A DNA stretch of 64,000 nucleotides from an uncultured bacterium (GTDB taxonomy: Bacteria > Verrucomicrobiota > Kiritimatiellia > RFP12 > UBA1067): positions 1 to 64,000 of the forward strand of contig CADCCW010000008.1 in the NCBI GenBank assembly GCA_902800055.1, in the 5' to 3' direction. A program made the translations under genes and the position numbers. Numbering within the stretch: the first letter of the stretch is position 1; each line of letters starts with the position of its first letter. Positions 1 to 64,000 of this stretch are shown here, piece by piece. Under the pieces are notes generated by a model. The model was given only the letters and a program-made list of their open reading frames with translations, made no database searches and was not told the DNA's origin.

Positions 1-456
1 AAACTCCTCGAAGTCAAGCGGATACATCTTCTCCTCGTCAAGGACACCAACCGGCACGGAGCGGATGTTTTTTAGCTCTATGCCAAGCAGCGACCCGCTG
101 AGAATGTAGTGATAGCGTCCGTCATCCCGCACAAGGTACTTTATGTAGGTAACGGCTTCCGGACATTTCTGTATTTCATCAAGGAAGATCAACGTCTTCC
201 CCTCAATGAGTGGCTTCGACGTAAACGCACTGATTCGCGATATAATCTCCTTCTCGTCCTCCACATTCTCAAAAAGCTTTATCGCGCCCTTCATCTTCAC
301 AAAGTCGATCTTGATAACCGATTCGTAATGCGAACGGCCAAACGCCTCAACGATGAAAGTCTTGCCGACCTGCCTGGCACCATCAATGAGGAGTGCATAT
401 TTACCATTGTCACGGTAGAACTGCTCCAATCTCTCTGTAATCTTGCGAAAAACCAT
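1..456 (-). CDS. AAA ATPase of the DUF4143 type, 3' part cut off by window edge
   Basis: The first 152 residues of a protein that continues beyond position 1. The N-terminus reads MVFRKITERLEQFYRD, followed by a P-loop GARQVGKTF (about residues 25-33), a Walker B segment LIFLDEIQK and a sensor-like stretch YHYILSGSLLG. This is the N-terminal ATPase module of the ATPase family whose C-terminus carries a DUF4143 nuclease-like fold, which is outside the window. The cellular role of the family is poorly known. The start at 456 is preceded by AAGGGAAG. Its third positions are much less GC-rich than those of the neighbouring acyl-CoA ligase, as is also true of the related ATPase at 10998, which suggests separate acquisition (inference). 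Confidence 0.85.
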   Translation of the reverse strand, partial: MVFRKITERLEQFYRDNGKYALLIDGARQVGKTFIVEAFGRSHYESVIKIDFVKMKGAIKLFENVEDEKEIISRISAFTSKPLIEGKTLIFLDEIQKCPEAVTYIKYLVRDDGRYHYILSGSLLGIELKNIRSVPVGVLDEEKMYPLDFEEF

Positions 457-572
457 CTTGACTTCCCTTTAGCGGGAATTATATCATATCGGCCGACAAA
501 AAATCAACCGCAAAAATGTCGAAACTGTCACTTTTTGAACTGTCAAACTACATAGTTCTGGCAGGCTTGCGG

Positions 573-2303
573 CTAGGCGTCGGGCCAGAGCTCGTGGGCC
601 ATCTCGCGGAGCTTGTACTTCTGTATCTTCTGCGACGCCGTCATCGGGAAGACGTCGAGAAAGTGTACGTACTTCGGGATCTTGAACCACGAGATCTTGT
701 CCTTGCAGAACGCCTGCACGTCGTGCTCGGAGAGCGTCACGCCGTCCGCCGGGATGACGAACGCGGCGGGCTGCTCGCCGTACTTCTTCGACGGGCAGCC
801 GACGACGGCGACGTCCTTGACGCCGGGCATCGTGCCGAGGAAGTCCTCGACCTCCTTCGGCGAGATGTTCTCTCCGCCGCGGATGATGAGGTCCTTCAGG
901 CGTCCGGTGATGTAGTAGTAGCCGTCCGCGTCCATCCTGCCGATGTCGCCGGAGTGTAGCCAGCCGCGCTCGTCGATGCACTTCGCCGTCTGCTCGGGCA
1001 TCTTGTAGTAGCCCTTCATCGTGTTGAAGCCGCGGCAGCAGATCTCACCGTCCTGCCCGATCGGCGCGAGCTCCTGCGTCTCGGGGTCGATGATCGCGAC
1101 CTCGACGCCCGGCAGCGCCTGCCCGATGGTCTGGCACTTGCGCTCGATCGACGGCTCGAAGTACCTGGTCATCGTCATCACGGGGCCGGACTCGGTGAGC
1201 CCGTACGGGTTCGTGATCTCCTTCATGAACATCCTGTCCTGCGCCTGCTGCATGCGGTGGACGGGGCACGCCGAGCCAGACATGATGCCGGTCCTAAGCG
1301 ACGTGAAGTTGAACTCCTTGAAGCGCGGGTGGTCGAGCATCGCGATGTACATCGTCGGGACGCCGTAGGTCGCCGTGCACTTCTCGCGCTCGATCGACTT
1401 CATGACGAGGAGCGGGTCGAACTTCTCGAGAAACACCATCGTCGAGCCGTGGTTCACGCAGCTCATCACGCCGAGCACGCAGCCGAAACAGTGGAAGAGC
1501 GGCACCGGGATGCAGACGCGGTCGCGCGAGGAGAGGTTCTGGCACGCGCCGATCCAGAAGCCGTCGTTCGCGATGTTGCGGTGGGTGAGCTGCACGCCCT
1601 TGGGGAAGCCGGTGGTGCCGCTCGTGTACTGCATGTTCACGACGTCGTTCACGTCGCACTCCGCCTGGCGCGCGAGATACGCCTCCTGCGTCGTCTCGCA
1701 CGCGAGCGACTTCACCTCGTTGAGCGAATACATGCCGCGGTGCTTCTTGGGCCCTAAGTAGAACATCCGCTTGAGGTGCGGGTATTTGGCGCTCTTCAAT
1801 GCGCCGCGCGGGCACTCCTTCAGCTCCGGAATGAGCGAGTTGATCACCTCGATGTAGTCGCAGTCGCGGTAGCCGTCGATGACGAACAGGTTCTCGGCGT
1901 CGGACTGCTTCAGCGCGAAGTCGATCTCCTGGCTCTTGTAGTTGATGTTGAGCGGCAGCAGGATCGCGCCGATCTTGGCCGTCGCGAACATCAGCACCAC
2001 CCAGTGCGGCACGTTCGTCGCCCAGAGCGCCACCTTTTCGCCGCGCTTGACGCCGAGCGCCATCAGGCCCTTGGCGACGTAGTCGACCTCCTCGGAGAAC
2101 TCGAACCAGGTGAGCCGGTAGTCGCGGTCGGCGTAGACGACCGCGTCGTTCTCGCCGCACCGCGCGACCGTCTGGTCGAGAAGCTGGCCGAGCGTGTACT
2201 CGCGCGTCACCGGCAGGTTGTGCCAGGGAACGCCGGTCGAGACGGACTGGGTGAACGGCGCCTTTCGCGGCGCAGTGCCGAATGGATCAGTTAACTTGAA
2301 CAT
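573..2303 (-). CDS. AMP-dependent acyl-CoA synthetase (FadD-like)
   Basis: A 576-residue member of the ANL adenylating superfamily: ATP + carboxylic acid + CoA give acyl-CoA + AMP + PPi. The P-loop-like motif YTSGTTGFPKG is at residues 226-236. Further on are YGLTESGP, the hinge region LHSGDIG, RLKDLIIRGGENISPKEVE, and near the C-terminus a lysine in SQKIQKYKLRE where the catalytic lysine of the family lies. Length is normal for medium/long-chain ligases; substrate cannot be read from sequence. It is the second gene of a unit led by an XRE-cupin regulator, 52 nt downstream, and both sit behind a leucine-rich leader peptide with a terminator. That makes a branched-chain acid a plausible substrate (inference). 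Confidence 0.93.
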   Translation of the reverse strand: MFKLTDPFGTAPRKAPFTQSVSTGVPWHNLPVTREYTLGQLLDQTVARCGENDAVVYADRDYRLTWFEFSEEVDYVAKGLMALGVKRGEKVALWATNVPHWVVLMFATAKIGAILLPLNINYKSQEIDFALKQSDAENLFVIDGYRDCDYIEVINSLIPELKECPRGALKSAKYPHLKRMFYLGPKKHRGMYSLNEVKSLACETTQEAYLARQAECDVNDVVNMQYTSGTTGFPKGVQLTHRNIANDGFWIGACQNLSSRDRVCIPVPLFHCFGCVLGVMSCVNHGSTMVFLEKFDPLLVMKSIEREKCTATYGVPTMYIAMLDHPRFKEFNFTSLRTGIMSGSACPVHRMQQAQDRMFMKEITNPYGLTESGPVMTMTRYFEPSIERKCQTIGQALPGVEVAIIDPETQELAPIGQDGEICCRGFNTMKGYYKMPEQTAKCIDERGWLHSGDIGRMDADGYYYITGRLKDLIIRGGENISPKEVEDFLGTMPGVKDVAVVGCPSKKYGEQPAAFVIPADGVTLSEHDVQAFCKDKISWFKIPKYVHFLDVFPMTASQKIQKYKLREMAHELWPDA

Positions 2304-2320
2304 AAGATCAGACCCCGAAA

Positions 2321-2362
2321 CTTTTCAACTTTTCAACCCTTAAACCTTTCAACCCTTAAACC
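2321..2362. repeat. Degenerate octamer tandem repeat
   Basis: Five consecutive 8-bp units alternate between TTTTCAAC/CTTTCAAC and CCTTAAAC. They begin at the stop codon of the XRE-cupin gene and fill most of the spacer before the acyl-CoA ligase. Similar octamer runs occur at 17590, 18479 and 30039. Confidence 0.7.
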
Positions 2363-2922
2363 GGCATGAACACGATGCCGTAGATCGACGCGGGCTTGCC
2401 GCCGAGCGCCCTCAGCCCGTGGTTGACGCACGAGTTGTAGTAGGCGGTGTCGCCGGCCTTGAGGACCGTCTTGTCGGGACCGTAGGTGAGCTCGACCTCG
2501 CCGGAGATGCAGATGATGAGCTCCTCGCCCTCGTGGTGCTGCACCGCGTCGACGCCATCCGCCGCGAACTCGATGCGGAACGGATCCATGTGGCGGTCGG
2601 GCTTGCCGAGCGCGAGCGAGTGGCTCGCGTAGCCGAGGACGTTCATCCCCTCGCCCGCGACCTTCTTCGCCTCGATGTCGGCGGCGCGCGTGATGATCGG
2701 GTCGGGCTTGAACTGGTCGTCCATGAACGTGCCGATCCTGAGGCCGAGCGCGCGGGAGAGCTTCACCAGCACGCCGAGCGCGGGCATGACCTCGCCCTTC
2801 TCGATCGCGTTGATGACCTTCTCCTCCACGCCGGACTTCTGGGCGAGGTCCCAGATGCTCCATCCGTGGCTCTCGCGGTATGTCCGAATGCGCTTGCCTG
2901 CCTTGTTTTCCTTGCTGCTCAT
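2356..2922 (-). CDS. XRE-family regulator with C-terminal cupin domain
   Basis: A 188-residue transcription factor: an N-terminal HTH_3 domain (about residues 9-65; helix-turn-helix around WSIWDLAQKSGVEEKVINAI) followed by a cupin_2 barrel (about 110-185; HHEGEELIICISGEVEL, then NHGLRALGG). The family usually senses a small ligand in the cupin and controls an adjacent gene, here the acyl-CoA ligase. I chose the ATG at 2922 because GAAAGG lies 5 nt upstream. A longer reading frame from 3033 would only translate the terminator hairpin of the leader region. Transcription probably starts near 3107, with read-through gated by the attenuator at 2966-3000. Confidence 0.9.
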   Translation of the reverse strand: MSSKENKAGKRIRTYRESHGWSIWDLAQKSGVEEKVINAIEKGEVMPALGVLVKLSRALGLRIGTFMDDQFKPDPIITRAADIEAKKVAGEGMNVLGYASHSLALGKPDRHMDPFRIEFAADGVDAVQHHEGEELIICISGEVELTYGPDKTVLKAGDTAYYNSCVNHGLRALGGKPASIYGIVFMPV

Positions 2923-2965
2923 GTTGCCTTTCGTTTTTTCCGGTCCAGATTGATCTCTCATGACG

Positions 2966-3000
2966 AAAAAGCGGACCGCCCTTCTTCGCGATCCGCTTTT
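2966..3000 (-). terminator. Attenuator-type intrinsic terminator
   Basis: On the minus strand AAAAGCGGA (3000-2992) pairs with TCCGCTTTT (2975-2967), with a U-rich 3' flank. The competing antiterminator is visible: GATCCGCT inside the leader ORF (3055-3048) is perfectly complementary to AGCGGATC (2997-2990), the 5' arm of the terminator. A third pairing, TTGGCCCTT (3095-3087) with AAGGGGCCAA (3025-3016, one bulged G), can sequester the leader start. This is the region 1-2-3-4 layout of amino-acid biosynthetic attenuators. Confidence 0.75.
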
Positions 3001-3029
3001 CCCGTGCTTCTTGAGTTGGCCCCTTTCGA

Positions 3030-3104
3030 TCAAACCCAGGCCGCCTCAGCGGATCTGCACCCGTTAAGGAGAAGGCTAAGTCGAATAAGGGCCAATTTGT
3101 TCAT
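3030..3104 (-). CDS. Leucine-rich leader peptide (attenuation leader)
   Basis: A 24-codon ORF beginning MNKLALIRLSLLLNG and ending in AAWV. Six leucines lie in the first 13 residues, including three in a row (CTT CTC CTT). The ORF starts 9 nt after a TATAAT box, so it is probably translated from a leaderless message, and it ends just before a complementary segment and a terminator. In leu/ilv leaders, ribosomes stalled on scarce Leu-tRNA free the antiterminator strand. Here the downstream genes are an XRE-cupin regulator and an acyl-CoA ligase rather than leuA. The peptide itself is not expected to have a function beyond being translated. The reading is based on arrangement; no homology search was possible. 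Confidence 0.72.
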   Translation of the reverse strand: MNKLALIRLSLLLNGCRSAEAAWV

Positions 3105-3113
3105 TGGGTGCGT

Positions 3114-3119
3114 ATTATA
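3114..3119 (-). promoter_or_regulatory. -10 box of the leader/XRE-cupin unit
   Basis: TATAAT on the minus strand, in the context GGTATAATAC. No good -35 hexamer is visible. The predicted start near 3107 leaves only a few bases before the leader-peptide ATG at 3104. Confidence 0.7.
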
Positions 3120-3182
3120 CCAAAAATCCTCCGCCGTGTGCGCGCGAATCTGAAAAAAAAATTCCCGCGGAATCGGCCGAAG

Positions 3183-5084
3183 CTACTGGCCTATGGAGAG
3201 GCGGAAGAAACGGGCGGAGGAGGCTTCGAGCTCGTTTGTCGAAACCGGATACCACGACGCGGACGAGAGAGTGTCGCAGCCGTAGAGCGTGTAGGTGCGT
3301 CCGGGGAGGCTCGGGCTCCATGAAATGCGCGGCACGCCTGCGGCAAAATCGATCGAGAGCACGATGTCGCGCGCCATTGGGTCGGCCGGGTCGAGGCCGA
3401 GAAGCCAGCTCGCCCAGAGCGAGCGCCCGTTCGCGCCGACGAGGCGGGCGAGCGGCTCGAAGCCGTACGTTCCGTTGAAATACTCCGCGGCGGAATGCGT
3501 CCCGTCGGCGGCGACAAGCTCGGCCAGCATGGTCGCGCCGTCGTCGGTCGCCGACGGAAAGTCGGAGGCGCGCGCGCCGCCGGAGATGCGGGTGTAGGCG
3601 TTGATGCAGAGAGCCCAGCCTTCGGCGTCGGCGGCGTACAGTCCGCAGTCGTAGGCGTCGTACCATCTGTTGGTTGCGTCGTTCTTCGACCAGCCCACGT
3701 AGCCGTTGCCGGGACGATAGGCGAATCCGCCGTAGACCGGATCTTCCGGAACCGGCGTCACGGTGGCGACGAGAATCGAGGCTGCGCTACCGGCCTGCCT
3801 GAACACGACGGCATAGGACGTGCCGGGCGCGAGCGGGATTTCGCGTTCAAGGGGGACGGTGGTGTAGCCGCCGCGCGCGAGCGTGCCGGACTGGCTCAGC
3901 GCGCACGCACCGCCTTCGAGCGGACTCTCCGACGGATACACGGTTCCGTATGTCCTTGTGCCGTAGTCGCAGGGCACTACCTCCTCCCACCGCGATGTTG
4001 CGTGGCGCACGACGTTGGTGTAGATGGAGATTTCATATTCATAGGGGTAGACCGCAGTCCATACGCCCACGGCGGCAAGGCTCTCACCGGTCGCGGCGGT
4101 GAAGACCACGGCCTGGAGGTCGCTGTCGAACTGCGGGAATGCTCTGCTGTATGAAACGGACGTGTCATACTGCGGACCCGCGATGGCGTAGCCGTGCACG
4201 GCGTCGTATGCCGGCCCGTCGTCGCCGGCCGGCAGATAGACGCGGCCGCCGCCTGTGCAGAAGATGGTGTCGCAGTAGGAAACGTAGCAGTAGCCATGGT
4301 CGCCGATGGCTGTACCCCAGCTGTTCTTTATGATCCATGCGCCGTCGGTCGGCGGCGGACTCCTGAACAGCGCCCTGGGAAGACGGTCATCCCAGCCGAC
4401 GACGGTAACGGCATGGTTCGGGGATGAATCGTACATATAGCAGTGGTATGTGTTGTTGGAGCTGGTATAGGCGCCGCTCCAGTACATGGAGACCGCCACC
4501 GCCCCGTATTCGGCTATGGCGCGCTTCAGCGCATCTCGGCTCTCCTCGGTCCCGTCGAGGGCGGGAGTGAAGACGATGTTCTGCACATGCAGTTCGCTCG
4601 GCAGCGCCGGGCTGTTGGTGGCATCCCACGCCGCAAACGTGCCGACGTACGGATCTTTCGCCTCGTCCACCGGGCCGCTCCAGCGCAGAAGGTAGCCGGC
4701 CGGGCTGTCAGAATAGCCGCCGTGGCCGTTGTAGCCGATCATCGCGCAGAGCTTGGCGAGGTTCTTTTCGGAAAAGTCGCGCTCTCCCCTGCCAGACTTG
4801 AGAAGCTGAGTCTCAATCGTCGCGAGCGCCGCGAACGCCCAGCAGTTCCCAAGATCGAACTGGTTCTTGACGGACGTCATCCAGCCGTTGCTGGCGGAAT
4901 TCCAGTACGCCGGCAGCGGCTCCGGGGCGGAGCGAAGACGCGGCGCGGCGCGCAAGGACGTGAGCTCGCGCACGCGGATCATCTTTCCCGGGGCACTGGG
5001 CAGCAGGCCGGGCGTGAACGGCGGCGGGTCGTCGGCGAATGCCGCAAGCGCGGCAGAGGCAAGAATGACGAGACACTTCCGCAT
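3183..5084 (-). CDS. Secreted papain-family (C1) cysteine protease
   Basis: A 633-residue exported protein. Signal peptide at residues 1-17 (MRKCLVILASAALAAFA). The C1 peptidase catalytic set is complete: Q75 and C81 in NQFDLGNCWAFAAL, H224 in SPNHAVTVVGWDD, N254 in WIIKNSWG. There is no clear inhibitory propeptide longer than about 45 residues before the mature fold. Residues about 300-480 resemble the lectin-like beta domain found after some bacterial C1 domains, and the last 50 residues form another beta-rich segment. It is the last gene of the hydF operon, 19 nt after the Crp-like regulator, and probably acts in the periplasm or outside the cell on proteins. Substrate unknown. Confidence 0.9.
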   Translation of the reverse strand: MRKCLVILASAALAAFADDPPPFTPGLLPSAPGKMIRVRELTSLRAAPRLRSAPEPLPAYWNSASNGWMTSVKNQFDLGNCWAFAALATIETQLLKSGRGERDFSEKNLAKLCAMIGYNGHGGYSDSPAGYLLRWSGPVDEAKDPYVGTFAAWDATNSPALPSELHVQNIVFTPALDGTEESRDALKRAIAEYGAVAVSMYWSGAYTSSNNTYHCYMYDSSPNHAVTVVGWDDRLPRALFRSPPPTDGAWIIKNSWGTAIGDHGYCYVSYCDTIFCTGGGRVYLPAGDDGPAYDAVHGYAIAGPQYDTSVSYSRAFPQFDSDLQAVVFTAATGESLAAVGVWTAVYPYEYEISIYTNVVRHATSRWEEVVPCDYGTRTYGTVYPSESPLEGGACALSQSGTLARGGYTTVPLEREIPLAPGTSYAVVFRQAGSAASILVATVTPVPEDPVYGGFAYRPGNGYVGWSKNDATNRWYDAYDCGLYAADAEGWALCINAYTRISGGARASDFPSATDDGATMLAELVAADGTHSAAEYFNGTYGFEPLARLVGANGRSLWASWLLGLDPADPMARDIVLSIDFAAGVPRISWSPSLPGRTYTLYGCDTLSSASWYPVSTNELEASSARFFRLSIGQ

Positions 5085-5103
5085 ACGCTTTACCGCCGCC
5101 GCG

Positions 5104-5814
5104 TCAGGTTGACTGGGCGCGCTTCAGCCTGAAGACGTTCTTGCGCCAGGCGATGAGCCCCTGGTCGCGCAAGTGCCCGAGCGCGCGGGAGAGCGACGGC
5201 CGCGTCACCCCTAGGTACTCCGCCATCCGCTCGCGGTCGAACGGCACCTCCACCTCGCCGGTGTGGCCGCTTTCGCTGTCCAGTTCGTCTAGGTACGCCT
5301 TGACCCGCGCCTCGATCGTCGGCGCGTCCATCACCATCAGCTTGCGCCAGGTGGAGAACAGCTCGCGCGAGACGATCCGCGAGGAGTTGGCGGTGAGGCG
5401 CGCGTACACGGGGTCGGACGAGGCGACGAGCCGCCGCGACTGCTCCATGTCGAACGTGACGACCGTGGTGTCGGCGGCGGCGACCACGGTGCCGGGCCAG
5501 CACTTAACCTCGGGCACGTGGAGGATCCACAGCCCCAGCACCTCGCCGGCGCCGATCTCGCGCACCAGGACGGGATGGTCGGAGTCCACCGCGCAGTAGA
5601 CGTGGAGGTGGCCGGAGGCGACGGCGACGAGCCGCGTGGCCTCGAGCCCGGCGTGGACCACGATCTCGCCCTTCTGGTAGGTGCGCTTGACGGCGTTGAG
5701 CCGGAAGAGCGCGTCCTCCACGCCCTCGGCGTCGATGCCGCGGAAGAGCTCAAGGCCCCCCGCCACCTCGGTCAGGCTCATGCGGTCCATGTCTGTCCCC
5801 TGCGATGTCTTCAT
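5104..5814 (-). CDS. Crp/Fnr-family transcriptional regulator
   Basis: A 236-residue regulator with an N-terminal cyclic-nucleotide-binding-type beta roll (about 20-130) and a C-terminal winged helix (about 150-232; recognition region RERMAEYLGVTRPSLSRALGHLRDQGLI). Cysteines occur only around residues 74 and 104, so the N-terminal Fe-S cluster motif of Fnr is absent; the effector is unknown. The start at 5814 is preceded by AGGAAGGGG at good spacing. It lies 16 nt after yggS and 19 nt before the protease, inside an operon that begins with hydF, so redox or metabolic control of that operon is possible (inference). Confidence 0.9.
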   Translation of the reverse strand: MKTSQGTDMDRMSLTEVAGGLELFRGIDAEGVEDALFRLNAVKRTYQKGEIVVHAGLEATRLVAVASGHLHVYCAVDSDHPVLVREIGAGEVLGLWILHVPEVKCWPGTVVAAADTTVVTFDMEQSRRLVASSDPVYARLTANSSRIVSRELFSTWRKLMVMDAPTIEARVKAYLDELDSESGHTGEVEVPFDRERMAEYLGVTRPSLSRALGHLRDQGLIAWRKNVFRLKRAQST

Positions 5815-5830
5815 GCCACACCCCTTCCTC

Positions 5831-6616
5831 TTAGTCCAGTACCCGTGCCGTCGGCCCTTCGCCGGAATAGGAGTCGAGTCCGCCCAGGGCGCCGTCGCCG
5901 TCGTCGCCGGACGCGGACGCGCGCTTCGCCTTCGGGCGCTCGCCGAAGAGCACCGTGCCGAGACGCACCCAGGTGGCGCCCTCTTCCACCGCGACTTCGT
6001 AGTCGCCGCTCATCCCCATCGAGAGCCGTGGCAGGACGACTCCGAGCGCGTCCTGCATCTTGTCGCGCAGCTCCCGGAGCCGGCGGAAATGCGGCCGCGC
6101 GTCCTCGGGGTTCTCCGAGAACGGCGCCATGGTCATCAGTCCCTCGACGGTGATGCGCGGACAATGCGCGGCGATGTGCTCCAGCGCGCTGCGCACCTCC
6201 TCGGGCTTCATGCCGCTCTTGGAGCTTTCGCCGGACACGTTGACCTCGAGGAGCACGCGCGGCAGCGCGCCGATCTCGTCCGCGACGGCGTTGATGCGGT
6301 CGGCGAGCTTCGCCGAGTCGACTGAGTGGATGACGTCGAAGAGCTCCAGCGCCTTGCGCACCTTGTTGGACTGGAGGTGGCCGATGAGGTGCCAGCTCGG
6401 GCCGGACGCGCTCGCCGGCTTCTTCCACGCCGCCTCCTGCACCTTGTTCTCGCCGACGACGCCGAGCCCGGCGCGCCATGCCTCGTCGACCGTCTCCGCG
6501 CCGTGGGTCTTGGTGACGGCCACGATCTCCACCTCGGCCGGGTCGCGTCCCGCGCGCGCGCACGCCGCGGCGATTTTTCCCCGCACCTCGGCGAGTATCT
6601 CCTCAAGGTCTCTCAT
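5831..6616 (-). CDS. yggS: YggS/PLPBP-type pyridoxal-phosphate homeostasis protein
   Basis: A 261-residue member of the YggS/PROSC family, which binds PLP without catalysing a known reaction and buffers the PLP pool. The PLP lysine is K36 in VAVTKTHGAE; other family motifs are WHLIGHLQSNK, LLEVNVSGESSK, GLMTMAPF and the phosphate-binding LSMGMSGDYEVAVEEGATWVRLG (in part). The C-terminus has an extra tail of about 30 low-complexity Ser/Gly/Asp residues beyond the usual length. It starts 9 nt after the PHP gene. The divergent pdxK-like gene at 8664 acts on the same vitamer family. Confidence 0.93.
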   Translation of the reverse strand: MRDLEEILAEVRGKIAAACARAGRDPAEVEIVAVTKTHGAETVDEAWRAGLGVVGENKVQEAAWKKPASASGPSWHLIGHLQSNKVRKALELFDVIHSVDSAKLADRINAVADEIGALPRVLLEVNVSGESSKSGMKPEEVRSALEHIAAHCPRITVEGLMTMAPFSENPEDARPHFRRLRELRDKMQDALGVVLPRLSMGMSGDYEVAVEEGATWVRLGTVLFGERPKAKRASASGDDGDGALGGLDSYSGEGPTARVLD

Positions 6617-6625
6617 TGCACAACC

Positions 6626-7426
6626 TCATTTCGTTAAGTCCACGTAGTCCTCCGCCGCGGCGAAGCGGTCGAAGGCGCAGTCGAGCGCGTCGACGGAGTG
6701 GGCGTCGGAGCCGAGGACGAACCTGACGCCGCGGCGGCGCAGGAGCGCGCGGAACTCCGCCGAGGGATAGGCGTCGTCAAGCCAGCCACGCGAGATCGCG
6801 CCGGTGTTGACCTCGACAATCTTGCCGCTCGCGGCGATTGCGTCCGCCGTGCGCTCCAGCTCCTCGCGGTACCAGGACGCCGACTCGTCGAAGTACGGGT
6901 GCTTAAGGTTGAACTTGCGCACCAGATCGGGATGGCCGACGACATCGAAGTCGAACTGGAGCGACTCCCTGACGGCAGCGAAGTACGCCTGCACCAGCGC
7001 CTCGGCGCTGCCGCCGAAATGGTCGCGGATGTCGTCGGCGAGCTCGCGCGGCGACGCGTCCACCGCAACTGCCGCGCCGTCCGCCGCGCGCACGAAGTGG
7101 ACCGAACCGATGATGTAGTCCGGCGCAATCGCCGCGTAGGCGGCACGCGACGGTTCCGCTTCGCCGGGGAGATAGTCCGCCTCGACGCCGCAGAGAATGC
7201 GAAGGCGGGGGGCGAATCTCGCGGCAAGTTCACGCACCTCCGCCGCGTAGCGCGGCGCCTTCTCGGGCGTAAGCGTCCAGTCGAGGAAGCTGCCGGGCAG
7301 CATCGCGTGCGAGGAGAATCCCAGCACGGCAAAGCCCTTTTTGACTGCCGCAAGCGCCATCCGCTCGGTCGAGTCGCGGCCGTCGCACCAGTTGGAGTGG
7401 GTGTGGTAATTGGTCTTTGCGCTCAT
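6626..7426 (-). CDS. PHP-domain phosphatase, histidinol-phosphatase type
   Basis: A 266-residue protein of the PHP metallo-phosphoesterase superfamily. Metal-ligand motifs visible: NYHTHSNWCDG (H8, H10), GVEADYLPGE, IIGSVHFV, DVVGHPDLV, and GSDAHSVD near the C-terminus. Size and motif order fit HisJ/HisK-type histidinol-phosphatases, which release phosphate from L-histidinol phosphate. A hisC gene occurs at 28975, so a role in histidine synthesis is reasonable, though a broader sugar-phosphate activity cannot be excluded. The start codon overlaps the hydF stop in ATGA, so translation is probably coupled. Confidence 0.85.
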   Translation of the reverse strand: MSAKTNYHTHSNWCDGRDSTERMALAAVKKGFAVLGFSSHAMLPGSFLDWTLTPEKAPRYAAEVRELAARFAPRLRILCGVEADYLPGEAEPSRAAYAAIAPDYIIGSVHFVRAADGAAVAVDASPRELADDIRDHFGGSAEALVQAYFAAVRESLQFDFDVVGHPDLVRKFNLKHPYFDESASWYREELERTADAIAASGKIVEVNTGAISRGWLDDAYPSAEFRALLRRRGVRFVLGSDAHSVDALDCAFDRFAAAEDYVDLTK

Positions 7427-8562
7427 AGCTCCACCGTCCCGTCCATTTTCACTTCGCCCAGCCCGTTCGCCGCGGCGAGCAGCATGCCGTAGTTGACCAC
7501 CGGCACCCCGGCCTCGCGGCAGAGCGAGATCCGGCGCATCACCTCGCGTCGCGTGAGCATGCAGCCGCCGCACTGCACCGCGAGCGCGAAGCCGCCACCG
7601 TCCGCACCGAGGTCGAAGGTGCCGCCGCTTGCGAAGGAGAACTCCGGCCGCGCGCCAGAAAGCCGCTCGATTGCCTTCGGTATCTTCACCGCGCCGATGT
7701 CGTCGCACTGGCGGTGGTGGGTGCAGCCCTCTGCCACCAGCACCCGGTCGCCGGCGCGGAGCCGGCGCGCCGCGGCGATTCCGCCGGCGTAGGCGGCGAG
7801 GTCGCCCTTCTGCCGCGCATAGAGGATCGAAAACGAAGTGAGCCGCGTCGACGCGCCGCCGTGGGCGCGCACCGCGGCGGCGACCGCGGCGAAAGCCTGC
7901 GAGTCGGTGACGACAAGAGACTGGCCGCTGGCCGCGGCAAGTTCGCCGGCGAGCTCCTGCGGCTGGCAGACGGAGCAGGCGAGATGGCGGTCGAGGCATT
8001 CGCGGATCAGCTGCACCTGCGGCAGGATGAGCCTGCCCTTCGGCGCGGAGGAGTCGATCGGGCAGACGAGCACCAGCCGCTCGCCGTCGCGGACGATTCC
8101 GTCGAGGAGTCCGCGCTCGCGCTCCACGATCTTCGCCGCGGCGACCTTGCGCATCAATTCGTCGACGCCGTCGCCGCGGCGGTGGACGATCGCCGCGGTG
8201 CCGTTGCGGCGACACTCCGCGAGGAACTTTTCCTTCAGCGCGGCAGAGCGTTCCGGCTCCGTCCCCTCCACCCATACCGCGATGTCGGCGACCGCCAGCA
8301 CCTCAATCGTGCGCTTGACCCGCATCGCCCCGAGCTCGCCCTCGTCGTCGAGTCCGGCGGTGTCGGTGACGAGGCAGGGGCCAAGCGGGAAAATCTCCAT
8401 CGCCTTCGAGACCGGGTCGGTGGTGGTGCCGGGGACGTCGCTCACGATCGCGACGTCCTGGCCGGTGAAGGCGTTCACGAGCGTGGACTTGCCCGCGTTC
8501 CTCGGACCGAAGAACGCGATGCGCAGCCTGTTCGCCGAAGGCGTCTCGTGCATTTCCGCCAT
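7423..8562 (-). CDS. hydF: [FeFe]-hydrogenase H-cluster maturation GTPase HydF
   Basis: A 379-residue protein with an N-terminal Era-like GTPase (P-loop GPRNAGKST at 19-27; switch GTTTDP; DTAG near 67-70), a dimerisation domain, and a C-terminal cluster-binding domain with the HydF signature C280-x-H282 and C331-x-x-C334 (GCTHHRQC and QCGGC). HydF is the scaffold that carries the diiron subcluster made by HydE/HydG and delivers it to HydA. It therefore serves the hydrogenases encoded at 23877, 26764 and 46768. hydE and hydG are not in the window. It is first in a leftward operon and its TATAAT box is 9 nt before the start codon, so the mRNA is probably leaderless. Confidence 0.96.
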   Translation of the reverse strand: MAEMHETPSANRLRIAFFGPRNAGKSTLVNAFTGQDVAIVSDVPGTTTDPVSKAMEIFPLGPCLVTDTAGLDDEGELGAMRVKRTIEVLAVADIAVWVEGTEPERSAALKEKFLAECRRNGTAAIVHRRGDGVDELMRKVAAAKIVERERGLLDGIVRDGERLVLVCPIDSSAPKGRLILPQVQLIRECLDRHLACSVCQPQELAGELAAASGQSLVVTDSQAFAAVAAAVRAHGGASTRLTSFSILYARQKGDLAAYAGGIAAARRLRAGDRVLVAEGCTHHRQCDDIGAVKIPKAIERLSGARPEFSFASGGTFDLGADGGGFALAVQCGGCMLTRREVMRRISLCREAGVPVVNYGMLLAAANGLGEVKMDGTVEL

Positions 8563-8571
8563 ATGTTTTGT

Positions 8572-8577
8572 ATTATA
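8572..8577 (-). promoter_or_regulatory. -10 box of the hydF operon
   Basis: TATAAT on the minus strand, in the context TGATATAATAC. Nine bases separate it from the hydF ATG, leaving no room for a ribosome binding site. The divergent pdxK box is 72 bp away. Confidence 0.7.
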
Positions 8578-8648
8578 TCAAAACCCGCACAGGCAGGGCA
8601 ATAGCGCCTCGGCGGCGCGGCGGGGCTGACGCGGACGGAGAAATTTGG

Positions 8649-8654
8649 TATAAT
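8649..8654 (+). promoter_or_regulatory. -10 box of the pdxK-like operon
   Basis: TATAAT in the context TTTGGTATAATCC, nine bases before the ATG at 8664. This predicts a leaderless transcript. Confidence 0.7.
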
Positions 8655-8663
8655 CCGCGCCCA

Positions 8664-9539
8664 ATGGGAAGCAAGAGGACAGCTCCAACTGCCGCGGATG
8701 CGGCGAATGTCGACCACAACCGCCAGCGCAAGGCGGCTGTCATCAACGACTTCACCAGCTTCGGGCGCTGCTCGCTCGCGGTGACGATCCCCATCCTCTC
8801 CGCAATGAAGGTGCAGTGCTGCCCCGTGCCCACCGCCTTCTTCACCAACCACACCGGCTTCGAGTCGTTCGCCTGGACCGACAACACCGACCACCTCGAC
8901 GACTACATCCGCGAGTGGAAGCGCCTCGGCCTCCGGTTCGACGCCATCCAGACCGGATTCCTCGGCTCGCGCGAGCAGGTGGACTTCGTCAAACGCTTCA
9001 TCGCCGCCTTCCGCGACGAGCGGACCGTCGTCTGCGTCGATCCGGTGATGGGCGACTACGGCCGCCTCTACGCCACCTACGACCGCGCGCTCGCCGAGTC
9101 CATGCGCGGCTTCCTCGACGTCGCCGACGTCCTCACGCCCAACCTGACCGAGGCGTGCATCCTCGCGGACGAGCCCTACCGCACCGACATAACCGACGCC
9201 GAGCTGGAGTCGATCTGCCGCCGCCTCGCCGAGCGCGGAGCCGGCCGCGTCGTCGTCTCCGGCATTCCCCGCGGCGAAACGCTGGTGAACTTCGTCTACG
9301 TCCAGGGCCGCGAACCGACCCTCTGCGCCGAGCGGAAGATCGGCGGCGACCGCAGCGGCACCGGGGACGTCTTCGCGTCGGTGATCCTGGCGGACGCGGT
9401 GAACGGCGTCGACTTCGCCGAGTCCGTCCGCCGCGCCAGCGCCTTCACCGCGAGCGCGGTGCGCCGCTCGGTGGAGCTGGGGCTGCCGGAGAAGGACGGC
9501 CTCGCGATCGAGGAAGTCATTGGGGAGCTCGTGAAATGA
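8664..9539 (+). CDS. Pyridoxal/pyridoxamine kinase-like PfkB-family kinase
   Basis: A 291-residue ribokinase-superfamily protein. VINDFTSFGRCSLA, the alternating CCPVPTAFFTNHTG segment, CVDPVMGDYGRLY and the anion-hole motif GDRSGTGDVFASV (about 226-238) match bacterial PdxK/PdxY-type kinases, which phosphorylate pyridoxal, pyridoxamine or pyridoxine with ATP in the cytosol. I start it at the ATG at 8664, because a longer frame from 8568 would run through the promoter. The stop overlaps the next gene's start in ATGA. Its location opposite the yggS operon gives two vitamin-B6 genes side by side. Confidence 0.88.
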   Translation: MGSKRTAPTAADAANVDHNRQRKAAVINDFTSFGRCSLAVTIPILSAMKVQCCPVPTAFFTNHTGFESFAWTDNTDHLDDYIREWKRLGLRFDAIQTGFLGSREQVDFVKRFIAAFRDERTVVCVDPVMGDYGRLYATYDRALAESMRGFLDVADVLTPNLTEACILADEPYRTDITDAELESICRRLAERGAGRVVVSGIPRGETLVNFVYVQGREPTLCAERKIGGDRSGTGDVFASVILADAVNGVDFAESVRRASAFTASAVRRSVELGLPEKDGLAIEEVIGELVK

Positions 9540-10147
9540 CCATCACCTACCAGGTCAAGTCGTCGGTCTACGTCAACCTCACCAACCGCTGTCCCTGCGC
9601 CTGCACCTTCTGCCTCCGGAACAACGCGAGCGGCGTCTACGGCTCCGGCTCGCTCTGGCTCGAGCGCGAGCCGACGCTCGACGAGGTGACCGCAAGCCTC
9701 GACGCACAGGACTGGACGCGCTTCCGCGAAGTCGTCTTCTGCGGCTACGGCGAGCCCACCGAGAGGCTCGACGTGCTGCTCGCCGCCGCCGCGCACATGA
9801 AGGCACGCGACCCCTCGCTGCGCGTGAGGGTGAACACGAACGGGCTTTCCGACCTCGTGAACGGGCGCCCCACCGCCGCGCTCTTCGCGGGCAAGGTCGA
9901 CTGCCTTTCCATCAGCCTCAACACCGACGACCCGGCCGAGTACCTCGCGGTCTGCCGCCCTTCCTTTGGCGACGCCGCCTACCCCGCCATGCTCGCCTTC
10001 GCTCACGACGCGGCGAAATTCGTCCCGGAAGTGGTGATGACCGTCGTCGGTGAGCCCGTCACCGACGCGGCCAAGCAGGCGCGCTGTCGCGCCATCGCCG
10101 AAGGCCTCGGCGCCAGCCTCCGCGTCCGCCCCTACGAAATGGCATAA
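9536..10147 (+). CDS. TatD-linked-type radical SAM protein
   Basis: A 203-residue small radical SAM enzyme. The cluster motif C19-x3-C23-x2-C26 lies in NRCPCACTFC; FCGYGEPTERL is the GGE-like SAM-contact strand, followed by RVNTNG and CLSISLNTDD. This pattern and the short length match the family usually found next to or fused to TatD nucleases. No tatD gene is adjacent here: the next gene is 5-formyl-THF cyclo-ligase, 8 nt on. The reaction is unknown for the family. The start overlaps the pdxK stop in ATGA. Confidence 0.85.
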   Translation: MTITYQVKSSVYVNLTNRCPCACTFCLRNNASGVYGSGSLWLEREPTLDEVTASLDAQDWTRFREVVFCGYGEPTERLDVLLAAAAHMKARDPSLRVRVNTNGLSDLVNGRPTAALFAGKVDCLSISLNTDDPAEYLAVCRPSFGDAAYPAMLAFAHDAAKFVPEVVMTVVGEPVTDAAKQARCRAIAEGLGASLRVRPYEMA

Positions 10148-10148
10148 T
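10143..10148 (+). promoter_or_regulatory. Possible internal -10 box before the cyclo-ligase
   Basis: CATAAT in the context TGGCATAATCC overlaps the end of the radical SAM gene and lies 7 nt before the GTG start at 10156. It resembles the leaderless boxes elsewhere but is not a perfect match. Confidence 0.4.
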
Positions 10149-10155
10149 CCACACC

Positions 10156-10800
10156 GTGGAAGAGCAGGCAGAGACAAAGGACGCAATTCGGCGGCGGATG
10201 CGCGCGCAGCGCAGGGCGCTTACGCCCGAGGAGCGCGAGCGCGCGTCCAAGGTCATTTGCGCCAAGCTGATCGACGACGACCTCATTTCGGTCGCCGCCG
10301 ACCCGTTTGAGGGTGGCGGTGCAGTCGCGGTATACCTCGCCTCGCCGGACGAGATCGACCTTTCGGAATTCATCCTCGAGATGCTCGAACGGGGAGTAAA
10401 GGTCGTCGCGCCGCGCTGGAACGGCGAGACCTACGAACTCGCGAAGTTGAAGAGTCTTTCCGAAGGAGACCTCAGGCGCGGGCCGATGAACATCCTCGAA
10501 CCAGCGGAGGCGGAAATCGTCAAGCCCTCGGAAGTGGCAGCATGGATCGTCCCCGGGCTCGCCTTCACAATCCTTGGCGACCGCCTCGGCTATGGTGGCG
10601 GCTGGTATGACCGGCTGATGGCCAATGCCAAGGGCTTCAAGATCGGCGTCGCCCACGACTTCCAGATCGTCGAGAATCTGCCGCACGAACCGCACGACAT
10701 CCGGCTGATTCGCATGGTAACCGACGATCTCTCCGACAAGCATATAGAATCAACCACTACTGCTTCAACAACCTTCCTCCCCGCTGCTACCTTCCGCTGA
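10156..10800 (+). CDS. 5-formyltetrahydrofolate cyclo-ligase
   Basis: A 214-residue protein converting 5-formyl-THF to 5,10-methenyl-THF with ATP. The N-terminus has the basic helix IRRRMRAQRRALTPEER; the C-terminal family motif is VPGLAFTILGDRLGYGGGWYDRLM, split by the usual glycine-rich loop. Start is GTG at 10156; no Shine-Dalgarno is visible and a CATAAT box is 7 nt upstream. The last 15 residues, rich in Thr and Ser, extend past the usual end. It is the last gene of the pdxK-like operon; folate metabolism reappears with folC at 31938. Confidence 0.92.
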   Translation: MEEQAETKDAIRRRMRAQRRALTPEERERASKVICAKLIDDDLISVAADPFEGGGAVAVYLASPDEIDLSEFILEMLERGVKVVAPRWNGETYELAKLKSLSEGDLRRGPMNILEPAEAEIVKPSEVAAWIVPGLAFTILGDRLGYGGGWYDRLMANAKGFKIGVAHDFQIVENLPHEPHDIRLIRMVTDDLSDKHIESTTTASTTFLPAATFR

Positions 10801-10872
10801 TCGCCTTCGTAAGACACTGCTCTTCCAAGAATCAGTAGCACAACTTTCTAATATCCAAGGGATGATACATAC

Positions 10873-10928
10873 AAATCGCCGACGCCGTTGGCGATTTTAT
10901 TGCAGAATCGCCGACAGCGTCGGCGATT
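10873..10928. terminator. Two tandem hairpins sharing one stem sequence
   Basis: Hairpin 1: AAATCGCC (10873-10880), 9-nt loop, GGCGATTT (10890-10897). Hairpin 2: AATCGCCGAC (10906-10915), loop AGC, GTCGGCGATT (10919-10928). The first is followed by TTAT and the second by TGCTATTG, so either could end the cyclo-ligase transcript. The shared AATCGCC core means they could also pair with one another. Confidence 0.6.
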
Positions 10929-10933
10929 TGCTA

Positions 10934-10963
10934 TTGACTCTTCGGCCGCTATAATGATATAAT
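10934..10963 (+). promoter_or_regulatory. Sigma-70-type promoter of the AAA ATPase
   Basis: TTGACT (10934-10939), 18-nt spacer, TATAAT (10958-10963). A second TATAAT overlaps at 10950-10955. Unlike the leaderless genes, this one has a long leader and a Shine-Dalgarno (TAGGAGAA) before the ATG at 10998. Confidence 0.75.
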
Positions 10964-10997
10964 GTGCAATAATTCAACAAATCATTAGGAGAAATCA

Positions 10998-12134
10998 ATG
11001 TATATCCCGCGAAAACTTGATGTCGCCGCGATATTGGAGAAGAAGTCCTGCTTTTTGTTTGGACCGCGTCAATGCGGGAAATCATCTCTGATTCGCGAAA
11101 CCTTGCCCGACGCATATGTACTGGATTTGCTTTCAGGCGACACATTTAGGCGATTGGCAAGGAATCCAGGCTACATTGACGAGATATGCCGAGAACCACG
11201 CCCTGTTGTAATCGACGAGATTCAGAAAATGCCATCCCTCCTCGACGAAGTCCATCGGCTCATCGAGACCAAAGGCCTAAACTTTCTTCTGACCGGATCA
11301 AGTGCCAGAAAACTGCGCAAGGGCGGAGTGAACCTTCTCGGTGGGCGCGCAAGGGTACGCAACATCCATCCATTCTCCGCATCCGAACTCGGCGATGCAT
11401 TCGATCTCGACCGTGCCATCAACTATGGGCTTGTCCCCGGCATTTGGAATTCCGACTCGCCCGACGAAGACATCGCCGGCTATGTCTCGCTTTACCTTGA
11501 ACAGGAAATCATACAGGAAGGCGCGACACGCAATCTTCCGGCATTCAGCCGCTTTCTCGAGGTTGCCGCGCTTTCGAGCGGCGAGCAGATCAACTACCAA
11601 TCCATCTCTTCCGATGCGCAGATTCCGCGAAGCACCGTACAGGAATACTTCAGAATCCTCAAAGACACACTCCTTGCCCAAGAAGTCCCAGTCTGGCGGA
11701 AAGGCTGCTCGCGCAAGACGGTCGAGACGGCTAAGTTCTATCTTTTCGACACAGGCATAACGCGCCACCTCCAGGGAAGAAAACCGCTCGTCAGGGGAAC
11801 GCCTGAATACGGACACGCCTTCGAAAGCTGGATTATGCACGAGATCTCCTCATACATCGACGCCTGCCGACGAGACGCCAAGATATCCTATTGGAGGACG
11901 CGCACCAACCTCGAAGTCGACTTCATCGTTGACGACGAAGTTGCAATCGAGGCGAAAACCACGCGCAGCGTAGCAAAGGACGACCTCAAGGGACTCCGTG
12001 CAATCGCCGAAGAGGGAGCGTTTCGCCACCGCATCCTCGTCACCGACGAACCGCGCCCGCGGGAAGTCGACGGCATAGCAATCCTCCCCTGGCGAAATTT
12101 CATCGACCATCTCTGGACAGGGAAACTATTCTAA
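10998..12134 (+). CDS. AAA ATPase with C-terminal DUF4143 domain
   Basis: A 378-residue ATPase of the AAA_14/DUF4143 group. P-loop GPRQCGKSS (22-30), Walker B VVIDEIQKMP, sensor LLTGSSARKLR, and a C-terminal half with the nuclease-like E-x-D...E-A-K pattern (TNLEVDFIVDDEVAIEAKTT). Such proteins are common, often in many copies per genome, and their role is not settled; some resemble defence or mobile-element genes. It has its own conventional promoter and Shine-Dalgarno. Codon third positions are visibly less GC-biased than in the flanking genes, and a gene stump lies directly beyond its 3' end, both consistent with insertion (inference). Confidence 0.88.
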   Translation: MYIPRKLDVAAILEKKSCFLFGPRQCGKSSLIRETLPDAYVLDLLSGDTFRRLARNPGYIDEICREPRPVVIDEIQKMPSLLDEVHRLIETKGLNFLLTGSSARKLRKGGVNLLGGRARVRNIHPFSASELGDAFDLDRAINYGLVPGIWNSDSPDEDIAGYVSLYLEQEIIQEGATRNLPAFSRFLEVAALSSGEQINYQSISSDAQIPRSTVQEYFRILKDTLLAQEVPVWRKGCSRKTVETAKFYLFDTGITRHLQGRKPLVRGTPEYGHAFESWIMHEISSYIDACRRDAKISYWRTRTNLEVDFIVDDEVAIEAKTTRSVAKDDLKGLRAIAEEGAFRHRILVTDEPRPREVDGIAILPWRNFIDHLWTGKLF

Positions 12135-12139
12135 AACCA

Positions 12140-12181
12140 GCAACCAAATCCGCATCTACCGCGGAACTATCATGTGGTTGC
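12140..12181. terminator. Weak hairpin between convergent genes
   Basis: GCAACCA (12140-12146) can pair with TGGTTGC (12175-12181), with an internal CCGC/GCGG stem. It lies between the AAA ATPase (plus) and the stump of the exporter operon (minus). There is no clear T-tract. Confidence 0.3.
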
Positions 12182-12262
12182 CGAATGCGAAGCAAGAAGC
12201 GCCTTTGTTTCCGCGAGCGCGGGGCAGACAGACGCAGAGTCGGGATTGACGAAAGGCTTCAT
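12170..12262 (-). pseudogene. Gene stump, 30 codons, translationally coupled start
   Basis: A reading frame starting with ATG at 12262, whose ATGA overlaps the stop of the MOP exporter exactly as true operon genes do here, but ending after 30 residues (MKPFVNPDSASVCPALAETK and ten more). The N-terminal sequence is not enough to name a family. The frame ends just beyond the 3' end of the inserted-looking AAA ATPase gene. I read it as the 5' remnant of a gene whose remainder was lost; a true 30-residue protein is the alternative. Confidence 0.45.
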
Positions 12263-13587
12263 TGCGGCCGCCTCCCGGACATGAGCACCGCGTAGATGGT
12301 GGCGGTGACGCAGACGGGGGCGACGAAGATCGCGGTGACGGCCATCGCCCAGCCCGGGACGCCGAGGGGAAGGAGAATGGAGCAGACCATGAAGAGCGAA
12401 GTCGTGTAGGCGATCTGCCCGGCCATTATCGCCCTCGGGCGCTTGGCGAGCGCCGCGAGCCCCTCCACGCGCGCGCGGACAGCGTGGATGACGGCGATGA
12501 GCGAATAGATTCCGATGGCGAGGCGCGCAGTCCCGACGATGCGCGGCGGGACGTTCTGGTACGTGCCGAAATACCAGCCGCCGAGCCACGGCGTCGAGAA
12601 CGCGAGCGGCACGACGCCCAGGAGAAGCCCGGCGACGACGGCATACGCCAAAAGCCGCCTGTCGCCGACGTACTCCGGCGGGAACTTGATCGCCACCGTC
12701 TGCATGCGGAGCGCGGCAAACGCCACCGGGTTCGCGACGCCGAGGGTGACATAGTGGATGGCAAGCATGTCGTTGGCGTTTGCCGTCCTGCCGACGAAGG
12801 CGGCGATCACGAGCGGCGAGAGCATCAGCAGGAAGCCGCCGAGCGAAAGCGGAAGCGTGAAGCGGAACTGCTCGAGCGTGAGGCGGGGGATGCTCGGGAG
12901 CGACGGCGCGCCCTCTGTCTGCGGCCGGTTGGGGAGCCGCGCGACGTACGGACGCGCATAGAGCCAGGTGGCGACGAGCTCCACGCCGACGCCGAAGGTC
13001 AGCGCCGCGAGCCCCCACCACGGCCCGACCAGACCCATCTGCGGGAAGGCGACTGCAAGCGCGAAGGTCACGACCAGGCGGATGAACGTCGCATAGTTCG
13101 CCTTCGCGCTTTCGAGGTTGTCGAAGAGGACGACCATCGGGACGTTGCGGAGGAAGAAAAACCCGTTCATCACCACTCCATAAAGGAGCGTGCGCGACGC
13201 GATCTCGGCGAGCTCCGGCGTCAGCGCGAAGAGTCCCGAGAACAGCCAGTCCGAGAACGGCGGCAGCGCGGCGACGCACTGGACCGCCAGGAGCGCAGAC
13301 ATCATCAGCGTGTTGAGCCGCTTGAAGGCGACGTAGCCCATCCAGGTCTTCGCGAAGACGAGTCCGGTGGTGATGAGCCCGCCGCCGATCGCGCCGATCA
13401 TGAACATGACCATCTGCCCCTGGCTGAAGGCGGTAAGTGCGTCGACGCCATGCTCGCCATGCGTGACGATGCCGGCGACGAGCGGATACGCGAGCGACTG
13501 CGAGAAACCCTGCAGGAGCAGCGGCACGTAGAAGCGCGTGATGCTTCCGACGCTAAACTTCGACTCTGCCGCTGCGCCTGACTTCAT
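12259..13587 (-). CDS. MOP-superfamily membrane exporter (MATE/ANK-like)
   Basis: A 442-residue polytopic inner-membrane protein with about 12 hydrophobic segments. It has the two-lobed organisation of the MOP flippase superfamily: an N-terminal SITRFYVPLLLQGFSQSLAYPLVAGIV segment (in part) echoed near residue 240 by FRFTLPLSLGGFLLMLSPL. The spacing around PLVAGIVTHG and the long first loops recall ANK-type transporters (pyrophosphate/organic-anion export) more than drug MATE pumps, but the call is only to superfamily. It starts 4 nt after the DUF456 gene and its stop overlaps a downstream stump. Confidence 0.75.
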   Translation of the reverse strand: MKSGAAAESKFSVGSITRFYVPLLLQGFSQSLAYPLVAGIVTHGEHGVDALTAFSQGQMVMFMIGAIGGGLITTGLVFAKTWMGYVAFKRLNTLMMSALLAVQCVAALPPFSDWLFSGLFALTPELAEIASRTLLYGVVMNGFFFLRNVPMVVLFDNLESAKANYATFIRLVVTFALAVAFPQMGLVGPWWGLAALTFGVGVELVATWLYARPYVARLPNRPQTEGAPSLPSIPRLTLEQFRFTLPLSLGGFLLMLSPLVIAAFVGRTANANDMLAIHYVTLGVANPVAFAALRMQTVAIKFPPEYVGDRRLLAYAVVAGLLLGVVPLAFSTPWLGGWYFGTYQNVPPRIVGTARLAIGIYSLIAVIHAVRARVEGLAALAKRPRAIMAGQIAYTTSLFMVCSILLPLGVPGWAMAVTAIFVAPVCVTATIYAVLMSGRRPQ

Positions 13588-13591
13588 ACCG

Positions 13592-14077
13592 CTACGCGCC
13601 GTAAACCGCCGCCCAGAACTGGTAGGCGATGAATCCGCAGCAGGCGACCTTCAGCGCCACGCCGCACAAATATCCGAGAAATGCGCCGAACGCACCCTTG
13701 AGCGACCGCCCGAACGGCTTGCCGGAAATGAGTTCTCCTGCAAGCGCGCCGAGGAACGGACCCAAGACCACGCCAATCGGGAGGAAGAAGAGTCCGACGA
13801 TTGTTCCGATGAAGCAGCCCAGCATCCCGACGCGCGAACAGTTGAACTTCTTCGCCCCCAGCGTCGGCACGATCCAGTCGAGCACCAGCACCGCCGCCGT
13901 GACCGCGCCGGCGACGACAAGCTCGAAGACGCCGGGCGACGAGTGGTCACCGCGCGCCAGCGCGAGGAAAAGCGCCGCGTACGCGATCGGCGGGCCGGGC
14001 AGCACCGGCAGAAAGCAGCCGATGGCGCCAACCACAATCAGGACCCAGCCGATCCATTCATACGCAATGTCCATCAT
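13592..14077 (-). CDS. DUF456 family small membrane protein
   Basis: 161 residues, four to five membrane segments, glycine-rich. GWVLIVVGAIGCFLPVLPGPP at the N-terminus (in part), the SRVGMLGCFIGTIVGLFF core and GPFLGALAGEL are typical of DUF456. Function unknown for the family. Two adjacent ATG codons are possible starts; AGAGG lies upstream. First gene of the operon with the MOP exporter. Confidence 0.85.
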   Translation of the reverse strand: MMDIAYEWIGWVLIVVGAIGCFLPVLPGPPIAYAALFLALARGDHSSPGVFELVVAGAVTAAVLVLDWIVPTLGAKKFNCSRVGMLGCFIGTIVGLFFLPIGVVLGPFLGALAGELISGKPFGRSLKGAFGAFLGYLCGVALKVACCGFIAYQFWAAVYGA

Positions 14078-14097
14078 AGATAGCCTCTGATGTGGGC

Positions 14098-14127
14098 ATT
14101 ATATCATTTCCTTGCCCCCAAGCGCAA
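14098..14127 (-). promoter_or_regulatory. Promoter of the DUF456-exporter operon
   Basis: On the minus strand TTGCGC (14127-14122), 18-nt spacer, TATAAT (14103-14098). The leader is short, about 14 nt, and includes AGAGG. Confidence 0.6.
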
Positions 14128-14151
14128 CCGCGCAAGTCGCAACATTTCGTA

Positions 14152-14181
14152 TTGAAAACTCGGGGCGACATGGGTTATAAT
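14152..14181 (+). promoter_or_regulatory. Promoter of the GH99-like gene
   Basis: TTGAAA (14152-14157), 18-nt spacer, TATAAT (14176-14181). An ATG follows after 8 nt and opens a 12-codon upstream ORF. Confidence 0.7.
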
Positions 14182-14189
14182 ACCCTTCC

Positions 14190-14228
14190 ATGGCTTCCAA
14201 GCGCCCAAAGAGAAAGGAATGCACGTGA
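14190..14228 (+). CDS. Possible 12-residue upstream ORF
   Basis: ATG at 14190, 8 nt after the TATAAT box, opens MASKRPKRKECT and stops with TGA at 14226-14228. That stop forms GTGA with the GTG at 14225, which has AAAGGA at good spacing. A leaderless uORF feeding ribosomes to the main start is plausible, but the stretch is short enough to be chance. Confidence 0.4.
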   Translation: MASKRPKRKECT

Positions 14229-15907
14229 AGATGAAAGCGGAAATGCGGCTGCTGGCCGCGGCGGTATGCCTCGCGGCTGGCGCGCGGACGGCGCTCGCGT
14301 ACGTCCCGGAGCCGCAGCCGGCGAAGAGCGACGTCGAGATAACCGCAATCTACTATCCCGGCACCGAGCAGATGTCGGAATGGGACATAATCGCCGCGAC
14401 CTGCCCCGAGCGAAAGCCGCTCCTCGGCTGGTTCGACGAAGGCAACCCCGAGGCAATCGACTGGCAGATCAAATGGGCGGTCGAGCACGGCATCACCAGC
14501 TTCTGCGTCGACTGGTACTGGAACAAGGGCTACCGCCGCCTCGAGCACTGGCTCAAGGGATACTACCGCGCGAGATACCGCAAGTACCTGAAGTGGTTCA
14601 TGATGTACGCGAACCACAACCAGCCCGGCTCCCACTCGACCGAGGACCAGGTCGCCGTCACCGAGTACTGGATCGAAAACTACTTCAAGACGCCTGAATA
14701 CTACACCATCGACGGCAAGCCCGCGGTCTGCATCTGGGACGCCGAGAAGCTCGACCGCGACTTCATCGACGAAGCCGCGGCCAAGGGCGAGAAGCTGAAG
14801 CCCGGCGAAGGCATCAAGCGCGCGTTCGCCATCAGCGAGCGGATGGTCCGCGAAGCCGGGCTCCCCGGCATCTGCTGGATCGACATGTGGCGCACGAAGA
14901 AGTTCGACCCCGCCTACGCAAAGCGCCGCGTCGAGCAAGGCTACCGCGCCGCCATCCACTACGGCATCGAGCACTACTCGCCTTCGCTCTCGCCCGAGGC
15001 GATGAAGCCGGGCGAGACGCCCAACCGGTTCAGCTACGACGCCGTCGTCGCCACCGCGCCGAAGATCTGGGACGAGCTCTCGCGGCAGGACGTCCTGCCC
15101 TTCTGGGTCGTCATCCCGACCGGTTGGGACGACCGTCCGCGCTCCTTCACCAACTCGCGCGTCATCACCGACCGCACGCCAGAGAAGTTCGCCGAGATCT
15201 GCCGCCAGGCGAAGGCGTTCTGCGACAAGTACGGGCGGAAGCACGCCATCGTGATGCCGATCAGCGAATGGCAGGAGGGAAGCTACATCGAGCCGAACGA
15301 GGAATACGGCTTCGGCATGTACGACGCAATCCGCGACGCCTTCTGCGAGAAGCCGGCCGGCGGCTGGCCGAAGAACCTGCGGCCAGCGGACGTCGGCATG
15401 GGCCCCTACGACTACCCGCCGTCGGTTGCCGTCTCGCCGACGCAGCGCTGGGACTTCACGGACTCGGTCGAGGGATGGTACCGCCAGCCCTACGGTGGCG
15501 GCGAGCTGGAGGCGAAGGACGGCTGCCTCAATTTCTGGGTCAACTTTCCGCGGCGGAACTACAACATCCGCCAGCGCGTCGCCCCGTTCAATGCGGCGAA
15601 ATATTCGACCTTCCGCGTGCGCATGCGCATTACGCCGAACACCAAGGCGGGCATTGGCGACGTGAAGGACCCGGACCTGCGGCTAAAGTGGGGAACGGCA
15701 GAGCATCCAATCATCGGCCCCGGGCTCAGGATCGACGAAAAGCGCTGCGTCGCACGCCTCCCGATTCAGGCCGACGGCGAGTTCCACGAGTACGCGGTCG
15801 ACCTCAAGTCCAACCCGGACTGGAACGGCATAGTCGACGAACTCTGGTTCGAGGCCTGCCCCATCATGCACGCACGCGTCGCCGTCGACTGGATGCGCTT
15901 CGAGTAG
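14225..15907 (+). CDS. Secreted GH99-like (WbsX-type) glycan-active protein
   Basis: About 560 residues. A signal peptide (RLLAAAVCLAAGARTALA) is followed by the WbsX/GH99-like fold: AIYYPGTEQMSEWDI, WFDEGNPEAIDWQIKWA, ITSFCVDWYW, and later PISEWQEGSYIEPNEEYGFG with two glutamates in the position of family acid residues. Related proteins are glycoside-hydrolase-like or act in O-polysaccharide biosynthesis; here export argues for a hydrolase on external glycan. The last 150 residues form a beta-sandwich-like module, possibly carbohydrate-binding. Start: GTG 14225 fits AAAGGA best, although ATG at 14219 and 14231 are in frame. Confidence 0.78.
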   Translation: MKMKAEMRLLAAAVCLAAGARTALAYVPEPQPAKSDVEITAIYYPGTEQMSEWDIIAATCPERKPLLGWFDEGNPEAIDWQIKWAVEHGITSFCVDWYWNKGYRRLEHWLKGYYRARYRKYLKWFMMYANHNQPGSHSTEDQVAVTEYWIENYFKTPEYYTIDGKPAVCIWDAEKLDRDFIDEAAAKGEKLKPGEGIKRAFAISERMVREAGLPGICWIDMWRTKKFDPAYAKRRVEQGYRAAIHYGIEHYSPSLSPEAMKPGETPNRFSYDAVVATAPKIWDELSRQDVLPFWVVIPTGWDDRPRSFTNSRVITDRTPEKFAEICRQAKAFCDKYGRKHAIVMPISEWQEGSYIEPNEEYGFGMYDAIRDAFCEKPAGGWPKNLRPADVGMGPYDYPPSVAVSPTQRWDFTDSVEGWYRQPYGGGELEAKDGCLNFWVNFPRRNYNIRQRVAPFNAAKYSTFRVRMRITPNTKAGIGDVKDPDLRLKWGTAEHPIIGPGLRIDEKRCVARLPIQADGEFHEYAVDLKSNPDWNGIVDELWFEACPIMHARVAVDWMRFE

Positions 15908-15920
15908 ACTGCCTGATTAG

Positions 15921-15949
15921 CCGCAAAGGACGCAAAGCTTCCTTTGCGG
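15921..15949. terminator. Intrinsic-type hairpin, bidirectional
   Basis: CCGCAAAGGA (15921-15930) and TCCTTTGCGG (15940-15949) form a perfect 10-bp stem around a 9-nt loop, 14 nt after the GH99-like stop and beyond the convergent cassette. The loop again contains GCAAAG, as in dispersed palindromic elements. Confidence 0.55.
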
Positions 15950-15986
15950 ACTTCGCGAACTTTGCGCGAGATAAGACTGCCGCGGG

Positions 15987-16106
15987 TTACCGGATGTAGT
16001 AGACCGTGCCGCGGGTGCGCGAGGCGTAGCAGCCGATGTCGAGGCGGCTGCCGGAGAGTCGCTCGTAGCCGCGCAGCTCGTGGCTTGGGCTCGTGACTCT
16101 CGTCAC
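15987..16106 (-). CDS. 39-residue ORF coupled to the Tle1-like lipase
   Basis: GTG at 16106 overlaps the lipase stop as GTGA, the same arrangement that joins the lipase to its upstream gene. Of 39 sense codons all but three (AGA, CCA, CGA) end in G or C, as in real genes here. The product begins VTRVTSPSHELRGYERL and ends GTVYYIR, with one cysteine and no membrane segment or signal peptide. I recognise no family. Either it is a true small gene of the cassette or the lipase has lost a C-terminal tail by frameshift; a TAA just upstream in this frame and the GTGA junction favour the first reading. Confidence 0.5.
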   Translation of the reverse strand: MTRVTSPSHELRGYERLSGSRLDIGCYASRTRGTVYYIR

Positions 16107-16873
16107 ATGCCCTTACAGCGAAAATGGAGACGAAGGCCGGGAAGAACGCGACGGACACGGTCGAACGCTCCCCAGAGGTTCGAGGCGAGCGAATGCGGGT
16201 CGTGGAGGACCACCGCGGAGGCATCGAGGCGCTGGGTAATGTCAGCGCCGCGCCGGAGGCGCAGACCCGCCCGCTTCGCCCCAGCTGCGACCCACGCGAG
16301 CGCAAGGTCGGCCATCAGGTGGTTGTCGTCGTAGAGTCCGCCGACGTCGCTGTGGCTGCCGGGGAAGAGCGCCTCGGCGACCCGACCCTTCCCGCCCTTG
16401 AGCGGCACATAGCCGAAGAACCGCCGCGTCTCGTCCCTCGCCACGGCGTGGCGGGCGCTCGCAACGTTGGACGGGCATTCCTCGGCGACGTCGAGCCCGA
16501 TCGTCGAGTCGACGGTGTCCCAGAGCCCCAGGTAGGCGACAGCCACCCCAAGCTTGTCGAGCCAAGCGGCGAAGTGCCGCGCAAGGAGCGCGCCGCGGGA
16601 GAAACCAAAGAGGTACACGTGCGTCGCCACGCCATCCGGCGGCAGCGACTCGTAGTTCGCCTCGAACCAGCGGCGCGCATCGCGGAAGATAGCCCGCCAG
16701 TCGGAGCCGGCGATCTTGCCGCGGAGATAGGCGCCGAAGCGCGTGCCGGGACCTGGCTCGAGGTGGAGACGCTGCCGTACGTCGTCGGCGCAAAGGTCGT
16801 GGAGACGGGTCACGTTAGTGGCCCTGCCAGCCACTCCCTGTCCCGTCCCCTCGAAGAAAAGGCAGAGGTTCAC
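16103..16873 (-). CDS. Tle1-like phospholipase/DUF2235 alpha-beta hydrolase
   Basis: A 256-residue hydrolase with the signatures of the T6SS Tle1-like catalytic domain: N-terminal LFFEGTGQG, nucleophile S92 in YLFGFSRGA, D119 in GLWDTVDS, and H174 in FPGSHSDVGGLY. Tle1 enzymes cleave phospholipid acyl esters and many are antibacterial effectors, but stand-alone DUF2235 proteins of unknown role are common. No T6SS structural gene, VgrG or PAAR is in the window and there is no signal peptide. It starts with GTG overlapping the upstream stop (GTGA). Its neighbours on both sides are unknowns, either of which could be a partner or immunity protein (inference). Confidence 0.85.
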   Translation of the reverse strand: MNLCLFFEGTGQGVAGRATNVTRLHDLCADDVRQRLHLEPGPGTRFGAYLRGKIAGSDWRAIFRDARRWFEANYESLPPDGVATHVYLFGFSRGALLARHFAAWLDKLGVAVAYLGLWDTVDSTIGLDVAEECPSNVASARHAVARDETRRFFGYVPLKGGKGRVAEALFPGSHSDVGGLYDDNHLMADLALAWVAAGAKRAGLRLRRGADITQRLDASAVVLHDPHSLASNLWGAFDRVRRVLPGLRLHFRCKGM

Positions 16874-17439
16874 GCCCTTAGTACGAGCGTGAGGGAGCCG
16901 ACGGCCTTGCCGGTAAGCGGACGGACGAGCGGGACGCTCACGGTACGCTCTTCGCCCTCGGCGGGCAGATCGACGACGTCCAGCACCCCCTGCGCGATCA
17001 CCGCTGGGACGTCCTTCTCGCCAATCATCGCCGCCAGCGCGTCAATTGGCGACGAGGCGATGTCCGCATAGCCGACCATCGCCTTCTCCATGAAGTCAGC
17101 CCCCATCTTGAGCGCGTACTTGGCCGTGAGGCGGATGAACCGCCGCACCTTCTGGACGCTCACCGGCTCAGTGATCGAGACGGCAAGGCCGCAGCGCCCC
17201 TCGACCTCCTCGCGGAACACGACGCGCTTCGTCCACGGTTCGGCGGTGAAGTCGCACACGCCCTTCTTGAAGACGAACTCCCTGGCGCCAGACTTCTTCG
17301 CGACGCCGGCCCGCGGCCAGACCAGGTCGACCTGCCCGATGTTGCGGCTCCGCAGGAGCGCCTTCTCGGGGATGCCCTTGACCTCAGCCCTAACCAGCAG
17401 GAACTCGATGTTCGCCTTCGTCTTCTTTGTCGTCGCCAT
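16870..17439 (-). CDS. Unknown 189-residue protein upstream of the lipase
   Basis: No family recognised. The first two thirds look beta-rich (NIEFLLVRAEVKGIPEKALL, KSGAREFVFKKGVCDFTAEP, GRCGLAVSITEPVSVQ), followed by a helical stretch (about 95-145) and a last beta segment RTVSVPLVRPLTGKAVGSLTLVL. A small membrane-associating or lipid-binding beta domain such as C2 would fit, without clear motif support. No signal peptide or membrane segment. The Lys/Thr-rich N-terminus MATTKKTKAN is probably disordered. GGAAGGG precedes the ATG. It shares one transcript and a GTGA overlap with the Tle1-like lipase. Confidence 0.75.
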   Translation of the reverse strand: MATTKKTKANIEFLLVRAEVKGIPEKALLRSRNIGQVDLVWPRAGVAKKSGAREFVFKKGVCDFTAEPWTKRVVFREEVEGRCGLAVSITEPVSVQKVRRFIRLTAKYALKMGADFMEKAMVGYADIASSPIDALAAMIGEKDVPAVIAQGVLDVVDLPAEGEERTVSVPLVRPLTGKAVGSLTLVLRA

Positions 17440-17471
17440 AATTACCCTTCCCTTCCAATTTTCTGCCGCAT

Positions 17472-17477
17472 ATTATA
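17472..17477 (-). promoter_or_regulatory. -10 box of the lipase cassette
   Basis: TATAAT on the minus strand, in the context TTGTATAATATG, about 32 nt before the ATG at 17439. The leader carries a normal Shine-Dalgarno. Confidence 0.6.
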
Positions 17478-17589
17478 CAAAAGAGTCCGGCCTTTTGACC
17501 CCCTCTTGAAAATCTCTCTACGCAAACGATACTGCATTTTTCGGTGTGTATGATACCATATTCAAACAACAGCGGTCAAGCGCTGAAGT

Positions 17590-17608
17590 GTTTGAGGGTT
17601 TGAGTTTG
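17590..17608. repeat. Octamer repeat, copy downstream of the phosphodiesterase
   Basis: GTTTGAGG followed by GTTTGAGT and TTG, 11 bp past the glycerophosphodiesterase stop. The same octamer recurs upstream of that gene. Confidence 0.6.
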
Positions 17609-17619
17609 CACGGCGTGGC

Positions 17620-18468
17620 TTAGGGGCGGGACTCTTCCAGCAGCTGGCTGGGGCGGTTGGAGGTGACGGTGTCGGCGCCGCGCTCGATTGCGAGCAGCGC
17701 CGACTTGGCGTCGTCCACGGTCCAGACGTTGACGTAGTACCCGGCCCGATGGAAGGCGGCGATGTAGTCCGCGGTGACGACTGCCGGGGCGAACTGGAGC
17801 GCGACGCCGGTCGCCTTCGAGCGCCGGACGATCTCCAGCGCCTCCTCGACCGGCCGCGGCGGGTCCTTCCGCCCCCAGCCGCGACGGCAGGTGACGCCCA
17901 TCCACGCCTGGAAGTCAGGCATCGCCGCGCGGAGCGCCACGATGGTCTCCAACCGCGCCGAGGCGAAGACGAGGTTGCGCGGCGTCGCGTTGGTCTGCGA
18001 CTCGACGAGGCGCTTGATGGCGGGGACGATCTCCGGTCCGGCCTTGACGTCCACCTCAACGAGCCTGCCGTCGCGCGCGAGGGCGAGTATGTCCTCCAGC
18101 AGGCACGGCCGCTCGTTCGCCCACTTCTTCCCCTTCCAGCTGCCGACGTCGAGGTCCTTCACCTCATCCCAGGTGCAGTCGGCGCAGCGCTTGTCGATGC
18201 CGGCGATGCGCTTCAGCGTCGGGTCATGGAAGCTGAAGACGCGCCCGTCGCGGGTGAGGTAGACGTCGCACTCGAAGCCGAAGCCGCGCTCGACCGCGCG
18301 GCGGTAGGCGCTCGGCGTGTTCTCGGGCGCGTCTTCGCTCATGCCGCGGTGGGCGAGGAGGTTTTCGTGGGTAAGGCCGACCGCAGCGGAAAGCGACGCG
18401 GCGGCGAAGGTGGCCGACGCCATCAGCACGGCGGAAACGGCGAACAACGCTATGGTACGCATGCGCAT
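17620..18468 (-). CDS. Secreted glycerophosphodiester phosphodiesterase
   Basis: 282 residues from the ATG at 18468. Signal peptide MRMRTIALFAVSAVLMASAT and beyond, then a GDPD TIM barrel: LLAHRGMSEDAPENT (catalytic HRG), FECDVYLTRDGRVFSFHD (metal-binding E and D, general-base H), later ECD-like LVEVDVKAG and the C-terminal GYYVNVWTVDD...GADTVTSNRP. It hydrolyses glycerophosphodiesters to sn-glycerol 3-phosphate and an alcohol, probably in the periplasm. A longer frame from 18534 would start inside the octamer repeat and is unlikely. It follows the helicase gene by 52 nt and both its flanks carry GTTTGAGG repeats. Confidence 0.92.
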   Translation of the reverse strand: MRMRTIALFAVSAVLMASATFAAASLSAAVGLTHENLLAHRGMSEDAPENTPSAYRRAVERGFGFECDVYLTRDGRVFSFHDPTLKRIAGIDKRCADCTWDEVKDLDVGSWKGKKWANERPCLLEDILALARDGRLVEVDVKAGPEIVPAIKRLVESQTNATPRNLVFASARLETIVALRAAMPDFQAWMGVTCRRGWGRKDPPRPVEEALEIVRRSKATGVALQFAPAVVTADYIAAFHRAGYYVNVWTVDDAKSALLAIERGADTVTSNRPSQLLEESRP

Positions 18469-18478
18469 GGGGTTAAGT

Positions 18479-18501
18479 GTTTGAGGGTTTGAGGGTTTGG
18501 G
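18479..18501. repeat. Octamer repeat, copy upstream of the phosphodiesterase
   Basis: GTTTGAGG, GTTTGAGG, then GTTTGGGC, in the spacer between the helicase stop and the phosphodiesterase start. Confidence 0.6.
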
Positions 18502-18520
18502 CCTTGGAGAATGACAGGAG

Positions 18521-20518
18521 TTACCAGCGGTCACGGCGGTGGCCGTAGCTGCCGCGGTCGTAGGCTGGCAGCGGGGCGCTGTAGCGGCGGTATTCGACGA
18601 GGTCGCGGGGGATCTCCTTGATGAACACCGACTCGTCCACCGGGAACATGCCGCCGTCGGCGGTGTGGCGGATCGTCGGGGAGAAGAGGTGGAGCTCGTC
18701 CTTCGCCCGGGTGACGACCACGTAGAAGAGCCGCCGCTCCTCGTCGGCGCGGGACTCCTCCTCGGCCTTGGCGGACGGGAACAGCCCCGCCGAGAGCCAC
18801 GGCACGATCACCACCGGCCACTCCATCCCCTTCGCCTGGTGGATGGTGGAAAGCGTCATCTTGTCGGCGTCGGAATCGTTGCGCCGGTCGTCGAGGTTGG
18901 TGAGGAGCGCGACGTCCTGCAGAAAGCCCTCGAGCCGCGCGCGTCCGCCGTCGCCGTCGCCGCCGGCGATCTGGCCGGCAAGCTCGGCGAGGTCCTCGAG
19001 CCGGTCGTCGGCCTCGCGGTCCTCGTACTCGCGGTGCAGATGGTCTTCGTAGAAGAGGTCGCAGAAGTCCTCGACGATCTCGCCAACCTGGTCCTCCGCG
19101 AGATGGTCGTAGGCAGCCTCGAAGCACTTGGAAAGCACCGGCCAGAGCGGCTTCGCCTTGGCGCCGAGGAGCGCGCCGAGCGCGTCGCGGTCCTCGCGGC
19201 GCGAGCCGTCGAACCGCCGCGAGAGCCGCTCCCACATCTTGGCGGCGCCCTTCTCGCCGACGCCGGGGAGGAGCGTCACGAAGCGCAGGAAGGAGAGCTC
19301 GTCGCCGGGGTCGACGACGAGCCGCAGGTAGGCGAGAACGTCCTTGACGTGGATCTGCTCGAAGACGCCGACGCCGGAGGTGATGCGGAACGGCAGGCCG
19401 GCGCGGGCGAGCGACATCTGGATGTCGATGGAGTGGAAGTGGCTGCGGTAGAGGACGGCGATGTCGCCGTAGCGGTAGCCAAGGCCGCGGAGCCTGACGG
19501 CGAGCTGCACGATCTCCAGCGCCTGGGCGTGGGAGTCGTAGACGCGGCAGACCTGGGGAATGGAGCCGCCGCCGCGACGCGCCCGGAGGCGCTTCTCGAA
19601 CTGCCGCGGCGCGTCCTTCATCACCACGTTGGCGACGTCGAGGATGCTCGGCACCGAGCGGTAGTTCTCCTCGAGCTTGACGATGCGGCAGCCCTCCCAG
19701 CGCCGCGGGAAGTCGAGGATGTTCTCGATGCGCGCGCCGCGCCAGGTGTAGATGCACTGGAAGTCGTCGCCGACGGCGAGGATGTTGCGGTGCTTCGCGG
19801 CGAGGATGTCGGTGAACTCGGCCTGGAGGCCGTTGGTGTCCTGGTACTCGTCGACGAGGACGTGGAGGAAGTGCTCCTGCAGCATCTCCCGCACGCCGTC
19901 GCACTTCTTGAGCAGCTTAAGCCCGTTCACCATGAGGTCGTCGAAGTCCATCGACCCGAGCTCCTGCTTGCGCGCGGTGTACCTCTCGGCCAGCGCCTCG
20001 ATCGCCTCGGGGTCGACGCCGGTCGTCTTGGTGAGCCAGCGCGAGGCGGCCATGGCGACGGAAATCCCCTCGTTCGCCGCCTCGGAGATGATCTTCGCCA
20101 CCACCTCCTTCTTCGCGAAGTCCTTGGGGTTGGGGACATCGGCCTTGATGATGTCGCCAATGAGCTTCTTCTGGTCGTCCTCGTCGAGGATCTTGAAGTC
20201 CGGCCGCCAGCCGAGCGGACCGCCGTAGCGTCTCAGGAGCCGGGCGCAGACGGAGTGGAAGGTTCCGCTCCAGATCGAGCGCACGGCGTCGCCGACCAGC
20301 GCCTCGGCGCGCTCGCGCATCTCGCGCGCGGCGCGGTTGGTAAAGGTGAGGAGGAGGATCCGCGACGGGTCGACGCCGCGCTCTATGAGGTAGGCGACGC
20401 GGTGGACGAGGGTGCGGGTCTTGCCGGTGCCGGCGGCGGCGAGCACCAGCAGGGGACCGTCCCCCGCCGTCGCCGCCTCCAGCTGCTCGGGATTGAGGAG
20501 CCTGGAGAAGTCAGTCAT
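18521..20518 (-). CDS. UvrD/PcrA-type superfamily 1 DNA helicase
   Basis: 665 residues from the ATG at 20518, whose ATGA overlaps the upstream oxidoreductase stop. SF1A motifs in order: Q-motif LNPEQLEAA, I AAAGTGKT (27-34), Ia LLLTFTNRAAREM, II LVDEYQDTN, III AVGDDFQCIYTWRGA, IV YRSHFHS, V MTLSTIHQAKGMEWPVV, VI ERRLFYVVVTRAKDEL. A 3'-5' helicase for DNA repair or replication restart. It is shorter than UvrD/PcrA (about 720 residues) and lacks the usual long C-terminal tail; subtype is not resolved. Its coupling to a glycan-active oxidoreductase looks accidental. Confidence 0.92.
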   Translation of the reverse strand: MTDFSRLLNPEQLEAATAGDGPLLVLAAAGTGKTRTLVHRVAYLIERGVDPSRILLLTFTNRAAREMRERAEALVGDAVRSIWSGTFHSVCARLLRRYGGPLGWRPDFKILDEDDQKKLIGDIIKADVPNPKDFAKKEVVAKIISEAANEGISVAMAASRWLTKTTGVDPEAIEALAERYTARKQELGSMDFDDLMVNGLKLLKKCDGVREMLQEHFLHVLVDEYQDTNGLQAEFTDILAAKHRNILAVGDDFQCIYTWRGARIENILDFPRRWEGCRIVKLEENYRSVPSILDVANVVMKDAPRQFEKRLRARRGGGSIPQVCRVYDSHAQALEIVQLAVRLRGLGYRYGDIAVLYRSHFHSIDIQMSLARAGLPFRITSGVGVFEQIHVKDVLAYLRLVVDPGDELSFLRFVTLLPGVGEKGAAKMWERLSRRFDGSRREDRDALGALLGAKAKPLWPVLSKCFEAAYDHLAEDQVGEIVEDFCDLFYEDHLHREYEDREADDRLEDLAELAGQIAGGDGDGGRARLEGFLQDVALLTNLDDRRNDSDADKMTLSTIHQAKGMEWPVVIVPWLSAGLFPSAKAEEESRADEERRLFYVVVTRAKDELHLFSPTIRHTADGGMFPVDESVFIKEIPRDLVEYRRYSAPLPAYDRGSYGHRRDRW

Positions 20519-21972
20519 CAGACCGACAGCTGCGAGGAGTCGCTCTTGATCTCGCTGTCGGACTTGAAGCCCATCCGCGCGAGGCCGACCGGCGTGATCT
20601 CCACCGGGCGCGCGTCCTTCCAGGCGCCGCGGGTGAAGTCGGGGACGTCCTGCGAGGACGAGCGGCTGCGCACGGACTTCTCGGAGAGTTCGCAGATTGA
20701 GCACCAAGTGGCGAGGTCGTAGACGTTCATGTCCGGCGGCAGGCCGTTCTGCAGGCAGTACGCCAGGCGCAGGATCATCAGGAAGTCCATGCCGCCGTGG
20801 CCGCCGACGATCTTGGCGAAGTCGCCGGCCTCCTTCCAGAGCGGGTGCATGTGCTCCTTGCGGAGCGCCTCGGCCTCGGCGTCGGTGAACCACTCGTGGG
20901 CGCCGGCGCCGGGCTTCTTGGAGAACGCAACCTGGTAGGGGTAGTCCTTGAGGATGCCGCGCGTCCCGGAGACGAGGTTGATGCGCGAGTAAGGCCGCGG
21001 CGACGAGACGTCGTGCTGGATCATGATCGACTTGCCCTTCACGGTCTTGACGAGGGTCGTGTTCATGTCGCCCATCTGCGGCTTGAGGCCGGCCTTCCAG
21101 GTGCCGGGGAACATGATGCCGGCGTAGTCGCGGAAGCCGACGGCCTGGCTCTCGAGCGAGACGAGGTAGTCGAGCCGGTCGCCGCGGTTGACGTCGAAGT
21201 ACCAGCACACCGGGCCGAGGCCGTGGGTGGGGTACTGGTTGCCCTTGTGGACGTTGTTCCACTTGAGCCGCCAGTAGTCCATGTAGCCGCTTACGCCGTA
21301 GCCGACCTTGGTGACGTTCGGATCCTGATAACAGCACTCGCGCAGGTCGTGGATGTAGGCGCACTCGGCGTGCTTGAGCTCGCCAAAGAGCCCCTTGCGC
21401 GCCATGTTGAGCGTGAGCATCTCGATCTCGCCGTAGCAGCAGTTCTCGAGCTGGATGCAGTGGCGGCGGGTGCGCTCGCTCGTCTCCACGAGCTGCCAGC
21501 ACTCCTCGACTGTGAAGGCGCTCGGCACCTCGGTCGCGACGTGCTTGCCGTGCTCCATCGCGTAGAGCGCGATCGGCACGTGCAGCTGCCAAGGCGTGGC
21601 GCTGTAGACGAGGTCGATCTCGTCGTCCTCGCAGAGGCGCTTGTAGCCGTCCTCGCCGCTGAAGGTCTTGGGCGCGGGGCGGTGGCCGTTGTCGCGGAGC
21701 CACTGCTGCTGCTGCTCGACGCGCTCCGGGTGCTTGTCGCAGAGCGCAATTACCTCGACGCCCGGGATCATCGCAAGGATGTGCACCGCGCCGGGTCCGC
21801 GCATGCCAAGGCCGATGACGCCGACCCTGAGCTTCTCGATCGGCTTGTCGGCCCAGCCCATCATCGACCCGCCCGGCGTAAGCCGGAAGCCGTTGCTCAT
21901 GCAGCCCGCCGCCGCGGCGGTGATGCCCATCCAGGCCGTTCCCTTGAGAAAGTCCCTGCGCGTCTTGTCCAT
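20518..21972 (-). CDS. Gfo/Idh/MocA oxidoreductase, GH109-like, Tat-exported
   Basis: 484 residues. A twin-arginine signal (DKTRRDFLKGTAWMG) leads to a possible lipobox-like AAAGC. A Rossmann domain follows with VGVIGLGMRGPG, CDKHPERV and ATEVPSAFTVEECW. WRLKWNNVHKGNQYPTHGLGP (in part) matches the region that distinguishes GH109 alpha-N-acetylgalactosaminidases, which use NAD+ in a redox-assisted hydrolysis. Export plus this motif suggests removal of GalNAc from mucin-type or other host glycans, but many Gfo/Idh proteins of this type are uncharacterised. AAAGGAGA precedes the ATG at 21972. Confidence 0.85.
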   Translation of the reverse strand: MDKTRRDFLKGTAWMGITAAAAGCMSNGFRLTPGGSMMGWADKPIEKLRVGVIGLGMRGPGAVHILAMIPGVEVIALCDKHPERVEQQQQWLRDNGHRPAPKTFSGEDGYKRLCEDDEIDLVYSATPWQLHVPIALYAMEHGKHVATEVPSAFTVEECWQLVETSERTRRHCIQLENCCYGEIEMLTLNMARKGLFGELKHAECAYIHDLRECCYQDPNVTKVGYGVSGYMDYWRLKWNNVHKGNQYPTHGLGPVCWYFDVNRGDRLDYLVSLESQAVGFRDYAGIMFPGTWKAGLKPQMGDMNTTLVKTVKGKSIMIQHDVSSPRPYSRINLVSGTRGILKDYPYQVAFSKKPGAGAHEWFTDAEAEALRKEHMHPLWKEAGDFAKIVGGHGGMDFLMILRLAYCLQNGLPPDMNVYDLATWCSICELSEKSVRSRSSSQDVPDFTRGAWKDARPVEITPVGLARMGFKSDSEIKSDSSQLSV

Positions 21973-22002
21973 GTCAGTCGTCTCCTTTCGATTGATGGTG
22001 AT

Positions 22003-22032
22003 AGTATAACACTTTTGGATTGGGTTTGTAAA
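22003..22032 (-). promoter_or_regulatory. Promoter of the GH109-like gene
   Basis: On the minus strand TTTACA (22032-22027), 18-nt spacer, TATACT (22008-22003), then a leader with AAAGGAGA. Confidence 0.6.
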
Positions 22033-22129
22033 GCGTGTGCTTAGCCAGAGTGAACGCAATTTTAGATTCTGTTTAGTTGGTCAAAGGTAGAGGTTGGATA
22101 ATGTGTCGCGGGGACAGTCCCCAACGACA

Positions 22130-23791
22130 TTAAACGCCGAGCTTGGCAGACTCCCCGTCGACGAGGACGGCGAGGGCGGTGATGTCGTCGTACTGCTCCG
22201 CGCCGGACGTGAAGGCGTCCAGGTCCCGCTCCAGTCCGTCGACAAAGACGGACGGCGCATCCTTCGCGTGCGCAGACGCATACGCCAGCAGCCGCCCTTC
22301 GCCGTACTGCTCGTGGTCGGCCCGCTCCGCCTCGGTGACGCCGTCGGTGTAGGCCAGCAGCATCGTGCCGGGCGCGAACACCGCCTCCTGCTGCGCATAC
22401 GAGTATTCGTCCAGCACCCCGACGGCAATGTTCTTTTTCGCCGCGAGGAACTCCGCGCCCTTCCCCGGCGGCACGACGACGAGCGGCGTGTGCCCGGCGT
22501 TGCAGTATTCCATCCGCCCGGACGAGAGGTCGATGCGGCCAACGAAAAGCGTCACGAACATGCACGCGCCGTTGTCCTTGCAGAGAAGCGCGTTGATGCG
22601 GGAGACGATCTCGTCCGGCGGCAGCCCCATGTCCGTCGCCATGCGGAAGCCGGCCCCCGCCAGAAAGGCGAACAGCGCCGCCGGAATGCCCTTGCCCGAC
22701 GCGTCGCCAACCGCGAAATAGAGCACCCCGTCCTTCTCCCGGAAGTCGTAGAGGTCCCCGCCTACCTCCCGGGCCGGACGGAGAACGGTCCCGATGCACT
22801 GCGGCGCCCTGCGCTTCAGCACGCTCGACTGGATCGTCCGCGCGATGCCCAGCTCGCTGCTGAGCCGCTCGCTGGTGGCCGTCGCGCGCTGGAGCCGCGT
22901 CGAGAACGACCACGAGACGAAGAAGATGAGCCCAAGGCCGACGACCGAGAACAGCGCGATCCGCCGCACCAGGCTGCGCGCGCCCTGCAGGATGTTGGAC
23001 AGCGGACAGACGAGCTCCACCGTCCAGCCGTTGCCGGCCTGGCCGGAAATCACCACCGTGTCGCTTGCCTTCGCGGCGTCAGCGGGGGCGGGGACGAGCG
23101 GCCTGCCGTGCTGGGAGGAAAGGACGGCGTAGGAGTTGGGATACGGCTTGATCGCCGCCACATGGTGCGTCAGGTCGTCGAGCGATATGTCCGCCGTGAG
23201 CACCGCGAAGACCTTCCCGTCGCGGTTTGCCAGCGGGACGGAATACGTACACATCATCACCTCCGCGCCGCCTTTGTCGAAGTACGGCTCGCACCACGAC
23301 GGCTTCCCCGACTCCTTCGGGATGCGGTACCAGTCCATCTCGTGGTACCTGAACGTCTCGCCGCCCTGCTGGATGCGCTTGATACCGCCCTTCCCGTCCT
23401 TGCAGGAGAAGGCTGAGTAGTAGTAGCCCTTCGACGGGAAGAAGTTCGGCTCGAAGGCGACCGTGCTGCCGACGATGAACGGGTTGTTCTGCACGAGCTC
23501 GCCAGTGATCCTGAACATGTAGTCAGGGTCCGAGATCCGCTCCTCGACGATCCAGGCAGAGTTCTCGACCGCGCTTTCGACCGACGCCATCTGGCGGTCG
23601 ATGCGCCCGACCGTCGCCTTCACGACGTTCTCGACGGTGCTGCGCGCCTCGTTCTCCATCATCTTCGACGTGCTGAACGCGACGAAGACCGCGATGGCGA
23701 GGAAGAGCGTCGCCGTGACGGCGACGACCGCAAAGTTGATTCTCTTGACTGAGCGCGTCTTCAACCGCGCCGGATTCGCTTTCGTAAACAT
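22130..23791 (-). CDS. Membrane Cache-domain PP2C/SpoIIE serine phosphatase
   Basis: 553 residues. TM1 about 21-43, a periplasmic Cache-type sensor about 44-280 (NPFIVGSTVAFEP, YYYSAF, WYRIPKESGKPSWCEPYFD, MCTYSVPL), TM2 about 283-305, then a SpoIIE/RsbU-type phosphatase domain (EVGGDLYDF, FAVGDASGKGIPAALF, YCNAGHTPLVVV, LLAYTDGVTEAER, QYDDITALAV) with the metal-binding aspartates present. It should dephosphorylate a Ser/Thr-phosphorylated partner, typically an anti-sigma antagonist, when an extracellular small molecule binds. No STAS or RsbW partner is in the window. It ends a leftward run with the sensory hydrogenase genes, 85 nt after the last one. Confidence 0.9.
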   Translation of the reverse strand: MFTKANPARLKTRSVKRINFAVVAVTATLFLAIAVFVAFSTSKMMENEARSTVENVVKATVGRIDRQMASVESAVENSAWIVEERISDPDYMFRITGELVQNNPFIVGSTVAFEPNFFPSKGYYYSAFSCKDGKGGIKRIQQGGETFRYHEMDWYRIPKESGKPSWCEPYFDKGGAEVMMCTYSVPLANRDGKVFAVLTADISLDDLTHHVAAIKPYPNSYAVLSSQHGRPLVPAPADAAKASDTVVISGQAGNGWTVELVCPLSNILQGARSLVRRIALFSVVGLGLIFFVSWSFSTRLQRATATSERLSSELGIARTIQSSVLKRRAPQCIGTVLRPAREVGGDLYDFREKDGVLYFAVGDASGKGIPAALFAFLAGAGFRMATDMGLPPDEIVSRINALLCKDNGACMFVTLFVGRIDLSSGRMEYCNAGHTPLVVVPPGKGAEFLAAKKNIAVGVLDEYSYAQQEAVFAPGTMLLAYTDGVTEAERADHEQYGEGRLLAYASAHAKDAPSVFVDGLERDLDAFTSGAEQYDDITALAVLVDGESAKLGV

Positions 23792-23876
23792 TGTCTACAC
23801 CTCGTCTTCCATGTTGACTATACCTTGTCCGCCGCGTCTTCATCGCCCGCAGCTGAGTCGCGCGCCGTCCGCGCGC

Positions 23877-25271
23877 TCAGGTGAGCGAGCACGGGCCGTT
23901 CTGGCAGCCGCCGGGGCAGGCCATCACCTCCAGGAAGTTCACGGGGAGCTTCCCGGCGGCGTAGAGCTTGACCATGGCGCAGGTCTTGCGGTCGATGCCG
24001 TTTATCTGCTTCGCGTCCAGCTTGAAGCCGGGTATCTTCGCCGTCGCCTCGGCGAGGACTGCGTCCGTCACGCCGCAACTCCTCGCGTAGTTGCGGGCGG
24101 TCGGGTTCGCGGGGCGCTCCACCGGCCATGGCTCGCAGGCGATGACGTCGATCTTGCGTCCGGCGAGGATGGCGCCGAGCTCCTCGAAGGAGAGGACGTA
24201 GTCCACGTCCTTGCGCCTCGCCTCGCTGCGCTTCGCGACGCAGGGGCCGATGAACACCGTCTTGGCGGACGGGTCCTTCTTCTTCGCGATTTCGTGCGCG
24301 TATACCATGGGACTGGGAGTCAGCGAAACGTGGTTCACGAGGTCGGGCATGTGCTTTCCGACCAGGTTCACCCAGGCCGGGCAGCACGACGTGGTCATGA
24401 ACGTCTTCTGGTCCTTCTCCATGCGCTCGATGAATTCGGCGGTCTCGTGCTCGGTTGTCTTCTCCGCGCCGAGCGCGACCTCCATGACGTCGGCGAAACC
24501 GGCCTTCGCGCAGGCCGAGAGGAGTTGTTCGATCTTTCCGGGGAACTGCTTCTCCGCCGCGGGCGCGATCATCGCGACGAGCTTTTCGCCGCGCTTCATC
24601 GCCGCAAGCACGTCCACGAGCTGCGAACGCTCCATGACCGCCGCGAACGGACACGCGGCGAAGCATTTGCCGCAGAAGATGCACTTCTCGAAGTCGATCT
24701 CGGCTACGCCATGGTCGTTCTTGCGGATTGCCCCGACCGGGCAGGCGTCCTCGCAGGGCACGGAAGTCTTGACGATCGCGTGGTATGGGCAGGCGGTGAT
24801 GCACTTGCCGCACTTGATGCAGAGGGACTGGTCGATCACCGACTGCCCGCCGACGATGGAGATCGCCTTCTTCGGGCAGTTGTACACGCACGGGCGCGCG
24901 ATGCAGCCGCGGCAGTTTGGCGTGGAGACGACCTTCGCGTCCGGGCAGCCGCTGCACGCTGGCCCGCACACGCTGAGCGGCGTTTTCGGCCTGGTGTCGT
25001 TCGCCCCTCCGCCCCACGCCTTCTCGGCGAAATAGGCGGCGAGGGACTTGGCCTCGTCCGTCTCGTCCTCCACGGACACTCCCAGAAGCGCCATCAGCCG
25101 GTACTTGAAGATCGCGCGGTCGTGGTAGACGCAGCAGCCCGACGCGACCGAGTTCTTCGGCCTGAGCTTGATCGGGATCTGGTCGAGCTCCTTCTCGAGC
25201 GTGCCGTCGTCGAACGCGCGCACGATGCGGATCATCAGCTCGCGGCGGATGAAAGTGGATCCGTTGAGCAT
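23877..25271 (-). CDS. [FeFe] hydrogenase-like protein, group B type
   Basis: 464 residues. An N-terminal segment with SGCCVYHDRAI, a cysteine-rich ferredoxin region (about 102-208) able to hold several [4Fe-4S] clusters, and an H-cluster domain with L1 TSCCPAW (294-300), L2 IGPCVAKRSE (341-350) and L3 EVMACPGGC (448-456). All H-cluster cysteines and the proton-relay cysteine are present, so catalysis is possible. The domain layout fits the poorly characterised group B of anaerobes. It starts 1 nt after a thioredoxin-like ferredoxin and belongs to the sensory hydrogenase cluster. It depends on HydF/HydE/HydG for its cofactor. Confidence 0.9.
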   Translation of the reverse strand: MLNGSTFIRRELMIRIVRAFDDGTLEKELDQIPIKLRPKNSVASGCCVYHDRAIFKYRLMALLGVSVEDETDEAKSLAAYFAEKAWGGGANDTRPKTPLSVCGPACSGCPDAKVVSTPNCRGCIARPCVYNCPKKAISIVGGQSVIDQSLCIKCGKCITACPYHAIVKTSVPCEDACPVGAIRKNDHGVAEIDFEKCIFCGKCFAACPFAAVMERSQLVDVLAAMKRGEKLVAMIAPAAEKQFPGKIEQLLSACAKAGFADVMEVALGAEKTTEHETAEFIERMEKDQKTFMTTSCCPAWVNLVGKHMPDLVNHVSLTPSPMVYAHEIAKKKDPSAKTVFIGPCVAKRSEARRKDVDYVLSFEELGAILAGRKIDVIACEPWPVERPANPTARNYARSCGVTDAVLAEATAKIPGFKLDAKQINGIDRKTCAMVKLYAAGKLPVNFLEVMACPGGCQNGPCSLT

Positions 25272-25272
25272 T

Positions 25273-25536
25273 TTACTCGGCCTCCGTCAGCAGCTCGCCG
25301 ATGCGCGCGGTCAGCTTCTCCGGCGTGGCCTGCGCCATGATCTCGGTGTCGTTTATGCGCACGTACGGGGCTCCGCCGAGATTCTCCTTCTCGCAGAGCT
25401 CGAGGCAGGTCCTCGCCTCGACCTCGACCCTGCCGCGCCATTCGGCGGGAAGCTGGTCTTCGAGGTCCATCATGTTCGCCGCGCCCAGCAGGTAGCACGC
25501 CGTGCCGCAGCATATCTCGACTTTGACTTTTTCCAT
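25273..25536 (-). CDS. Thioredoxin-like [2Fe-2S] ferredoxin (87 aa)
   Basis: A NuoE-C-terminus-like ferredoxin with four ligand cysteines in the family pattern: C9-x4-C14 and C44-x3-C48. Probably passes electrons between the flanking hydrogenase-type proteins. It sits between the SpoIIE phosphatase (16 nt) and the group B hydrogenase (1 nt). Confidence 0.85.
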   Translation of the reverse strand: MEKVKVEICCGTACYLLGAANMMDLEDQLPAEWRGRVEVEARTCLELCEKENLGGAPYVRINDTEIMAQATPEKLTARIGELLTEAE

Positions 25537-25553
25537 GTCCGTCTCCTTTTCTG

Positions 25554-26771
25554 TCAGTAGTAGTCTACGGTGACCTTCTTGCGGTAGTTCTTCTCCAGCG
25601 CCGCGGCGATGCGCTTGACGACGCTTCGCCTGAGCTCCAGGTCCTGCGGGACGTTCGGATCCTGGTGGGACTCGTTCACCTTCGTGCCGATCACGAACTC
25701 GATGCGGTCGTGGCGCATCATGCGCTCGAGGATCGCGCGCGCGGCGGCGGGCTCGCGCTCAGGCGGACGCATCTGCTCGAGCGCCGAAAGGACGCGCCCG
25801 AGCGTGAGGATGCCCTCGGTTGCGATGCCGACGCCCTCCATCGTGCCGATCGGCGGCAGGCCGCCGGACGTCCGCATGTCCGAGAGCTTCACCTTCACCT
25901 TGACGCCGAGCTCGCGCTCCATGATGTTCGCGGTCGTGCCGCCGCAGATGACGACGTGGTCGAAGCCGAGCGTCGCCTTGCGCGCGTAGTCCGCGTCGTG
26001 CTCCTTGTAGAATGGCGGCCCGGTGAGGACGCGCATGACGCGCGGATGGCGGAGGTAGCAGACGACGCAGCTGATGTCGTCCTTGCAGCCGCCGGGCGCG
26101 AGGTAGAGCGCCTCGTGCGCGATCGCGGCGCTCAGGTCACGCGCCGAGATGTCCGGATCGGCGGCGATCCTCTCCTGGGCGAACTTGAGTACGCCCGAGC
26201 GGCGCCAGCCGAACTTCATGTCCTTCCTCACGCCGAGCCCGGACTGCGTGACGCCGTCCGAGCACAAGATGATGCGGTCGCCGGAACGGAAGTCGGCCTC
26301 GCACTTCCGCACCTCGCGGTCCGGCCAGTGCGACGAGACGATCTGCTCGTCCCTGAGCGGAGCGATCTCGTCCGTACCCCTGAGGTGGATGTAGCCGGGG
26401 TTGCCCATCTCGCTGATGCGCGCCTTTCCGCCGAGGCGGAAGTCGAAGAGCGAGAAGGTGGCGTAGCCGATCTTGCGGACCTCGCAGACGGGGAGCGAGT
26501 CCATGATGATTTCGACCGCCTCGAGCATGGGGACGTTCGATTCGAGGAACTTGATCGCCATCGAGGTCGTCATCGTCGCGAGCACGTTCGCCTTGACGCC
26601 GCTGCCGAGTCCGTCGGAGAGCGCCACGAGGTGCCGGTTCTCCTTCTCGACGGTCATGAACCTGACGTCGTCGCCGCACGCGGCCTGGCCGGTCTTCGTG
26701 TACTGGGCGGCCTCCATCTCGATGAAGAGGTCGCTCGCGGCGCTGTAGCCGCGCTGAAGCGCGTCAGCCAT
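25554..26771 (-). CDS. SpoIIE-type PP2C phosphatase with extra C-terminal domain
   Basis: 405 residues without signal or membrane segment. Residues 1-235 are a PP2C/SpoIIE domain: CGDDVRFM, LSDGLGSGVKAN, EMGNPGYIHL, LCSDGVTQSG, CKDDISCVVCYL. The remaining 170 residues, starting VMRVLTGPPFYKEHDAD, contain VVICGGTTANIMERELG and a run around SDMRTSGGLPPIGTMEGVGI; I do not recognise that domain. It overlaps the HsfB-like gene by 8 nt, so the phosphatase and the PAS hydrogenase are made together. In related sensory-hydrogenase clusters a PP2C protein is a recurring neighbour; output target unknown. Confidence 0.88.
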   Translation of the reverse strand: MADALQRGYSAASDLFIEMEAAQYTKTGQAACGDDVRFMTVEKENRHLVALSDGLGSGVKANVLATMTTSMAIKFLESNVPMLEAVEIIMDSLPVCEVRKIGYATFSLFDFRLGGKARISEMGNPGYIHLRGTDEIAPLRDEQIVSSHWPDREVRKCEADFRSGDRIILCSDGVTQSGLGVRKDMKFGWRRSGVLKFAQERIAADPDISARDLSAAIAHEALYLAPGGCKDDISCVVCYLRHPRVMRVLTGPPFYKEHDADYARKATLGFDHVVICGGTTANIMERELGVKVKVKLSDMRTSGGLPPIGTMEGVGIATEGILTLGRVLSALEQMRPPEREPAAARAILERMMRHDRIEFVIGTKVNESHQDPNVPQDLELRRSVVKRIAAALEKNYRKKVTVDYY

Positions 26772-28518
26772 TCAGGTACTCCTCGCTTCCGCCTTCGCGG
26801 AGCCGCTTGCCGACGGTCTGGGATTCATACGCGCCCGCGATCTCGTTGAGCATGATCTCCGTCTCGGCGATGTGCTCGCCGAAGAGCCGCGCCACCTGCT
26901 GGACGGTGTAGACGTTCTTCCGGATGACGTCGCGCGCCTTCGCGGCGATCTCCTCGCGCCGGCCCTCGTTCTTCGTGACGTCCTGCACTACCGCGCCCGC
27001 GAACTTGCCGACGCTGATCGGGAAGACGCTGATCGTGACGATGCGTCCGCTCCACTGCTGGCGGTACTTGACGATCTCGCTGCCGTGCTCCACCGCACCC
27101 GTGAAGAGCTCCGCGAACTCGGGCATGAAGCCGTCCACGCCGAGCCCGTCGAGGTTGCCGAGCGCGTCGTACTCGCCGAGCGCGCCCGCCATTTCCGCGA
27201 AGAGCCGGTTGCACTCGACGATGAGCCCCTTCGCGTCGACGATGACGACGCCGGCCGGTATGTACTTGATGAGCGCGTTGGAAGTGCGCTGGAAGTTCTT
27301 CTTGAGGTAGATGTGGCACATCGCCTCCTCGGCCTTGCCGGCGAGGAGCGCCTTCGCGAACTCGCGGCACGAGTTGTAGCCGCACGCGCCGCAGTTGATC
27401 TCGTCGGCCTTGGCCGTCTTCCCGACGCGCGCGAGCGCGCCCGCGATCGCCGCCTCGTCCGGCTCGTCCTCCACGACCGCCGCGGCCGGATAGGCCGAGG
27501 TTCCGCAGTGCGCGAAGCAGCGCGAGGAGGAGGCGCGAATCGGCGCGGTTGCGTCGGTCGCGAAGAGCGTCGCGAGCCCCGAGGCGCCGCGCGGCATGGC
27601 GGGGCCGTTGACGCAGCCGCCAGGGCACGCCAGCACCTCGACGAACAGCTTGCGCTGGAAGTTCTCCGGATGCAGCCCGAACTCCGCGGGATCGAAGTCC
27701 TCGAGCATCCTGCGGAAGTCCTCGAGCCCCGAGACGGAGACGTACCTGACGTCCGTCCTGCCGTCGCGCAGCGTGTCGTTCATCCCGCCTTCGACGGAGT
27801 AGAAGCGTCCTTCCTCGGCCGGCCCAAGCGCGAGCTCGGCCTCCTTGCCGAAGGTGATGCCGCGCTCCGCGAGGAACTGCTCGAGCGCGGGGAAGATGAC
27901 GGCGAGCGCGAGCTCGTCCGGATGCGAGTCGGACTCGTTCTTCTTCGCCGCGCACGGCCCGAAGAAGACGACCTTCGCGTCCTGGCCGTACTTCTCCCTG
28001 ATGAGCCGGCAGTGCGCGCGCACGGGCGAGGGTAGGGGGGAGATGAACTTGGCGTAGGCAGGCAGGTACTTGCGCACCATGTCGACCGCGGCGGGACAGG
28101 CGGACGAGATGACGAGCGGGGAGTCCGTCTCGTCGAGGAGCTTCGAGACGTGCGCGCTCACCGCCTCAGCGCCGTGCGCGGTCTCGCTCGCGCCCGCGAA
28201 GCCGGCGGCCTTCAGCGCCGCGGCGATCTGCCCGATCGTCACGCCCTTGAAGTAGCCGGCGAAGCTCGGCGCGACGGACGCGTACAGCTTCGCGCCGGAC
28301 GCGACGAGCTCCTTGAGGCGCGCGAGGTCGCTCCTGATCTTCTTCGCGTGCGCGGGGCACACCTTCACGCACTCGCCGCAGGCGACGCACGCCTCCGGGA
28401 TCACGCTCGCCTTGCCGTTGACGATCCTGATCGCCTTCACCGGACAGTGCCGCACGCACTTGTAGCAGTCCTGGCACTCGTTCTCAGTCGTGTAAACCGG
28501 GCTTGTGACCGTCATCAT
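26764..28518 (-). CDS. Sensory [FeFe] hydrogenase with PAS domain (HsfB/HydS-like, group C)
   Basis: 584 residues. Two [4Fe-4S] motifs (CQDCYKCVRHCP and CVACGECVKVCP), an H-cluster domain with L1 SSACPA (138-143), L2 FGPCAAKKNE (187-195) and L3 EVLACPGGC (about 314), another iron-sulfur motif NCGACGYNSC (about 395-405), and a C-terminal PAS domain (about 425-525; VVIVDAKGLIVECNRLFAE). In L1 the first cysteine of TSCCP, the proton-relay residue, is alanine, as in sensory HydS proteins with low turnover. It probably reports H2 or redox state through PAS to the overlapping phosphatase (inference). Confidence 0.92.
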   Translation of the reverse strand: MMTVTSPVYTTENECQDCYKCVRHCPVKAIRIVNGKASVIPEACVACGECVKVCPAHAKKIRSDLARLKELVASGAKLYASVAPSFAGYFKGVTIGQIAAALKAAGFAGASETAHGAEAVSAHVSKLLDETDSPLVISSACPAAVDMVRKYLPAYAKFISPLPSPVRAHCRLIREKYGQDAKVVFFGPCAAKKNESDSHPDELALAVIFPALEQFLAERGITFGKEAELALGPAEEGRFYSVEGGMNDTLRDGRTDVRYVSVSGLEDFRRMLEDFDPAEFGLHPENFQRKLFVEVLACPGGCVNGPAMPRGASGLATLFATDATAPIRASSSRCFAHCGTSAYPAAAVVEDEPDEAAIAGALARVGKTAKADEINCGACGYNSCREFAKALLAGKAEEAMCHIYLKKNFQRTSNALIKYIPAGVVIVDAKGLIVECNRLFAEMAGALGEYDALGNLDGLGVDGFMPEFAELFTGAVEHGSEIVKYRQQWSGRIVTISVFPISVGKFAGAVVQDVTKNEGRREEIAAKARDVIRKNVYTVQQVARLFGEHIAETEIMLNEIAGAYESQTVGKRLREGGSEEYLNG

Positions 28519-28519
28519 A

Positions 28520-28798
28520 TCAGCCTTTCTGCGGGAACGTCGCCTCGAGGATGTCGCGCATCACGAGCGGGTCCACGTGCTTGTAGACCTTCCCGTCCAC
28601 TACCACGACCGGTCCGTCCGCGCAGTTGCCGGTGCACAGGCTCGCGCCGAGGTCGACGTCGACCTCGTCCTTCAGCCCGCGCTCGGCGAGAAAGCTTTCG
28701 CACGCCTCGACGGTCTTCTCGTTCCCGCGCGCGAAGCACGAACTGCCCATGCAGATGGTTATCTGCGGTCTACGTGGAGTCGCTGCCTCTGTTTCCAT
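28520..28798 (-). CDS. Thioredoxin-like [2Fe-2S] ferredoxin (92 aa)
   Basis: Ligand cysteines C16-x4-C21 and C55-x3-C59, the HydC/NuoE C-terminal fold alone. It is the first gene of the sensory hydrogenase operon, 1 nt before the PAS hydrogenase, and probably exchanges electrons with it. Confidence 0.87.
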   Translation of the reverse strand: METEAATPRRPQITICMGSSCFARGNEKTVEACESFLAERGLKDEVDVDLGASLCTGNCADGPVVVVDGKVYKHVDPLVMRDILEATFPQKG

Positions 28799-28865
28799 GT
28801 CCTGCTTTGTTCCTTGTCGGATGAGTTTTCCGCCGAAATCCTAATCCGACGGGATAACGGCGCAT

Positions 28866-28871
28866 AGTATA
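28866..28871 (-). promoter_or_regulatory. -10 box of the sensory hydrogenase operon
   Basis: TATACT on the minus strand, in the context GCTATACTATG, about 67 nt before the first gene at 28798. The leader contains no obvious terminator. Confidence 0.5.
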
Positions 28872-28960
28872 GCACTTTTCGCGCGCGCACACAAGTAGAG
28901 CGCCGCGGTCGTAGCGAAATCCCCTCGACGGAGACACGAACTGTCTGCCGGGATTTTTGG

Positions 28961-28966
28961 TATAAT
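28961..28966 (+). promoter_or_regulatory. -10 box of hisC
   Basis: TATAAT in the context TTTTTGGTATAATATTC, 8 nt before the hisC ATG at 28975; predicts a leaderless mRNA. Confidence 0.7.
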
Positions 28967-28974
28967 ATTCAGAA

Positions 28975-30051
28975 ATGAGAACCGCATCCCACATCTTGAG
29001 ACTCGAGCCGTACACGCCCGGCGAGCAGCCGGCGTCGCGCCGCGTCGTCAAGCTGAACACCAACGAGAGCCCGTATCCGCCGTCGCCAAAGTGCGCGGCC
29101 GTGCTTTCGTCGTTCAACCTCGACGACCTGCGGCGCTATCCTGACCCCAACTTCACGGCGCTCACGAAGGCGATAGCCGACAAAAACGGCACGACGCCTG
29201 ACCGCGTATTCGTCGGCAATGGCTCAGCCGAGATACTCGCCCTCGCATCGCACGTCTTTGTGGAGAACGACGAATCGATCGGCTCGCTCGACCCGAGCTA
29301 CACGCTCTACAAGGCGCTCGCGGCGATACACGACGTAAAGTGGGTTGGCGTCGGCCGCGCGGCAGACGATGCGCAACGCGCAAGATCTGCCCTCGCAGAA
29401 TGCCGCAGATCCAACATCTCGCTTTTCCTCTGGACGAATCCCAACGCGCCGACAGGCGAATTCGTCGAGCCAGAGACCATCGCCGCGTTCGCGGGGAAGT
29501 TCAAGGGCGTGGTGCTCGTAGACGAGGCGTATGCAGACTTCGCACGCGGCAACTGCATGTCGCTTGCCACTGCCAAGCGCAACAGAAACGTAATCGTAAT
29601 GCGCACGTTCTCGAAGAGCTATTCGCTCGCCGGACTTCGCGTAGGCTACTGCATCGGCCCTAAGGACCTTATCAAAGCGCTGTACAAGACGAAGCCATCG
29701 TACAACGTCGACGCCGTGGCCCAGGCAGTCGCGCTCACGGCGCTCAAGGACGGTGCGTACCACAGGAAGACGGTTGCCAAGGTCATAAAGACCCGCGCGG
29801 CATTCGAGAAGGCACTCGCGAAGCGCGGATGGGATGTAATCAAGAGCGAAGCCAACTTCGTCTTCACGAAGCCGCCGACGGGAGATGCGGCAAATGACAT
29901 CTTCTCGTATCTCAGGGACAGGAACATCCTCGTGCGCTACTTCCCGGGGCCTATCACCGGCGACTGGCTGCGCATCACGATCGGGACCGACGGGCAGATG
30001 AAAACGCTGCTCGCCGCCCTCGACGACCGCTTTAAAAAGCTGAAAGGTTGA
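28975..30051 (+). CDS. hisC: Histidinol-phosphate aminotransferase
   Basis: 358 residues, fold-type I aminotransferase. KLNTNESPYPPSP is the HisC substrate-binding start, GNGSAEILAL binds PLP phosphate, WTNPNAPTGEF and LVDEAYADF follow, and K214 in TFSKSYSLAGLRVGY is the Schiff-base lysine; the C-terminal arginine motif is WLRITIGT. It converts imidazole-acetol phosphate and glutamate to histidinol phosphate. A related aromatic or cobalamin-pathway aminotransferase is possible but the motifs fit HisC well. It stands alone with a leaderless promoter and ends in an octamer repeat that overlaps its stop codon. Confidence 0.9.
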   Translation: MRTASHILRLEPYTPGEQPASRRVVKLNTNESPYPPSPKCAAVLSSFNLDDLRRYPDPNFTALTKAIADKNGTTPDRVFVGNGSAEILALASHVFVENDESIGSLDPSYTLYKALAAIHDVKWVGVGRAADDAQRARSALAECRRSNISLFLWTNPNAPTGEFVEPETIAAFAGKFKGVVLVDEAYADFARGNCMSLATAKRNRNVIVMRTFSKSYSLAGLRVGYCIGPKDLIKALYKTKPSYNVDAVAQAVALTALKDGAYHRKTVAKVIKTRAAFEKALAKRGWDVIKSEANFVFTKPPTGDAANDIFSYLRDRNILVRYFPGPITGDWLRITIGTDGQMKTLLAALDDRFKKLKG

Positions 30052-30062
30052 AAGGTCAAAGG
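30039..30062. repeat. Octamer repeat at the end of hisC
   Basis: GCTGAAAG, GTTGAAAG, GTCAAAGG. The run encodes the last residues of HisC (KLKG) and its stop, then fills the spacer to the convergent GH2 gene. Confidence 0.55.
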
Positions 30063-30064
30063 AC

Positions 30065-31876
30065 TTACTTGACCGCGGCGCGGATCTCGTCGTGCGCCTG
30101 CTTCATCGCCGCGGGGTCGAACTTGAGCACCTTGCGGTCGTAGGTCATGATGCCGTTGATCTCGCCCTCGACGTCGGTCGTCTGGGTGTAGACCGCGCCG
30201 CCGAGCCCCTGCTTCGCGAGCTCGGCCACGTGGGCGGAGAGGTCGATGTACTTCTGCTGGACCTCGACGCGGTTGGTGTCGCCGCCGGTGCCGCCGTAGC
30301 CCCAGGCGTTGTCGGTCCAGAGGTGGCCGGCCACGCGGCAGCCGATGCCGCCGTACTCGCCGAGGAAGCTGACGCGGCCAGGGTTCGTCGCGTGCATCGT
30401 GGGGCGGAAGTTGTAGTCGTGGCGGTCGACCGAGTCGCAGGAGACCGGCTCGCCCTCGGCCGGAAACTTCGTCCACGCCCTGTCCTTCGCGTCGTGGCTC
30501 TTGTCGCCGCCCTCGAAGTCGCGCCAGCCGCTCGGACCGTTCACGAGCCGGTGCGAGGGGTCGTATTCGCGCGTCCACCTGAGCGTGTCGGCGGTGAGCA
30601 CGTCGCACGGCTGCGTCCACTGCTCGTTGTAGGGAATCCACATCACGATCGAGGGCACGGCCATCAGTTCGTCCATGATCCCCTTCCACTCGCGCCGCAC
30701 CGACCCGTAGGCCACGTTCGCGTGGGCGAAGTCGAAGAGCTTGGTGCCGTCGCCGGACGGCATGTCCTGCAGGACGAGGAGGCCCAGCTTGTCGCAGAGC
30801 GCGTAGTAGCGGAGCGGCTCGACCTTGATGTGCTTGCGCATCATGTTGTAGCCGCAGCGCTTGAGGGTCGCGATGTCGTACTCCATCGCCTCCTCGGACG
30901 GCGGGGTGAGAAGTCCGTCCGGCCACCAGCCCTGGTCAAGGGTGCCGATGATGAAGTATGGCTGGTTGTTGAGGAAGAACCTGAGCACGCCGTCCTTGTC
31001 CTTCGCCTTGGAGAACTTGCGCATCGCGAAATAGCCATCGACGCGGTCCTCGCCGCACTGCGCGGCAAAGCGGTAGAGGTTGGGCTCCTCCGGGCTCCAG
31101 AGCCTGAAGCCCTTGGGCATTGCAATCTCGAAGCGGCGTCCTCCGCGCCCCTTGCCGCGGGCGACGACCTTGCCGTCCGAGTCCTTCACCTCGACCTCGA
31201 CCTCGGCACGCGGCTCCTCGCCGTTCACCTCGAAGACGAAGCCGACCTTGCCCGAGTCAATGTCGGGGACCGCGTTAAAGCGCTCGATCCAGGTCTCGGG
31301 CACGGACTCCAGCCACACCGTCTTCCAGATGCCGGAAACGCGGGTGTAGAAGCAGCCCTTCGGATCCAGCGACTGCTTGCCGAGCGAATTGACGAAGCCC
31401 TCGGTCGGATCCCACACCCTGACGAGCAGGTCGTTCGACCCCTTCCGCACCAGGTCGGTGACGTCGTAGGAGAATCCGGTCTGCGCGCCTTCGTGCGGCA
31501 CGCCGGCCTCGACGCCATTGACGAACACCTGTGCGCGGAAGTCCACGCCGTCAAATCTGAGAATCAGCCGGCGTCCTGCGACCGGCTCGGCGTCGAAGGC
31601 GCGGCGGTACTCGATCATCTCGTCGGCGGCGGTGAGCCGCCCGACCCCGGAAAGCGCGGACTCGATCGGGAACGGGACGAGGATCTTGCCCGCGGCGACG
31701 TTGCGCACGATGCCATCAACGTCGTTCGAGACGATGGTGTAGTTCCAGGTGCCGTTCAGGCTTGCCCAGCCATCGCGCACCATCTGCGGACGCGGATACT
31801 CGCGCCAGGCGTTCTCAGCCGTCACCTTCTCGCCAAACGCGGTCATCATCGCCGCCGCCAGCATCGCACTCAGCAT
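30065..31876 (-). CDS. Glycoside hydrolase family 2 enzyme
   Basis: 603 residues from the ATG at 31876. A short hydrophobic N-terminus (MLSAMLAAAMMTAFG) may be a signal peptide. A sugar-binding jelly roll follows (WNYTIV, FRAQVFVNGVEAGVPHEG), then an immunoglobulin-like domain (LWSPEEPNLYRF), then a TIM barrel. The acid/base glutamate is in WIPYNEQW and the nucleophile glutamate in FLGEYGG. GH2 includes beta-galactosidases, beta-glucuronidases and beta-mannosidases; specificity is not evident. GGAAAGG precedes the ATG. The TIM barrel ends right after the last strand, so there is no C-terminal add-on domain. Confidence 0.9.
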   Translation of the reverse strand: MLSAMLAAAMMTAFGEKVTAENAWREYPRPQMVRDGWASLNGTWNYTIVSNDVDGIVRNVAAGKILVPFPIESALSGVGRLTAADEMIEYRRAFDAEPVAGRRLILRFDGVDFRAQVFVNGVEAGVPHEGAQTGFSYDVTDLVRKGSNDLLVRVWDPTEGFVNSLGKQSLDPKGCFYTRVSGIWKTVWLESVPETWIERFNAVPDIDSGKVGFVFEVNGEEPRAEVEVEVKDSDGKVVARGKGRGGRRFEIAMPKGFRLWSPEEPNLYRFAAQCGEDRVDGYFAMRKFSKAKDKDGVLRFFLNNQPYFIIGTLDQGWWPDGLLTPPSEEAMEYDIATLKRCGYNMMRKHIKVEPLRYYALCDKLGLLVLQDMPSGDGTKLFDFAHANVAYGSVRREWKGIMDELMAVPSIVMWIPYNEQWTQPCDVLTADTLRWTREYDPSHRLVNGPSGWRDFEGGDKSHDAKDRAWTKFPAEGEPVSCDSVDRHDYNFRPTMHATNPGRVSFLGEYGGIGCRVAGHLWTDNAWGYGGTGGDTNRVEVQQKYIDLSAHVAELAKQGLGGAVYTQTTDVEGEINGIMTYDRKVLKFDPAAMKQAHDEIRAAVK

Positions 31877-31907
31877 GTCGTTTCCTTTCCGTTGCCGTTT
31901 ATTGCGT

Positions 31908-31913
31908 ATAATA
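31908..31913 (-). promoter_or_regulatory. -10 box of the GH2 gene
   Basis: TATTAT on the minus strand, in the context GGTATTATACG, about 31 nt before the ATG; the leader carries GGAAAGG. This contrasts with the leaderless genes. Confidence 0.5.
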
Positions 31914-31937
31914 CCATATTTCGCCGCGGTTGTGCGT

Positions 31938-33242
31938 TCACTTGACGCCGGGCTGACTGCTGCCGCAGCAAGGCGACAGGCGCTCGGAGGGGTCGGGGCG
32001 GCGGGCGGGCGAGGCGGAGATGGCGCCGAGGGAGGCAAGCGCCTCGCCGGCGAGGAAGAGCGAGCCCGCGACGAGTACGCGGGGCGCGGGCGGGGGCTGC
32101 TCCTTTGCCGCGGACGCCGCACCGGAAAGCGCCAGCGCCTCGTCGAGCGACGCGCACTCCGTCGCCTCGATGCCGGCCGCGCGCATCCTCGCCGCCGTCT
32201 CCGCGGCGGAAAGCGAGCGCGGGTTCGAGGTCTGGACGGCGTAGCCGCGCGCGACGAGCGGCGAAAGGCGGTTCAGGACCGAGTCGACGTCCTTGTCGCC
32301 GCAGAACCCGGCGACGAGCGCGAGGCTCCGCGCCTGCACCCCGTCTGCGCGCAGCGCGGCGGCGAGCGCGGCGGCGGCGGGCGGGTTGTGCGCGCCGTCC
32401 ACCAGCATCGCGCCGAGGCGCTGGTAGCGCCCAGGCCAGTAGACCGCGTTGAAGCCGACGCAGGGATCCGGCGCGGTGGGGACTGTCCCCAGCCCTTCCA
32501 ACGTCCTGAGGACTGCGAGCGCGGTGACGGCGTTTTCGCGGTTGAACGCGCCTCCGAGCGAAAAGCCGCCAGGTATCTCGCTTTCGTCGGCGAGGTCGGG
32601 GGCATAGACGAACGGCGCGCCCAGTTCCGCCGCGCGGCGCGAGACGACCTCGCGCACGGCGGGCTCGTTGGCGCCGAGGACGACCGGGACGCCGGGCTTG
32701 ACGATCCCCGCCTTCTCCGCGGCGATTTTCTCGATGGTGTCGCCGAGCCAGTCGCAGTGGTCGAGTCCGATCCGGGTAATGACGGAGACGGTGGGGACGA
32801 CGAGGTTGGTGGCGTCGAGCCGTCCGCCGAGTCCGCACTCGAGGACGGCAAAGGCGGGACGGAGCCGTGCGAAAAGGACGAAGGCGATGGCGGTAATGGT
32901 CTCGAAGTAGGTGAGTTGGTCGGCGCCGGGGGCGGCGAGGACGGCATCCGCGGCGGCGGCGAGGGCGGCGTCGCCCACGGCGGTGCCGTCGACGGAAAAG
33001 CGCTCGTTGAGGCGGACGAGGTGGGGGCTCGTATAGCGAACGACGGGGGCGATGGAGCGGGCGCGAAGCGCCGCGTCGAGGATGGCGGCGACGGCGCCCT
33101 TGCCGTTGGTGCCGGCAACGTGGATGGACGGAAACGCGCGCTCGGGGCGGCCGAGTGCGACGGCGACGGCGTCGATTGCCTCGAGGCCGGGACGCATCCC
33201 GAACCGCGCGCAGCCGGCGAGGTGGTCGAGGAGGCGCTTCAT
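31938..33242 (-). CDS. folC: Folylpolyglutamate/dihydrofolate synthase
   Basis: 434 residues of the Mur ligase superfamily. ATP loop VAGTNGKGA (43-51), TSPHLVRLNERF, ECGLGGRLDATN, TRIGLDHCDWLG, EKAGI, and DGAHNPPA in the C-terminal domain. It adds glutamate to dihydropteroate and/or folates. The start at 33242 overlaps the UbiA-like stop (ATGA). The C-terminal 40 residues are low complexity (Ala/Ser/Pro rich). It ends a long leftward array. Confidence 0.93.
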   Translation of the reverse strand: MKRLLDHLAGCARFGMRPGLEAIDAVAVALGRPERAFPSIHVAGTNGKGAVAAILDAALRARSIAPVVRYTSPHLVRLNERFSVDGTAVGDAALAAAADAVLAAPGADQLTYFETITAIAFVLFARLRPAFAVLECGLGGRLDATNLVVPTVSVITRIGLDHCDWLGDTIEKIAAEKAGIVKPGVPVVLGANEPAVREVVSRRAAELGAPFVYAPDLADESEIPGGFSLGGAFNRENAVTALAVLRTLEGLGTVPTAPDPCVGFNAVYWPGRYQRLGAMLVDGAHNPPAAAALAAALRADGVQARSLALVAGFCGDKDVDSVLNRLSPLVARGYAVQTSNPRSLSAAETAARMRAAGIEATECASLDEALALSGAASAAKEQPPPAPRVLVAGSLFLAGEALASLGAISASPARRPDPSERLSPCCGSSQPGVK

Positions 33243-34153
33243 CGCACCACCACTACCGCGGCGGAGACGGCGTAGAGGAAGAGAATCGCCCACATCACCT
33301 TGTCGGAGAGCAGGATCTTGTCCGGCCGGCCGACGTCGCCGCGGGCGTAGGTGAGGTAGAGGTAGCGGACGAGCCCGAGGCCGACGGGGATGGCGGTGAA
33401 GGCGAGGTTCTCGCCGCAGGCGTAGCGCGCGACGGTCGAGGGGACGAGCGTGTAGGCGACGTAGACCGAGAGCGTGACCATCGCCGACGAGGCGATGAGC
33501 ATGTCGAGGGTGGGCAGGTGGTAGCCGAGGAGCGCGGGGCGGGACTCCTCGCTCAGGAGCTTCTCGTGGCGGCGCTTGCAGAGGGCGAGGAAGAGCGAGA
33601 GCGAGAAGGCGCAGGCAAGCAGCCAGGGCGAAAGGCGCACGCCCAGCACCATCGTGCCGGCGACGGCGCGGAGAACGAAGCCGGCGGCGATGACGACGAC
33701 ATCGACATACGGAAGACGCTTGAGAAAGCCGGTGTAGCATAGCTGCATCGCGCTGTAGCCGAGGACGACCGCAATCATCGGCCAGCGGTCGATATGGCGG
33801 AGAAACATGACCAGCGACGGGATGATGCCGCCGATGAACAGGAGCGCGGCGGCGACGGTCGCCTCGCGCGGCGAGACGAGCCCGGCGGCGACGGGGCGGA
33901 AGCGCTTGACCGGGTGGCGGCGGTCGGATTCGCTGTCGCGGACGTCGTTCAGGAGGTAGAACGCCGAGGAGACGAGGCAGAAGCTCGCGAACATGCCGAG
34001 CATCAGCAGGACCGGCCGCCACCCCTGCGCCATCGCGCGCTGGGTAGGGTCGCCAAGCGCGAACAGCCACGCCGCCGGGATGAGCAGGTTCTTGGTCCAC
34101 TGCCCCACGCGCAGCGCCCGCGCCCAGACCTTTATGGTTTTGAGGTACGCCAT
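33239..34153 (-). CDS. UbiA-family prenyltransferase (DPPR-synthase type)
   Basis: 304 residues, eight to nine membrane segments. The first aspartate-rich motif NDVRDSESDRRHPVKRFRP and the WTKNLLIPAAWLF start match the subgroup of decaprenyl-phosphate phosphoribosyltransferases (Rv3806c type), which moves phosphoribose from PRPP onto a polyprenyl phosphate; GFVLRAVAGTMVLGV and LALCKRRHE also fit. The product is a lipid-linked pentose donor for cell-surface polymers. No epimerase partner is visible here. It overlaps the Trp-rich repeat gene by 22 nt and folC by 4 nt. Confidence 0.87.
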   Translation of the reverse strand: MAYLKTIKVWARALRVGQWTKNLLIPAAWLFALGDPTQRAMAQGWRPVLLMLGMFASFCLVSSAFYLLNDVRDSESDRRHPVKRFRPVAAGLVSPREATVAAALLFIGGIIPSLVMFLRHIDRWPMIAVVLGYSAMQLCYTGFLKRLPYVDVVVIAAGFVLRAVAGTMVLGVRLSPWLLACAFSLSLFLALCKRRHEKLLSEESRPALLGYHLPTLDMLIASSAMVTLSVYVAYTLVPSTVARYACGENLAFTAIPVGLGLVRYLYLTYARGDVGRPDKILLSDKVMWAILFLYAVSAAVVVVR

Positions 34154-35268
34154 CTGATGATGCCCCAGAAGAGCGAGTGGTTCACTTCGACCGGATTCTC
34201 CTCCCGCTCGTAGAAGGTCCAGAACTTCGACCAGTTGCGGTCCACCGCCGGCACGTGGCGGATGGGGAAGAGGGAGAGGAAGCGGCCGTACTCCACTCCG
34301 TCGCGCACGCTCGACTCCCAGAACGGCCAGAGGCGGAAGTAGGATCCGTCGCTGCGGCTGGTCCAGATTGGGAAGACGCGAGTCTCGTCGTCGTAGATCT
34401 CCACCAGCCGCCAGCCGAAGCGAGTGACGGAGCCGGAGAACTCCCCGTCCTTCATCGAGCGCCAGCGGATGCGTTCATAGAGCGGCAGGACGGAGATGCG
34501 CTCGCGGTTGGCGGAATTCTCCCACTCGAAAATCGGCCACGGGCACTTCAGCAACATGCCGCGGATATCCTCTTCCGGCGTGGAGAACTCCGGATAGCGG
34601 ACTACGGCGAAGGAGAAGAGCGGCGGAATCACCAGCCATTGGTCTTCGCGCTCGCGCTCGACGTGGCCGACGAGCGGCCAGAACATCCAGGAAAACCCGG
34701 CGCCGGAGGTGTCGCGGTCCTCGCGGTAGTCGGCCCAGGTGAAGAGCGGCCAGAGGAAGTAGCGGTGGTCGGACTCGCGCTGGTGGCCGACGCCGCAGAC
34801 GGGCCAGAAGCCCCAGCTGCCGTCGTCCCGCCAGTGGAAGAACGGGAAGAGGACGGAGTGGGAGCGCATCATCCGGTCCTCGCCGGGACGCGGCGTGGAG
34901 TAGGAGTGGTAGAGCGGCCAGAGCGCGAAGTCGAAGTCGTACAGCGCGAGGAAGTGCGGATGCGTGCCCCAGAGCGGAAAGAGCCCCCAGTATGGCTCGG
35001 GCTCCGCGCCCTCGTCGCCGCGGCGCCTGGCCGTGCCGTTCCACCAGAGCGGCAGCAGCGAGAACTGCCAGCCGGCGTCGTTGCCCTGGTAGTGGGCGAC
35101 GAAGCAGAAGCGCCACCAGTCGCGGTGAGCGGTGAAGACGGGCCAGAGGACATCGGTCGTCTCCGCGGCCGTCGACCACAGCGGCCGCAGCGCGGCCGAG
35201 CCCTGCCCGTCGTGCTGCCAGAACGGCCCGATCTGGATGGCCGACGCGAGCAGCAGCTCACTTAACAC
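34132..35268 (-). CDS. Unknown protein built of LWPLF-type repeats
   Basis: 378 residues, no recognised family. At least a dozen copies of a motif of hydrophobic/aromatic-Trp/Phe-Pro-hydrophobic-aromatic occur at 15-35 residue spacing: LWPVF, LLPLW, LFPLW, LWPLY, LFPFF, FWPVC, LWPLF, FWPLV, VLPLY, VFPIW, LWPFW, LFPI. Charged loops separate them. Such regularity suggests a closed beta-propeller or barrel-like solenoid, possibly membrane-associated. A weak hydrophobic N-terminus MLSELLLASAIQIG could be a signal. The gene overlaps both neighbours (11 nt with the membrane-TPR gene, 22 nt with the UbiA-like gene), so the three are probably co-translated. Confidence 0.8.
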   Translation of the reverse strand: MLSELLLASAIQIGPFWQHDGQGSAALRPLWSTAAETTDVLWPVFTAHRDWWRFCFVAHYQGNDAGWQFSLLPLWWNGTARRRGDEGAEPEPYWGLFPLWGTHPHFLALYDFDFALWPLYHSYSTPRPGEDRMMRSHSVLFPFFHWRDDGSWGFWPVCGVGHQRESDHRYFLWPLFTWADYREDRDTSGAGFSWMFWPLVGHVEREREDQWLVIPPLFSFAVVRYPEFSTPEEDIRGMLLKCPWPIFEWENSANRERISVLPLYERIRWRSMKDGEFSGSVTRFGWRLVEIYDDETRVFPIWTSRSDGSYFRLWPFWESSVRDGVEYGRFLSLFPIRHVPAVDRNWSKFWTFYEREENPVEVNHSLFWGIIRWRTSKP

Positions 35269-38200
35269 GCTTCTCGATCTCCTCGAATTCGCGCCGCTCG
35301 TACTCGTTCAGCTCGGAGATGCGGGGACGAACCTTGCGGATCGACTGCCGCGCCGCCTTCTTGTCGCCGCGCAGGAGCTGCGCCCGCGCGAGCGAAGAGT
35401 AGATGCGCACGTCCTCGGTCTTGGCGCCGCTCTTCTTCTGCAGCTCGATCGCCTTGGCGACGCATTCCTCCGCCTCCGCCGCGTCCTTGCCGGCGTCCAT
35501 CAGCACCGTGCCCAGGGTCTCCCAGACGATGTAGAACTCCGGCGCCTTCTCCACCGCGAGCCTGGCGTAGCGCTCGGCGTCGCCGTAGTTCTTGGTGCGG
35601 CGCAGCACCTCGGCGAGGTCGTTGAGCGCAAGCACGTTCGGCTGCGGGGCGTCGGCGGCCTTGCGCAGGAACGCCTCGGCCTCGGCGTACTCCCCCTTGC
35701 CGATCGCGAGCGAGCCCATCACGTAGTTGGCGAGCGGGGCGCTGCGGTTGCGCCGCAGCACCTCGCGCGCATGGTGCTCGGCGCCGATCTTGTCGTCGAG
35801 CGAGATGTCGAGCCCAAGCAGCATGTCCTGGGCGGCGGCGGAGTCCGGCCGCGCCCTCGCCGCGGCCGCGAAGGCGTCGCGCGCAAGCCGGCGCTTCTCC
35901 TCGCCGCCGCGCAGGTAGAGGAACGCCTTGGTGGTCTGGATGTAGTAGTCGTAGGGGTTGGTGGACTGCTTCTCCATCGTCGGCAGGATGCGGTCGGAGA
36001 TGTCCTTCAGCAGCGCGTCCTTCTCCGCCTTGTCCTTGGAGGCGTCCCACAGCTGCATGGAGACCGAGGCAAGGAGCGACCAGGCCTGCAGGTCCTTGGG
36101 GTCCTCGTCGACGAGCTTGGTGAGCGCCGCCTTGGCGCCCTTGAGGTCGCCCTTCATCATCGACACCATCGAAAGCTCGATCTGCGCCATCCTGCCGCCG
36201 TCGGGCGAGGCCGCCATCGCGCGCTGCAGATACTCGAGCGCCTGCTTCTGGTCGCCCTCGAGCAGCTTGAGGCGCATCATGCCGATGAGCGCGTCGTGGT
36301 CGTCGCCGTCCTTGGCGAGCACGCTTTCGTAGATGCTGCGGGACTTCGCCTGGTCGTTCTCGCTCGCGTAGAGCGCGGCCATCATGTTGAGGAGCGCGAG
36401 CTGCTTCTCCTGGGGCACGAAGTCGATGGCGCGGCGGATCTGGGCGAGCGCGTCGCCGGGGCGGCCGGAGCGGGCCCAGGTGTAGCCGAGCTTGACGAAC
36501 ATGTCGGGGTTGCGGATGTAGCCGTAGAACGAGGCGAGCCGCCAGATCGCGTAGCGGCGCGACTTGTTGTCGGCGATCTGCTTGAGCTTGCGCTCGAGCT
36601 CGGGGCGCTTCGCGACCGCCCTGGCGTTCTTGGCGCCGGCGAGCTCGATCTCGTTGAAGAGCGCGCAGACGTTGTCGGAGTCGATCTCGTTGAGGACGCG
36701 CTCGTAGAAGTCGAACGCCTCTTCATCGCGGCCCTGGTCCTGCAGGTAGACGCCGGCGTTGTTGGCGACGAGCCCGAGGTGGCGGCGGAGGGAGAGGCGC
36801 AGGCGGTCGACCGGGTTGCGCACTTCGTCGTCCTTGACGTAGCTGCCCCAGCCCTTGGGCGCGTGGAGCAGGGCGTCGAACTTCGGCCAGGCGCCCCAGT
36901 CCATCTTCGCCCGCCCCTCGTCGGCGCCGAAGAAGAGGAACTCGGGCACGGGGCGGAACCCCGCCGAGTACCAGAGGTCGGGCGCGCTCCAGATGGCGAC
37001 GGACTTCGGCGCCGTCGGGTCGCAGGCGAGCCAGTCCTGCACGAACGGCAGCACGCCCAGCGAAAGCGAGAGGGTGAGCTGCGAGTTCTTGGAGCCGCCG
37101 ACGCCCTTCTCGCGCACGCGCTCGCCGAGCTGCTCAAGATAGTCGGTCTCGGTGTCGCGGGCGAGGGAGACGAGAGTCAGGTCGCAGCCGCGCTCGGCGG
37201 CCTTGAGGATGAAGTTGTCGTCGATCGTGCCGTCGGTGACAAGCCAGTTCCTGCCGTCAAGGTCGTCGATGGCCTTCGCCACCACCTCGTCGACGAAAGC
37301 ACCGCGGTCACGGTCGAAGACGAAGAAGTTCCAGACCGTGGCGAAGCCGAGCGCGAAGCCGAAGACCACCATCGCCGCCTTGCAAGCCGAGCTCGAGCGG
37401 CGCGCCCACCAGTAGGAGACGAGGTGGCCGGCGACGAACGCCGCAAACGCCGAGGTGACGACCGGCGGGACGCCCCACGGCTCCATCAGCGGCGAGGGGG
37501 CAAGCGGCGTCGCCACCGAGATCACCGCCAGCAGCGACAACGCCGCCTGGAACGCAAACTGCACAAAGGAGAACGGCTCGTTGTAGACGCGCCGGCTCGA
37601 GAAGAGCACAGCCACGAACGGAAGCGTGGCGAAGACGGCGACGAGCACCCAGCCAGGGCGCGTATAGCCGGAAAACTCCTCCGAGCAGCGGCTGATGACA
37701 TCGGCGGTGGACAAGCCAAACGACGCCTGGAACGAAAAGAGCGCAATCACGAACGCAGCAAGCATGAGCGCCGGCGCGGCATACGGGTTGCGCCCGGAGA
37801 CGAGCTCTGTGCGAACGGAGGCGAAGAGCAGCGCCGGCATCAGCACCACGAAGAGGACGCTGTCGCAGTAGCCGGCCGCAGCAAGAACGCCGATGAGCAC
37901 CACGCCCAGGTACGCCCAGAGCCGCCGGCGCGCGTCGGCGTAGCCGAGCAGGACGGCGACGACGACCAGCGCCCAGACCGCGTCAAAAAGCCGCGGCTCG
38001 AGATGCGTCGCCGCAGACCGCACCGCCGGGGTGAAGAGAAACACCAGCGCGGTCGCCGCGGCCGCGATGCGCGAGACCGGCACGGCGGAGAAGTCGGCCT
38101 CCTCGCCGAAGACGCACCGGCGCGAAAAGACGAGCGTGCAGAGATAGAGGAGTGCAACCGCGGCAATGCCCAGCAGCGGTGCAATGGCGTTGCCGCAGCC

Positions 38201-38401
38201 AAGCGGACGCGCGAAGAGCGCCATCAGCGGATACGGGGTGCTGGACGCGACATCAAGCCCGCGCCAGACCACCTGCAGGTGCGCGCTCTCGCCCGGATAG
38301 GCGTAGGTCGCCATCGACAGGAAGTAGACCAGCGCCGCCAGCGCCGCCAGCGCCGCGCCGACCGCCCAGTCCCAGATCCGCACCGTCTTCTTGTCCGCCA
38401 T
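35258..38401 (-). CDS. Large membrane protein with TPR-type C-terminal half
   Basis: 1047 residues. Roughly the first 390 hold about ten membrane segments with a glycosyltransferase-like or O-mannosylation-type layout (first loop YAYPGESAHLQVVWRGLD) but no certain catalytic motif. From about 520 on there are many helical repeats of TPR type (for example NNAGVYLQDQGRDEEAFDFYERVL and LARAQLLRGDKKAARQSIRKV, given in part). The middle (about 390-510) is a globular periplasmic segment. Function unknown; a TPR scaffold anchored in the inner membrane for envelope assembly is a fair guess. It starts 13 nt after metY and overlaps the Trp-rich repeat gene by 11 nt. Confidence 0.82.
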   Translation of the reverse strand: MADKKTVRIWDWAVGAALAALAALVYFLSMATYAYPGESAHLQVVWRGLDVASSTPYPLMALFARPLGCGNAIAPLLGIAAVALLYLCTLVFSRRCVFGEEADFSAVPVSRIAAAATALVFLFTPAVRSAATHLEPRLFDAVWALVVVAVLLGYADARRRLWAYLGVVLIGVLAAAGYCDSVLFVVLMPALLFASVRTELVSGRNPYAAPALMLAAFVIALFSFQASFGLSTADVISRCSEEFSGYTRPGWVLVAVFATLPFVAVLFSSRRVYNEPFSFVQFAFQAALSLLAVISVATPLAPSPLMEPWGVPPVVTSAFAAFVAGHLVSYWWARRSSSACKAAMVVFGFALGFATVWNFFVFDRDRGAFVDEVVAKAIDDLDGRNWLVTDGTIDDNFILKAAERGCDLTLVSLARDTETDYLEQLGERVREKGVGGSKNSQLTLSLSLGVLPFVQDWLACDPTAPKSVAIWSAPDLWYSAGFRPVPEFLFFGADEGRAKMDWGAWPKFDALLHAPKGWGSYVKDDEVRNPVDRLRLSLRRHLGLVANNAGVYLQDQGRDEEAFDFYERVLNEIDSDNVCALFNEIELAGAKNARAVAKRPELERKLKQIADNKSRRYAIWRLASFYGYIRNPDMFVKLGYTWARSGRPGDALAQIRRAIDFVPQEKQLALLNMMAALYASENDQAKSRSIYESVLAKDGDDHDALIGMMRLKLLEGDQKQALEYLQRAMAASPDGGRMAQIELSMVSMMKGDLKGAKAALTKLVDEDPKDLQAWSLLASVSMQLWDASKDKAEKDALLKDISDRILPTMEKQSTNPYDYYIQTTKAFLYLRGGEEKRRLARDAFAAAARARPDSAAAQDMLLGLDISLDDKIGAEHHAREVLRRNRSAPLANYVMGSLAIGKGEYAEAEAFLRKAADAPQPNVLALNDLAEVLRRTKNYGDAERYARLAVEKAPEFYIVWETLGTVLMDAGKDAAEAEECVAKAIELQKKSGAKTEDVRIYSSLARAQLLRGDKKAARQSIRKVRPRISELNEYERREFEEIEKRVK

Positions 38402-38414
38402 GTCTTTCCTCCTT

Positions 38415-39689
38415 TTATACCTTCGCCAGCGCCTGCTTGAGGTCGGCGATGAGATCGTCTGGGTCCTCGAGCCCGACCGAGAAGCGGATCAGGTCCGGCG
38501 GGATCCCCGCGGCCTTGAGCTGCGCGTCGGTGAGCTGGCGGTGGGTGTGCGAAGCCGGGTGCAGGACACAGCTCCAGGCGTCCGCGACGTGGGTCACGAT
38601 GCCGATGAGCTTCAAAGAGTCCATGAACTTGATGGACGCCTTGCGCCCGCCCTTGATGCCGAAGGTCATCACGCCACACGGCGAGTTGCCGTCGAACTGC
38701 TTCTTGACGAGCTTGTGGTACTTCGAGCCCGGCAGCCCGGCGAAGTTGACCCACGCCACTTTCTTCTGGGTCTTGAGCCACTTGGCGATCTTGAGCGCCG
38801 ACTCCGCGTGGCGGCGGATCCTGAGGTGCAGCGACTCGAGCCCGAGGTTCACCAGGAACGCGTTGAACGGCGAGGGGATGGAGCCGAAGTCGCGCATCAG
38901 GTGCGCGGTACACTTGACGATATACGCCATCTTGCCGAACGCTTTCACGTAGCTGAGGCCGTGGTAGGAGGCGTCGGGCTCGACGAGGCCGGGGAACTTG
39001 TCCGCGTGCTTGGCCCAGTCGAAGTTGCCGGAGTCGACGATGCAGCCGCCGACTTGGCTGGAGTGGCCGTCCATGTACTTCGTCGTCGCGTGGGTGACGA
39101 TGTCGCAGCCGAAGCGGAACGGACGGCAGAGGATCGGGGTCGGGAAGGTGTTGTCGACGATGAGCGGTACGCCGTTTTTGTGCGCGACGCGCGCGAACTT
39201 GGCGATGTCGAGGACGCAGCCGGACGGATTCGCCACCGTCTCGCCGAAGACGCACTTGGTGTTGGGGCGAAATGCCTTCTGGATCTCCTTCTCGCTCGCG
39301 TCGGGGTCGACGAAGGTGAACTCGATGCCCAGCTTCTTCAGCGAGACCGCGAAGAGGTTGAAGGTGCCGCCGTAGATCTGGGCGGAGGCGACGACGTGGT
39401 CGCCGGCATTGCAGAGGTTGAGGACCGCGAAGGTCGACGCCGCCTGGCCGGAACTCGTCAAAATCGCCGCGACGCCGCCCTCAAGCGCGGCGATCTTCTT
39501 CGCCACCAAGTCGTTGGTCGGGTTGGCAAGGCGGGTGTAGAAGTAGCCCGAGGCCTTCAAGTCGAAGAGATCCGCCATGTGCTGGGTGGTATCGTACTTG
39601 AAAGTAGTTGTCGCATATATCGGAACCTGGCGAGCCTCGCCGCACTGCGGCTGATACCCGCCCTGAATGCAAAGAGTGTCAATTTTCAT
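38415..39689 (-). CDS. metY: O-acetylhomoserine sulfhydrylase (MetY type)
   Basis: 424 residues of the Cys/Met-metabolism PLP family. The N-terminus IDTLCIQGGYQP and PIYATTTFKYD, the long SSGQAASTFAVL segment, VDNTFPTP, and PLP lysine K204 in THATTKYMDGHS match MetY, which makes homocysteine from O-acetylhomoserine and sulfide (and can make cysteine from O-acetylserine). The length of 424, longer than MetB/MetC (about 380-400), supports MetY. It has its own TAAAAT box 6 nt before the ATG, so it is probably leaderless even though it lies inside a leftward gene array. Confidence 0.92.
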   Translation of the reverse strand: MKIDTLCIQGGYQPQCGEARQVPIYATTTFKYDTTQHMADLFDLKASGYFYTRLANPTNDLVAKKIAALEGGVAAILTSSGQAASTFAVLNLCNAGDHVVASAQIYGGTFNLFAVSLKKLGIEFTFVDPDASEKEIQKAFRPNTKCVFGETVANPSGCVLDIAKFARVAHKNGVPLIVDNTFPTPILCRPFRFGCDIVTHATTKYMDGHSSQVGGCIVDSGNFDWAKHADKFPGLVEPDASYHGLSYVKAFGKMAYIVKCTAHLMRDFGSIPSPFNAFLVNLGLESLHLRIRRHAESALKIAKWLKTQKKVAWVNFAGLPGSKYHKLVKKQFDGNSPCGVMTFGIKGGRKASIKFMDSLKLIGIVTHVADAWSCVLHPASHTHRQLTDAQLKAAGIPPDLIRFSVGLEDPDDLIADLKQALAKV

Positions 39690-39695
39690 GCGCGT

Positions 39696-39701
39696 ATTTT
39701 A
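39696..39701 (-). promoter_or_regulatory. -10 box of metY
   Basis: TAAAAT on the minus strand, in the context TATGGTAAAATACG, with 6 nt to the ATG. Position of the TATAAT family of leaderless promoters in this window. Confidence 0.6.
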
Positions 39702-39732
39702 CCATAAATTCCCGCGCCTGTGCGCAAGGATT

Positions 39733-40497
39733 TCAACTTTGCGGCAGGCGAAAGAAGGAAAGGTACTCGACGTTGCCCATCTCGCGGCCGCGGATCGGCG
39801 ACTCGGCGAGGCCGGCGAGCGACAGCCCCAGCTCCTCCTCGGCGAAGCGCACGATGCCGTCGCGCGCCGCGAGGCGCAGCGCCTCGTCCCGCACCAGCCC
39901 ACCCGGCGCCTGCCCTTTACCCACCTCGAACTGGGGCTTGATGAGCGCGACGATGGCGCCGCCAGGCGCAAGCACCGAGACGATCGGCGGCAGGATGAGC
40001 CTGAGCGAAATGAACGAGACGTCGGTCACCGCCAGCTCCGGCGTCTCGGGCAGGTCCTCGCGCGTCATGTAGCGCGCATTGAAGTTCTCCTTCACCCACA
40101 CGCGCGGGTCGCTGCGAAGCGAGTAGGCGAGCTGGTTGGTGCCCACGTCGACCGCCATCACCATCTTCGCCCCGTGCTGCAAGAGGCAGTCGGTGAAGCC
40201 TCCGGTCGAGGAGCCGACGTCGAGGCAGATCTTGCCAGCGGCGTCCAGCCCCGTTCCCCATTCCCCGTTCCCCGTTCCCCATAACTCAAACGCTCCCTCC
40301 AGCTTCTCGCCGCCGCGCGAGACGAAGCGCGGGGGCGCCTCGACCTCGATTGCCGCCGCGTCGTCCACTTGCCGCGACGCCTTGGTCTCCACCTGCCCGT
40401 TGACGCGCACCTGTCCCGCCATGACAAGCGCCTGCGCCAGCGTGCGGGAACCGGCAAGCCCCCGCTCCGCTAGCGCAACGTCGAGCCGACGCCTCAC
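39733..40497 (-). CDS. TlyA-family rRNA 2'-O-methyltransferase/hemolysin-like
   Basis: 254 residues. S4 RNA-binding domain (about 2-62; RLDVALAERGLAGSRTLAQAL, given in part), FVSRGGEKLEGAF linker, then an FtsJ-like methyltransferase with SAM motif CLDVGSSTGGFTDCLLQ and DVSFISLRLILP. TlyA enzymes 2'-O-methylate 16S and 23S rRNA; the hemolysin name is historical. Residues 73-83 (GTGNGEWGTG region) are an insertion encoded by four heptamers of (G/A)TTCCCC (plus strand) between the two domains. The start overlaps the PEGA stop in ATGA. Confidence 0.9.
   Translation of the reverse strand: MRRRLDVALAERGLAGSRTLAQALVMAGQVRVNGQVETKASRQVDDAAAIEVEAPPRFVSRGGEKLEGAFELWGTGNGEWGTGLDAAGKICLDVGSSTGGFTDCLLQHGAKMVMAVDVGTNQLAYSLRSDPRVWVKENFNARYMTREDLPETPELAVTDVSFISLRLILPPIVSVLAPGGAIVALIKPQFEVGKGQAPGGLVRDEALRLAARDGIVRFAEEELGLSLAGLAESPIRGREMGNVEYLSFFRLPQS
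40253..40280. repeat. Four heptamer repeats inside the tlyA-like gene
   Basis: GTTCCCC, ATTCCCC, GTTCCCC, GTTCCCC, 28 bp without gaps. Gain or loss of a single unit would shift the reading frame. Confidence 0.8.
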
Positions 40498-41816
40498 TTC
40501 GCCCTTTCGCCGAGCGGCGTGTACTTTCTGATCTCGTTCCTGGGGATGGTGCGGGTTATTCCGAGCGAGACCTCGACCTTGACGCAGTCCTCGTGGTTCT
40601 CCACCAGCACGCCGCGCACGGTGCCATGCACCGTCTCGAGCTCAATGTCGGGCACGAATATCCGCTTGAGCCTCACGTTCGCCTGAGAGGTCTTGGTGCT
40701 GCGGATCTTCGGTTTCCGGGAGGCCTCCTCGTAGCCGTCCTTGCGCACGATGAGCACGTGCTCGCCCTCGAGGATGTTCTCGATGGCGAAGACGTCGCTC
40801 CTCGTCGCGCCCTCGGGCCCCTTGGTGACGCCGCGCACATGCCCGTCGAAGACCACCGTCGCCCCCGGCGGATCGGTGCGCACCTCGAGCCGCCCCATCA
40901 CGTTGGAGAGCCGGAACTCCTCGCGCGTCGCCTCGCCGGGACGGATTGCCACCGTCTTATCGATCGTGCCGTAGCCGGCGAGCTCGGCGCGGACGCGGTA
41001 CTCGCCAGGCTTGAGCCCGGTAATCGCGAGCGGACCCTGTCCCCGCGCCTCCTCGTCCAGGTAGAACCGAGCGCCCTCCGGCACCGAGGCTAAGTGCAGC
41101 GAACCGGGCAGCGGACTGAGCACTATCGACAGCGTCTGGCGGTCGCCGGGGCGCATCGCGAGCTCACGCACCTCCTCGGCGAAGCCTTCGAGCCTGAACT
41201 TCACCGCCGCCCTGCCCTTCGGGACGTCCTTCACCTCAAGCGGCGTCACGCCGCGGACGATGCCGTTCACCGTCACCTCTGCGCCCGCCGGGTCGGAGAT
41301 GATGCTGATCGCGCCCGAGTCGAGCACCATCGTCTCGTCCCGCACCAGCGGCTCGCGGCCGTTGAACTTGACGACCAGATCCTGCGGCAGGTAGCCCGCC
41401 TTGGTCAGCCTGACCTTGTAAGTCTCCTTGGCGTCGAGGTCGGTGAAGAGCCGCGGCGTCGTGCCGGCGGCCACGCCGTCGATGGCGATGGCGCAGCCCG
41501 GCGGGTCGGTGCGCAGTAGGAGCAGCCCCTTCTCGGGGACGAGCGTCTCGCTCTTCTCCAGCACCGGGCCCTCGTCCATGGTGAAGAACCGGTCGCGGTC
41601 CTCGTAGCCGGCGAGCCGGTAGCGCAGGTGGTGGCGGCCTGGGCCCAGGTCGTAGATCACCAGCGGCGTGACGCCGCGGTCCATGCCGTCCACCGACACC
41701 GTCGCCCCCGACGGCTGGCTCGACACCGTCACCCGCGGACGCACCGCGGGCTGCTCGTCCGCCGCAAAGGCCGCGGCGGACGCGAGCGCGAGAACCGCAA
41801 AAATGGCCGACCTCAT
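40494..41816 (-). CDS. Exported protein with five PEGA domains
   Basis: 440 residues. Signal peptide MRSAIFAVLALASAAAFA. Five tandem PEGA repeats of about 70 residues, each with a variant of S-x-P-x-G-A-x-V-x-V-D-G-x-x-x-G-x-T-P: SSQPSGATVSVDGMDRGVTP, TDPPGCAIAIDGVAAGTTP, SDPAGAEVTVNGIVRGVTP, SVPEGARFYLDEEARGQGP and TDPPGATVVFDGHVRGVT. A C-terminal SH3-like segment (VHGTVRGVLVENHEDCVKVE) follows. PEGA domains are found on envelope and surface proteins and probably bind protein or glycan. It overlaps the FHA gene start to stop (ATGA) and precedes tlyA. Confidence 0.9.
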   Translation of the reverse strand: MRSAIFAVLALASAAAFAADEQPAVRPRVTVSSQPSGATVSVDGMDRGVTPLVIYDLGPGRHHLRYRLAGYEDRDRFFTMDEGPVLEKSETLVPEKGLLLLRTDPPGCAIAIDGVAAGTTPRLFTDLDAKETYKVRLTKAGYLPQDLVVKFNGREPLVRDETMVLDSGAISIISDPAGAEVTVNGIVRGVTPLEVKDVPKGRAAVKFRLEGFAEEVRELAMRPGDRQTLSIVLSPLPGSLHLASVPEGARFYLDEEARGQGPLAITGLKPGEYRVRAELAGYGTIDKTVAIRPGEATREEFRLSNVMGRLEVRTDPPGATVVFDGHVRGVTKGPEGATRSDVFAIENILEGEHVLIVRKDGYEEASRKPKIRSTKTSQANVRLKRIFVPDIELETVHGTVRGVLVENHEDCVKVEVSLGITRTIPRNEIRKYTPLGERAK

Positions 41817-43120
41817 CTCTCGCCTCCCTTCTTCAGATGGCTCTCCGCCGAGAGGAGCTTAGTCTTGGCGTCGCGGTGGCGGTCGTCGCGGCGGTCAGGC
41901 ACCATCTCCATCAGCACCATCAGCGCGCTCTTCGCCTCCTCCCACTGCTTGAGGTTGAGTGCGCGGTCGGCGAGGAACCGCTGGTCGCGGCAGCGCTTGT
42001 CGAGCTCCTCCTTCGAGCGCTCCAGCCCCTCGCGCGCCGTCGCCGCGAGCGGCGGCTTCGGGTCGATGGTCTCGAGGTAGAACAGCGCCTCGCGGTACGC
42101 CTCGATCGACGCGGCGAGGTTGCCGTGCTCGACGTCGCGGTCGGCCCACTTCGCCTCGCCGAGCTCCGCCGCCTTCTCGGCCAGCTCCACCAGCTTGCCG
42201 CGGGAGTACTGGATCGCCCACACCCCGAGCTCGCTCTTGGAGAACGCCTCCAGCCGCTCGCGGATCACCCTGAACGCCTCCGGCTCCTGGGTGTTGACCA
42301 CCTTCACCGTGCGCACCCGGTTGGAGTATACCACCCGGAGCGACCAGCTCTCGAGCGCAGGCGGGTCGGGCTCGACGCCGATGTACTCGCGGTCGAGGTC
42401 CTTCAGGTTCTTCCAGGCGAGGATCTCGTTGATCTCCTCCAGCGCCTCGGGACCGAGCGGCTGGCTCTTGGCGTGGTGGCGGTTCTCGTCCGGCACGTCG
42501 TCCACCTTCACCGTCAGCGTGGAGTCCGCCGCCAGCGTCATCGCGTAGCGGAAGATGCGCGAATCGTTCGCCTCCACCTTTTCGTAGAAAGCCTCCTTGA
42601 CGACCGGCGCCGCCTCCTCGACCGGCGCCGCCGGCGGCGCGGATACGGTCCGCTTCCCGGTCAGCGCCAGGTAGATGCCGATCGCACACGACGCCACCGC
42701 GCTTCCCCAAAGCGCGTTGAGGAACGCAGGACGCCGACGGCGCGGCGGCGCGGATGGCGCCGCGGCCTGTTCCGCCGGCACCGCCGGCCCGAGCCCCAGG
42801 TCCAGCCGCGACCCCGCTCCGCCGGCGACGCGCAGCGTGGTGCCGCCCGCCTCCACCGTGTCGCCCGGCGAAAGCGGAACCGGCTCTGCGCCGATCGGCT
42901 CGCCGTTGACGATCGTGCCGTTCGCGCTCGCGAGGTCGGTCACGCGCAGCCCGGTCGGACCTGCCGCCTCGAAGAGGCAGTGGTTGCGCGACAGCTCCCC
43001 GTCGGGAACGTGGATGTCGCAGGTGGACGAGCGGCCGAGCCTGAGCCCGCCAGGGCCCACCTCGAACCTACGGCCCGCGAGCGGGCCCTTCACCGCCTCA
43101 AGTGACGGATTCTCCGCCAT
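41813..43120 (-). CDS. FHA-domain membrane protein
   Basis: 435 residues. An N-terminal forkhead-associated domain (1-95; LRLGRSSTCDIHVPDGELSRNHC, given in part; SANGTIVNGE) for binding phosphothreonine, a Pro/Ala linker with a basic patch PPRRRRPAF, one membrane segment (about 135-155), then a periplasmic helical region that ends in coiled-coil-like, charged repeats (EERLEAF...SAESHLKKGGER region). FHA proteins scaffold phosphosignalling or secretion complexes. It overlaps the TadC-like gene by one base (TGATG) and the PEGA gene by ATGA, so the trio is coupled. Confidence 0.88.
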   Translation of the reverse strand: MAENPSLEAVKGPLAGRRFEVGPGGLRLGRSSTCDIHVPDGELSRNHCLFEAAGPTGLRVTDLASANGTIVNGEPIGAEPVPLSPGDTVEAGGTTLRVAGGAGSRLDLGLGPAVPAEQAAAPSAPPRRRRPAFLNALWGSAVASCAIGIYLALTGKRTVSAPPAAPVEEAAPVVKEAFYEKVEANDSRIFRYAMTLAADSTLTVKVDDVPDENRHHAKSQPLGPEALEEINEILAWKNLKDLDREYIGVEPDPPALESWSLRVVYSNRVRTVKVVNTQEPEAFRVIRERLEAFSKSELGVWAIQYSRGKLVELAEKAAELGEAKWADRDVEHGNLAASIEAYREALFYLETIDPKPPLAATAREGLERSKEELDKRCRDQRFLADRALNLKQWEEAKSALMVLMEMVPDRRDDRHRDAKTKLLSAESHLKKGGER

Positions 43121-43920
43121 CAGAACACTCCTTTCATCGCCTGGGTAAGCACCGGCCCGAGCAGGATGATGAACACCGCCGGGAAAATGCAAAGCATCAA
43201 CGGGCCGAGCATCTTGACCGGCGCCTCCGCCGCCAGCTTCTCCGCCCGGTCGAAACGGCGGGCGCGGAGCTGGTCGGACTGTATCCTCAGCATCGCGCCG
43301 ATGGAGACGCCGAGCTCGTCCGCCTGCACCAGCGCATGCGCGACCGACCGCAGGTCCGGCTGGCCGACGCGCTTCGCCATGTCCTTCAGCGCCTCGCGGC
43401 GCGAGCGCCCGACCTGGATCTCCTTCGTCATCCGCAGAAGCTCCTCGTTGAGCGGGTCGAGCCGCCGGAGCCGGCAGTTGCGCTGCAGCGCGCTGATGAA
43501 GTCCATGCCCGCCTCCACCGAAAGCGTCAGGAGGTCGAGGACGAACGGCAGCGCCTTCTGGATCGCGAGGTGCCGCCGCTTCACCGCCCCGCGCAGCCAA
43601 ATGTCCGGCAGCACCCACAGCAGCATCAGCTTGAGCGCCGCGAACTCCTCGCCCGAGATCAGCCCCTCGAAGCCGCCCTGCACCAGCTTCGCGTCCGCGC
43701 TCTCCACCGTGCGCCGGAACGCCGGGCTCCGGACGAGCGGGAAGAAGTTCGGCGCGAACGGCAGCAGCGCCTTGAAGACGACCGGGATCTGCCGCGCCTG
43801 GCGGCGCCCGTCCGCAAGCGTGACGTAGGTCACCTCCCCGGCGACCGTCGCCAGGTACCACGCCACGCCGGCCGCCGCCGCCGCCCAGATCGCCATCGCC
43901 GATATCGAAAGAGTGCTCAT
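43120..43920 (-). CDS. TadC-like type II secretion/Flp-pilus platform protein
   Basis: 266 residues, T2SF domain. Two N-terminal membrane segments, the cytosolic helical bundle LPFVLDLLTLSVEAGMDFISAL (in part) and the TadC hallmark LVQADELGVSIGAMLRIQSDQLRARRFDRAE (in part), and a C-terminal membrane segment LGPLMLCIFPAVFIILLGP. TadC pairs with TadB in the inner-membrane platform of Flp pili; no tadA or tadB is in the window. ATG at 43920 is 9 nt after TATAAT (leaderless); the longer in-frame start at 43965 lies upstream of the promoter. Confidence 0.83.
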   Translation of the reverse strand: MSTLSISAMAIWAAAAAGVAWYLATVAGEVTYVTLADGRRQARQIPVVFKALLPFAPNFFPLVRSPAFRRTVESADAKLVQGGFEGLISGEEFAALKLMLLWVLPDIWLRGAVKRRHLAIQKALPFVLDLLTLSVEAGMDFISALQRNCRLRRLDPLNEELLRMTKEIQVGRSRREALKDMAKRVGQPDLRSVAHALVQADELGVSIGAMLRIQSDQLRARRFDRAEKLAAEAPVKMLGPLMLCIFPAVFIILLGPVLTQAMKGVF

Positions 43921-43929
43921 TGGTTGCGA

Positions 43930-43935
43930 ATTATA
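43930..43935 (-). promoter_or_regulatory. -10 box of the tadC-FHA-PEGA-tlyA unit
   Basis: TATAAT on the minus strand, in the context TTTGGTATAATTC, with 9 nt to the ATG at 43920. Confidence 0.7.
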
Positions 43936-44003
43936 CCAAATTCCCTTCTCGCTGCACAATGGCATAGCGAAAGTTATACTTGCCTAACACGGCCTGAATA
44001 TGG

Positions 44004-44009
44004 GATAAT
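44004..44009 (+). promoter_or_regulatory. -10 box of the hydCBA operon
   Basis: GATAAT in the context TGGGATAATACAC, about 50 nt before the hydC ATG; the leader has GAAGGATA as Shine-Dalgarno. Confidence 0.5.
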
Positions 44010-44058
44010 ACACGACAAACCAGTTTTAGGCAACGGTACAACCAACGAAGGATAAAAA

Positions 44059-44538
44059 ATGAGCGAACAGACGGAAAAGATGACGCCGGAGCTGAAGGCG
44101 TTCATTGAAGAATGGAAAGGAAAGCCGGGGAACCTGATCATGGTCCTGCACAAGGTCCAGCAGACCTACGGCTACATCCCGCGCGAGATCGCGATCGAGA
44201 TATCGTCCCTCCTGGACGTGCCGCTCGCGAAGATCTACGGGGTGGTCACGTTCTACAACTTCTTCAAGTTGCAGAAGGCCGGCAAGTACATCATCCAGGT
44301 CTGCCTCGGCACCGCGTGCTACCTCAGGGGCGGCGACGACCTGATGAAGGAGTTCGAGCGCCAGCTCGGCGTCGGCGTGAACGCCACCACCCCCGACGGC
44401 CTCTTCTCGGTGGAGGCGGTCCGCTGCCTCGGCTGCTGCGGCCTGGCGCCGGTGGTGGTCGTCAACGGCGAGGTCCACGGCAAGCTGGCGACGAAGGACG
44501 TCGCCGGCATCATCGAAAAGTACCGCAAGCTCGGATAA
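44059..44538 (+). CDS. hydC: NAD-linked [FeFe] hydrogenase subunit HydC (NuoE-like)
   Basis: 159 residues. An N-terminal helical bundle (LIMVLHKVQQTYGYIPREIA) and a thioredoxin-like domain with the [2Fe-2S] ligands C82-x4-C87 and C123-x3-C127 (CLGTACYLRGG and RCLGCC). It is the NuoE-type small subunit of the trimeric HydABC enzyme, which in bifurcating form couples NADH and reduced ferredoxin oxidation to H2 formation. First gene of the operon. Confidence 0.95.
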   Translation: MSEQTEKMTPELKAFIEEWKGKPGNLIMVLHKVQQTYGYIPREIAIEISSLLDVPLAKIYGVVTFYNFFKLQKAGKYIIQVCLGTACYLRGGDDLMKEFERQLGVGVNATTPDGLFSVEAVRCLGCCGLAPVVVVNGEVHGKLATKDVAGIIEKYRKLG

Positions 44539-44552
44539 CAGGAGGAAGCAAA

Positions 44553-44948
44553 ATGGCTAAGCTCACTTTGGACGACCTGCGCCGGATGCGCGGGGAGAAG
44601 CAGAAGGCGATGGAGATGCGCGACAGCTCCAACAAGGACGTGCAGGTCATCGTCGGCATGGGCACCTGCGGCATCGCCGCGGGCGCGAAGGACACCTATG
44701 CCGCGCTTATCGACACGCTCTCGGCGAAGGGAATGACCAACGTGCTCGTGCGCCAGACCGGCTGCATGGGCCTCTGCCACTCGGAGCCGACGGTCGAGGT
44801 CGTCGTCCCGGGCATGCCGACCGTGATCTACGGCCACGTGGACGCGGCGACGGCGAAGGACATCGTCGAGAAGCACATCGTCGGCCACGGGCTCATCGAG
44901 GGCAAGATCCTCGACAAGCCGTCGATCGACATCGTGAAGAACGCTTAA
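44553..44948 (+). CDS. Small (2Fe-2S) ferredoxin-domain protein of the hyd operon
   Basis: 131 residues, thioredoxin-like ferredoxin fold. IVGMGTCGIAAGAKDT holds one cysteine where NuoE-type proteins have two, and TGCMGLCHSEP has the usual pair; so only three ligand cysteines are obvious. This variant motif recurs in the small protein that often lies between hydC and hydB, so it is a feature of the subfamily rather than a defect here. AGGAGG precedes the ATG at 44553, 14 nt after hydC. Confidence 0.88.
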   Translation: MAKLTLDDLRRMRGEKQKAMEMRDSSNKDVQVIVGMGTCGIAAGAKDTYAALIDTLSAKGMTNVLVRQTGCMGLCHSEPTVEVVVPGMPTVIYGHVDAATAKDIVEKHIVGHGLIEGKILDKPSIDIVKNA

Positions 44949-44960
44949 GGAGTGACGGCA

Positions 44961-46748
44961 ATGGCATATCAATCATACGTCCTGGTCTGCGGCGGCACCG
45001 CGTGCTGCTCCAGCGGCGGCGACAAGGTTGTCGCGGAGTTCAAGCGCATCCTCGCGGAGCAGAAGCTCGACGAGACGGTCCAGGTGGTCACCACCGGCTG
45101 CCTCGGCTTCTGCGAGCAGGGCCCGATCGTCAAGATCCTGCCGCAGGGAACATTCTACGTGCAGGTCAAGCCCGAGGACGTCAAGGAAATCGTCGCGGAG
45201 CACCTCGTCAAGGGCCGCGTCGTCCAGCGCCTCTGCTACGACCCCGAGCAGGCCAAGAAGCTCGTCGCCGAGGCGAACATCCCCTTCTACCAGAAGCAGT
45301 ACCGCATCGTGCTCCGCAACTGCGGCGTGATCGACCCCGAGAAGATCGAGGACTACATCGCGCGCGACGGCTACAAGGCGATCGAGAAGGTGCTCTTCGA
45401 GATGACGCCCGAGCAGGTGGTGGAGGAGATCCTCAAGTCCGGCCTGCGCGGCCGCGGCGGCGCCGGCTTCCCGACCGGCATGAAGTGGAAGTTCGCGATG
45501 CAGCAGCCCAAGGGCCAGAAGTACATGGTCTGCAACGCCGACGAGGGCGACCCCGGCGCGTACATGGACCGCTCCACCCTTGAGGGCGACCCCCACTCCG
45601 TCCTCGAGGCGATGACGATCGCCGGCTACGCGATCGGCGCCTCCAAGGGTTTCATCTACATCCGCGCCGAGTACCCGCTCGCGATCCGCCGCCTCGAGGT
45701 GGCGATCGAGCAGGCCCACGACCTCGGCCTCCTCGGCAAGGACATCCTCGGCTCGGGCTTCGACTTCGACATCGAGCTCCGCTTCGGCGCCGGCGCGTTC
45801 GTCTGCGGCGAGGAGACGGCGCTCCTCCAGTCCATCGAGGGCAACCGCGGCATGCCGCGTCCCCGTCCGCCGTTCCCGGCGGTCAAGGGTCTCTGGGGCC
45901 GGCCGACGGTCATCAACAACGTCGAGACGCTCGCGAACATCCCCGTCATCATCAACAAGGGCGCGGACTGGTTCTCGAAGATCGGCACCGCGACCACCAA
46001 GGGCACCAAGGTCTTCGCGCTCACCGGCAAGGTGAACAACTCGGGCCTCATCGAGGTCCCGATGGGGACGACCCTCCGCGAGATCATCTTCGACATCGGC
46101 GGCGGCATCCGCGGCGGCCACCAGTTCAAGGCGGCGCAGACTGGCGGACCTTCCGGCGGCATCATCCCGCCGCAGTTCCTCGACACGCCGATCGACTACG
46201 AGTCGCTCGCCAAGATCGGCTCGATCATGGGCTCTGGCGGCCTCATCGTGATGGACGAGACGGACTGCGTCGTCGACATCGCGAAGTTCTACCTCGACTT
46301 CACGGTCGACGAGAGCTGCGGCAAGTGCGCGCCCTGCCGCATCGGCGGGCGCAAGCTCCTCAACTACCTCAAGAAGATCACCGCCGGCCGCGGCACCGAG
46401 CAGGACATCGCCGACATGCAGGCGATCTGCGACGCGATGAACAAGGCCTCGCTCTGCGGCCTCGGCCAGACCGCCTCCAACCCGGTCAGGTCGACCCTGA
46501 GGTACTTCATGGACGAGTACATGGAGCACATCCGCGACAAGAAGTGCCGCGCCGGCAAGTGCTCGAGGCTCATCCAGTACAAGATCGACGCGGCGAAGTG
46601 CAGGGGCTGCACGATGTGCGCGAAGAAGTGCCCAGCGGGGGCGATCTCCGGCGAGCTCAAGCAGCCGCACGTCATCGACCAGTCCAAGTGCGTCAAGTGC
46701 GGCGCCTGCGAGGCGACATGCAAGTTCGGCGCGATCAGCCACGGCTAA
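44961..46748 (+). CDS. hydB: NAD-linked [FeFe] hydrogenase subunit HydB (NuoF-like)
   Basis: 595 residues from ATG 44961 (AAGGAG 8 nt upstream). N-terminal thioredoxin-like ferredoxin domain (CGGTACCSSGG; TGCLGFCEQGP), then the FMN/NADH core with RGRGGAGFPTGMKW, CNADEGDPGAYMDR and EETALLQSIEGNRG, an SLBB domain, the [4Fe-4S] motif ESCGKCAPCRIGG, and a C-terminal pair of ferredoxin motifs CRGCTMCAKKCP and CVKCGACEATCK. It binds NAD(H) via FMN and splits electrons toward HydA and ferredoxin in the bifurcating enzyme. Confidence 0.95.
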   Translation: MAYQSYVLVCGGTACCSSGGDKVVAEFKRILAEQKLDETVQVVTTGCLGFCEQGPIVKILPQGTFYVQVKPEDVKEIVAEHLVKGRVVQRLCYDPEQAKKLVAEANIPFYQKQYRIVLRNCGVIDPEKIEDYIARDGYKAIEKVLFEMTPEQVVEEILKSGLRGRGGAGFPTGMKWKFAMQQPKGQKYMVCNADEGDPGAYMDRSTLEGDPHSVLEAMTIAGYAIGASKGFIYIRAEYPLAIRRLEVAIEQAHDLGLLGKDILGSGFDFDIELRFGAGAFVCGEETALLQSIEGNRGMPRPRPPFPAVKGLWGRPTVINNVETLANIPVIINKGADWFSKIGTATTKGTKVFALTGKVNNSGLIEVPMGTTLREIIFDIGGGIRGGHQFKAAQTGGPSGGIIPPQFLDTPIDYESLAKIGSIMGSGGLIVMDETDCVVDIAKFYLDFTVDESCGKCAPCRIGGRKLLNYLKKITAGRGTEQDIADMQAICDAMNKASLCGLGQTASNPVRSTLRYFMDEYMEHIRDKKCRAGKCSRLIQYKIDAAKCRGCTMCAKKCPAGAISGELKQPHVIDQSKCVKCGACEATCKFGAISHG

Positions 46749-46767
46749 AACGGAAAGGTCAGGAAAA

Positions 46768-48551
46768 ATGGAAACTGAAATGATTTCTCTCGAGGTCAAC
46801 GGCGTCGCGGTGAGCGTCCCGAAAGGCTCTAACCTCCTCGCCGCGGCCAGGGCCGCGAATGTCAAGATCCCGACCCTCTGCTACCACCCCGACCTCAAAC
46901 CCGGCGCCAGCTGCGGCATCTGCGTCGTCAGGCAGCTCGTCCCCAGCCGCAACCCGGCCGACAACGGCAAGTTCGTGCCCAGCCCCAAGCTGCTCCGCGC
47001 CTGCTGCACCGAGGCGACGCCGGGGATGAAGATCATCACCCACGACCCGGACATCGTGCAGGTCCGCAAGACGGTGCTCGAGCTCATCCTCGCCAACCAC
47101 CCGAACGACTGCCTGCAGTGCCCGCGCTCCGGCAGCTGCGAGCTCCAGGCGATCGCCGCCGACTTCGGCATTCGCGAGAACCCCTTCCCGAAGGAAGTGG
47201 TCCACCACGACGTCGACAAGTCGACCCCGTCGATCGTGCTCAACCCCGACAAGTGCATCAAGTGCGGTCGCTGCGCCGAAGTCTGCCAGGAGATGCAGAA
47301 CGTCTGGGCGCTCGAGTTCATCGGCCGCGGCGAGAAGACGGTGATGGCCCCGGCCGCCGGCGTCAAGCTCGCCGACTCGCCGTGCATCAAGTGCGGCCAG
47401 TGCTCCGCGCACTGCCCCGTCGGCGCGATCTACGAGAACGACGAGACCGCCAAGGTCTGGGCCGCGCTGCAGGATCCCGAAAAGGTCTGCCTGGTGCAGA
47501 TAGCCCCGGCCGTCCGCGTCGCCGTCGGCGAGGCCTTCGGCATGAAGCCCGGCTCGCTCACCACCGGCAAGATCTACGCCGCGCTCCGCCGCCTCGGCTT
47601 CGACAAGGTGTTCGACACCAACTTCTCGGCCGACGTCACGATCATGGAGGAGGGCACCGAGTTCATCAAGCGCTTCACCGAGGGCGGCGAGCTGCCGCTC
47701 CTCACCAGCTGCTGCCCGGCCTGGACCGACTGGATGGAGAAGTACGCGCCCGACTTCACCGGGAACTTCTCGACCGCGAAGTCGCCCCAGCAGATGCTCT
47801 CGGCGCTCGCCAAGAGCTACTGGCCGGAGAAGAACGGCGTCGACCCCAAGAAGGTGCACGTCACCTCGATCATGCCCTGCACGGCGAAGAAGTACGAGAT
47901 CAGCCGCGACGAGTACATGAGCGCCTCGGGCCAGCAGGACACCGACGTCGTCCTCACGACCCGCGAGCTCGCGCGCATGATCAAGGCCGCCGGCATCGAC
48001 TTCGAGTCGCTCCCGGAGGAGCCGGCCGACAAGCTGCTCGGCACCTACACCGGCGCAGGCACGATCTTCGGCGTCACCGGCGGCGTCATGGAGGCCGCGC
48101 TCCGCACGGCCTACTGCCTGATCACCGGCGACGCCCAGCCGCCCAGCATCGACTTCCAGGCGGTGCGCGGCATGGACGGCGTCAAGACCGCGACGATCGA
48201 CATCAAGGGCACGAAGGTGAACATCGCCGTCGCGCACCAGATGTCCGCGAGGACCGCAAGAACGGCGTCAAGCCGCGCTTCGACTTCATCGAGGTCATGG
48301 CATGCCGCGGCGGCTGCATCGGCGGCGGCGGCCAGCCGTGCCTGGCGACGGACGCGGTCCGCGCCCAGCGCACCGCCGGCCTCTACACCGACGACGAGAA
48401 GTCAACGCTCCGCATGTCGCACCTCAACCCCGAGGTCCAGTCCCTCTACAAGGACTACCTCGACGGCAAGACCGGCGCGCAGGGCGGCAAGAAGGCACAT
48501 CACCTCCTCCACACCGCATACAAGCAGGAAGAGGTCTACAACTTCTCGTAA
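46768..48551 (+). pseudogene. hydA: NAD-linked [FeFe] hydrogenase catalytic subunit HydA, frameshifted
   Basis: The frame opens at ATG 46768 and reads a plant-type [2Fe-2S] domain (CYHPDLKPGASCGIC), a His-Cys [4Fe-4S] site, two ferredoxin motifs (CIKCGRCAEVCQ, CIKCGQCSAHCP), L1 TSCCPAW (about 313-319) and L2 IMPCTAKKYE (about 368). At codon 492 (48241) it leaves the true frame; the rest (EDRKNGVKPRFDFIEVMACR, GGCIGGGGQPC) continues in the -1 frame to the stop at 48551. The last H-cluster cysteines are therefore out of frame. Together the two parts give a full-length HydA of about 594 residues. Sequence error, a genuine disabling mutation or programmed frameshifting are all possible; no slippery heptamer is visible. 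Confidence 0.85.
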
Positions 48552-48570
48552 GACAGACCAAAGAAAGCGC

Positions 48571-48606
48571 AAAGGCAGTTGCGGCCAGATGGCCGCAACT
48601 GCCTTT
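48571..48606. terminator. Strong bidirectional terminator after hydA
   Basis: AAAGGCAGTTGCGGCC (48571-48586) and GGCCGCAACTGCCTTT (48591-48606) form a perfect 16-bp stem with loop AGAT, followed by GATTTTT on the plus strand and preceded by A-rich sequence for the opposite strand. It separates hydA from the convergent exopolysaccharide block. Confidence 0.92.
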
Positions 48607-48622
48607 GATTTTTGCCTGCTTG

Positions 48623-49516
48623 CTACTTGCCACCGGCGCGGCGCAGGAGGTCGTCGGCACTGTCGAGCATCGAAGAGAGCTCTGGCTGCGACAGTTTGCC
48701 GCGGACAATCTCGCGCAGAAAAGCGGTGTACGCCGCCGCCGCACTGGCAAGGTCCTCGCCGCGGCCGCCGCCGAACACCGCCAGCTCGTTCGACTTGAGG
48801 TAGGCCGCCAGTCTGACCCGCGGGTCGTTCGCCGACGCCTCGATCGCCTCGCGGAACGAGAGCGAGGTGCGCCCGCCGACGAACGGGCGGTCGAGGGTCT
48901 CGGGATAGAGGTAGAGACGCGAAGCAAAGACGAGGACGTCCCGGTGCGAGGCGCGTCCAGGCTCGATCACCTTGCGCATCAGCGCGAGCGCCTCCTCGTC
49001 GTCGTGCCCGCCCTCGCCGCGAAGCCATTCCTCAAGTTCGTTGCGGGCATCCTCCGCCCTGGCGCGCGGACTCGCCGCGCGCAGCGCCGCGGCCGCCCCG
49101 GCGTCGTCGAGCTCCCGGCCGCACACCGCCCGGTTGAACGCCTTGGCAATCTCGAGGCACAGCCGCGAGCGGTCGACGTAACCTGGAGACTTCGCGTAGA
49201 TCCTGGTCACCACCCGCTCGCCGTTCGTCTGCACGGTGGCTACGACCTCGGCGAGGTTGGTCCTCACCGAGCCGACGTGGATCATTATCCCGGGCGCGGC
49301 AAAACGCCGCGGACGGATTCCGGCGCCGCGGTAGAGGAGCTCGACGGCATCGGCGGCAAAGCGCGCGATGGGCATCTGGTACTCGATGCGCATGTCCTCG
49401 GGACAATCGGCGTAGACCTGAACGAGACCCTCGGACATGGTGAGCACCGGCGCCTTCATCCGCGCGACCAGTTCCGCGCGCGTAAGGGCCAGCATCGCTA
49501 TTACCGCGAAGAGCAT
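48623..49516 (-). CDS. Unknown exported protein at the end of the polysaccharide block
   Basis: 297 residues, no family recognised. The hydrophobic N-terminus MLFAVIAMLALTRAELVARM may be a short signal. The middle is alpha/beta (IEYQMPIARFAADAVELLYRG, given in part; FAAPGIMIHVGSV), the C-terminal half mainly helical and ends in DDLLRRAGGK. It lies 19 nt after the BY-kinase, so it is probably the last gene of that operon. A role in the exopolysaccharide system is assumed only from position. Confidence 0.7.
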   Translation of the reverse strand: MLFAVIAMLALTRAELVARMKAPVLTMSEGLVQVYADCPEDMRIEYQMPIARFAADAVELLYRGAGIRPRRFAAPGIMIHVGSVRTNLAEVVATVQTNGERVVTRIYAKSPGYVDRSRLCLEIAKAFNRAVCGRELDDAGAAAALRAASPRARAEDARNELEEWLRGEGGHDDEEALALMRKVIEPGRASHRDVLVFASRLYLYPETLDRPFVGGRTSLSFREAIEASANDPRVRLAAYLKSNELAVFGGGRGEDLASAAAAYTAFLREIVRGKLSQPELSSMLDSADDLLRRAGGK

Positions 49517-49535
49517 CGAAGGAGGCGGCTAAAGG

Positions 49536-51941
49536 CTATTCTTCGTCGTTGAAGTCGCTGGTCTCGCCCGCGTTCTCGGCATCGTCGTCGCCGGACTTAT
49601 CGCCATGGCCGTAGCCGTAGCCATATCCGTAGCCGTAGCCGCCATAACCGTAGCCATAGCGTCCGCGGGACTTGCCACCGGGAGAGAACGCGGCGGCGGA
49701 GGCGACTTCAACGTCGTTCACCACCACGCCCAGGATGTTGGCGCCGGCCTCGGTGAGGCCGCGAGCGCAGTACTGGATTGGCTTGAAGCGGGTGCGGTCG
49801 GGGCAGCACATGACGATCACCGAATCGACCATCACCGAAAGCGAGACGACGTCGCCCACGAGCCCGTAGGGCGGGGAGTCGACGATTACGCGGTCGTAGT
49901 TCTCGCGCGCCCAGTCGAAGAACTTGGGGATGACCGGCGAGCCGAAGATCGTGGCCGGCGAGATCCCGTTCGGCGGCGCGGAGGCGATGACGTCGAGGTT
50001 CTTGACTTCGGTCTTGTGCGCAATCGACGCGAAATCAGGCATGACGCCCTCGGAACGCTGGAGGATGTGGGAGAAGCTGTTGCTCTCGTCGATGTCAAGG
50101 TTCCACACGCGGGCGAGACGAGGACGGCGCATGTCGAAGTCGACGTGCAGTGTGCGACGCCCAGACTGGGCATAGGCAATGGCAATCGAGGTCGAGGTGA
50201 TGGTCTTGCCCTCGCCGGGCTGGGTGGAGATGACAAGGATGCAGTGCGAAAGCGGCTCGTAGCGCGGTGAGTCAAGCAGGTTCCGCAGCCCCGCCACCGC
50301 CTCGGAGAACTGGGAGTAGCGTTCGTCTATCAGGAACCTGGCCACCTCCTCGCGCTTCTTGCGGCGGACGTGCGGCAGCACCGCCAGCACCTTGAGCGCA
50401 AGGCGGCCCTCGATGTCGGAAAGGCCGATCACCATGTCCTCGAGGTTGTCCATCATCAGCACGAAGAGCACGCCCAGCACAATCGACAGCAACGAGCCGG
50501 CGCCGAAGATGATCAGCGGGTCTGGCAGAACCGGCTTGGTCGGCTCGGTCGCGGGGCGCCCCACGCGCACGATCTCGTTGTTGGACTCCGCCTCGATGCG
50601 CGCCTTGTTCTCGTCGAGCAGCAGCCCTTCAAGGAGCCGGTTCTGCACCCCGAAGTCAGCCTCCAGCTGGCCGAGGCCGGATTCCGCCAACACGATCCGC
50701 TGCTCCACGTTGGCGAGCTCGTTGCGCAGCTCGCCCTGCCGCACGGCGAGGTTGGCGAGCTGGTTGTTCACCACCTGCAGCGTGGAGCGCCCGGTCAGGA
50801 GCGCACGCTCAGCGGCGTCGAGGAACCGCTGGCGCGCAAGCTCGGCGGCCTTCTTCTTCACCATCACCTCTGGGTGGTTCTCGGTATAGGCAAAGAGCAG
50901 CTTCTGGTATTCGCTTTCGGAGTCCTGATAGCCGTTGAACTCGGTGGCGATCTCCTGGGCGCGCGGGACGTTCACCGCCAGGCTGCCGTAGGAAGTCGGG
51001 TCCTTCTGCACCTGCGAAAGCATCTTCTCCCATTCGACGAGCTGGGTCTTCTCCGACTCGAGGGAGAGGATGTCGCTCGTCGCCTTCTGGAGCGACTGCT
51101 GCACCGTGTCGCGGGTGGAGCGGAGGTTGTCCACCTTGTTGGCTGTGCGGAAGTCCAGGAGGTCCTTGGCGATCTTGTCCACCATCCGCCGCTGCTTCTC
51201 GACGTTCTGGTGGATCTGCGAGACGGCCTTGTCGCAGCGGATCTTGTTCTCCTCCTCGGTGAACTTGTCGATCGACTTGGCATAGGCGTTGGCGAGCGCA
51301 GCGCAGAGGCGGGGCGACCCGGCGCGGACGGTGATGGTGATGAGTCGCGAGCGGCGAACGATGTCGATCTCGGTCTTGGCCAGGATGGCGATAAGCTCCT
51401 CGTCGGTGGCGGTGGAGTACGGATTGTCGGCCCGGTACTGCTTGAGGATCATCGCGGCAATCCGATCGGAACGCCAGTCCGGCATGCGGGTGTTGAACAC
51501 CTCCTCGTAGTTGCTGCCGTAATCCGGCGAAACCTGATCGAGCGCGGTGCCGGTGCGCCCCGAAGTGCGCCTCAAGTCAATCGAAAACTCGCTCCTCGCC
51601 TCATAGACCGTGGGGGAGATGCGGTAGACGGCGAAGGAGATGATTGCGCCGACAAGGATGAACACGAAGACGGAAAGCCAGCGCTGCGACACGACGCGGA
51701 GCATGCGTCCAAGCGAAAGCGAGCCAATGATCATGCCCTCTTCGCCACCGGACGACCCTCCGTTTGTCCCATATGAACCATAAGAGCCATAGGAGCCATA
51801 CGAACCATATGAACCGTACGCACCATAGCCTCCGGAATGATAATACACGGGGGACCTACCGTCCATCGGATTCAACTTCGACGACCCGTAGTAGAGAGGC
51901 GAAGAGCCGGAATTTCCGTAATACAGGATTTTGTCAGACAT
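49536..51941 (-). CDS. Wzc-type polysaccharide co-polymerase/BY-kinase
   Basis: 801 residues. Wzz domain between two membrane segments (about 90-110 and 485-505), then a bacterial tyrosine kinase with Walker A STQPGEGKT (about 582-590), A' LHVDFDMRRPR and B VIVDSPPYGL. It sets chain length and phosphorylates tyrosines during exopolysaccharide export. Unusually both ends are tyrosine-rich: at the N-terminus Y7, Y8, Y17, Y18, Y33, Y34 and a G-S-Y repeat to Y57; at the C-terminus a YGYGYGGYGYGYGYGYG run. C-terminal tyrosine clusters are normal for BY-kinases, the N-terminal one is not. An acidic tail (DDDAENAGE...NDEE) follows. Confidence 0.92.
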   Translation of the reverse strand: MSDKILYYGNSGSSPLYYGSSKLNPMDGRSPVYYHSGGYGAYGSYGSYGSYGSYGSYGTNGGSSGGEEGMIIGSLSLGRMLRVVSQRWLSVFVFILVGAIISFAVYRISPTVYEARSEFSIDLRRTSGRTGTALDQVSPDYGSNYEEVFNTRMPDWRSDRIAAMILKQYRADNPYSTATDEELIAILAKTEIDIVRRSRLITITVRAGSPRLCAALANAYAKSIDKFTEEENKIRCDKAVSQIHQNVEKQRRMVDKIAKDLLDFRTANKVDNLRSTRDTVQQSLQKATSDILSLESEKTQLVEWEKMLSQVQKDPTSYGSLAVNVPRAQEIATEFNGYQDSESEYQKLLFAYTENHPEVMVKKKAAELARQRFLDAAERALLTGRSTLQVVNNQLANLAVRQGELRNELANVEQRIVLAESGLGQLEADFGVQNRLLEGLLLDENKARIEAESNNEIVRVGRPATEPTKPVLPDPLIIFGAGSLLSIVLGVLFVLMMDNLEDMVIGLSDIEGRLALKVLAVLPHVRRKKREEVARFLIDERYSQFSEAVAGLRNLLDSPRYEPLSHCILVISTQPGEGKTITSTSIAIAYAQSGRRTLHVDFDMRRPRLARVWNLDIDESNSFSHILQRSEGVMPDFASIAHKTEVKNLDVIASAPPNGISPATIFGSPVIPKFFDWARENYDRVIVDSPPYGLVGDVVSLSVMVDSVIVMCCPDRTRFKPIQYCARGLTEAGANILGVVVNDVEVASAAAFSPGGKSRGRYGYGYGGYGYGYGYGYGHGDKSGDDDAENAGETSDFNDEE

Positions 51942-53298
51942 TGCGCTTGACCTTTGCGAAAGAGCTTGCGGAGACAGCCAGCATAAACATGAATGCGGTC
52001 ATTGCGCCCGGAGCGAGCAGCGAAACCCCGGCCAGCGACTCCAACGCCACCGCCGCCAGCACCAGCAGCCCGGCAAAGCAGGGCGGGGTCGGGAACTCCC
52101 CGGCAACGACACCTCCAACCGCGCGGCGCACATACGACGCAAGCAGCACCGCCAACGGAGCGAGAAGAAGGAACGCACCGATCGATCCGCGCTCGGCCAG
52201 CACCATCCAGAGGATGCCGAACGGCGCCTTCTGGAGCGGAGGAATCGCCGCCAAATCCTCGGGCGAGGCAACGAAGCGCACCCCGTCGGCAAACGAACCC
52301 GCCCCCAGGCCAAGCCAAGGATGCTCCTTCCATATGTCAAGCGAAAGCCGCGAAAGAAGGCTATGCACCGAGAAGAAGCTTTCCGGCAGAAAGCCCTCCT
52401 CGCCTGCGAACGGCGCCAGCTTCAACGAGACCAGTTCGGAGGGAAGCGCCGTCATCGCGAGCGCAGCCGCCGCCAAGAAAAGGCCGATGGTGCCGATGAT
52501 GAACACCAGCGACTCCCCCGGATGGCTAACGACGAAATTCCAGGCCGCGCAGTAGACTACCAGCAACAAGGCGGCAACGGCAAACACCAATGCCATCACC
52601 GGCGGCAGGAACGAGAACATTCCCGCTGCATTGCCGGCCACCCCGAAAACGTAGAGAAATAGGCTCCGATACCAGCCGCGCTGCAACCCAAGCGAAAAGG
52701 CGGAGATGCCGGCAAGCAGCGCGATGCCGAAGTAGACACCGGAATAGGACGGATTGAAGAAAGAGCATTCCATTGCGGAGAGGACCGCGGCATTGCCGAC
52801 GGCGGCCTCGATGCACAGCGCCACCGCCGCCACGCCCGAGAGCGCAGAGAAAACGAGCAGAAAGGCGCTCCGCGCCGCCCGCCCAAGCGCATGCCTGCAC
52901 CCCTGAAGCACCACCAGAAGCGCCAGGCAGGCGGCAAACTCCATCCGCCCACAGCCATCAACGCTACCAGGCAGGAACTCAACCGAAGCGCCGCGCATCG
53001 CCCAGGCCTCGTTCTCGGCGTCGTACCAAGGGCCGACGCCGCCGTTCGCCATCCTGACCGCCGCCACCACAACCAGAAGCAGCATAATCCAGAACAGCGG
53101 ATCAAGAGCCACCGCCTTGAGGACGCGCAGCCGCGCGGCGGAAAGGCTTTCGTCGCCGACGCGGGAAGGCTCGAGGAAGAGCCAGCACGCCGACAGCGCC
53201 GCGAGCCATATCGTGGCCGCCAGCGAAAAGAACTGCGGCGCGACGGCCAAAAAGGCCAGATGCGCCGCAAGTCCGTACTTGGCGATCAGCTTCTGCAC
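51934..53298 (-). CDS. Wzy-like polysaccharide polymerase/O-antigen ligase-type protein
   Basis: 454 residues with about 12 membrane segments and one large periplasmic loop (about 280-345; SLDIWKEHPWLGLGAGSFADGV, given in part). The H-P-W-x-G-x-G-x-G motif before that loop is the hallmark of the Wzy_C/O-antigen ligase family, which joins polysaccharide repeat units in the periplasm. It overlaps the BY-kinase by 8 nt and follows the barrel gene by one base. Confidence 0.87.
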   Translation of the reverse strand: MQKLIAKYGLAAHLAFLAVAPQFFSLAATIWLAALSACWLFLEPSRVGDESLSAARLRVLKAVALDPLFWIMLLLVVVAAVRMANGGVGPWYDAENEAWAMRGASVEFLPGSVDGCGRMEFAACLALLVVLQGCRHALGRAARSAFLLVFSALSGVAAVALCIEAAVGNAAVLSAMECSFFNPSYSGVYFGIALLAGISAFSLGLQRGWYRSLFLYVFGVAGNAAGMFSFLPPVMALVFAVAALLLVVYCAAWNFVVSHPGESLVFIIGTIGLFLAAAALAMTALPSELVSLKLAPFAGEEGFLPESFFSVHSLLSRLSLDIWKEHPWLGLGAGSFADGVRFVASPEDLAAIPPLQKAPFGILWMVLAERGSIGAFLLLAPLAVLLASYVRRAVGGVVAGEFPTPPCFAGLLVLAAVALESLAGVSLLAPGAMTAFMFMLAVSASSFAKVKRNV

Positions 53299-53299
53299 T

Positions 53300-54568
53300 T
53301 TAGTATGTCAAGCGGAAACCGAGCGAAGCGCGAAAACGATCGTAGTCGTAGCTGGACGACCTGCTGTCGCCGTCGTCGAAGGAATGGCGGTACTCGCCGC
53401 GGCAGAAAAGCGCCAGGTAGCGGTTGAGGGTGTAGTTGAGGCCAATGCGGAAGGTAAGAATGTCGAGATTGTAGTCCTGGGAACTGCCGAGCGTCGAATA
53501 TTCATGGCCCTCGCGGCGATAGCAGATGTCGAACGTCGCGTTCATCTTGCCGCGAACAAGCGACTTCGCGATACCCCAGCTCAGCGAGTCGGTGCGCTGG
53601 GAACTGCCGTATTCGCGCTCGGACGGCTGGTATTGGCTGGTGGCGAGGACCATCATGTTCCAGGTCTCGCCGATACGCCAGTTGCCAGATGCAGAATAGG
53701 TCATACCGTCGGTGGAATGGCCGCTGCCACCATACTCGAAGTGGCTCCAGCCGGCAAGCAGACGGTAAGTGATGCGCTCGGTGGCGAACGAACCGAAACC
53801 GGCCATAAGCGACCAGCTCTCGGAACTGTCGGAAAGCCAATTGCCGTAGCCCTGGCTGCCGTAATACCTGTTTGAGGTATTGTCCTGTTTGTAGCCCTGG
53901 TAATTAGCGCTTACGAGCAGGTCAAGCCACTTTGAGGCAGCATACCCGATTTCGCCGCCAACCGTCCAGCGCGACCAGCCATAGAGCGAGTTCCTCTGGT
54001 TGGAGTTGTCGTAGTCAAGCCAATAGTAACCCCCATTGACGTTGGCGTGAATCTGCTCGGTGAACCGGTGCTCAAGCGCGGCACCAAAACGAAATTCCTT
54101 GGTGTCGCGCCCGTAGCTGCTGCCGTCGCTCAAGGTGATGTCGTCTATCGAGTTCATGAGGATGAAACTCTGGTTGAGCATGAGCGACCATCCACGCTCG
54201 TTCTTAGGCGCCGAGTCCCATCCGAAAAGAATCGACTCGCCGTAGTTGTGGTAACTGTTCTGGTTCGCGTGTCCGCCGCGCATATAGCCGTTGTAGGAAT
54301 AGTTGCCGGCCAAATTCAGATACCAGCTCTCGGCCAGATAGTCGAGCGTGAAACCGGGGTTAACCGTCCAGATCACGTCATCCTCGCGATCTTTGCTGCA
54401 CGTGACATTGCTGTCATACGTCGCCGAAAGCGCGAGGTACGGCTTGAGCGTAAGCCGCTCGCCGATCTTGATGCCAACGGGGCGGTCCATCGTCTCCGCC
54501 TGCGCCACCGCCGCCGTAAAGGCGATTGCGATGACCGCCGAGTGCCTGATGCTTATGTTCATTTTCAT
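53300..54568 (-). CDS. Outer-membrane beta-barrel protein
   Basis: 422 residues. Signal peptide (1-24, ending AAVAQA). The rest is alternating amphipathic strands rich in Tyr, Trp and Ser: KPYLALSATYDSNVTC, DYLAESWYLNLAGNYSYNGY, and so on, ending in FRASLGFRLTY with terminal aromatic, typical of barrels. It resembles the outer-membrane proteins encoded in exopolysaccharide clusters (outer_membrane beta-barrel families 2). Probably the secretin or barrel that works with the Wza-like lipoprotein, or a structural porin. Confidence 0.85.
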   Translation of the reverse strand: MKMNISIRHSAVIAIAFTAAVAQAETMDRPVGIKIGERLTLKPYLALSATYDSNVTCSKDREDDVIWTVNPGFTLDYLAESWYLNLAGNYSYNGYMRGGHANQNSYHNYGESILFGWDSAPKNERGWSLMLNQSFILMNSIDDITLSDGSSYGRDTKEFRFGAALEHRFTEQIHANVNGGYYWLDYDNSNQRNSLYGWSRWTVGGEIGYAASKWLDLLVSANYQGYKQDNTSNRYYGSQGYGNWLSDSSESWSLMAGFGSFATERITYRLLAGWSHFEYGGSGHSTDGMTYSASGNWRIGETWNMMVLATSQYQPSEREYGSSQRTDSLSWGIAKSLVRGKMNATFDICYRREGHEYSTLGSSQDYNLDILTFRIGLNYTLNRYLALFCRGEYRHSFDDGDSRSSSYDYDRFRASLGFRLTY

Positions 54569-54589
54569 ATCCTTTATTGCGACCTAAGG

Positions 54590-55525
54590 TTAGATTTCCT
54601 GCAACTGGTAGGGAGGAGCCGGAGGCACCGGCGTCGGCGTCGGCGTAGACGTAGACGAGGGGATCGGGACATCTCCCATGTCCTTGGCACCAGCGCTGGC
54701 GTCGATCGGGCTCTGGAATGTCGACCCCGCAGCGCCAGAATCAATGTGCGGCTTCAAAACCTGAGTTCCCTCGACAAGATTGCCGAGCAGTGCATCAATC
54801 TGCTGCGGGCCGTAGAGTTTGAGGACGATGTCGAGGTTGGGCACAGCCTCGACATCGGCAGCGGAGAGAATCGGCTCGTACGACTTCTCGCGGCCGTCGC
54901 TCCCCAGCGCCGACGGAATCCACTCTTCCTGCGCCGCCTTGCGGTCCGCCTCGGGAATCTCCTGAAGCAACGTGTCAAGCAATGTATCGGGGGTGCCGTT
55001 CGATGCGCGCACCAGCATCAACAGGCCGAACACGTCACGCACCGAGGAGTTATCGGACGAATCGCTACGGGCGACAATCGCATGGAGCATCGCGGCCGCG
55101 CCCTTGGCGTACTGCTCGTCGGTGTAGGACGCGCGGTTGAAGAGCTGCTCGGCGAACTTCTCGTTGATCGCCGTAAGCGAGTCCACCGAAGCGGAGGCGT
55201 AGACCTCGGCAAGCATATTGGTTATGTCGCCATTGCTGTCCTTCGCCGCCCTGAGCGCCGCCGCGTTGGCCTGGAGGAACATCGCCGTCTTCTCCTCCTT
55301 GGAAGCCTGGCGCTTGGCAATCGCCGCGTTGACCTCCTTGAGGAATGCGACTTGGTCATCCGCCGAAAGCGACTTCATCGTCGAGGCCATTGCCGACGGG
55401 CTGGAGATCGCATCGCCGATTCCGGCCCGGGCCTCGGAAAGCTGCATCTTGCCGCTTTCGGCGGCAAATGCCGCGCACACCGCCGCCACTGCGGCGAGGC
55501 AGATGTTCATCTTGATTTTTGCCAT
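54590..55525 (-). CDS. Unknown secreted helical protein with Pro/Thr tail
   Basis: 311 residues. Signal peptide (MAKIKMNICLAAVAAVCAAFA). Residues 25-260 are helical and charged (SADDQVAFLKEVNAAIAKRQ, AAMLHAIVARSDSSDNSSV); the end is SSTSTPTPTPVPPAPPYQL, a flexible tether. No family recognised. Its place between the Wza-like lipoprotein and the barrel suggests a periplasmic part of the export machine. It starts 39 nt after the lipoprotein gene. Confidence 0.75.
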   Translation of the reverse strand: MAKIKMNICLAAVAAVCAAFAAESGKMQLSEARAGIGDAISSPSAMASTMKSLSADDQVAFLKEVNAAIAKRQASKEEKTAMFLQANAAALRAAKDSNGDITNMLAEVYASASVDSLTAINEKFAEQLFNRASYTDEQYAKGAAAMLHAIVARSDSSDNSSVRDVFGLLMLVRASNGTPDTLLDTLLQEIPEADRKAAQEEWIPSALGSDGREKSYEPILSAADVEAVPNLDIVLKLYGPQQIDALLGNLVEGTQVLKPHIDSGAAGSTFQSPIDASAGAKDMGDVPIPSSTSTPTPTPVPPAPPYQLQEI

Positions 55526-55564
55526 AGTCTTCTTCTCCTTGTTTGAGGTATCGTAAAGTTGAAG

Positions 55565-56242
55565 TCAGTACCACGTCTCCGGCACCCAGACGACGTCGCC
55601 GGCCCTGAGCAGCATGTCCTTGTCGGGACGCCCCTCCTTGCCGATCTCCTTGAGGTCCACATACGTCCGATTCTGGCGACCGTCCCTGTCGCAACGCGTC
55701 ACGCAGATCTTCGACTTGTCAGCATACGGCTTGAGTCCGCCCGCCATCTGCAGCACCTTGGTGACCGGCAGATCCATCGTAGAGGGGATGTTCACCGGAC
55801 CCGGCGTGGCGACCTCGCCAAGCACCGTCACCGTCCCCCATGGGCTCACACCATGGCCATCGTATGGTGCAAAAGTCACCGACACCTGCGGCTGGCGGTA
55901 GTAGTGCGAATACTCCTTGACGAGCTTCTTCTTCAGCGCCTCAAGGGTGAGCCCGTCGCACAGCACCGGCTCCTGCAGCAAAAGCGGCATCGTTATCTCC
56001 CCGTTCGAATCGACGAGCACGTTCATCGTGGTCGGCGGCGCGGCTGGAGTACCGACCTGGATGATCAGCGCGATTCCGGGGCGAATGCGCGGCCCGTCCC
56101 ACCACTGCGCCACCACCTGCGTATCCACCGACTCGTCATGCGAAAACATACGAGAAAACGAATCGCAAACACTCGTACAGCCGACTGCGCATATGCACAA
56201 CGGCAGAATAACCGCGAACGGCTTTCTCGCTAATCTGAACAT
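55565..56242 (-). CDS. Wza-like polysaccharide export lipoprotein
   Basis: 225 residues. A lipoprotein signal peptide with C22 (CICAVGC) places it in the outer membrane. A Poly_export domain (about 50-130; RPGIALIIQVG, DSNGEITMPLL, GLTLEALKKKLVKEY) is followed by an SLBB-type beta-grasp module (TVTVLGEVATPGPVNIP, KVLQMAGGL) and LLRAGDVVWVPE at the end. It is shorter than E. coli Wza (379), having a single SLBB domain. TATAAT lies 8 nt before the ATG, so it is predicted leaderless. First gene of the exopolysaccharide block. Confidence 0.9.
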   Translation of the reverse strand: MFRLARKPFAVILPLCICAVGCTSVCDSFSRMFSHDESVDTQVVAQWWDGPRIRPGIALIIQVGTPAAPPTTMNVLVDSNGEITMPLLLQEPVLCDGLTLEALKKKLVKEYSHYYRQPQVSVTFAPYDGHGVSPWGTVTVLGEVATPGPVNIPSTMDLPVTKVLQMAGGLKPYADKSKICVTRCDRDGRQNRTYVDLKEIGKEGRPDKDMLLRAGDVVWVPETWY

Positions 56243-56250
56243 CGGTGCGT

Positions 56251-56256
56251 ATTATA
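56251..56256 (-). promoter_or_regulatory. -10 box of the exopolysaccharide operon
   Basis: TATAAT on the minus strand, in the context TTTGCTATAATACG, with 8 nt to the ATG at 56242. Only this promoter is obvious in the block down to 48623. Confidence 0.68.
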
Positions 56257-56297
56257 GCAAAAATGGCGTCTGACCGTCAAGGGTACCCAGAAACTTT

Positions 56298-56315
56298 GTC
56301 ACCCGACTGGGTGAC
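56298..56315. terminator. Short hairpin after the OppC-like gene
   Basis: GTCACCC (56298-56304), loop GACT, GGGTGAC (56309-56315), 2 nt past the permease stop. Not followed by a long T-run; a weak terminator for the leftward pilin-sensor operon. Confidence 0.45.
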
Positions 56316-56317
56316 GG

Positions 56318-57154
56318 TCAGTCGCGTTCCGACCTTAGGGCGGGATCAAGCCGATCGCGCAGGAAATCCGCCAGGTGGTTGAAGGCGAGCACCAGGACGA
56401 AGATCGCCAGGGTGGTGAACGACATCTCCCACCACACCCCCTGCCAGAGCCGGGTGCGGGCGTTGTTGATCATCACCCCCCAGGAAGGCTCGCCCTGGAC
56501 GCCGATCCCGAGGAAGGAGATGAACACCTCCGTCGCCACCGCCGACGGGAAGCGGATAGACAGCTGGATGAGCGCGACGTGCGCGACGTTGGGCAGGATG
56601 TGCCGGAACATGATCCTCAGGTGCGAGTAGCCAAGCGTCCGCGCCGCAAGGACGTACGCCCGGCCGCGGTGCTTGATCGTCTCGGCCCTGACCGTGCGGC
56701 ACGTCCCCACCCAGGTGGTGAGGCCGATGCCGACAATCACCCCGGCGAGCCCCTTGCCGACCACCAGCGCGATGGCGAGGATGAAGAGGAGCCCCGGCAT
56801 CGAGGCGACGGTGGCGCAGAGCCAGACGACGATGGAATCAGTGCGCCCCCCGAAGTACCCGCCAAGCAGACCCAGCACCACCCCGAGCGGAATCGCGATG
56901 AGCGATGTGAGCACGCCGACGTAGAAGGCAATGCGCGTCCCCTGGACTAGTCGAAGCGCCACCGAGCGGCCGAGGTTGTCGGTGCCGAGCCAGTGCTCGG
57001 CCGACGGCGGCAGGTCGCGCGCCGCGGTGTCGACGCGGTTGTACTCCGGCGTCACGTCGCGGAGCTGCGCGACGCGGTACTGCACCTCGCCGAACACGGC
57101 GGCGGCAAAGTAGACTGCGAGCGCCGCGAGGCAGAGCCTCACCGAAAGCCTCAC
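56318..57154 (-). CDS. OppC/DppC-like ABC transporter permease
   Basis: 278 residues. An N-terminal membrane segment, a periplasmic loop with HWLGTDNLGRSVALRLVQGTRI (in part; the OppC family start), five further membrane segments and the EAA motif AARTLGYSHLRIMFRHILPN that docks the ATPase. OppC-type permeases pair with OppB to take up peptides or nickel. No OppB, binding protein or ATPase gene lies next to it. It overlaps the histidine kinase by 4 nt and is the last gene of its operon. Confidence 0.88.
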   Translation of the reverse strand: MRLSVRLCLAALAVYFAAAVFGEVQYRVAQLRDVTPEYNRVDTAARDLPPSAEHWLGTDNLGRSVALRLVQGTRIAFYVGVLTSLIAIPLGVVLGLLGGYFGGRTDSIVVWLCATVASMPGLLFILAIALVVGKGLAGVIVGIGLTTWVGTCRTVRAETIKHRGRAYVLAARTLGYSHLRIMFRHILPNVAHVALIQLSIRFPSAVATEVFISFLGIGVQGEPSWGVMINNARTRLWQGVWWEMSFTTLAIFVLVLAFNHLADFLRDRLDPALRSERD

Positions 57155-59835
57155 GCCTTCCCCTCCGCGGCGGCAAGCGCCGCCTTGAGCTCGGCGAGCG
57201 TGTATGGCTTGGCGAGGAAGAGATCGTATGGCTCGGCGCGGAAGAGCTCGCGGATGCTGTCCTCGGAGCTGCCGCTCGACACCACCACCGGCACCCCCGG
57301 CGCCGAGATGCGCAGCGACGCAAGCAGCCTCACCGAGTCGGTCGCTCCGAGGTCGGCGTCAAGCACAATCGCCCCGAGCGACTCGGCGTGGCGGCGGACG
57401 ATGGCCAACGCCTCGTGGTGGTCTTTGGCGACGTAGGCTGTGCGCCCAAGCCCCTTGAGGAGGATCGCCGAGGTCTTGCGGATGCCAGGGTCGTCGTCGA
57501 CGACCAGCACCTCGCCGGCGGGGCGCGCGGCACCATCCGCCGCGGAGACCGCCGCCTGTCCGCCGCGCTCCGGCTGCTCCGCAGGCAGCCGAGACTCGGG
57601 CAGGAAGACGCGGAACACGGTGCCGCGGTCGGGGACGCTCCCGACGGCGATGCCGCCGCCGTGCGTCTCCACGATGGTGCGCACCGTCGCGAGCCCCAGT
57701 CCGCGCCCGACCGACTTGGAGGAGACGAACGGATCGAAAAGCCGCGGCAGCAGCGACGCGGGGACGCCGGGGCCGTCGTCGCAGATTTCGAAAAGAACCC
57801 CTAACCCCGGCTGGAGCGGCGCGGCGGAAATGAAGGCCGAGGCGGCCTCCTTGGTCATCTCGAAAGGCTTCACCGACACTTTGATCTTGCCCGGCCGCCC
57901 GCCAATCGCCTCGCCGGCGTTCTTGATGATGTTGAAGAACACCTTCCAGAACTGCCCCGGGTCGGCATCGACGTCCGGCATGTCATGGCCAGGCTCAAAG
58001 GTGACGACCACGTTGTCGCCCACGGTATGCTCCACCAGCGGCTTCGCGTCCTCGAAGAGCAGGTTCGGGTTGACGCGCACAAGATGGATGCGGTTCTCGC
58101 CGGCAAAGGTCCTCAGTTCGCGCATCATCTCCGAACCGCGGCGCACCGCCTCGCGAATGGTGCTAAGCGTACCTGCGGAGTCGCCGGAAGGATCCGCCCC
58201 CTCCGACTCTGCGGCGTTGAGGACGATGGATAGGACATTGTTCATGTCGTGGGCGATGCCGGCCGCGAGCAGCGTGAGCGACTCGCGCTTCATCGCGTCG
58301 TGCGCGCGCGCCTCCGCCTCGACCCGCAGCCGATGCTCGCTCGCCTCGTCCGTCGCGTCCCTCACCACGGCAAGCGCGAAATAATCGTCCATCCGCGTCA
58401 CCCGGAGGTCGAAATGGCGCACACCGCCGCCGGGACCGGCGGCCTCGAGCTGGACCTTGCCGACCTTGTGTCCACGGAAGGTGGCGCCAAGGGCCTTGAG
58501 CAGGCGCTCCACCGCCTCCTGCCCGAACACCGCCGCGTCGGGGACGCCACCCGGGGCGAAGCCCGGAATCGGATCCACCCCCTCTGGCTGCTTGGTGATC
58601 GCGACAATCCGCCCAGCAGGATCGAAGATCGCGAGCGCGTCCGGAAGGCACGCGATGAGCGCCTGATGGCGCGCGTCGGCCTGGGCAATCGAAATCGACC
58701 GCGCCGAGATGGTCTCAAGCATCCGGTTGACCGATGCGGCAAGCAGGGCGAACTCGTCCCTTCCCTTCCACTCCAGCCGGGGGCAGTCGATGTCGGCGTT
58801 GCGGTGACCGAGGTCGGCAACCTCGCGCGTCATCTTGGTGAGCGGATTCAGGAGCACCCGGCTCTGGAACCAGAAGAGCGGCAGCACAAAGAGGATGCCG
58901 CCGACGGCGATAAAGCACGCGAGCCGCCCGACCGCGGTCTCGGTTACGCTCGTGAAGCTCTTTGGAAGCGACACCGTGACCATCGAGATCGAGTTGCCGA
59001 CGATGTCCCGCAGGGTGAAGACGGCCTCGAACGGATTTGCCCGAAGGTCCCAGAACCCGCCGGAGTAGAAGTTGAGCGCAGAGGAGAACATTGGCACGAT
59101 GCCGAAGCCGTCGGTCTGCGGCGCACGTCCCTTCTCGGCGGGCGGCACGCGCACCGAGATCTCCGCCTTGCGGTCGGTGACGCGCACCTCAAGCCCCGAG
59201 AGCGAGTCGTTCACCTGCAGCGTGAACGCGGCGGAGTCGAACGGCAACCCCAGCATCAGCGCGCCGCCGGCGTCGGCGGGGACCATGGCCACGAAGTGCG
59301 AAACGCCGCCGACGCGCACAATGCCAGTCGCGGCTTTTCGCGCCTCCGGCGACGCCGAAGTGCACACCCAGCGCGAGAGCGCCTCCGCGTAGGGCGCAAG
59401 CTCCTCCGCCAAGACCGGCCGCGTCGTCCCGTCCGCCCCGCAAAGCACACCGCCGGCAAAAGCCCCGTCGGCCGCAAACTCAACCGCCAGCGAAAAGCCG
59501 CCAGACTCCACGCACTTCGCCGGTTCGAGCCGCCCGCCGTCCGCCGCGGCAAGCGCGTTCGCCGCAGCCTGGCGCACCGCGTCCGCGCGCCGGTAGGCGA
59601 GGCGCGAGACGTCGACCCCGATCTCCTTCACCTGGCGCTCGGCGTCGTGGACGAGGTGGACGAGCACGATCCTGCCGCCGACGTAGAACATCGCCAGCGC
59701 CAACAACAGGAAAAACGCCGTCGCCAGCGAATAGCGGGTGCGTATCGAGTGGAGCGCCCACGCAAGTGGCCCTTGGCGCTCGACATCGGCAAGCGGGTCG
59801 CGCTCCTTTGCGCCCGCGGCAGTAGTTTCGTTCAT
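57151..59835 (-). CDS. Hybrid sensor histidine kinase with C-terminal receiver
   Basis: 894 residues. TM1 about 37-57, a periplasmic sensor (about 58-300), TM2 about 305-325, HAMP-like linker, a PAS-like domain (about 395-510; HQALIACLPDALAIFDPAGR), then HisKA with the phospho-accepting H in AGIAHDMNNVLS (about 527), HATPase_c with N-box FFNIIKNAGEAIGG, G1 FEICDDGPGVPASLL and GRGLGLATV, and a receiver (about 770-890; DDDPGIRK, phospho-acceptor in VLDADLGATDS). No output domain follows, so a separate regulator probably completes the relay. It overlaps the genes on both sides (ATGA junctions), the OppC-like permease downstream. Confidence 0.92.
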   Translation of the reverse strand: MNETTAAGAKERDPLADVERQGPLAWALHSIRTRYSLATAFFLLLALAMFYVGGRIVLVHLVHDAERQVKEIGVDVSRLAYRRADAVRQAAANALAAADGGRLEPAKCVESGGFSLAVEFAADGAFAGGVLCGADGTTRPVLAEELAPYAEALSRWVCTSASPEARKAATGIVRVGGVSHFVAMVPADAGGALMLGLPFDSAAFTLQVNDSLSGLEVRVTDRKAEISVRVPPAEKGRAPQTDGFGIVPMFSSALNFYSGGFWDLRANPFEAVFTLRDIVGNSISMVTVSLPKSFTSVTETAVGRLACFIAVGGILFVLPLFWFQSRVLLNPLTKMTREVADLGHRNADIDCPRLEWKGRDEFALLAASVNRMLETISARSISIAQADARHQALIACLPDALAIFDPAGRIVAITKQPEGVDPIPGFAPGGVPDAAVFGQEAVERLLKALGATFRGHKVGKVQLEAAGPGGGVRHFDLRVTRMDDYFALAVVRDATDEASEHRLRVEAEARAHDAMKRESLTLLAAGIAHDMNNVLSIVLNAAESEGADPSGDSAGTLSTIREAVRRGSEMMRELRTFAGENRIHLVRVNPNLLFEDAKPLVEHTVGDNVVVTFEPGHDMPDVDADPGQFWKVFFNIIKNAGEAIGGRPGKIKVSVKPFEMTKEAASAFISAAPLQPGLGVLFEICDDGPGVPASLLPRLFDPFVSSKSVGRGLGLATVRTIVETHGGGIAVGSVPDRGTVFRVFLPESRLPAEQPERGGQAAVSAADGAARPAGEVLVVDDDPGIRKTSAILLKGLGRTAYVAKDHHEALAIVRRHAESLGAIVLDADLGATDSVRLLASLRISAPGVPVVVSSGSSEDSIRELFRAEPYDLFLAKPYTLAELKAALAAAEGKA

Positions 59836-60182
59836 CTCCCTCCGTCTCCTCTCCTAAATGAAATCCACACCCACACGAGCACCAGCACAATCGCCAGCGC
59901 GAAGCCGGCCTGCGCGACGCGCAGGCTCGCGCCCGCGTCGGACGGCGGCACCCCCTTCGCCGCGGCGACTTCCCGCGCCGCCGTCGGCACCGGCACATTG
60001 AGAGCGGACGCCTCCTCGCGAATCGCGCGCCGCGCCGCCGCCTCCTCGACGGTAAGGACGCCGCGCGGACGCCCAAGCTGCACCCCGGCAGACTCGCGCC
60101 GCAGCGCCTCGCGGCGCTCGCGGTCGACCTCGGCGCGGCGATCGCCAGCCTCGCTCTCCTGGTCTATCCTCTCGTCAGTCAC
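59832..60182 (-). CDS. Small unknown membrane protein of the prepilin operon
   Basis: 116 residues: a charged, probably coiled N-terminal half (TDERIDQESEAGDRRAEVD, RREALRRESA), an Ala-rich middle, and one C-terminal membrane segment (AQAGFALAIVLVLVWVWISF) with a basic end. Tail-anchored orientation is likely. No family recognised. It overlaps the kinase and the preceding pilin-related gene. Confidence 0.7.
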   Translation of the reverse strand: MTDERIDQESEAGDRRAEVDRERREALRRESAGVQLGRPRGVLTVEEAAARRAIREEASALNVPVPTAAREVAAAKGVPPSDAGASLRVAQAGFALAIVLVLVWVWISFRRGDGGR

Positions 60183-62238
60183 CGCTCCCCTCCTCCGGAT
60201 TCGGGTACACCGGGTTCGACGTGTCGGGAATCTCCATCCAGCTCGCCGTATAGGGGTCGCCGGCGCCCTTTGGAAGCCCCATCTTCGCCACTACCTCGCT
60301 GTCCTTCTTGCGCCTGAGGCGCATGTCCCAGTTGAACGAGCCACCGTTCGCAGTGAGGCCCTCGTCGCGGCAGACAAGCGCGCCGTTGATCTGGAAGCTC
60401 GCGCCGAGCTTTCCAAAGACGCCGTGGTTGTTGTACATCACCGCGTCGATGCGCGAAACCGTCCCCTTCAGGCTGTTGATGACGGCGTTGTCGATGATCG
60501 TCTCGTAGTAGTGGCGGTCGTAGGAGGTGGAGGCGGAAGCGACCTTGCGGGACTTCTGCTGTCCGTTCTCGTAGTAGTATTCGGTTTGCGACGTCGAGCG
60601 CACCTTGCCGAACTTGCCTGAGGATGCCTGGTAACCGCCCGGGGCGGTCGACGAGAGCTCGGCGGAAAGCGAGTTGATCTGCTCCACCGCGGAATAGTTG
60701 CCGTCGAAGGTGTTGCTCGTCTTGGTGCGGCCGGAGACGGTCTTGGTGGATGAGTAGGAGGTAGAAGGGTACCCGATCGACGAGTCGTTGACGTCGCAGG
60801 AATAGGCGATGTCCGTGCCGCTGTTGACGTTCGCGGCGATGGTGCTCGAGGTGCAGTCGCCGACGACGATGTTGCCCTTGGCGACGATGCCGAGCATCGA
60901 CTTCCTGTCGTTCGCCGCCTGCTCGCTTGCCGCCGCCTCGCCGGTCTTGGTGTGGGTCCAAGTCGGCGCGTCGACGTAGGCGATGTCACCGATGACGTGG
61001 ACGTTGCGGCCGGCGTAGATGGTGCCCTGCCCCCTGACATAGCCCTTGATCACCACATCGCCCGCAACTACCACCGGGCCGTCGATCACGATCGGGTTCG
61101 ACTGCGTGCCAACGAGCAGCAGCGAGCCCGCGTCGGCGAGCGAGGCGTCGCCGGACGGACCGGCCTGCGTAGTCGGGTTGTAGCCGTTCACCTGGCCGGC
61201 GGGCACGGTGTGCAAGTTGCCGGCGACGTCGCTGTAGGTGACGGCGGGGTACCTGAGCGTACCGCCCTCGTCCTGCGCGTACTCGATGTAGGGCTGGAGC
61301 TCGGAGACGAACGGCATCTCCACCGGGTCGGACCGCTCGTTCACGATCGGCACGTTGTCCGAGGTCTTGGTGCCGCTCCTGAGCGAACCGTCGGCGTAGA
61401 AGCTCGGCTTGGAGATGGTGCCGGTCGCCGTCGCCGGTTCGTAGGAGCCGATGTCGTCGACGTTGCCGGTGTCGTAGCGGGCGCGGGTGCCGACGGAGCT
61501 GCGGTACTTGGTACGGTTGTAGATGTTTGCGTTCTGCACCGTAACCGAGCCCGCCGCGCCGATCTCGGAGTTGGGCGCGGCGTAGACGAAGCCGTTCACC
61601 GTGCACCCGCCCTTGAGGCTCACGTTGCCGTTGGCGCGGAACTCGCCGTTGATCACGAACCCGCCGTTCATCCAGCCGTAGTTGTTCACGAAGTAGGCGT
61701 TGTCGAAGACCTTGGACTGCCCCGTCCCGAAGACGATGCGCTCCTCGATGGTTGCCGTCGCCCGCAGCCCGTCCGGATACTGGAAGACCGCGGTGGCGAT
61801 TATCGGCACCACCGCGACCGCGGCGTTGTTCTCGTGCTCGACATTCTCGCCGATCCCCACCCACACGCTGCAGCCGTTGCACGAGACTGGATAGTCGCGC
61901 CCCGCGAAGATTGTCGCCGGATTCGACGAGCCGATGGTGCGCCGGTCGGCGCTCACCGTGTCGAACCAGTTGTACGCCTTCGCCTTGCCCGGCGCGATCT
62001 GGATGGAGGCGAAGTTCGCCGCGATGTAGCCGATGAAGCCGCGCTGGATCTCGCACTTGGCGTTCTCGATTGCCGACTGCGCGGCAAAGCGGCAGCGGTC
62101 CTTGGCAAGGTGGTACCTAGTCGCGCGCGCCGCCTGCGCGACGTACGCACCCACCGAGGCGACGATTATCCCCGCCACCAGCGCCAGGACAAGCGTCATG
62201 GGCAGGATAAAGCCGGGTCTCGTGTTCAGTCTCTTCAT
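60175..62238 (-). CDS. PilX/GspK-like prepilin-leader protein
   Basis: 687 residues. A prepilin-like N-terminus KRLNTRPGFILPMTLVLALV has a G-F cleavage site but methionine instead of glutamate at +5, as in minor pilins of the PilX/GspK kind. The long remainder is beta-rich with repeats of glycine and asparagine (NNYGWMNGGFVINGEFRANG, SLKGGCTVNGFVYAAPNSE, GNIVVGDCTSSTIAANVN, given in part), suggesting a beta-helix. It would be exported and carry a surface or pilus-tip module. It starts at 62238, overlapping the previous stop in ATGA. Confidence 0.82.
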   Translation of the reverse strand: MKRLNTRPGFILPMTLVLALVAGIIVASVGAYVAQAARATRYHLAKDRCRFAAQSAIENAKCEIQRGFIGYIAANFASIQIAPGKAKAYNWFDTVSADRRTIGSSNPATIFAGRDYPVSCNGCSVWVGIGENVEHENNAAVAVVPIIATAVFQYPDGLRATATIEERIVFGTGQSKVFDNAYFVNNYGWMNGGFVINGEFRANGNVSLKGGCTVNGFVYAAPNSEIGAAGSVTVQNANIYNRTKYRSSVGTRARYDTGNVDDIGSYEPATATGTISKPSFYADGSLRSGTKTSDNVPIVNERSDPVEMPFVSELQPYIEYAQDEGGTLRYPAVTYSDVAGNLHTVPAGQVNGYNPTTQAGPSGDASLADAGSLLLVGTQSNPIVIDGPVVVAGDVVIKGYVRGQGTIYAGRNVHVIGDIAYVDAPTWTHTKTGEAAASEQAANDRKSMLGIVAKGNIVVGDCTSSTIAANVNSGTDIAYSCDVNDSSIGYPSTSYSSTKTVSGRTKTSNTFDGNYSAVEQINSLSAELSSTAPGGYQASSGKFGKVRSTSQTEYYYENGQQKSRKVASASTSYDRHYYETIIDNAVINSLKGTVSRIDAVMYNNHGVFGKLGASFQINGALVCRDEGLTANGGSFNWDMRLRRKKDSEVVAKMGLPKGAGDPYTASWMEIPDTSNPVYPNPEEGSGD

Positions 62239-62867
62239 GGCGTGGAAAGAAGGTTGTCGTGGAACACCGAGGTCGAGTTCTTCACCTGCGCGGCGCCGAA
62301 CAGAGGCACCACAACCCTTTCGCCGTGGACGACCCCGCCTTCGGACGCGCTGAGGTTGAGGAAGTAGAGTCCGTGCGAAGCGGCGACGCCGTCCTCGAAC
62401 ACGTCGTCGCCAAGATACTCGAGCCCCGACCCCGCGCCGCCTTCGGCCGAGCCGCCGAAGCGGAACCAGAGCGTCCGCCACGGATCGGTCGCGCCGTCGT
62501 TCTTGAAGCGGCCGGAATCGTTGAGGAGCTGGATTTCGCCAAGGGACACCGCGCCCCCGTCCAGTGTGAATACCGGAGCGTCAACGAGTACCTTGATCCC
62601 CGCCTCGATCGGCGATGTGCCGCGCTTGGCACCAGAGAGAAGCCCGGACCTGACCACCCCGTCGCTGACCGGCTGGGCATGAAAGAGCAGTTTCTCCCTC
62701 AACTCGCGCATCGCCACCGACAGCTCCGCCGTCGCCGTCGCGCGCCGCGAAAGCCGCTGGACGCCGATGAAGAAGGTGAGGAGCGACGCGGCCACGATCG
62801 AGAAAATGGCGGTCGCAAACATCACCTCCAGCAGGGTGAACCCTGCTCTGCGAAGGAGCAACGTCAC
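62235..62867 (-). CDS. Type IV prepilin-like protein (pseudopilin J-like)
   Basis: 210 residues from GTG 62867, which overlaps the preceding stop in GTGA. Prepilin signal RRAGFTLLEVMFATAIFS with G-F cleavage and E at +5. The C-terminal part is a small globular domain (LLNDSGRFKNDGATDPWRTLWFRFG, in part). Pseudopilin for a type II secretion or type IV pilus-like system. Confidence 0.86.
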   Translation of the reverse strand: MTLLLRRAGFTLLEVMFATAIFSIVAASLLTFFIGVQRLSRRATATAELSVAMRELREKLLFHAQPVSDGVVRSGLLSGAKRGTSPIEAGIKVLVDAPVFTLDGGAVSLGEIQLLNDSGRFKNDGATDPWRTLWFRFGGSAEGGAGSGLEYLGDDVFEDGVAASHGLYFLNLSASEGGVVHGERVVVPLFGAAQVKNSTSVFHDNLLSTP

Positions 62868-63295
62868 GGCGCCCTCCCCATGTCGCCGCGCCAGACCTGC
62901 ACTGCGTGGCCGGCGCCGGAGAGCGACCTCCGCCGCGCCTCCGGCCCCCACTCGACGTCGGCGACAATCATCTTGAGGTCCGCGAGCCACCCCGTCTCGG
63001 CGACGGCGTAGACGTCGACGCGCAGCTTCGCCGGGGTATCGTAGACGCTTAATACCGGCGCCGCGTTCGAAGAGAGGTTCTGCCAACCGGTGGTCTCGTT
63101 GAGGACAAGGTCCTTATAGTCCTCGTTGAAGCGCTTCCACGCCGCGTCCCAGGCGACCGCCTCCGCCGCCAGCAGCTGCGCATTGTCGTCCGCGATCCGC
63201 GTGGCGATGGTCACCCCGGAGAGCAGCACCAGCACGAGCAGGCCGAGGACGGCGCTCGCGATCATGCACTCGGCGAGGGTGACTCCGCGTCTCAT
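62864..63295 (-). CDS. Type IV prepilin-like protein (pseudopilin I-like)
   Basis: 143 residues. Prepilin signal MRRGVTLAECMIASAVLGLL with G-V cleavage and E at +5. A short globular domain follows with the WQNL...VDVYAVAETGWLADLKMIVADVEW segment (in part). Small size fits GspI/PilV-type minor pseudopilins. Overlaps both neighbours (ATGA and GTGA). Confidence 0.85.
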   Translation of the reverse strand: MRRGVTLAECMIASAVLGLLVLVLLSGVTIATRIADDNAQLLAAEAVAWDAAWKRFNEDYKDLVLNETTGWQNLSSNAAPVLSVYDTPAKLRVDVYAVAETGWLADLKMIVADVEWGPEARRRSLSGAGHAVQVWRGDMGRAP

Positions 63296-64000
63296 GCGCC
63301 CTCCACCTCCTCCGGCCAGAGCTTGGCGACGGCCGCCTCCACATGCTGCGGGTCGGCGAGGTAGAAGCGGACATTCTCGCCGAGCGCGTCGGCGACGGCG
63401 CGGCGCAGCTCCTCGTCGCCTGGGTTGAGGACGGCGACAAGCGAAGTTCCCGCGAGGCTCGCAAACGGGATGGTGCCGCGCAGCTTCACAAGCCGCTCGC
63501 CGAGCTTGGCGACGGCACTGCGGTCGGGCTCAAACGCGTCGAGCGGCACCGGCGGGCAGCCGTGGGCGTCGGCGAGGCGCGCGATCGCCGGTTCGAGGGC
63601 GTCTGGGCGCTCCCTGTACATCGTCGCCAGCGCAGAGACGAGGAAAAGCCGTCCGTTGTCAGGCAGCGAGCGAAGGTGCGCGGCGACTTCCGCCTCGCCC
63701 AGGCTTTCGGCAAGCACGGCCTCTGCCTCCGTCGCACGGGAGAACTCGGCCGCCGCAGGGCCGGCATCAGACGCGTGCGTGGCTACGGCCTCGGGCACCA
63801 GGTCCGGCTTCGGCTCCTTGAGCGCCCGGATTCTCACCGCCATCGCCTTCGCCGCGCTCGACTCGCAGGCTTCGAGCTTGTCCAGAAGCGCAACTGCGCT
63901 TTCGACGTCGCCCTCCTTCACCAGCACGCGGGCGAGTTCGGCAAGCGCGTGCTCGGCCTTGGCCTTCTCGCCCATCTGGGGGTAGACGACCGCAAGGAAC
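63292..64000 (-). CDS. Helical-repeat protein with MshEN-like C-terminus, 5' end outside window
   Basis: The frame runs to the window edge: upstream of the ATG at 63975 the residues FLAVVYPQ continue without stop, so the visible part (236 residues) is the C-terminal end. First come TPR-like helices (AKAEHALAELARVLVKEGDVESAVALLDKLEA, in part), then a domain around PFASLAGTSLVAVLNPGDEELRRAVADALGENVRFYLADPQHVEAAVAKLW (in part) that resembles the MshEN/GspE N-terminal domain of type II secretion and pilus ATPases, here without the ATPase. It is the first gene of the prepilin operon that is visible. Confidence 0.7.
   Translation of the reverse strand, partial: FLAVVYPQMGEKAKAEHALAELARVLVKEGDVESAVALLDKLEACESSAAKAMAVRIRALKEPKPDLVPEAVATHASDAGPAAAEFSRATEAEAVLAESLGEAEVAAHLRSLPDNGRLFLVSALATMYRERPDALEPAIARLADAHGCPPVPLDAFEPDRSAVAKLGERLVKLRGTIPFASLAGTSLVAVLNPGDEELRRAVADALGENVRFYLADPQHVEAAVAKLWPEEVEGA

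Follow-up and report, generated by a model that had tools for sequence, protein, structure and literature searches.

A predicted leucine-sensing attenuator ahead of an acyl-CoA ligase operon in an uncultured Kiritimatiellia bacterium

The 64,000-nucleotide stretch of DNA analyzed here (the window; positions 1 to 64,000 of contig CADCCW010000008.1) carries, ahead of genes for an XRE-cupin regulator and an AMP-forming acyl-CoA ligase, what appears to be a ribosome-mediated attenuator that senses charged tRNA-Leu and controls a ligase feeding leucine synthesis from isovalerate. We assign this complete reading a probability of about 0.8; the attenuator itself, judged from comparative sequence evidence, is nearly certain. 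Because the leader precedes an acyl-CoA ligase in bacteria without the normal leucine pathway, the analysis suggests that bacteria with both the Leu leader and the ligase make leucine from rumen isovalerate. The window belongs to a metagenome-assembled genome (2.3 Mb, 90% complete) whose near relatives are rumen and gut Kiritimatiellae.

On the minus strand an extended -10 element is followed by the leader open reading frame (ORF), the terminator, the XRE-cupin gene and the ligase gene. The features are as follows.

3114..3122, minus strand: promoter -10 region, extended type, TGGTATAAT, read from the sequence, with a putative start site
3030..3104, minus strand: leader ORF of 24 codons and a stop, MNKLALIRLSLLLNGCRSAEAAWV, putative Leu sensor; the copies read share its frame, ATG and stop
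3066..3080, minus strand: regulatory codons L9, L11, L12 and L13 (CTT AGC CTT CTC CTT), swapped as units in paralogous leaders
3095-3093 and 3089-3087, minus strand: further Leu codons of the leader
3044..3069, minus strand: hairpin 1:2, CUUAACGGGU/AUCCGCUGAG, loop GCAG, containing codon L13; from RNAalifold and pair counts
3048..3055, minus strand: antiterminator strand 2, GAUCCGCU, exact complement of 2997-2990
2990..2997, minus strand: antiterminator strand 3, AGCGGAUC, pairing with 3055-3048 and doubling as the 5' arm of the terminator
2965..3002, minus strand: intrinsic terminator 3:4 with U-tract, arms GGAAAAGCGGATCGC and GCGGTCCGCTTTTTC; hairpin of -24.7 kcal/mol, with covariation
2356..2922, minus strand: XRE-cupin regulator (Pfam HTH_3 and Cupin_2), first controlled gene
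573..2303, minus strand: AMP-forming acyl-CoA ligase (Pfam AMP-binding, 6e-94), second controlled gene, proposed isovalerate-CoA ligase

The first-pass annotation had described much of this layout. Its 24-codon leader ORF with six leucines in the first 13 residues is present as described (3104-3030), the coordinates that it gave for an 8-bp antiterminator (3055-3048 with 2997-2990) are exact, its terminator hairpin with U-tract was recovered (at 3002-2965 in our analysis) and is conserved with covariation, and Pfam confirmed that the controlled genes encode a cupin-type regulator and an AMP-forming acyl-CoA ligase. Directly upstream of the leader lies a gene for a papain-family (C1) peptidase with a Lectin_like domain (3183-5084, minus strand).

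The leader ORF begins 9 nt 3' of the -10 element. Because 8 to 10 nt separate the end of the -10 element from the ATG in most copies read, the leader is probably leaderless, with translation starting where the transcript itself begins. A promoter/terminator scan missed both the promoter and the terminator of the window's leader; the promoter was missed because it has no -35 element that the scan could find. Trp-type copies additionally carry a -35 TTGAC. The promoter block around TTTTTGGTATAATACGCAC (window 3127-3106) is repeated at G000:C32, C12 and C16 in the same genome and in relatives, and is apparently a lineage-specific promoter form.

The leader peptide has leucine at positions 4, 6, 9, 11, 12 and 13, and six leucines within 13 residues are more than expected by chance (p = 5e-4). 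CTT accounts for four of these six codons versus 12.7% of the Leu codons in the window's genes (p = 0.003). Rare codons are favored in the sensors generally (CTT, 12.7%; ATT, 9.5%), in agreement with a theory in which attenuators employ the codons that respond most to supply when read (PMC1183508); the choice of CTT and ATT is also restricted by pairing in hairpin 1:2. In paralogous leaders the sensor codons are exchanged whole, with ATT/ATC taking their place in copies of the Ile type and TGG in those of the Trp type, and relatives keep a short ORF in which codons for a single amino acid cluster. The stop codon lies 15 nt past the antiterminator strand in the window's copy and most others, with variable last residues, as expected if a terminating ribosome must cover the antiterminator strand.

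Folding of the 5' region, a check that the first-pass annotation had proposed, gave an energy of -64.6 kcal/mol, stronger than that of shuffled sequences (-46.1 ± 4.25; z = -4.35; 0 of 200 as good). The annotation had also listed a third pairing, of the leader start with the region after its stop (TTGGCCC near 3096 with GGGGCCAA near 3020). This pairing occurs in the window's minimum-energy fold and is lost in relatives, and the long stem of that fold was rejected as a functional partner because it is not conserved. The competing role belongs instead to the conserved hairpin 1:2 (within 3069-3044), which hides antiterminator strand 2 in the window's leader. Its consensus is CUUA.CGGGU[GCRG]AUCCG.UGAG, and its 5' strand takes in the last regulatory codon, with Leu CUU pairing with GAG and Ile AUU/AUC with GGU. 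A-U, G-C and C-G pairs all occur at alignment column pair 28/45 (RNAalifold and pair counts), as they do, together with wobble pairs, at terminator column pair 105/134. Counted jointly, hairpin 1:2 and the terminator have 97.6% standard pairs and 20 double-changed cells, and their covariation was 0.255 compared to 0.121 when shuffled (0 of 500).

The antiterminator, in which GATCCGCT (3055-3048) exactly complements AGCGGATC (2997-2990), is paired in 97.5% of alignment cells versus 21 to 49% when the strands are slid. Its shuffle control is weak taken alone because six of the eight pairs never vary in the alignment. An arm-swap mismatch test between leaders discriminated poorly for GC-rich arms, being confounded by GC content, and we therefore relied on pair counts and on copies of wholly different sequence. 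The antiterminator is retained in unrelated sequence (permutation, 0 of 20,000); the Ile-type copy in the same genome, for example, has it as GGTGGTCT with AGACCACC, and the main Trp class as GGATTCGG with CCGAATCC. Comparison of the copies thus supports a predicted architecture in which antiterminator and terminator are mutually exclusive and a competing hairpin lies over the regulatory codons.

The most decisive support for the element comes from its conservation. A DNA search found the element, 92% identical, before the XRE-cupin gene in the closest relatives, 70 to 74% identical in others, and also at paralogous sites. Searches with two covariance models, one built from 15 copies and the second from 19, raised the tally to 48 leaders, spread over 33 genomes that all belong to one family. 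The leaders were classified from their peptides as Leu (16), Ile (12), Trp (19) and Tyr/Phe (1). In 14 genomes of the genus a Leu leader stands before the XRE-cupin gene, with the ligase gene next in the loci examined, and the Leu codons, the antiterminator and terminator pairings and the stop position are all kept; loss of the codons or pairings in relatives had been named beforehand as grounds for discarding the attenuator. Matches designated R1 in G104, G105 and G078 (L116, L117 and L119) and R2 in G133 (L246) were rejected because they are hairpins resembling terminators, with neither a sensor ORF nor the layout of a leader. A sample of 388 genomes of the phylum added one copy from beyond the family (L250); it is of the Trp type (MEKNTFKHFFDWRWCWR) and precedes a TrpB-like gene. 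Attenuation with this layout may extend further than the covariance model can detect.

The amino acid sensed corresponds to the product of the operon wherever the target is classical. Leu leaders stand immediately before leuA in two genomes of other genera (MNKKLQLRLNLRLHGCRSAGLGCV and MSKQFNLRLSLELRGCRSAERACV), Trp leaders before trpE, trpC or TrpB-like genes, and the Tyr/Phe leader before a DAHP synthase gene; five of the genes after Trp and Tyr/Phe leaders were confirmed with profiles. For the window's ligase, the corresponding match is a predicted one. Conservation, the swapping of codons along with the operon and the leader before leuA all support the initial proposal that this layout, as in leu/ilv operons, places genes under the control of Leu-tRNA charging. 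The window's genome has a second leader, the Ile-type MKNRFAIRIIITRPGGLTPAACSVA (G000:C1:88045-88188, L233), whose antiterminator sequence is wholly different from that of the Leu leader and which precedes a 751-residue XRE-cupin-ligase fusion. In each of the six copies translated, the Ile leader preceded a protein of ∼750 residues that combines XRE, cupin and AMP-ligase parts. One exception, L107 (G012:C154), is an Ile-type leader followed by genes for a porin-like protein and a type-III-like glutamine synthetase.

Genes for leucine supply were searched for in the draft genomes with curated profiles for leuA, leuB, ilvC and VorB. leuA was found in 0 of 14 Leu-leader genomes versus 25 of 47 in the rest of the genus (Fisher p = 3e-4), leuB in 0 of 14 versus 23 of 47 (p = 5e-4) and ilvC in 1 of 14, namely G037, versus 37 of 47 (p = 2e-6); these P values are uncorrected for descent, and the 14 genomes are closely related, so that the tests are not independent of it. 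Because their hosts are without leuA, leuB and, in 13 of 14 cases, ilvC, the ligase is likely part of an alternative leucine route. None of the three genes was found by these profiles in the window's genome, which has a VorB (534 bits; cut-off, 399) with adjoining beta and gamma subunits in a VOR-like set. The classical leucine pathway is thus absent and a VOR-type oxidoreductase present, with ilvBH remaining; these acetolactate synthase genes (L247, about 8100-9850) are retained without ilvC, leuA or leuB. VorB was found in 12 of the 14 Leu-leader genomes, and the profile search did not find it in the incomplete assemblies G041 and G043. The window's genome also encodes an IOR-alpha relative that scores below its cut-off, and in one relative (L149) iorA lies directly upstream of the XRE-cupin gene. 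The formation of leucine by carboxylation of isovalerate has been an established ability of rumen microbes since the 1960s (Allison 1962, 1966, as cited by PMC7356843). The controlled genes had been singled out as unusual because they are not leucine biosynthetic enzymes. They are indeed not the classical enzymes, and this choice of target can be accounted for if, as is probable, the ligase belongs to an alternative leucine route.

Against NF009233, a family of fatty acid CoA ligases, the window's ligase gave 1e-207 without reaching the cut-off, and its best solved matches were feruloyl-, malonyl-, coumarate- and long-chain-type ligases, with no characterized close homologue among the solved-structure matches. 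Its own sequence is silent on the substrate, and the argument for isovalerate comes from context. In the Ile-type fusion, the ligase domain matched 3ETC (E = 1.7e-180) and also MbcS, the latter with a score under the equivalog cut-off. The 3ETC structure is that of MacsMa, an enzyme with a preference for 2-methylbutyrate (PMC10455477), and MbcS selects 2-methylbutyrate and isobutyrate and serves fatty-acid synthesis (PMC10026030). Isoleucine is formed from 2-methylbutyrate by the same carboxylation chemistry. By analogy with an Ile-type ligase nearest a 2-methylbutyrate enzyme, the Leu-type ligase should use isovalerate; the two ligases fall in different subfamilies. In many relatives (L137, L139, L143 and others) the XRE-cupin gene precedes accD, not a ligase gene, and no leader is present there. 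The leader was also absent from the close XRE-cupin/ligase operons of other species that were examined.

We infer the following course of ribosome stalling and read-through. Transcription would begin at or a few bases from the leader ATG, with the ribosome trailing RNA polymerase. When leucine is ample, the ribosome would reach the stop codon, hairpin 1:2 would form first and terminator 3:4 after it, and transcription would end before the genes. When leucine is scarce, the ribosome would pause on the CUU/CUC cluster. A paused ribosome covers ∼12 nt past the first base of the A-site codon. With L13 in the A site, coverage to approximately position 3056 would open hairpin 1:2 and just free strand 2, which could then pair with strand 3 so that the XRE-cupin and ligase genes are transcribed. 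The ligase would stand in for the lost leuA route by converting isovalerate, of which the rumen has plenty, to isovaleryl-CoA; the VOR-type 2-oxoacid:ferredoxin oxidoreductase would carboxylate this to 2-oxoisocaproate for transamination to leucine. Counting against this reading are the retained ilvBH, the ilvC of G037, the two assemblies in which VorB was not found and the XRE-cupin/ligase operons of other species that have no such leader.

It is also conceivable that the attenuator senses leucine while the ligase serves elsewhere, for example by activating acids that go into branched-chain lipids, and that the XRE-cupin protein is a repressor responding to acyl-CoA or acid. The nearest solved relatives of the window's ligase are not isovalerate enzymes, accD is a fatty-acid synthesis gene, and MbcS itself works in the same pathway, all of which would suit such a role. 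However, the loss of leuA, leuB and ilvC in Leu-leader genomes, the parallel Ile sensor before a ligase akin to 2-methylbutyrate enzymes and the control by each sensor with a classical target of the synthesis of its own amino acid argue against it, and we consider it unlikely.

A quite improbable alternative is that the terminated leader acts mainly in trans as a small RNA or peptide, like rnTrpL/peTrpL of Sinorhizobium meliloti. The leader is probably leaderless, as is S. meliloti trpL, whose small ORF starts at the 5' end of the transcript (PMC7298713), and Leu and Ile copies alike keep the GC(R/G)SA part of the peptide. However, the RNA helices over those codons account for its retention, the last residues vary freely, and action in trans is compatible with attenuation. 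The strong fold of the 5' region and the highly conserved RNA core of the Leu copies might instead recall a metabolite riboswitch or T-box RNA with an accidental ORF. This can hardly be credited when the copies keep the ATG, the frame and the distance to the stop and exchange entire sensor codons. Beyond the hairpins, the Leu, Ile and Trp classes have no ligand-pocket-like element in common, and an Rfam cmscan of 2000-4000 (E up to 10) matched no leader family and no T-box, giving only chance matches outside the element.

The preferred reading, control by charged tRNA-Leu of a ligase for leucine synthesis, has a broader form towards which we lean. In it, one RNA scaffold has been copied between operons in Kiritimatiellae with its sensor codons exchanged and controls carboxylic-acid salvage, the codons naming the amino acid that each XRE-cupin-linked ligase serves (isovalerate for Leu, 2-methylbutyrate for Ile). 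If true, the classical route for branched-chain acids in the rumen would gain both its regulation and the activation genes that it has lacked. The RNA sensor points to a candidate ligase for the isovalerate-to-leucine step in uncultured rumen bacteria and has an isoleucine counterpart in the same genome, and sensor codons might be usable for predicting ligase substrates from sequence. Leader-peptide attenuation would also be extended to another phylum, with a scaffold of exchangeable sensor codons. The literature searched, outside which most subscription journals fall, contained no earlier account of the leader family or of attenuation in its phylum.

Among known systems, the leuL/leuABCD attenuator of enterobacteria (Rfam Leu_leader) likewise has a leader ORF with Leu codons, exclusive hairpins and a terminator before a leucine-supply operon. 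In contrast, the window's leader has no Rfam match, is probably leaderless, comes from another phylum, has a single hairpin 1:2 that includes the last Leu codon, and controls an XRE-cupin gene and an acyl-CoA ligase gene. The trpL/rnTrpL system of S. meliloti also has a small leader ORF, which there starts at the 5' end of the RNA, as the window's leader ORF probably does, and Trp members of the present family precede trpE; the sequences differ, and the Sinorhizobium small RNA and peptide act in trans. The leader-peptide attenuators of Proteobacteria, Actinobacteria and Firmicutes (PMC2965389, PMC1262725, PMC5794164) belong to the same mechanism class, whereas in Kiritimatiellae sensors for Leu, Ile, Trp and Tyr/Phe all sit on one recognizable RNA scaffold. 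Among characterized enzymes, MacsMa (PDB 3ETC) and MbcS come nearest to the ligase domain encoded after the Ile-type leader of the window's genome; unlike them, this domain is joined to an XRE-cupin part.

Follow-up and report, generated by a model that had tools for sequence, protein, structure and literature searches.

The frameshift that interrupts hydA, which encodes the catalytic subunit of a putative NADH-linked [FeFe] hydrogenase, is very probably an artefact of assembly, in which case the enzyme would not have been lost. The gene lies in what we call the window, the whole stretch of 64,000 nucleotides analyzed here, which comprises bases 1–64000 of the 105,245-base contig C8 of the MAG G000 (2.29 Mb in 61 contigs); close relatives of G000 include gut Kiritimatiellae MAGs. 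As a first-pass annotation had noticed, the frame that opens at 46768 runs clean to about codon 492, and the coding frame then moves by −1 and carries on to a stop. The last homologous base of the first frame is 48243, beyond which that frame extends, out of frame, to 48798. The motifs TSCCPAW and MPCTAKK are found in the 46768 frame, and EVMACRGGC is found in the −1 frame, which holds DFIEVMACRGGCIGGGGQP and a normal C-terminus. We take these three to be the H-cluster motifs L1, L2, and L3 of the HydA in the window. No single frame of the assembled sequence contains all three, and the annotation was right that hydA as written could not supply L3 in frame.

Aligned with the congener G012 (96.1% nucleotide identity over 3311 nt), the window lacks exactly 28 nt, or nine codons and one base, after CACCAGATG; the missing stretch corresponds to hydA nt 1472–1499. 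The identical gap appears against all 18 aligned loci, which include some genomes twice under two locus ids, and the junction is without an N run. When the contigs of related genomes were scanned, the stretch was present and L3 lay in one frame in 79 of the 80 related loci retained, and the 80th (L090) gave no match to the L3 motif used in the scan; judged from this pattern in its relatives, the frameshift in the window is more than chance. The bin was searched for a second intact copy of hydA and none was found. The frameshift had originally been attributed to a 7-nt deletion between short direct TCC repeats. That mechanism was rejected: the net loss relative to G012 is 28 nt in one gap, the two ends of which share no bases and carry no TCC direct repeat. 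A difference of 7 nt does exist at the junction between the window and its sister genome G058, the stretch being absent from both. The hydA of G058 has a loss of its own, of 35 nt.

Table 1 Features of the hyd operon in the window.
Feature	Position	Strand	Observation
hydC-like, thioredoxin-like [2Fe-2S] subunit	44059–44538	+	Open; PF01257 (3e-49)
131-aa ORF between hydC and hydB	44553–44948	+	No NCBIfam match at 1e-8
hydB, FMN/NADH-binding subunit with C-terminal ferredoxin domains	44952–46748	+	Open; PF01512, PF10531, PF10589, PF00037
hydA, first part (ferredoxin domains, L1, L2)	46768–48243	+	Frame intact; profile matches
hydA, junction	48243|48244	+	28 nt of relatives absent; frame shifts by −1
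hydA, last part (−1 frame)	48244–48551	+	L3 motif at 48291–48317; small-subunit-like C-terminus; stop

The other genes of the operon are intact, as had been claimed: hydC, the 131-aa ORF, and hydB are all open upstream of the broken hydA (Table 1). Pfam and NCBIfam both describe a single hydrogenase in two pieces, with positions 1–474 of the 571-position NCBIfam model FeFe_hydrog_A6 matching the first hydA piece and positions 488–570 matching the second. The first 494 residues of HydA score 470.2 bits with TIGR02512, above the cut-off of 405.95. With NF040763 (A6; cut-off of 765), the two pieces of the gene, split as it is here, score 646.7 and 100.2 bits, each under the cut-off, and the full-length ortholog from G012 scores 766.5, just above it. 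The four Pfam matches of HydB all fall within 44952–46745 and are presumably the same domains as the InterPro entries by which BfuB has been described. In the relevant passage of PMC9304861, BfuB combines FMN-binding 51K, SLBB, NADH_4Fe-4S, and 4Fe-4S ferredoxin domains and marks the bifurcating BfuABC core. The operon resembles that of a trimeric [FeFe] hydrogenase of the HydABC/BfuABC type (FeFe_hydrog_A6) in its gene order of hydC, hydB, and hydA, in a HydB with the BfuB domain types of that passage (PMC9304861), and in a HydA with Fer2, NADH-G, Fer4, H-cluster, and small-subunit-like domains; it departs from that type in the split of the assembled HydA by the 28-nt loss and in the 131-aa ORF between hydC and hydB. 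As far as sequence can tell, hydA is a real gene under selection, and its product is the catalytic subunit of an NADH-linked [FeFe] hydrogenase of the HydABC type, which may bifurcate electrons between NAD and ferredoxin.

Other genes related to hydrogenases were also observed. The window contains a gene for a B1-type monomeric [FeFe] hydrogenase, above the cut-off (23877–25271, minus strand), and a gene for a sensor-like protein with an H-cluster domain and PAS (26764–28518, minus strand), and genes beside these two have weak matches to SiaA/SpoIIE phosphatases (22130–28518, minus strand); the region 22130–28518 on this strand is a possible hydrogen-sensing cluster. On contig C37 of G000 (about 3364–7073), a second HydB-like gene (58% identity) is followed by a long open frame resembling the N-terminal part of HydA, and these genes may perhaps encode another NADH-linked complex.

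The sister genome G058, which matches the window at 97% of nucleotides over the operon, allowed us to ask how the separated end of hydA has evolved. In the L3 frame after the junction, the window and G058 differ by 9 synonymous and 0 nonsynonymous changes over 97 codons, a pattern with a neutral chance of about 2e-6; over codons 1–491, they differ by 19 synonymous and 3 nonsynonymous changes. Nor is the C-terminal part simply without variation among congeners, because the window and G012 differ after the junction by 11.5 synonymous and 13.5 nonsynonymous changes. By this measure, the C-terminal part of hydA is under strong selection, and since this holds for the lineages of both the window and G058, both losses would have to be recent. 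That two such recent losses arose independently at one left edge is less probable than that they share a cause in assembly.

Each of 61 genomes of the genus was searched for hydA. Matches at an E-value of 1e-60 were found in 44, of which the 37 whose match reached 70% identity or more were retained, those with only more distant paralogs being left out. In 23 of these 37, the gene had an open frame that starts no later than codon 5 and reaches codon 600. In another 6 it was uninterrupted but partial; in four of these (G003, G020, G031, and G024) hydA begins at the first bases of its contig, and the other two are G062 and G071. In the other eight, hydA was interrupted. Five of the eight have gapless losses (G000, 28 nt; G058, 35 nt; G033, 19 nt; G027, 138 nt; and G068, 17 nt), G065 and G019 have N runs, and G013 has a break recorded at the level of the survey. 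For comparison, splits within a contig affect dnaK in 3 of the 51 genomes with a match (G058, G002, and G013) and the EF-G gene in at least 3 of 61 (G027, G034, and G013). The more frequent interruption of hydA speaks for something particular to this gene, with the qualification that the comparison is rough, sequence sharing between species varying by gene.

Closer inspection of the losses revealed that the left edge of the 35-nt loss in G058 is identical to that of the 28-nt loss in the window. In addition, hydB of G058 lacks 31 nt and its dnaK (locus L199), an essential gene, lacks 90 and 67 nt relative to G012. The dnaK of G002 (locus L200) lacks 110 nt, and the EF-G gene of G027 is in three pieces, so that losses of the same type are found in essential genes of related MAGs; dnaK of G000 itself is intact. 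The dnaK losses in G058 and G002 probably represent assembly damage in an essential gene, and for G058, a faulty assembly is more likely than a cell in which dnaK is broken and one operon is interrupted twice. The 138-nt loss in hydA of G027 is in frame and ends at nt 1497, inside the stretch that is missing from the window. N runs are present in both hydA and hydB of G065, in hydB of G061, and in the hyd locus of G019.

The sequence surrounding the junction is shared among species to an uneven degree. The 31-mers that immediately precede the junction are common to as many as 8 of the 29 other genomes compared, as again are those about 40 nt and more to its right, and the 31-mers that span the variable codons between these two shared blocks are common to 1 of the 29. 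The left block reaches about 20 nt into the missing stretch, making the k-mer valley narrower than the whole loss, and k-mer sharing over the 60 nt that follow the junction is no higher than the top 18% for hydA; both points weigh against the explanation by assembly given below. The contig of the congener G018 starts at hydA nt 1492, within the missing nt 1472–1499. Four assemblies (G000, G058, G027, and G018) therefore show a loss edge or end in the interval of nt 1472–1506, which fits a break of the assembly graph at species-variable codons between shared blocks. We infer that the graph broke in this region and that a later joining or gap-closing step may have fused two contig ends, dropping 28 nt; hydA in the organism would then be intact and would give a normal H-cluster protein with L1, L2, and L3.

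The contig numbering of G000 offers circumstantial evidence on such a step. Of its 42 known contigs, 22 are longer than one numbered earlier, and among the 34 from C9 onward, 17 make up a decreasing series (at random, a mean of 9 and a maximum of 16 in 10,000), which suggests that sorted contigs were lengthened or joined after assembly. A contig-length argument for taking the 57,002 bases on the right-hand side of the junction as the original C8 was dropped, as almost any split fits. Assembly errors are reported to underlie frameshift pseudogenes often (PMC11017572), and intergenomic assembly errors may be triggered by interspecies repeats (PMC8021871). The hydA frameshift is like these cases in being one clean frame break, in an otherwise selected gene of a MAG, in a stretch shared among congeners; it is unlike them in that the passages in PMC11017572 and PMC8021871 describe neither this genus nor this gene, and in that the joining of contig ends is in our case a proposed event.

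It is improbable that a real and very recent 28-nt deletion destroyed hydA and cost the organism its NADH-linked hydrogenase with hydC and hydB still intact. Such a deletion would agree with the open frames of hydB and hydC, with the lack of an N run at the junction, and with the solitary nature of the break: in the parts of G000 compared, about 87 kb with G012 and 54 kb with G058, no other clean frame-breaking loss of at least 8 nt was found, and the remaining gaps, as read from the listing, lie between genes, are compensated, or fall in variable stretches. Because of this result and the intact dnaK, G000 is not generally error-ridden, and it is on account of the absence of other clean breaks that we keep a small probability for a real deletion. 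However, the loss in the sister genome differs but has its left edge at the same base, and dnaK of that genome has losses too; the contig of G018 starts in the same stretch; and the codons downstream are still under selection. These three observations favor an assembly error, which the annotation itself had raised as an alternative, over the biological loss of the enzyme that the first-pass annotation had implied. A chimeric contig with a switch of species at the junction was also considered, because identity to G012, 98% earlier in hydA, is down to 85% over the final 150 nt (a drop that comes about 160 nt downstream of the junction); it was ruled out as the cause, since G058 and the window are 97% identical before the junction and after it.

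The shared left edge in G000 and G058, the losses of G027 and G033 in nearby parts of hydA, and the excess of interruptions in hydA over dnaK and EF-G could also be read as a deletion hotspot between L2 and L3, or as an ancestral 28-nt loss shared by G000 and G058 that grew to 35 nt in the latter. Both are highly doubtful, given the 9 synonymous and 0 nonsynonymous changes after the junction between two supposedly dead genes, the same kind of loss in dnaK, the split EF-G gene in G027, and the N runs in the hyd loci of G065 and G019. It is equally hard to credit the corollary of a hotspot, namely that short deletions have repeatedly, and very recently, removed or switched off the NADH-linked hydrogenase in gut Kiritimatiellae species. 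Programmed ribosomal frameshifting or bypassing, by which a full-length HydA would be made from the sequence as assembled, would explain why the downstream frame has been kept and remains under selection, but it would leave out the nine codons that each of the 79 motif-bearing relatives has, the window and G058 would require different shifts, and 23 of the 37 congeners have a single open frame; we regard this explanation as extremely improbable. Were the loss real, the window would come from a fermenting gut bacterium without NADH-linked hydrogen production, which bears on the flow of hydrogen in the gut. If, as we favor, it is an artefact of assembly, it serves as a warning that, where a genus holds many near-identical species, conserved genes (dnaK, EF-G, and hydA) with short gapless losses can be taken for pseudogenes; a cheap safeguard is to compare sister MAGs and to look at essential genes.

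Two further features of the window were observed. Over 23501–64000, gene order relative to G012 is broken every few kb, in blocks of 78–99% identity, and 6 of the 7 block boundaries inspected lie between genes; either real rearrangement or chimeric contigs could account for these breaks. Short low-complexity tandem words, examples of which are AACCTTTCAACCCTTA, CCCCGTT, and GTTGAAAG, are found at 2327–2362 and 40249–40280 of the window, in locus L200 downstream of dnaK, and in L145; they occur in several congeners, and several are apparently intergenic.
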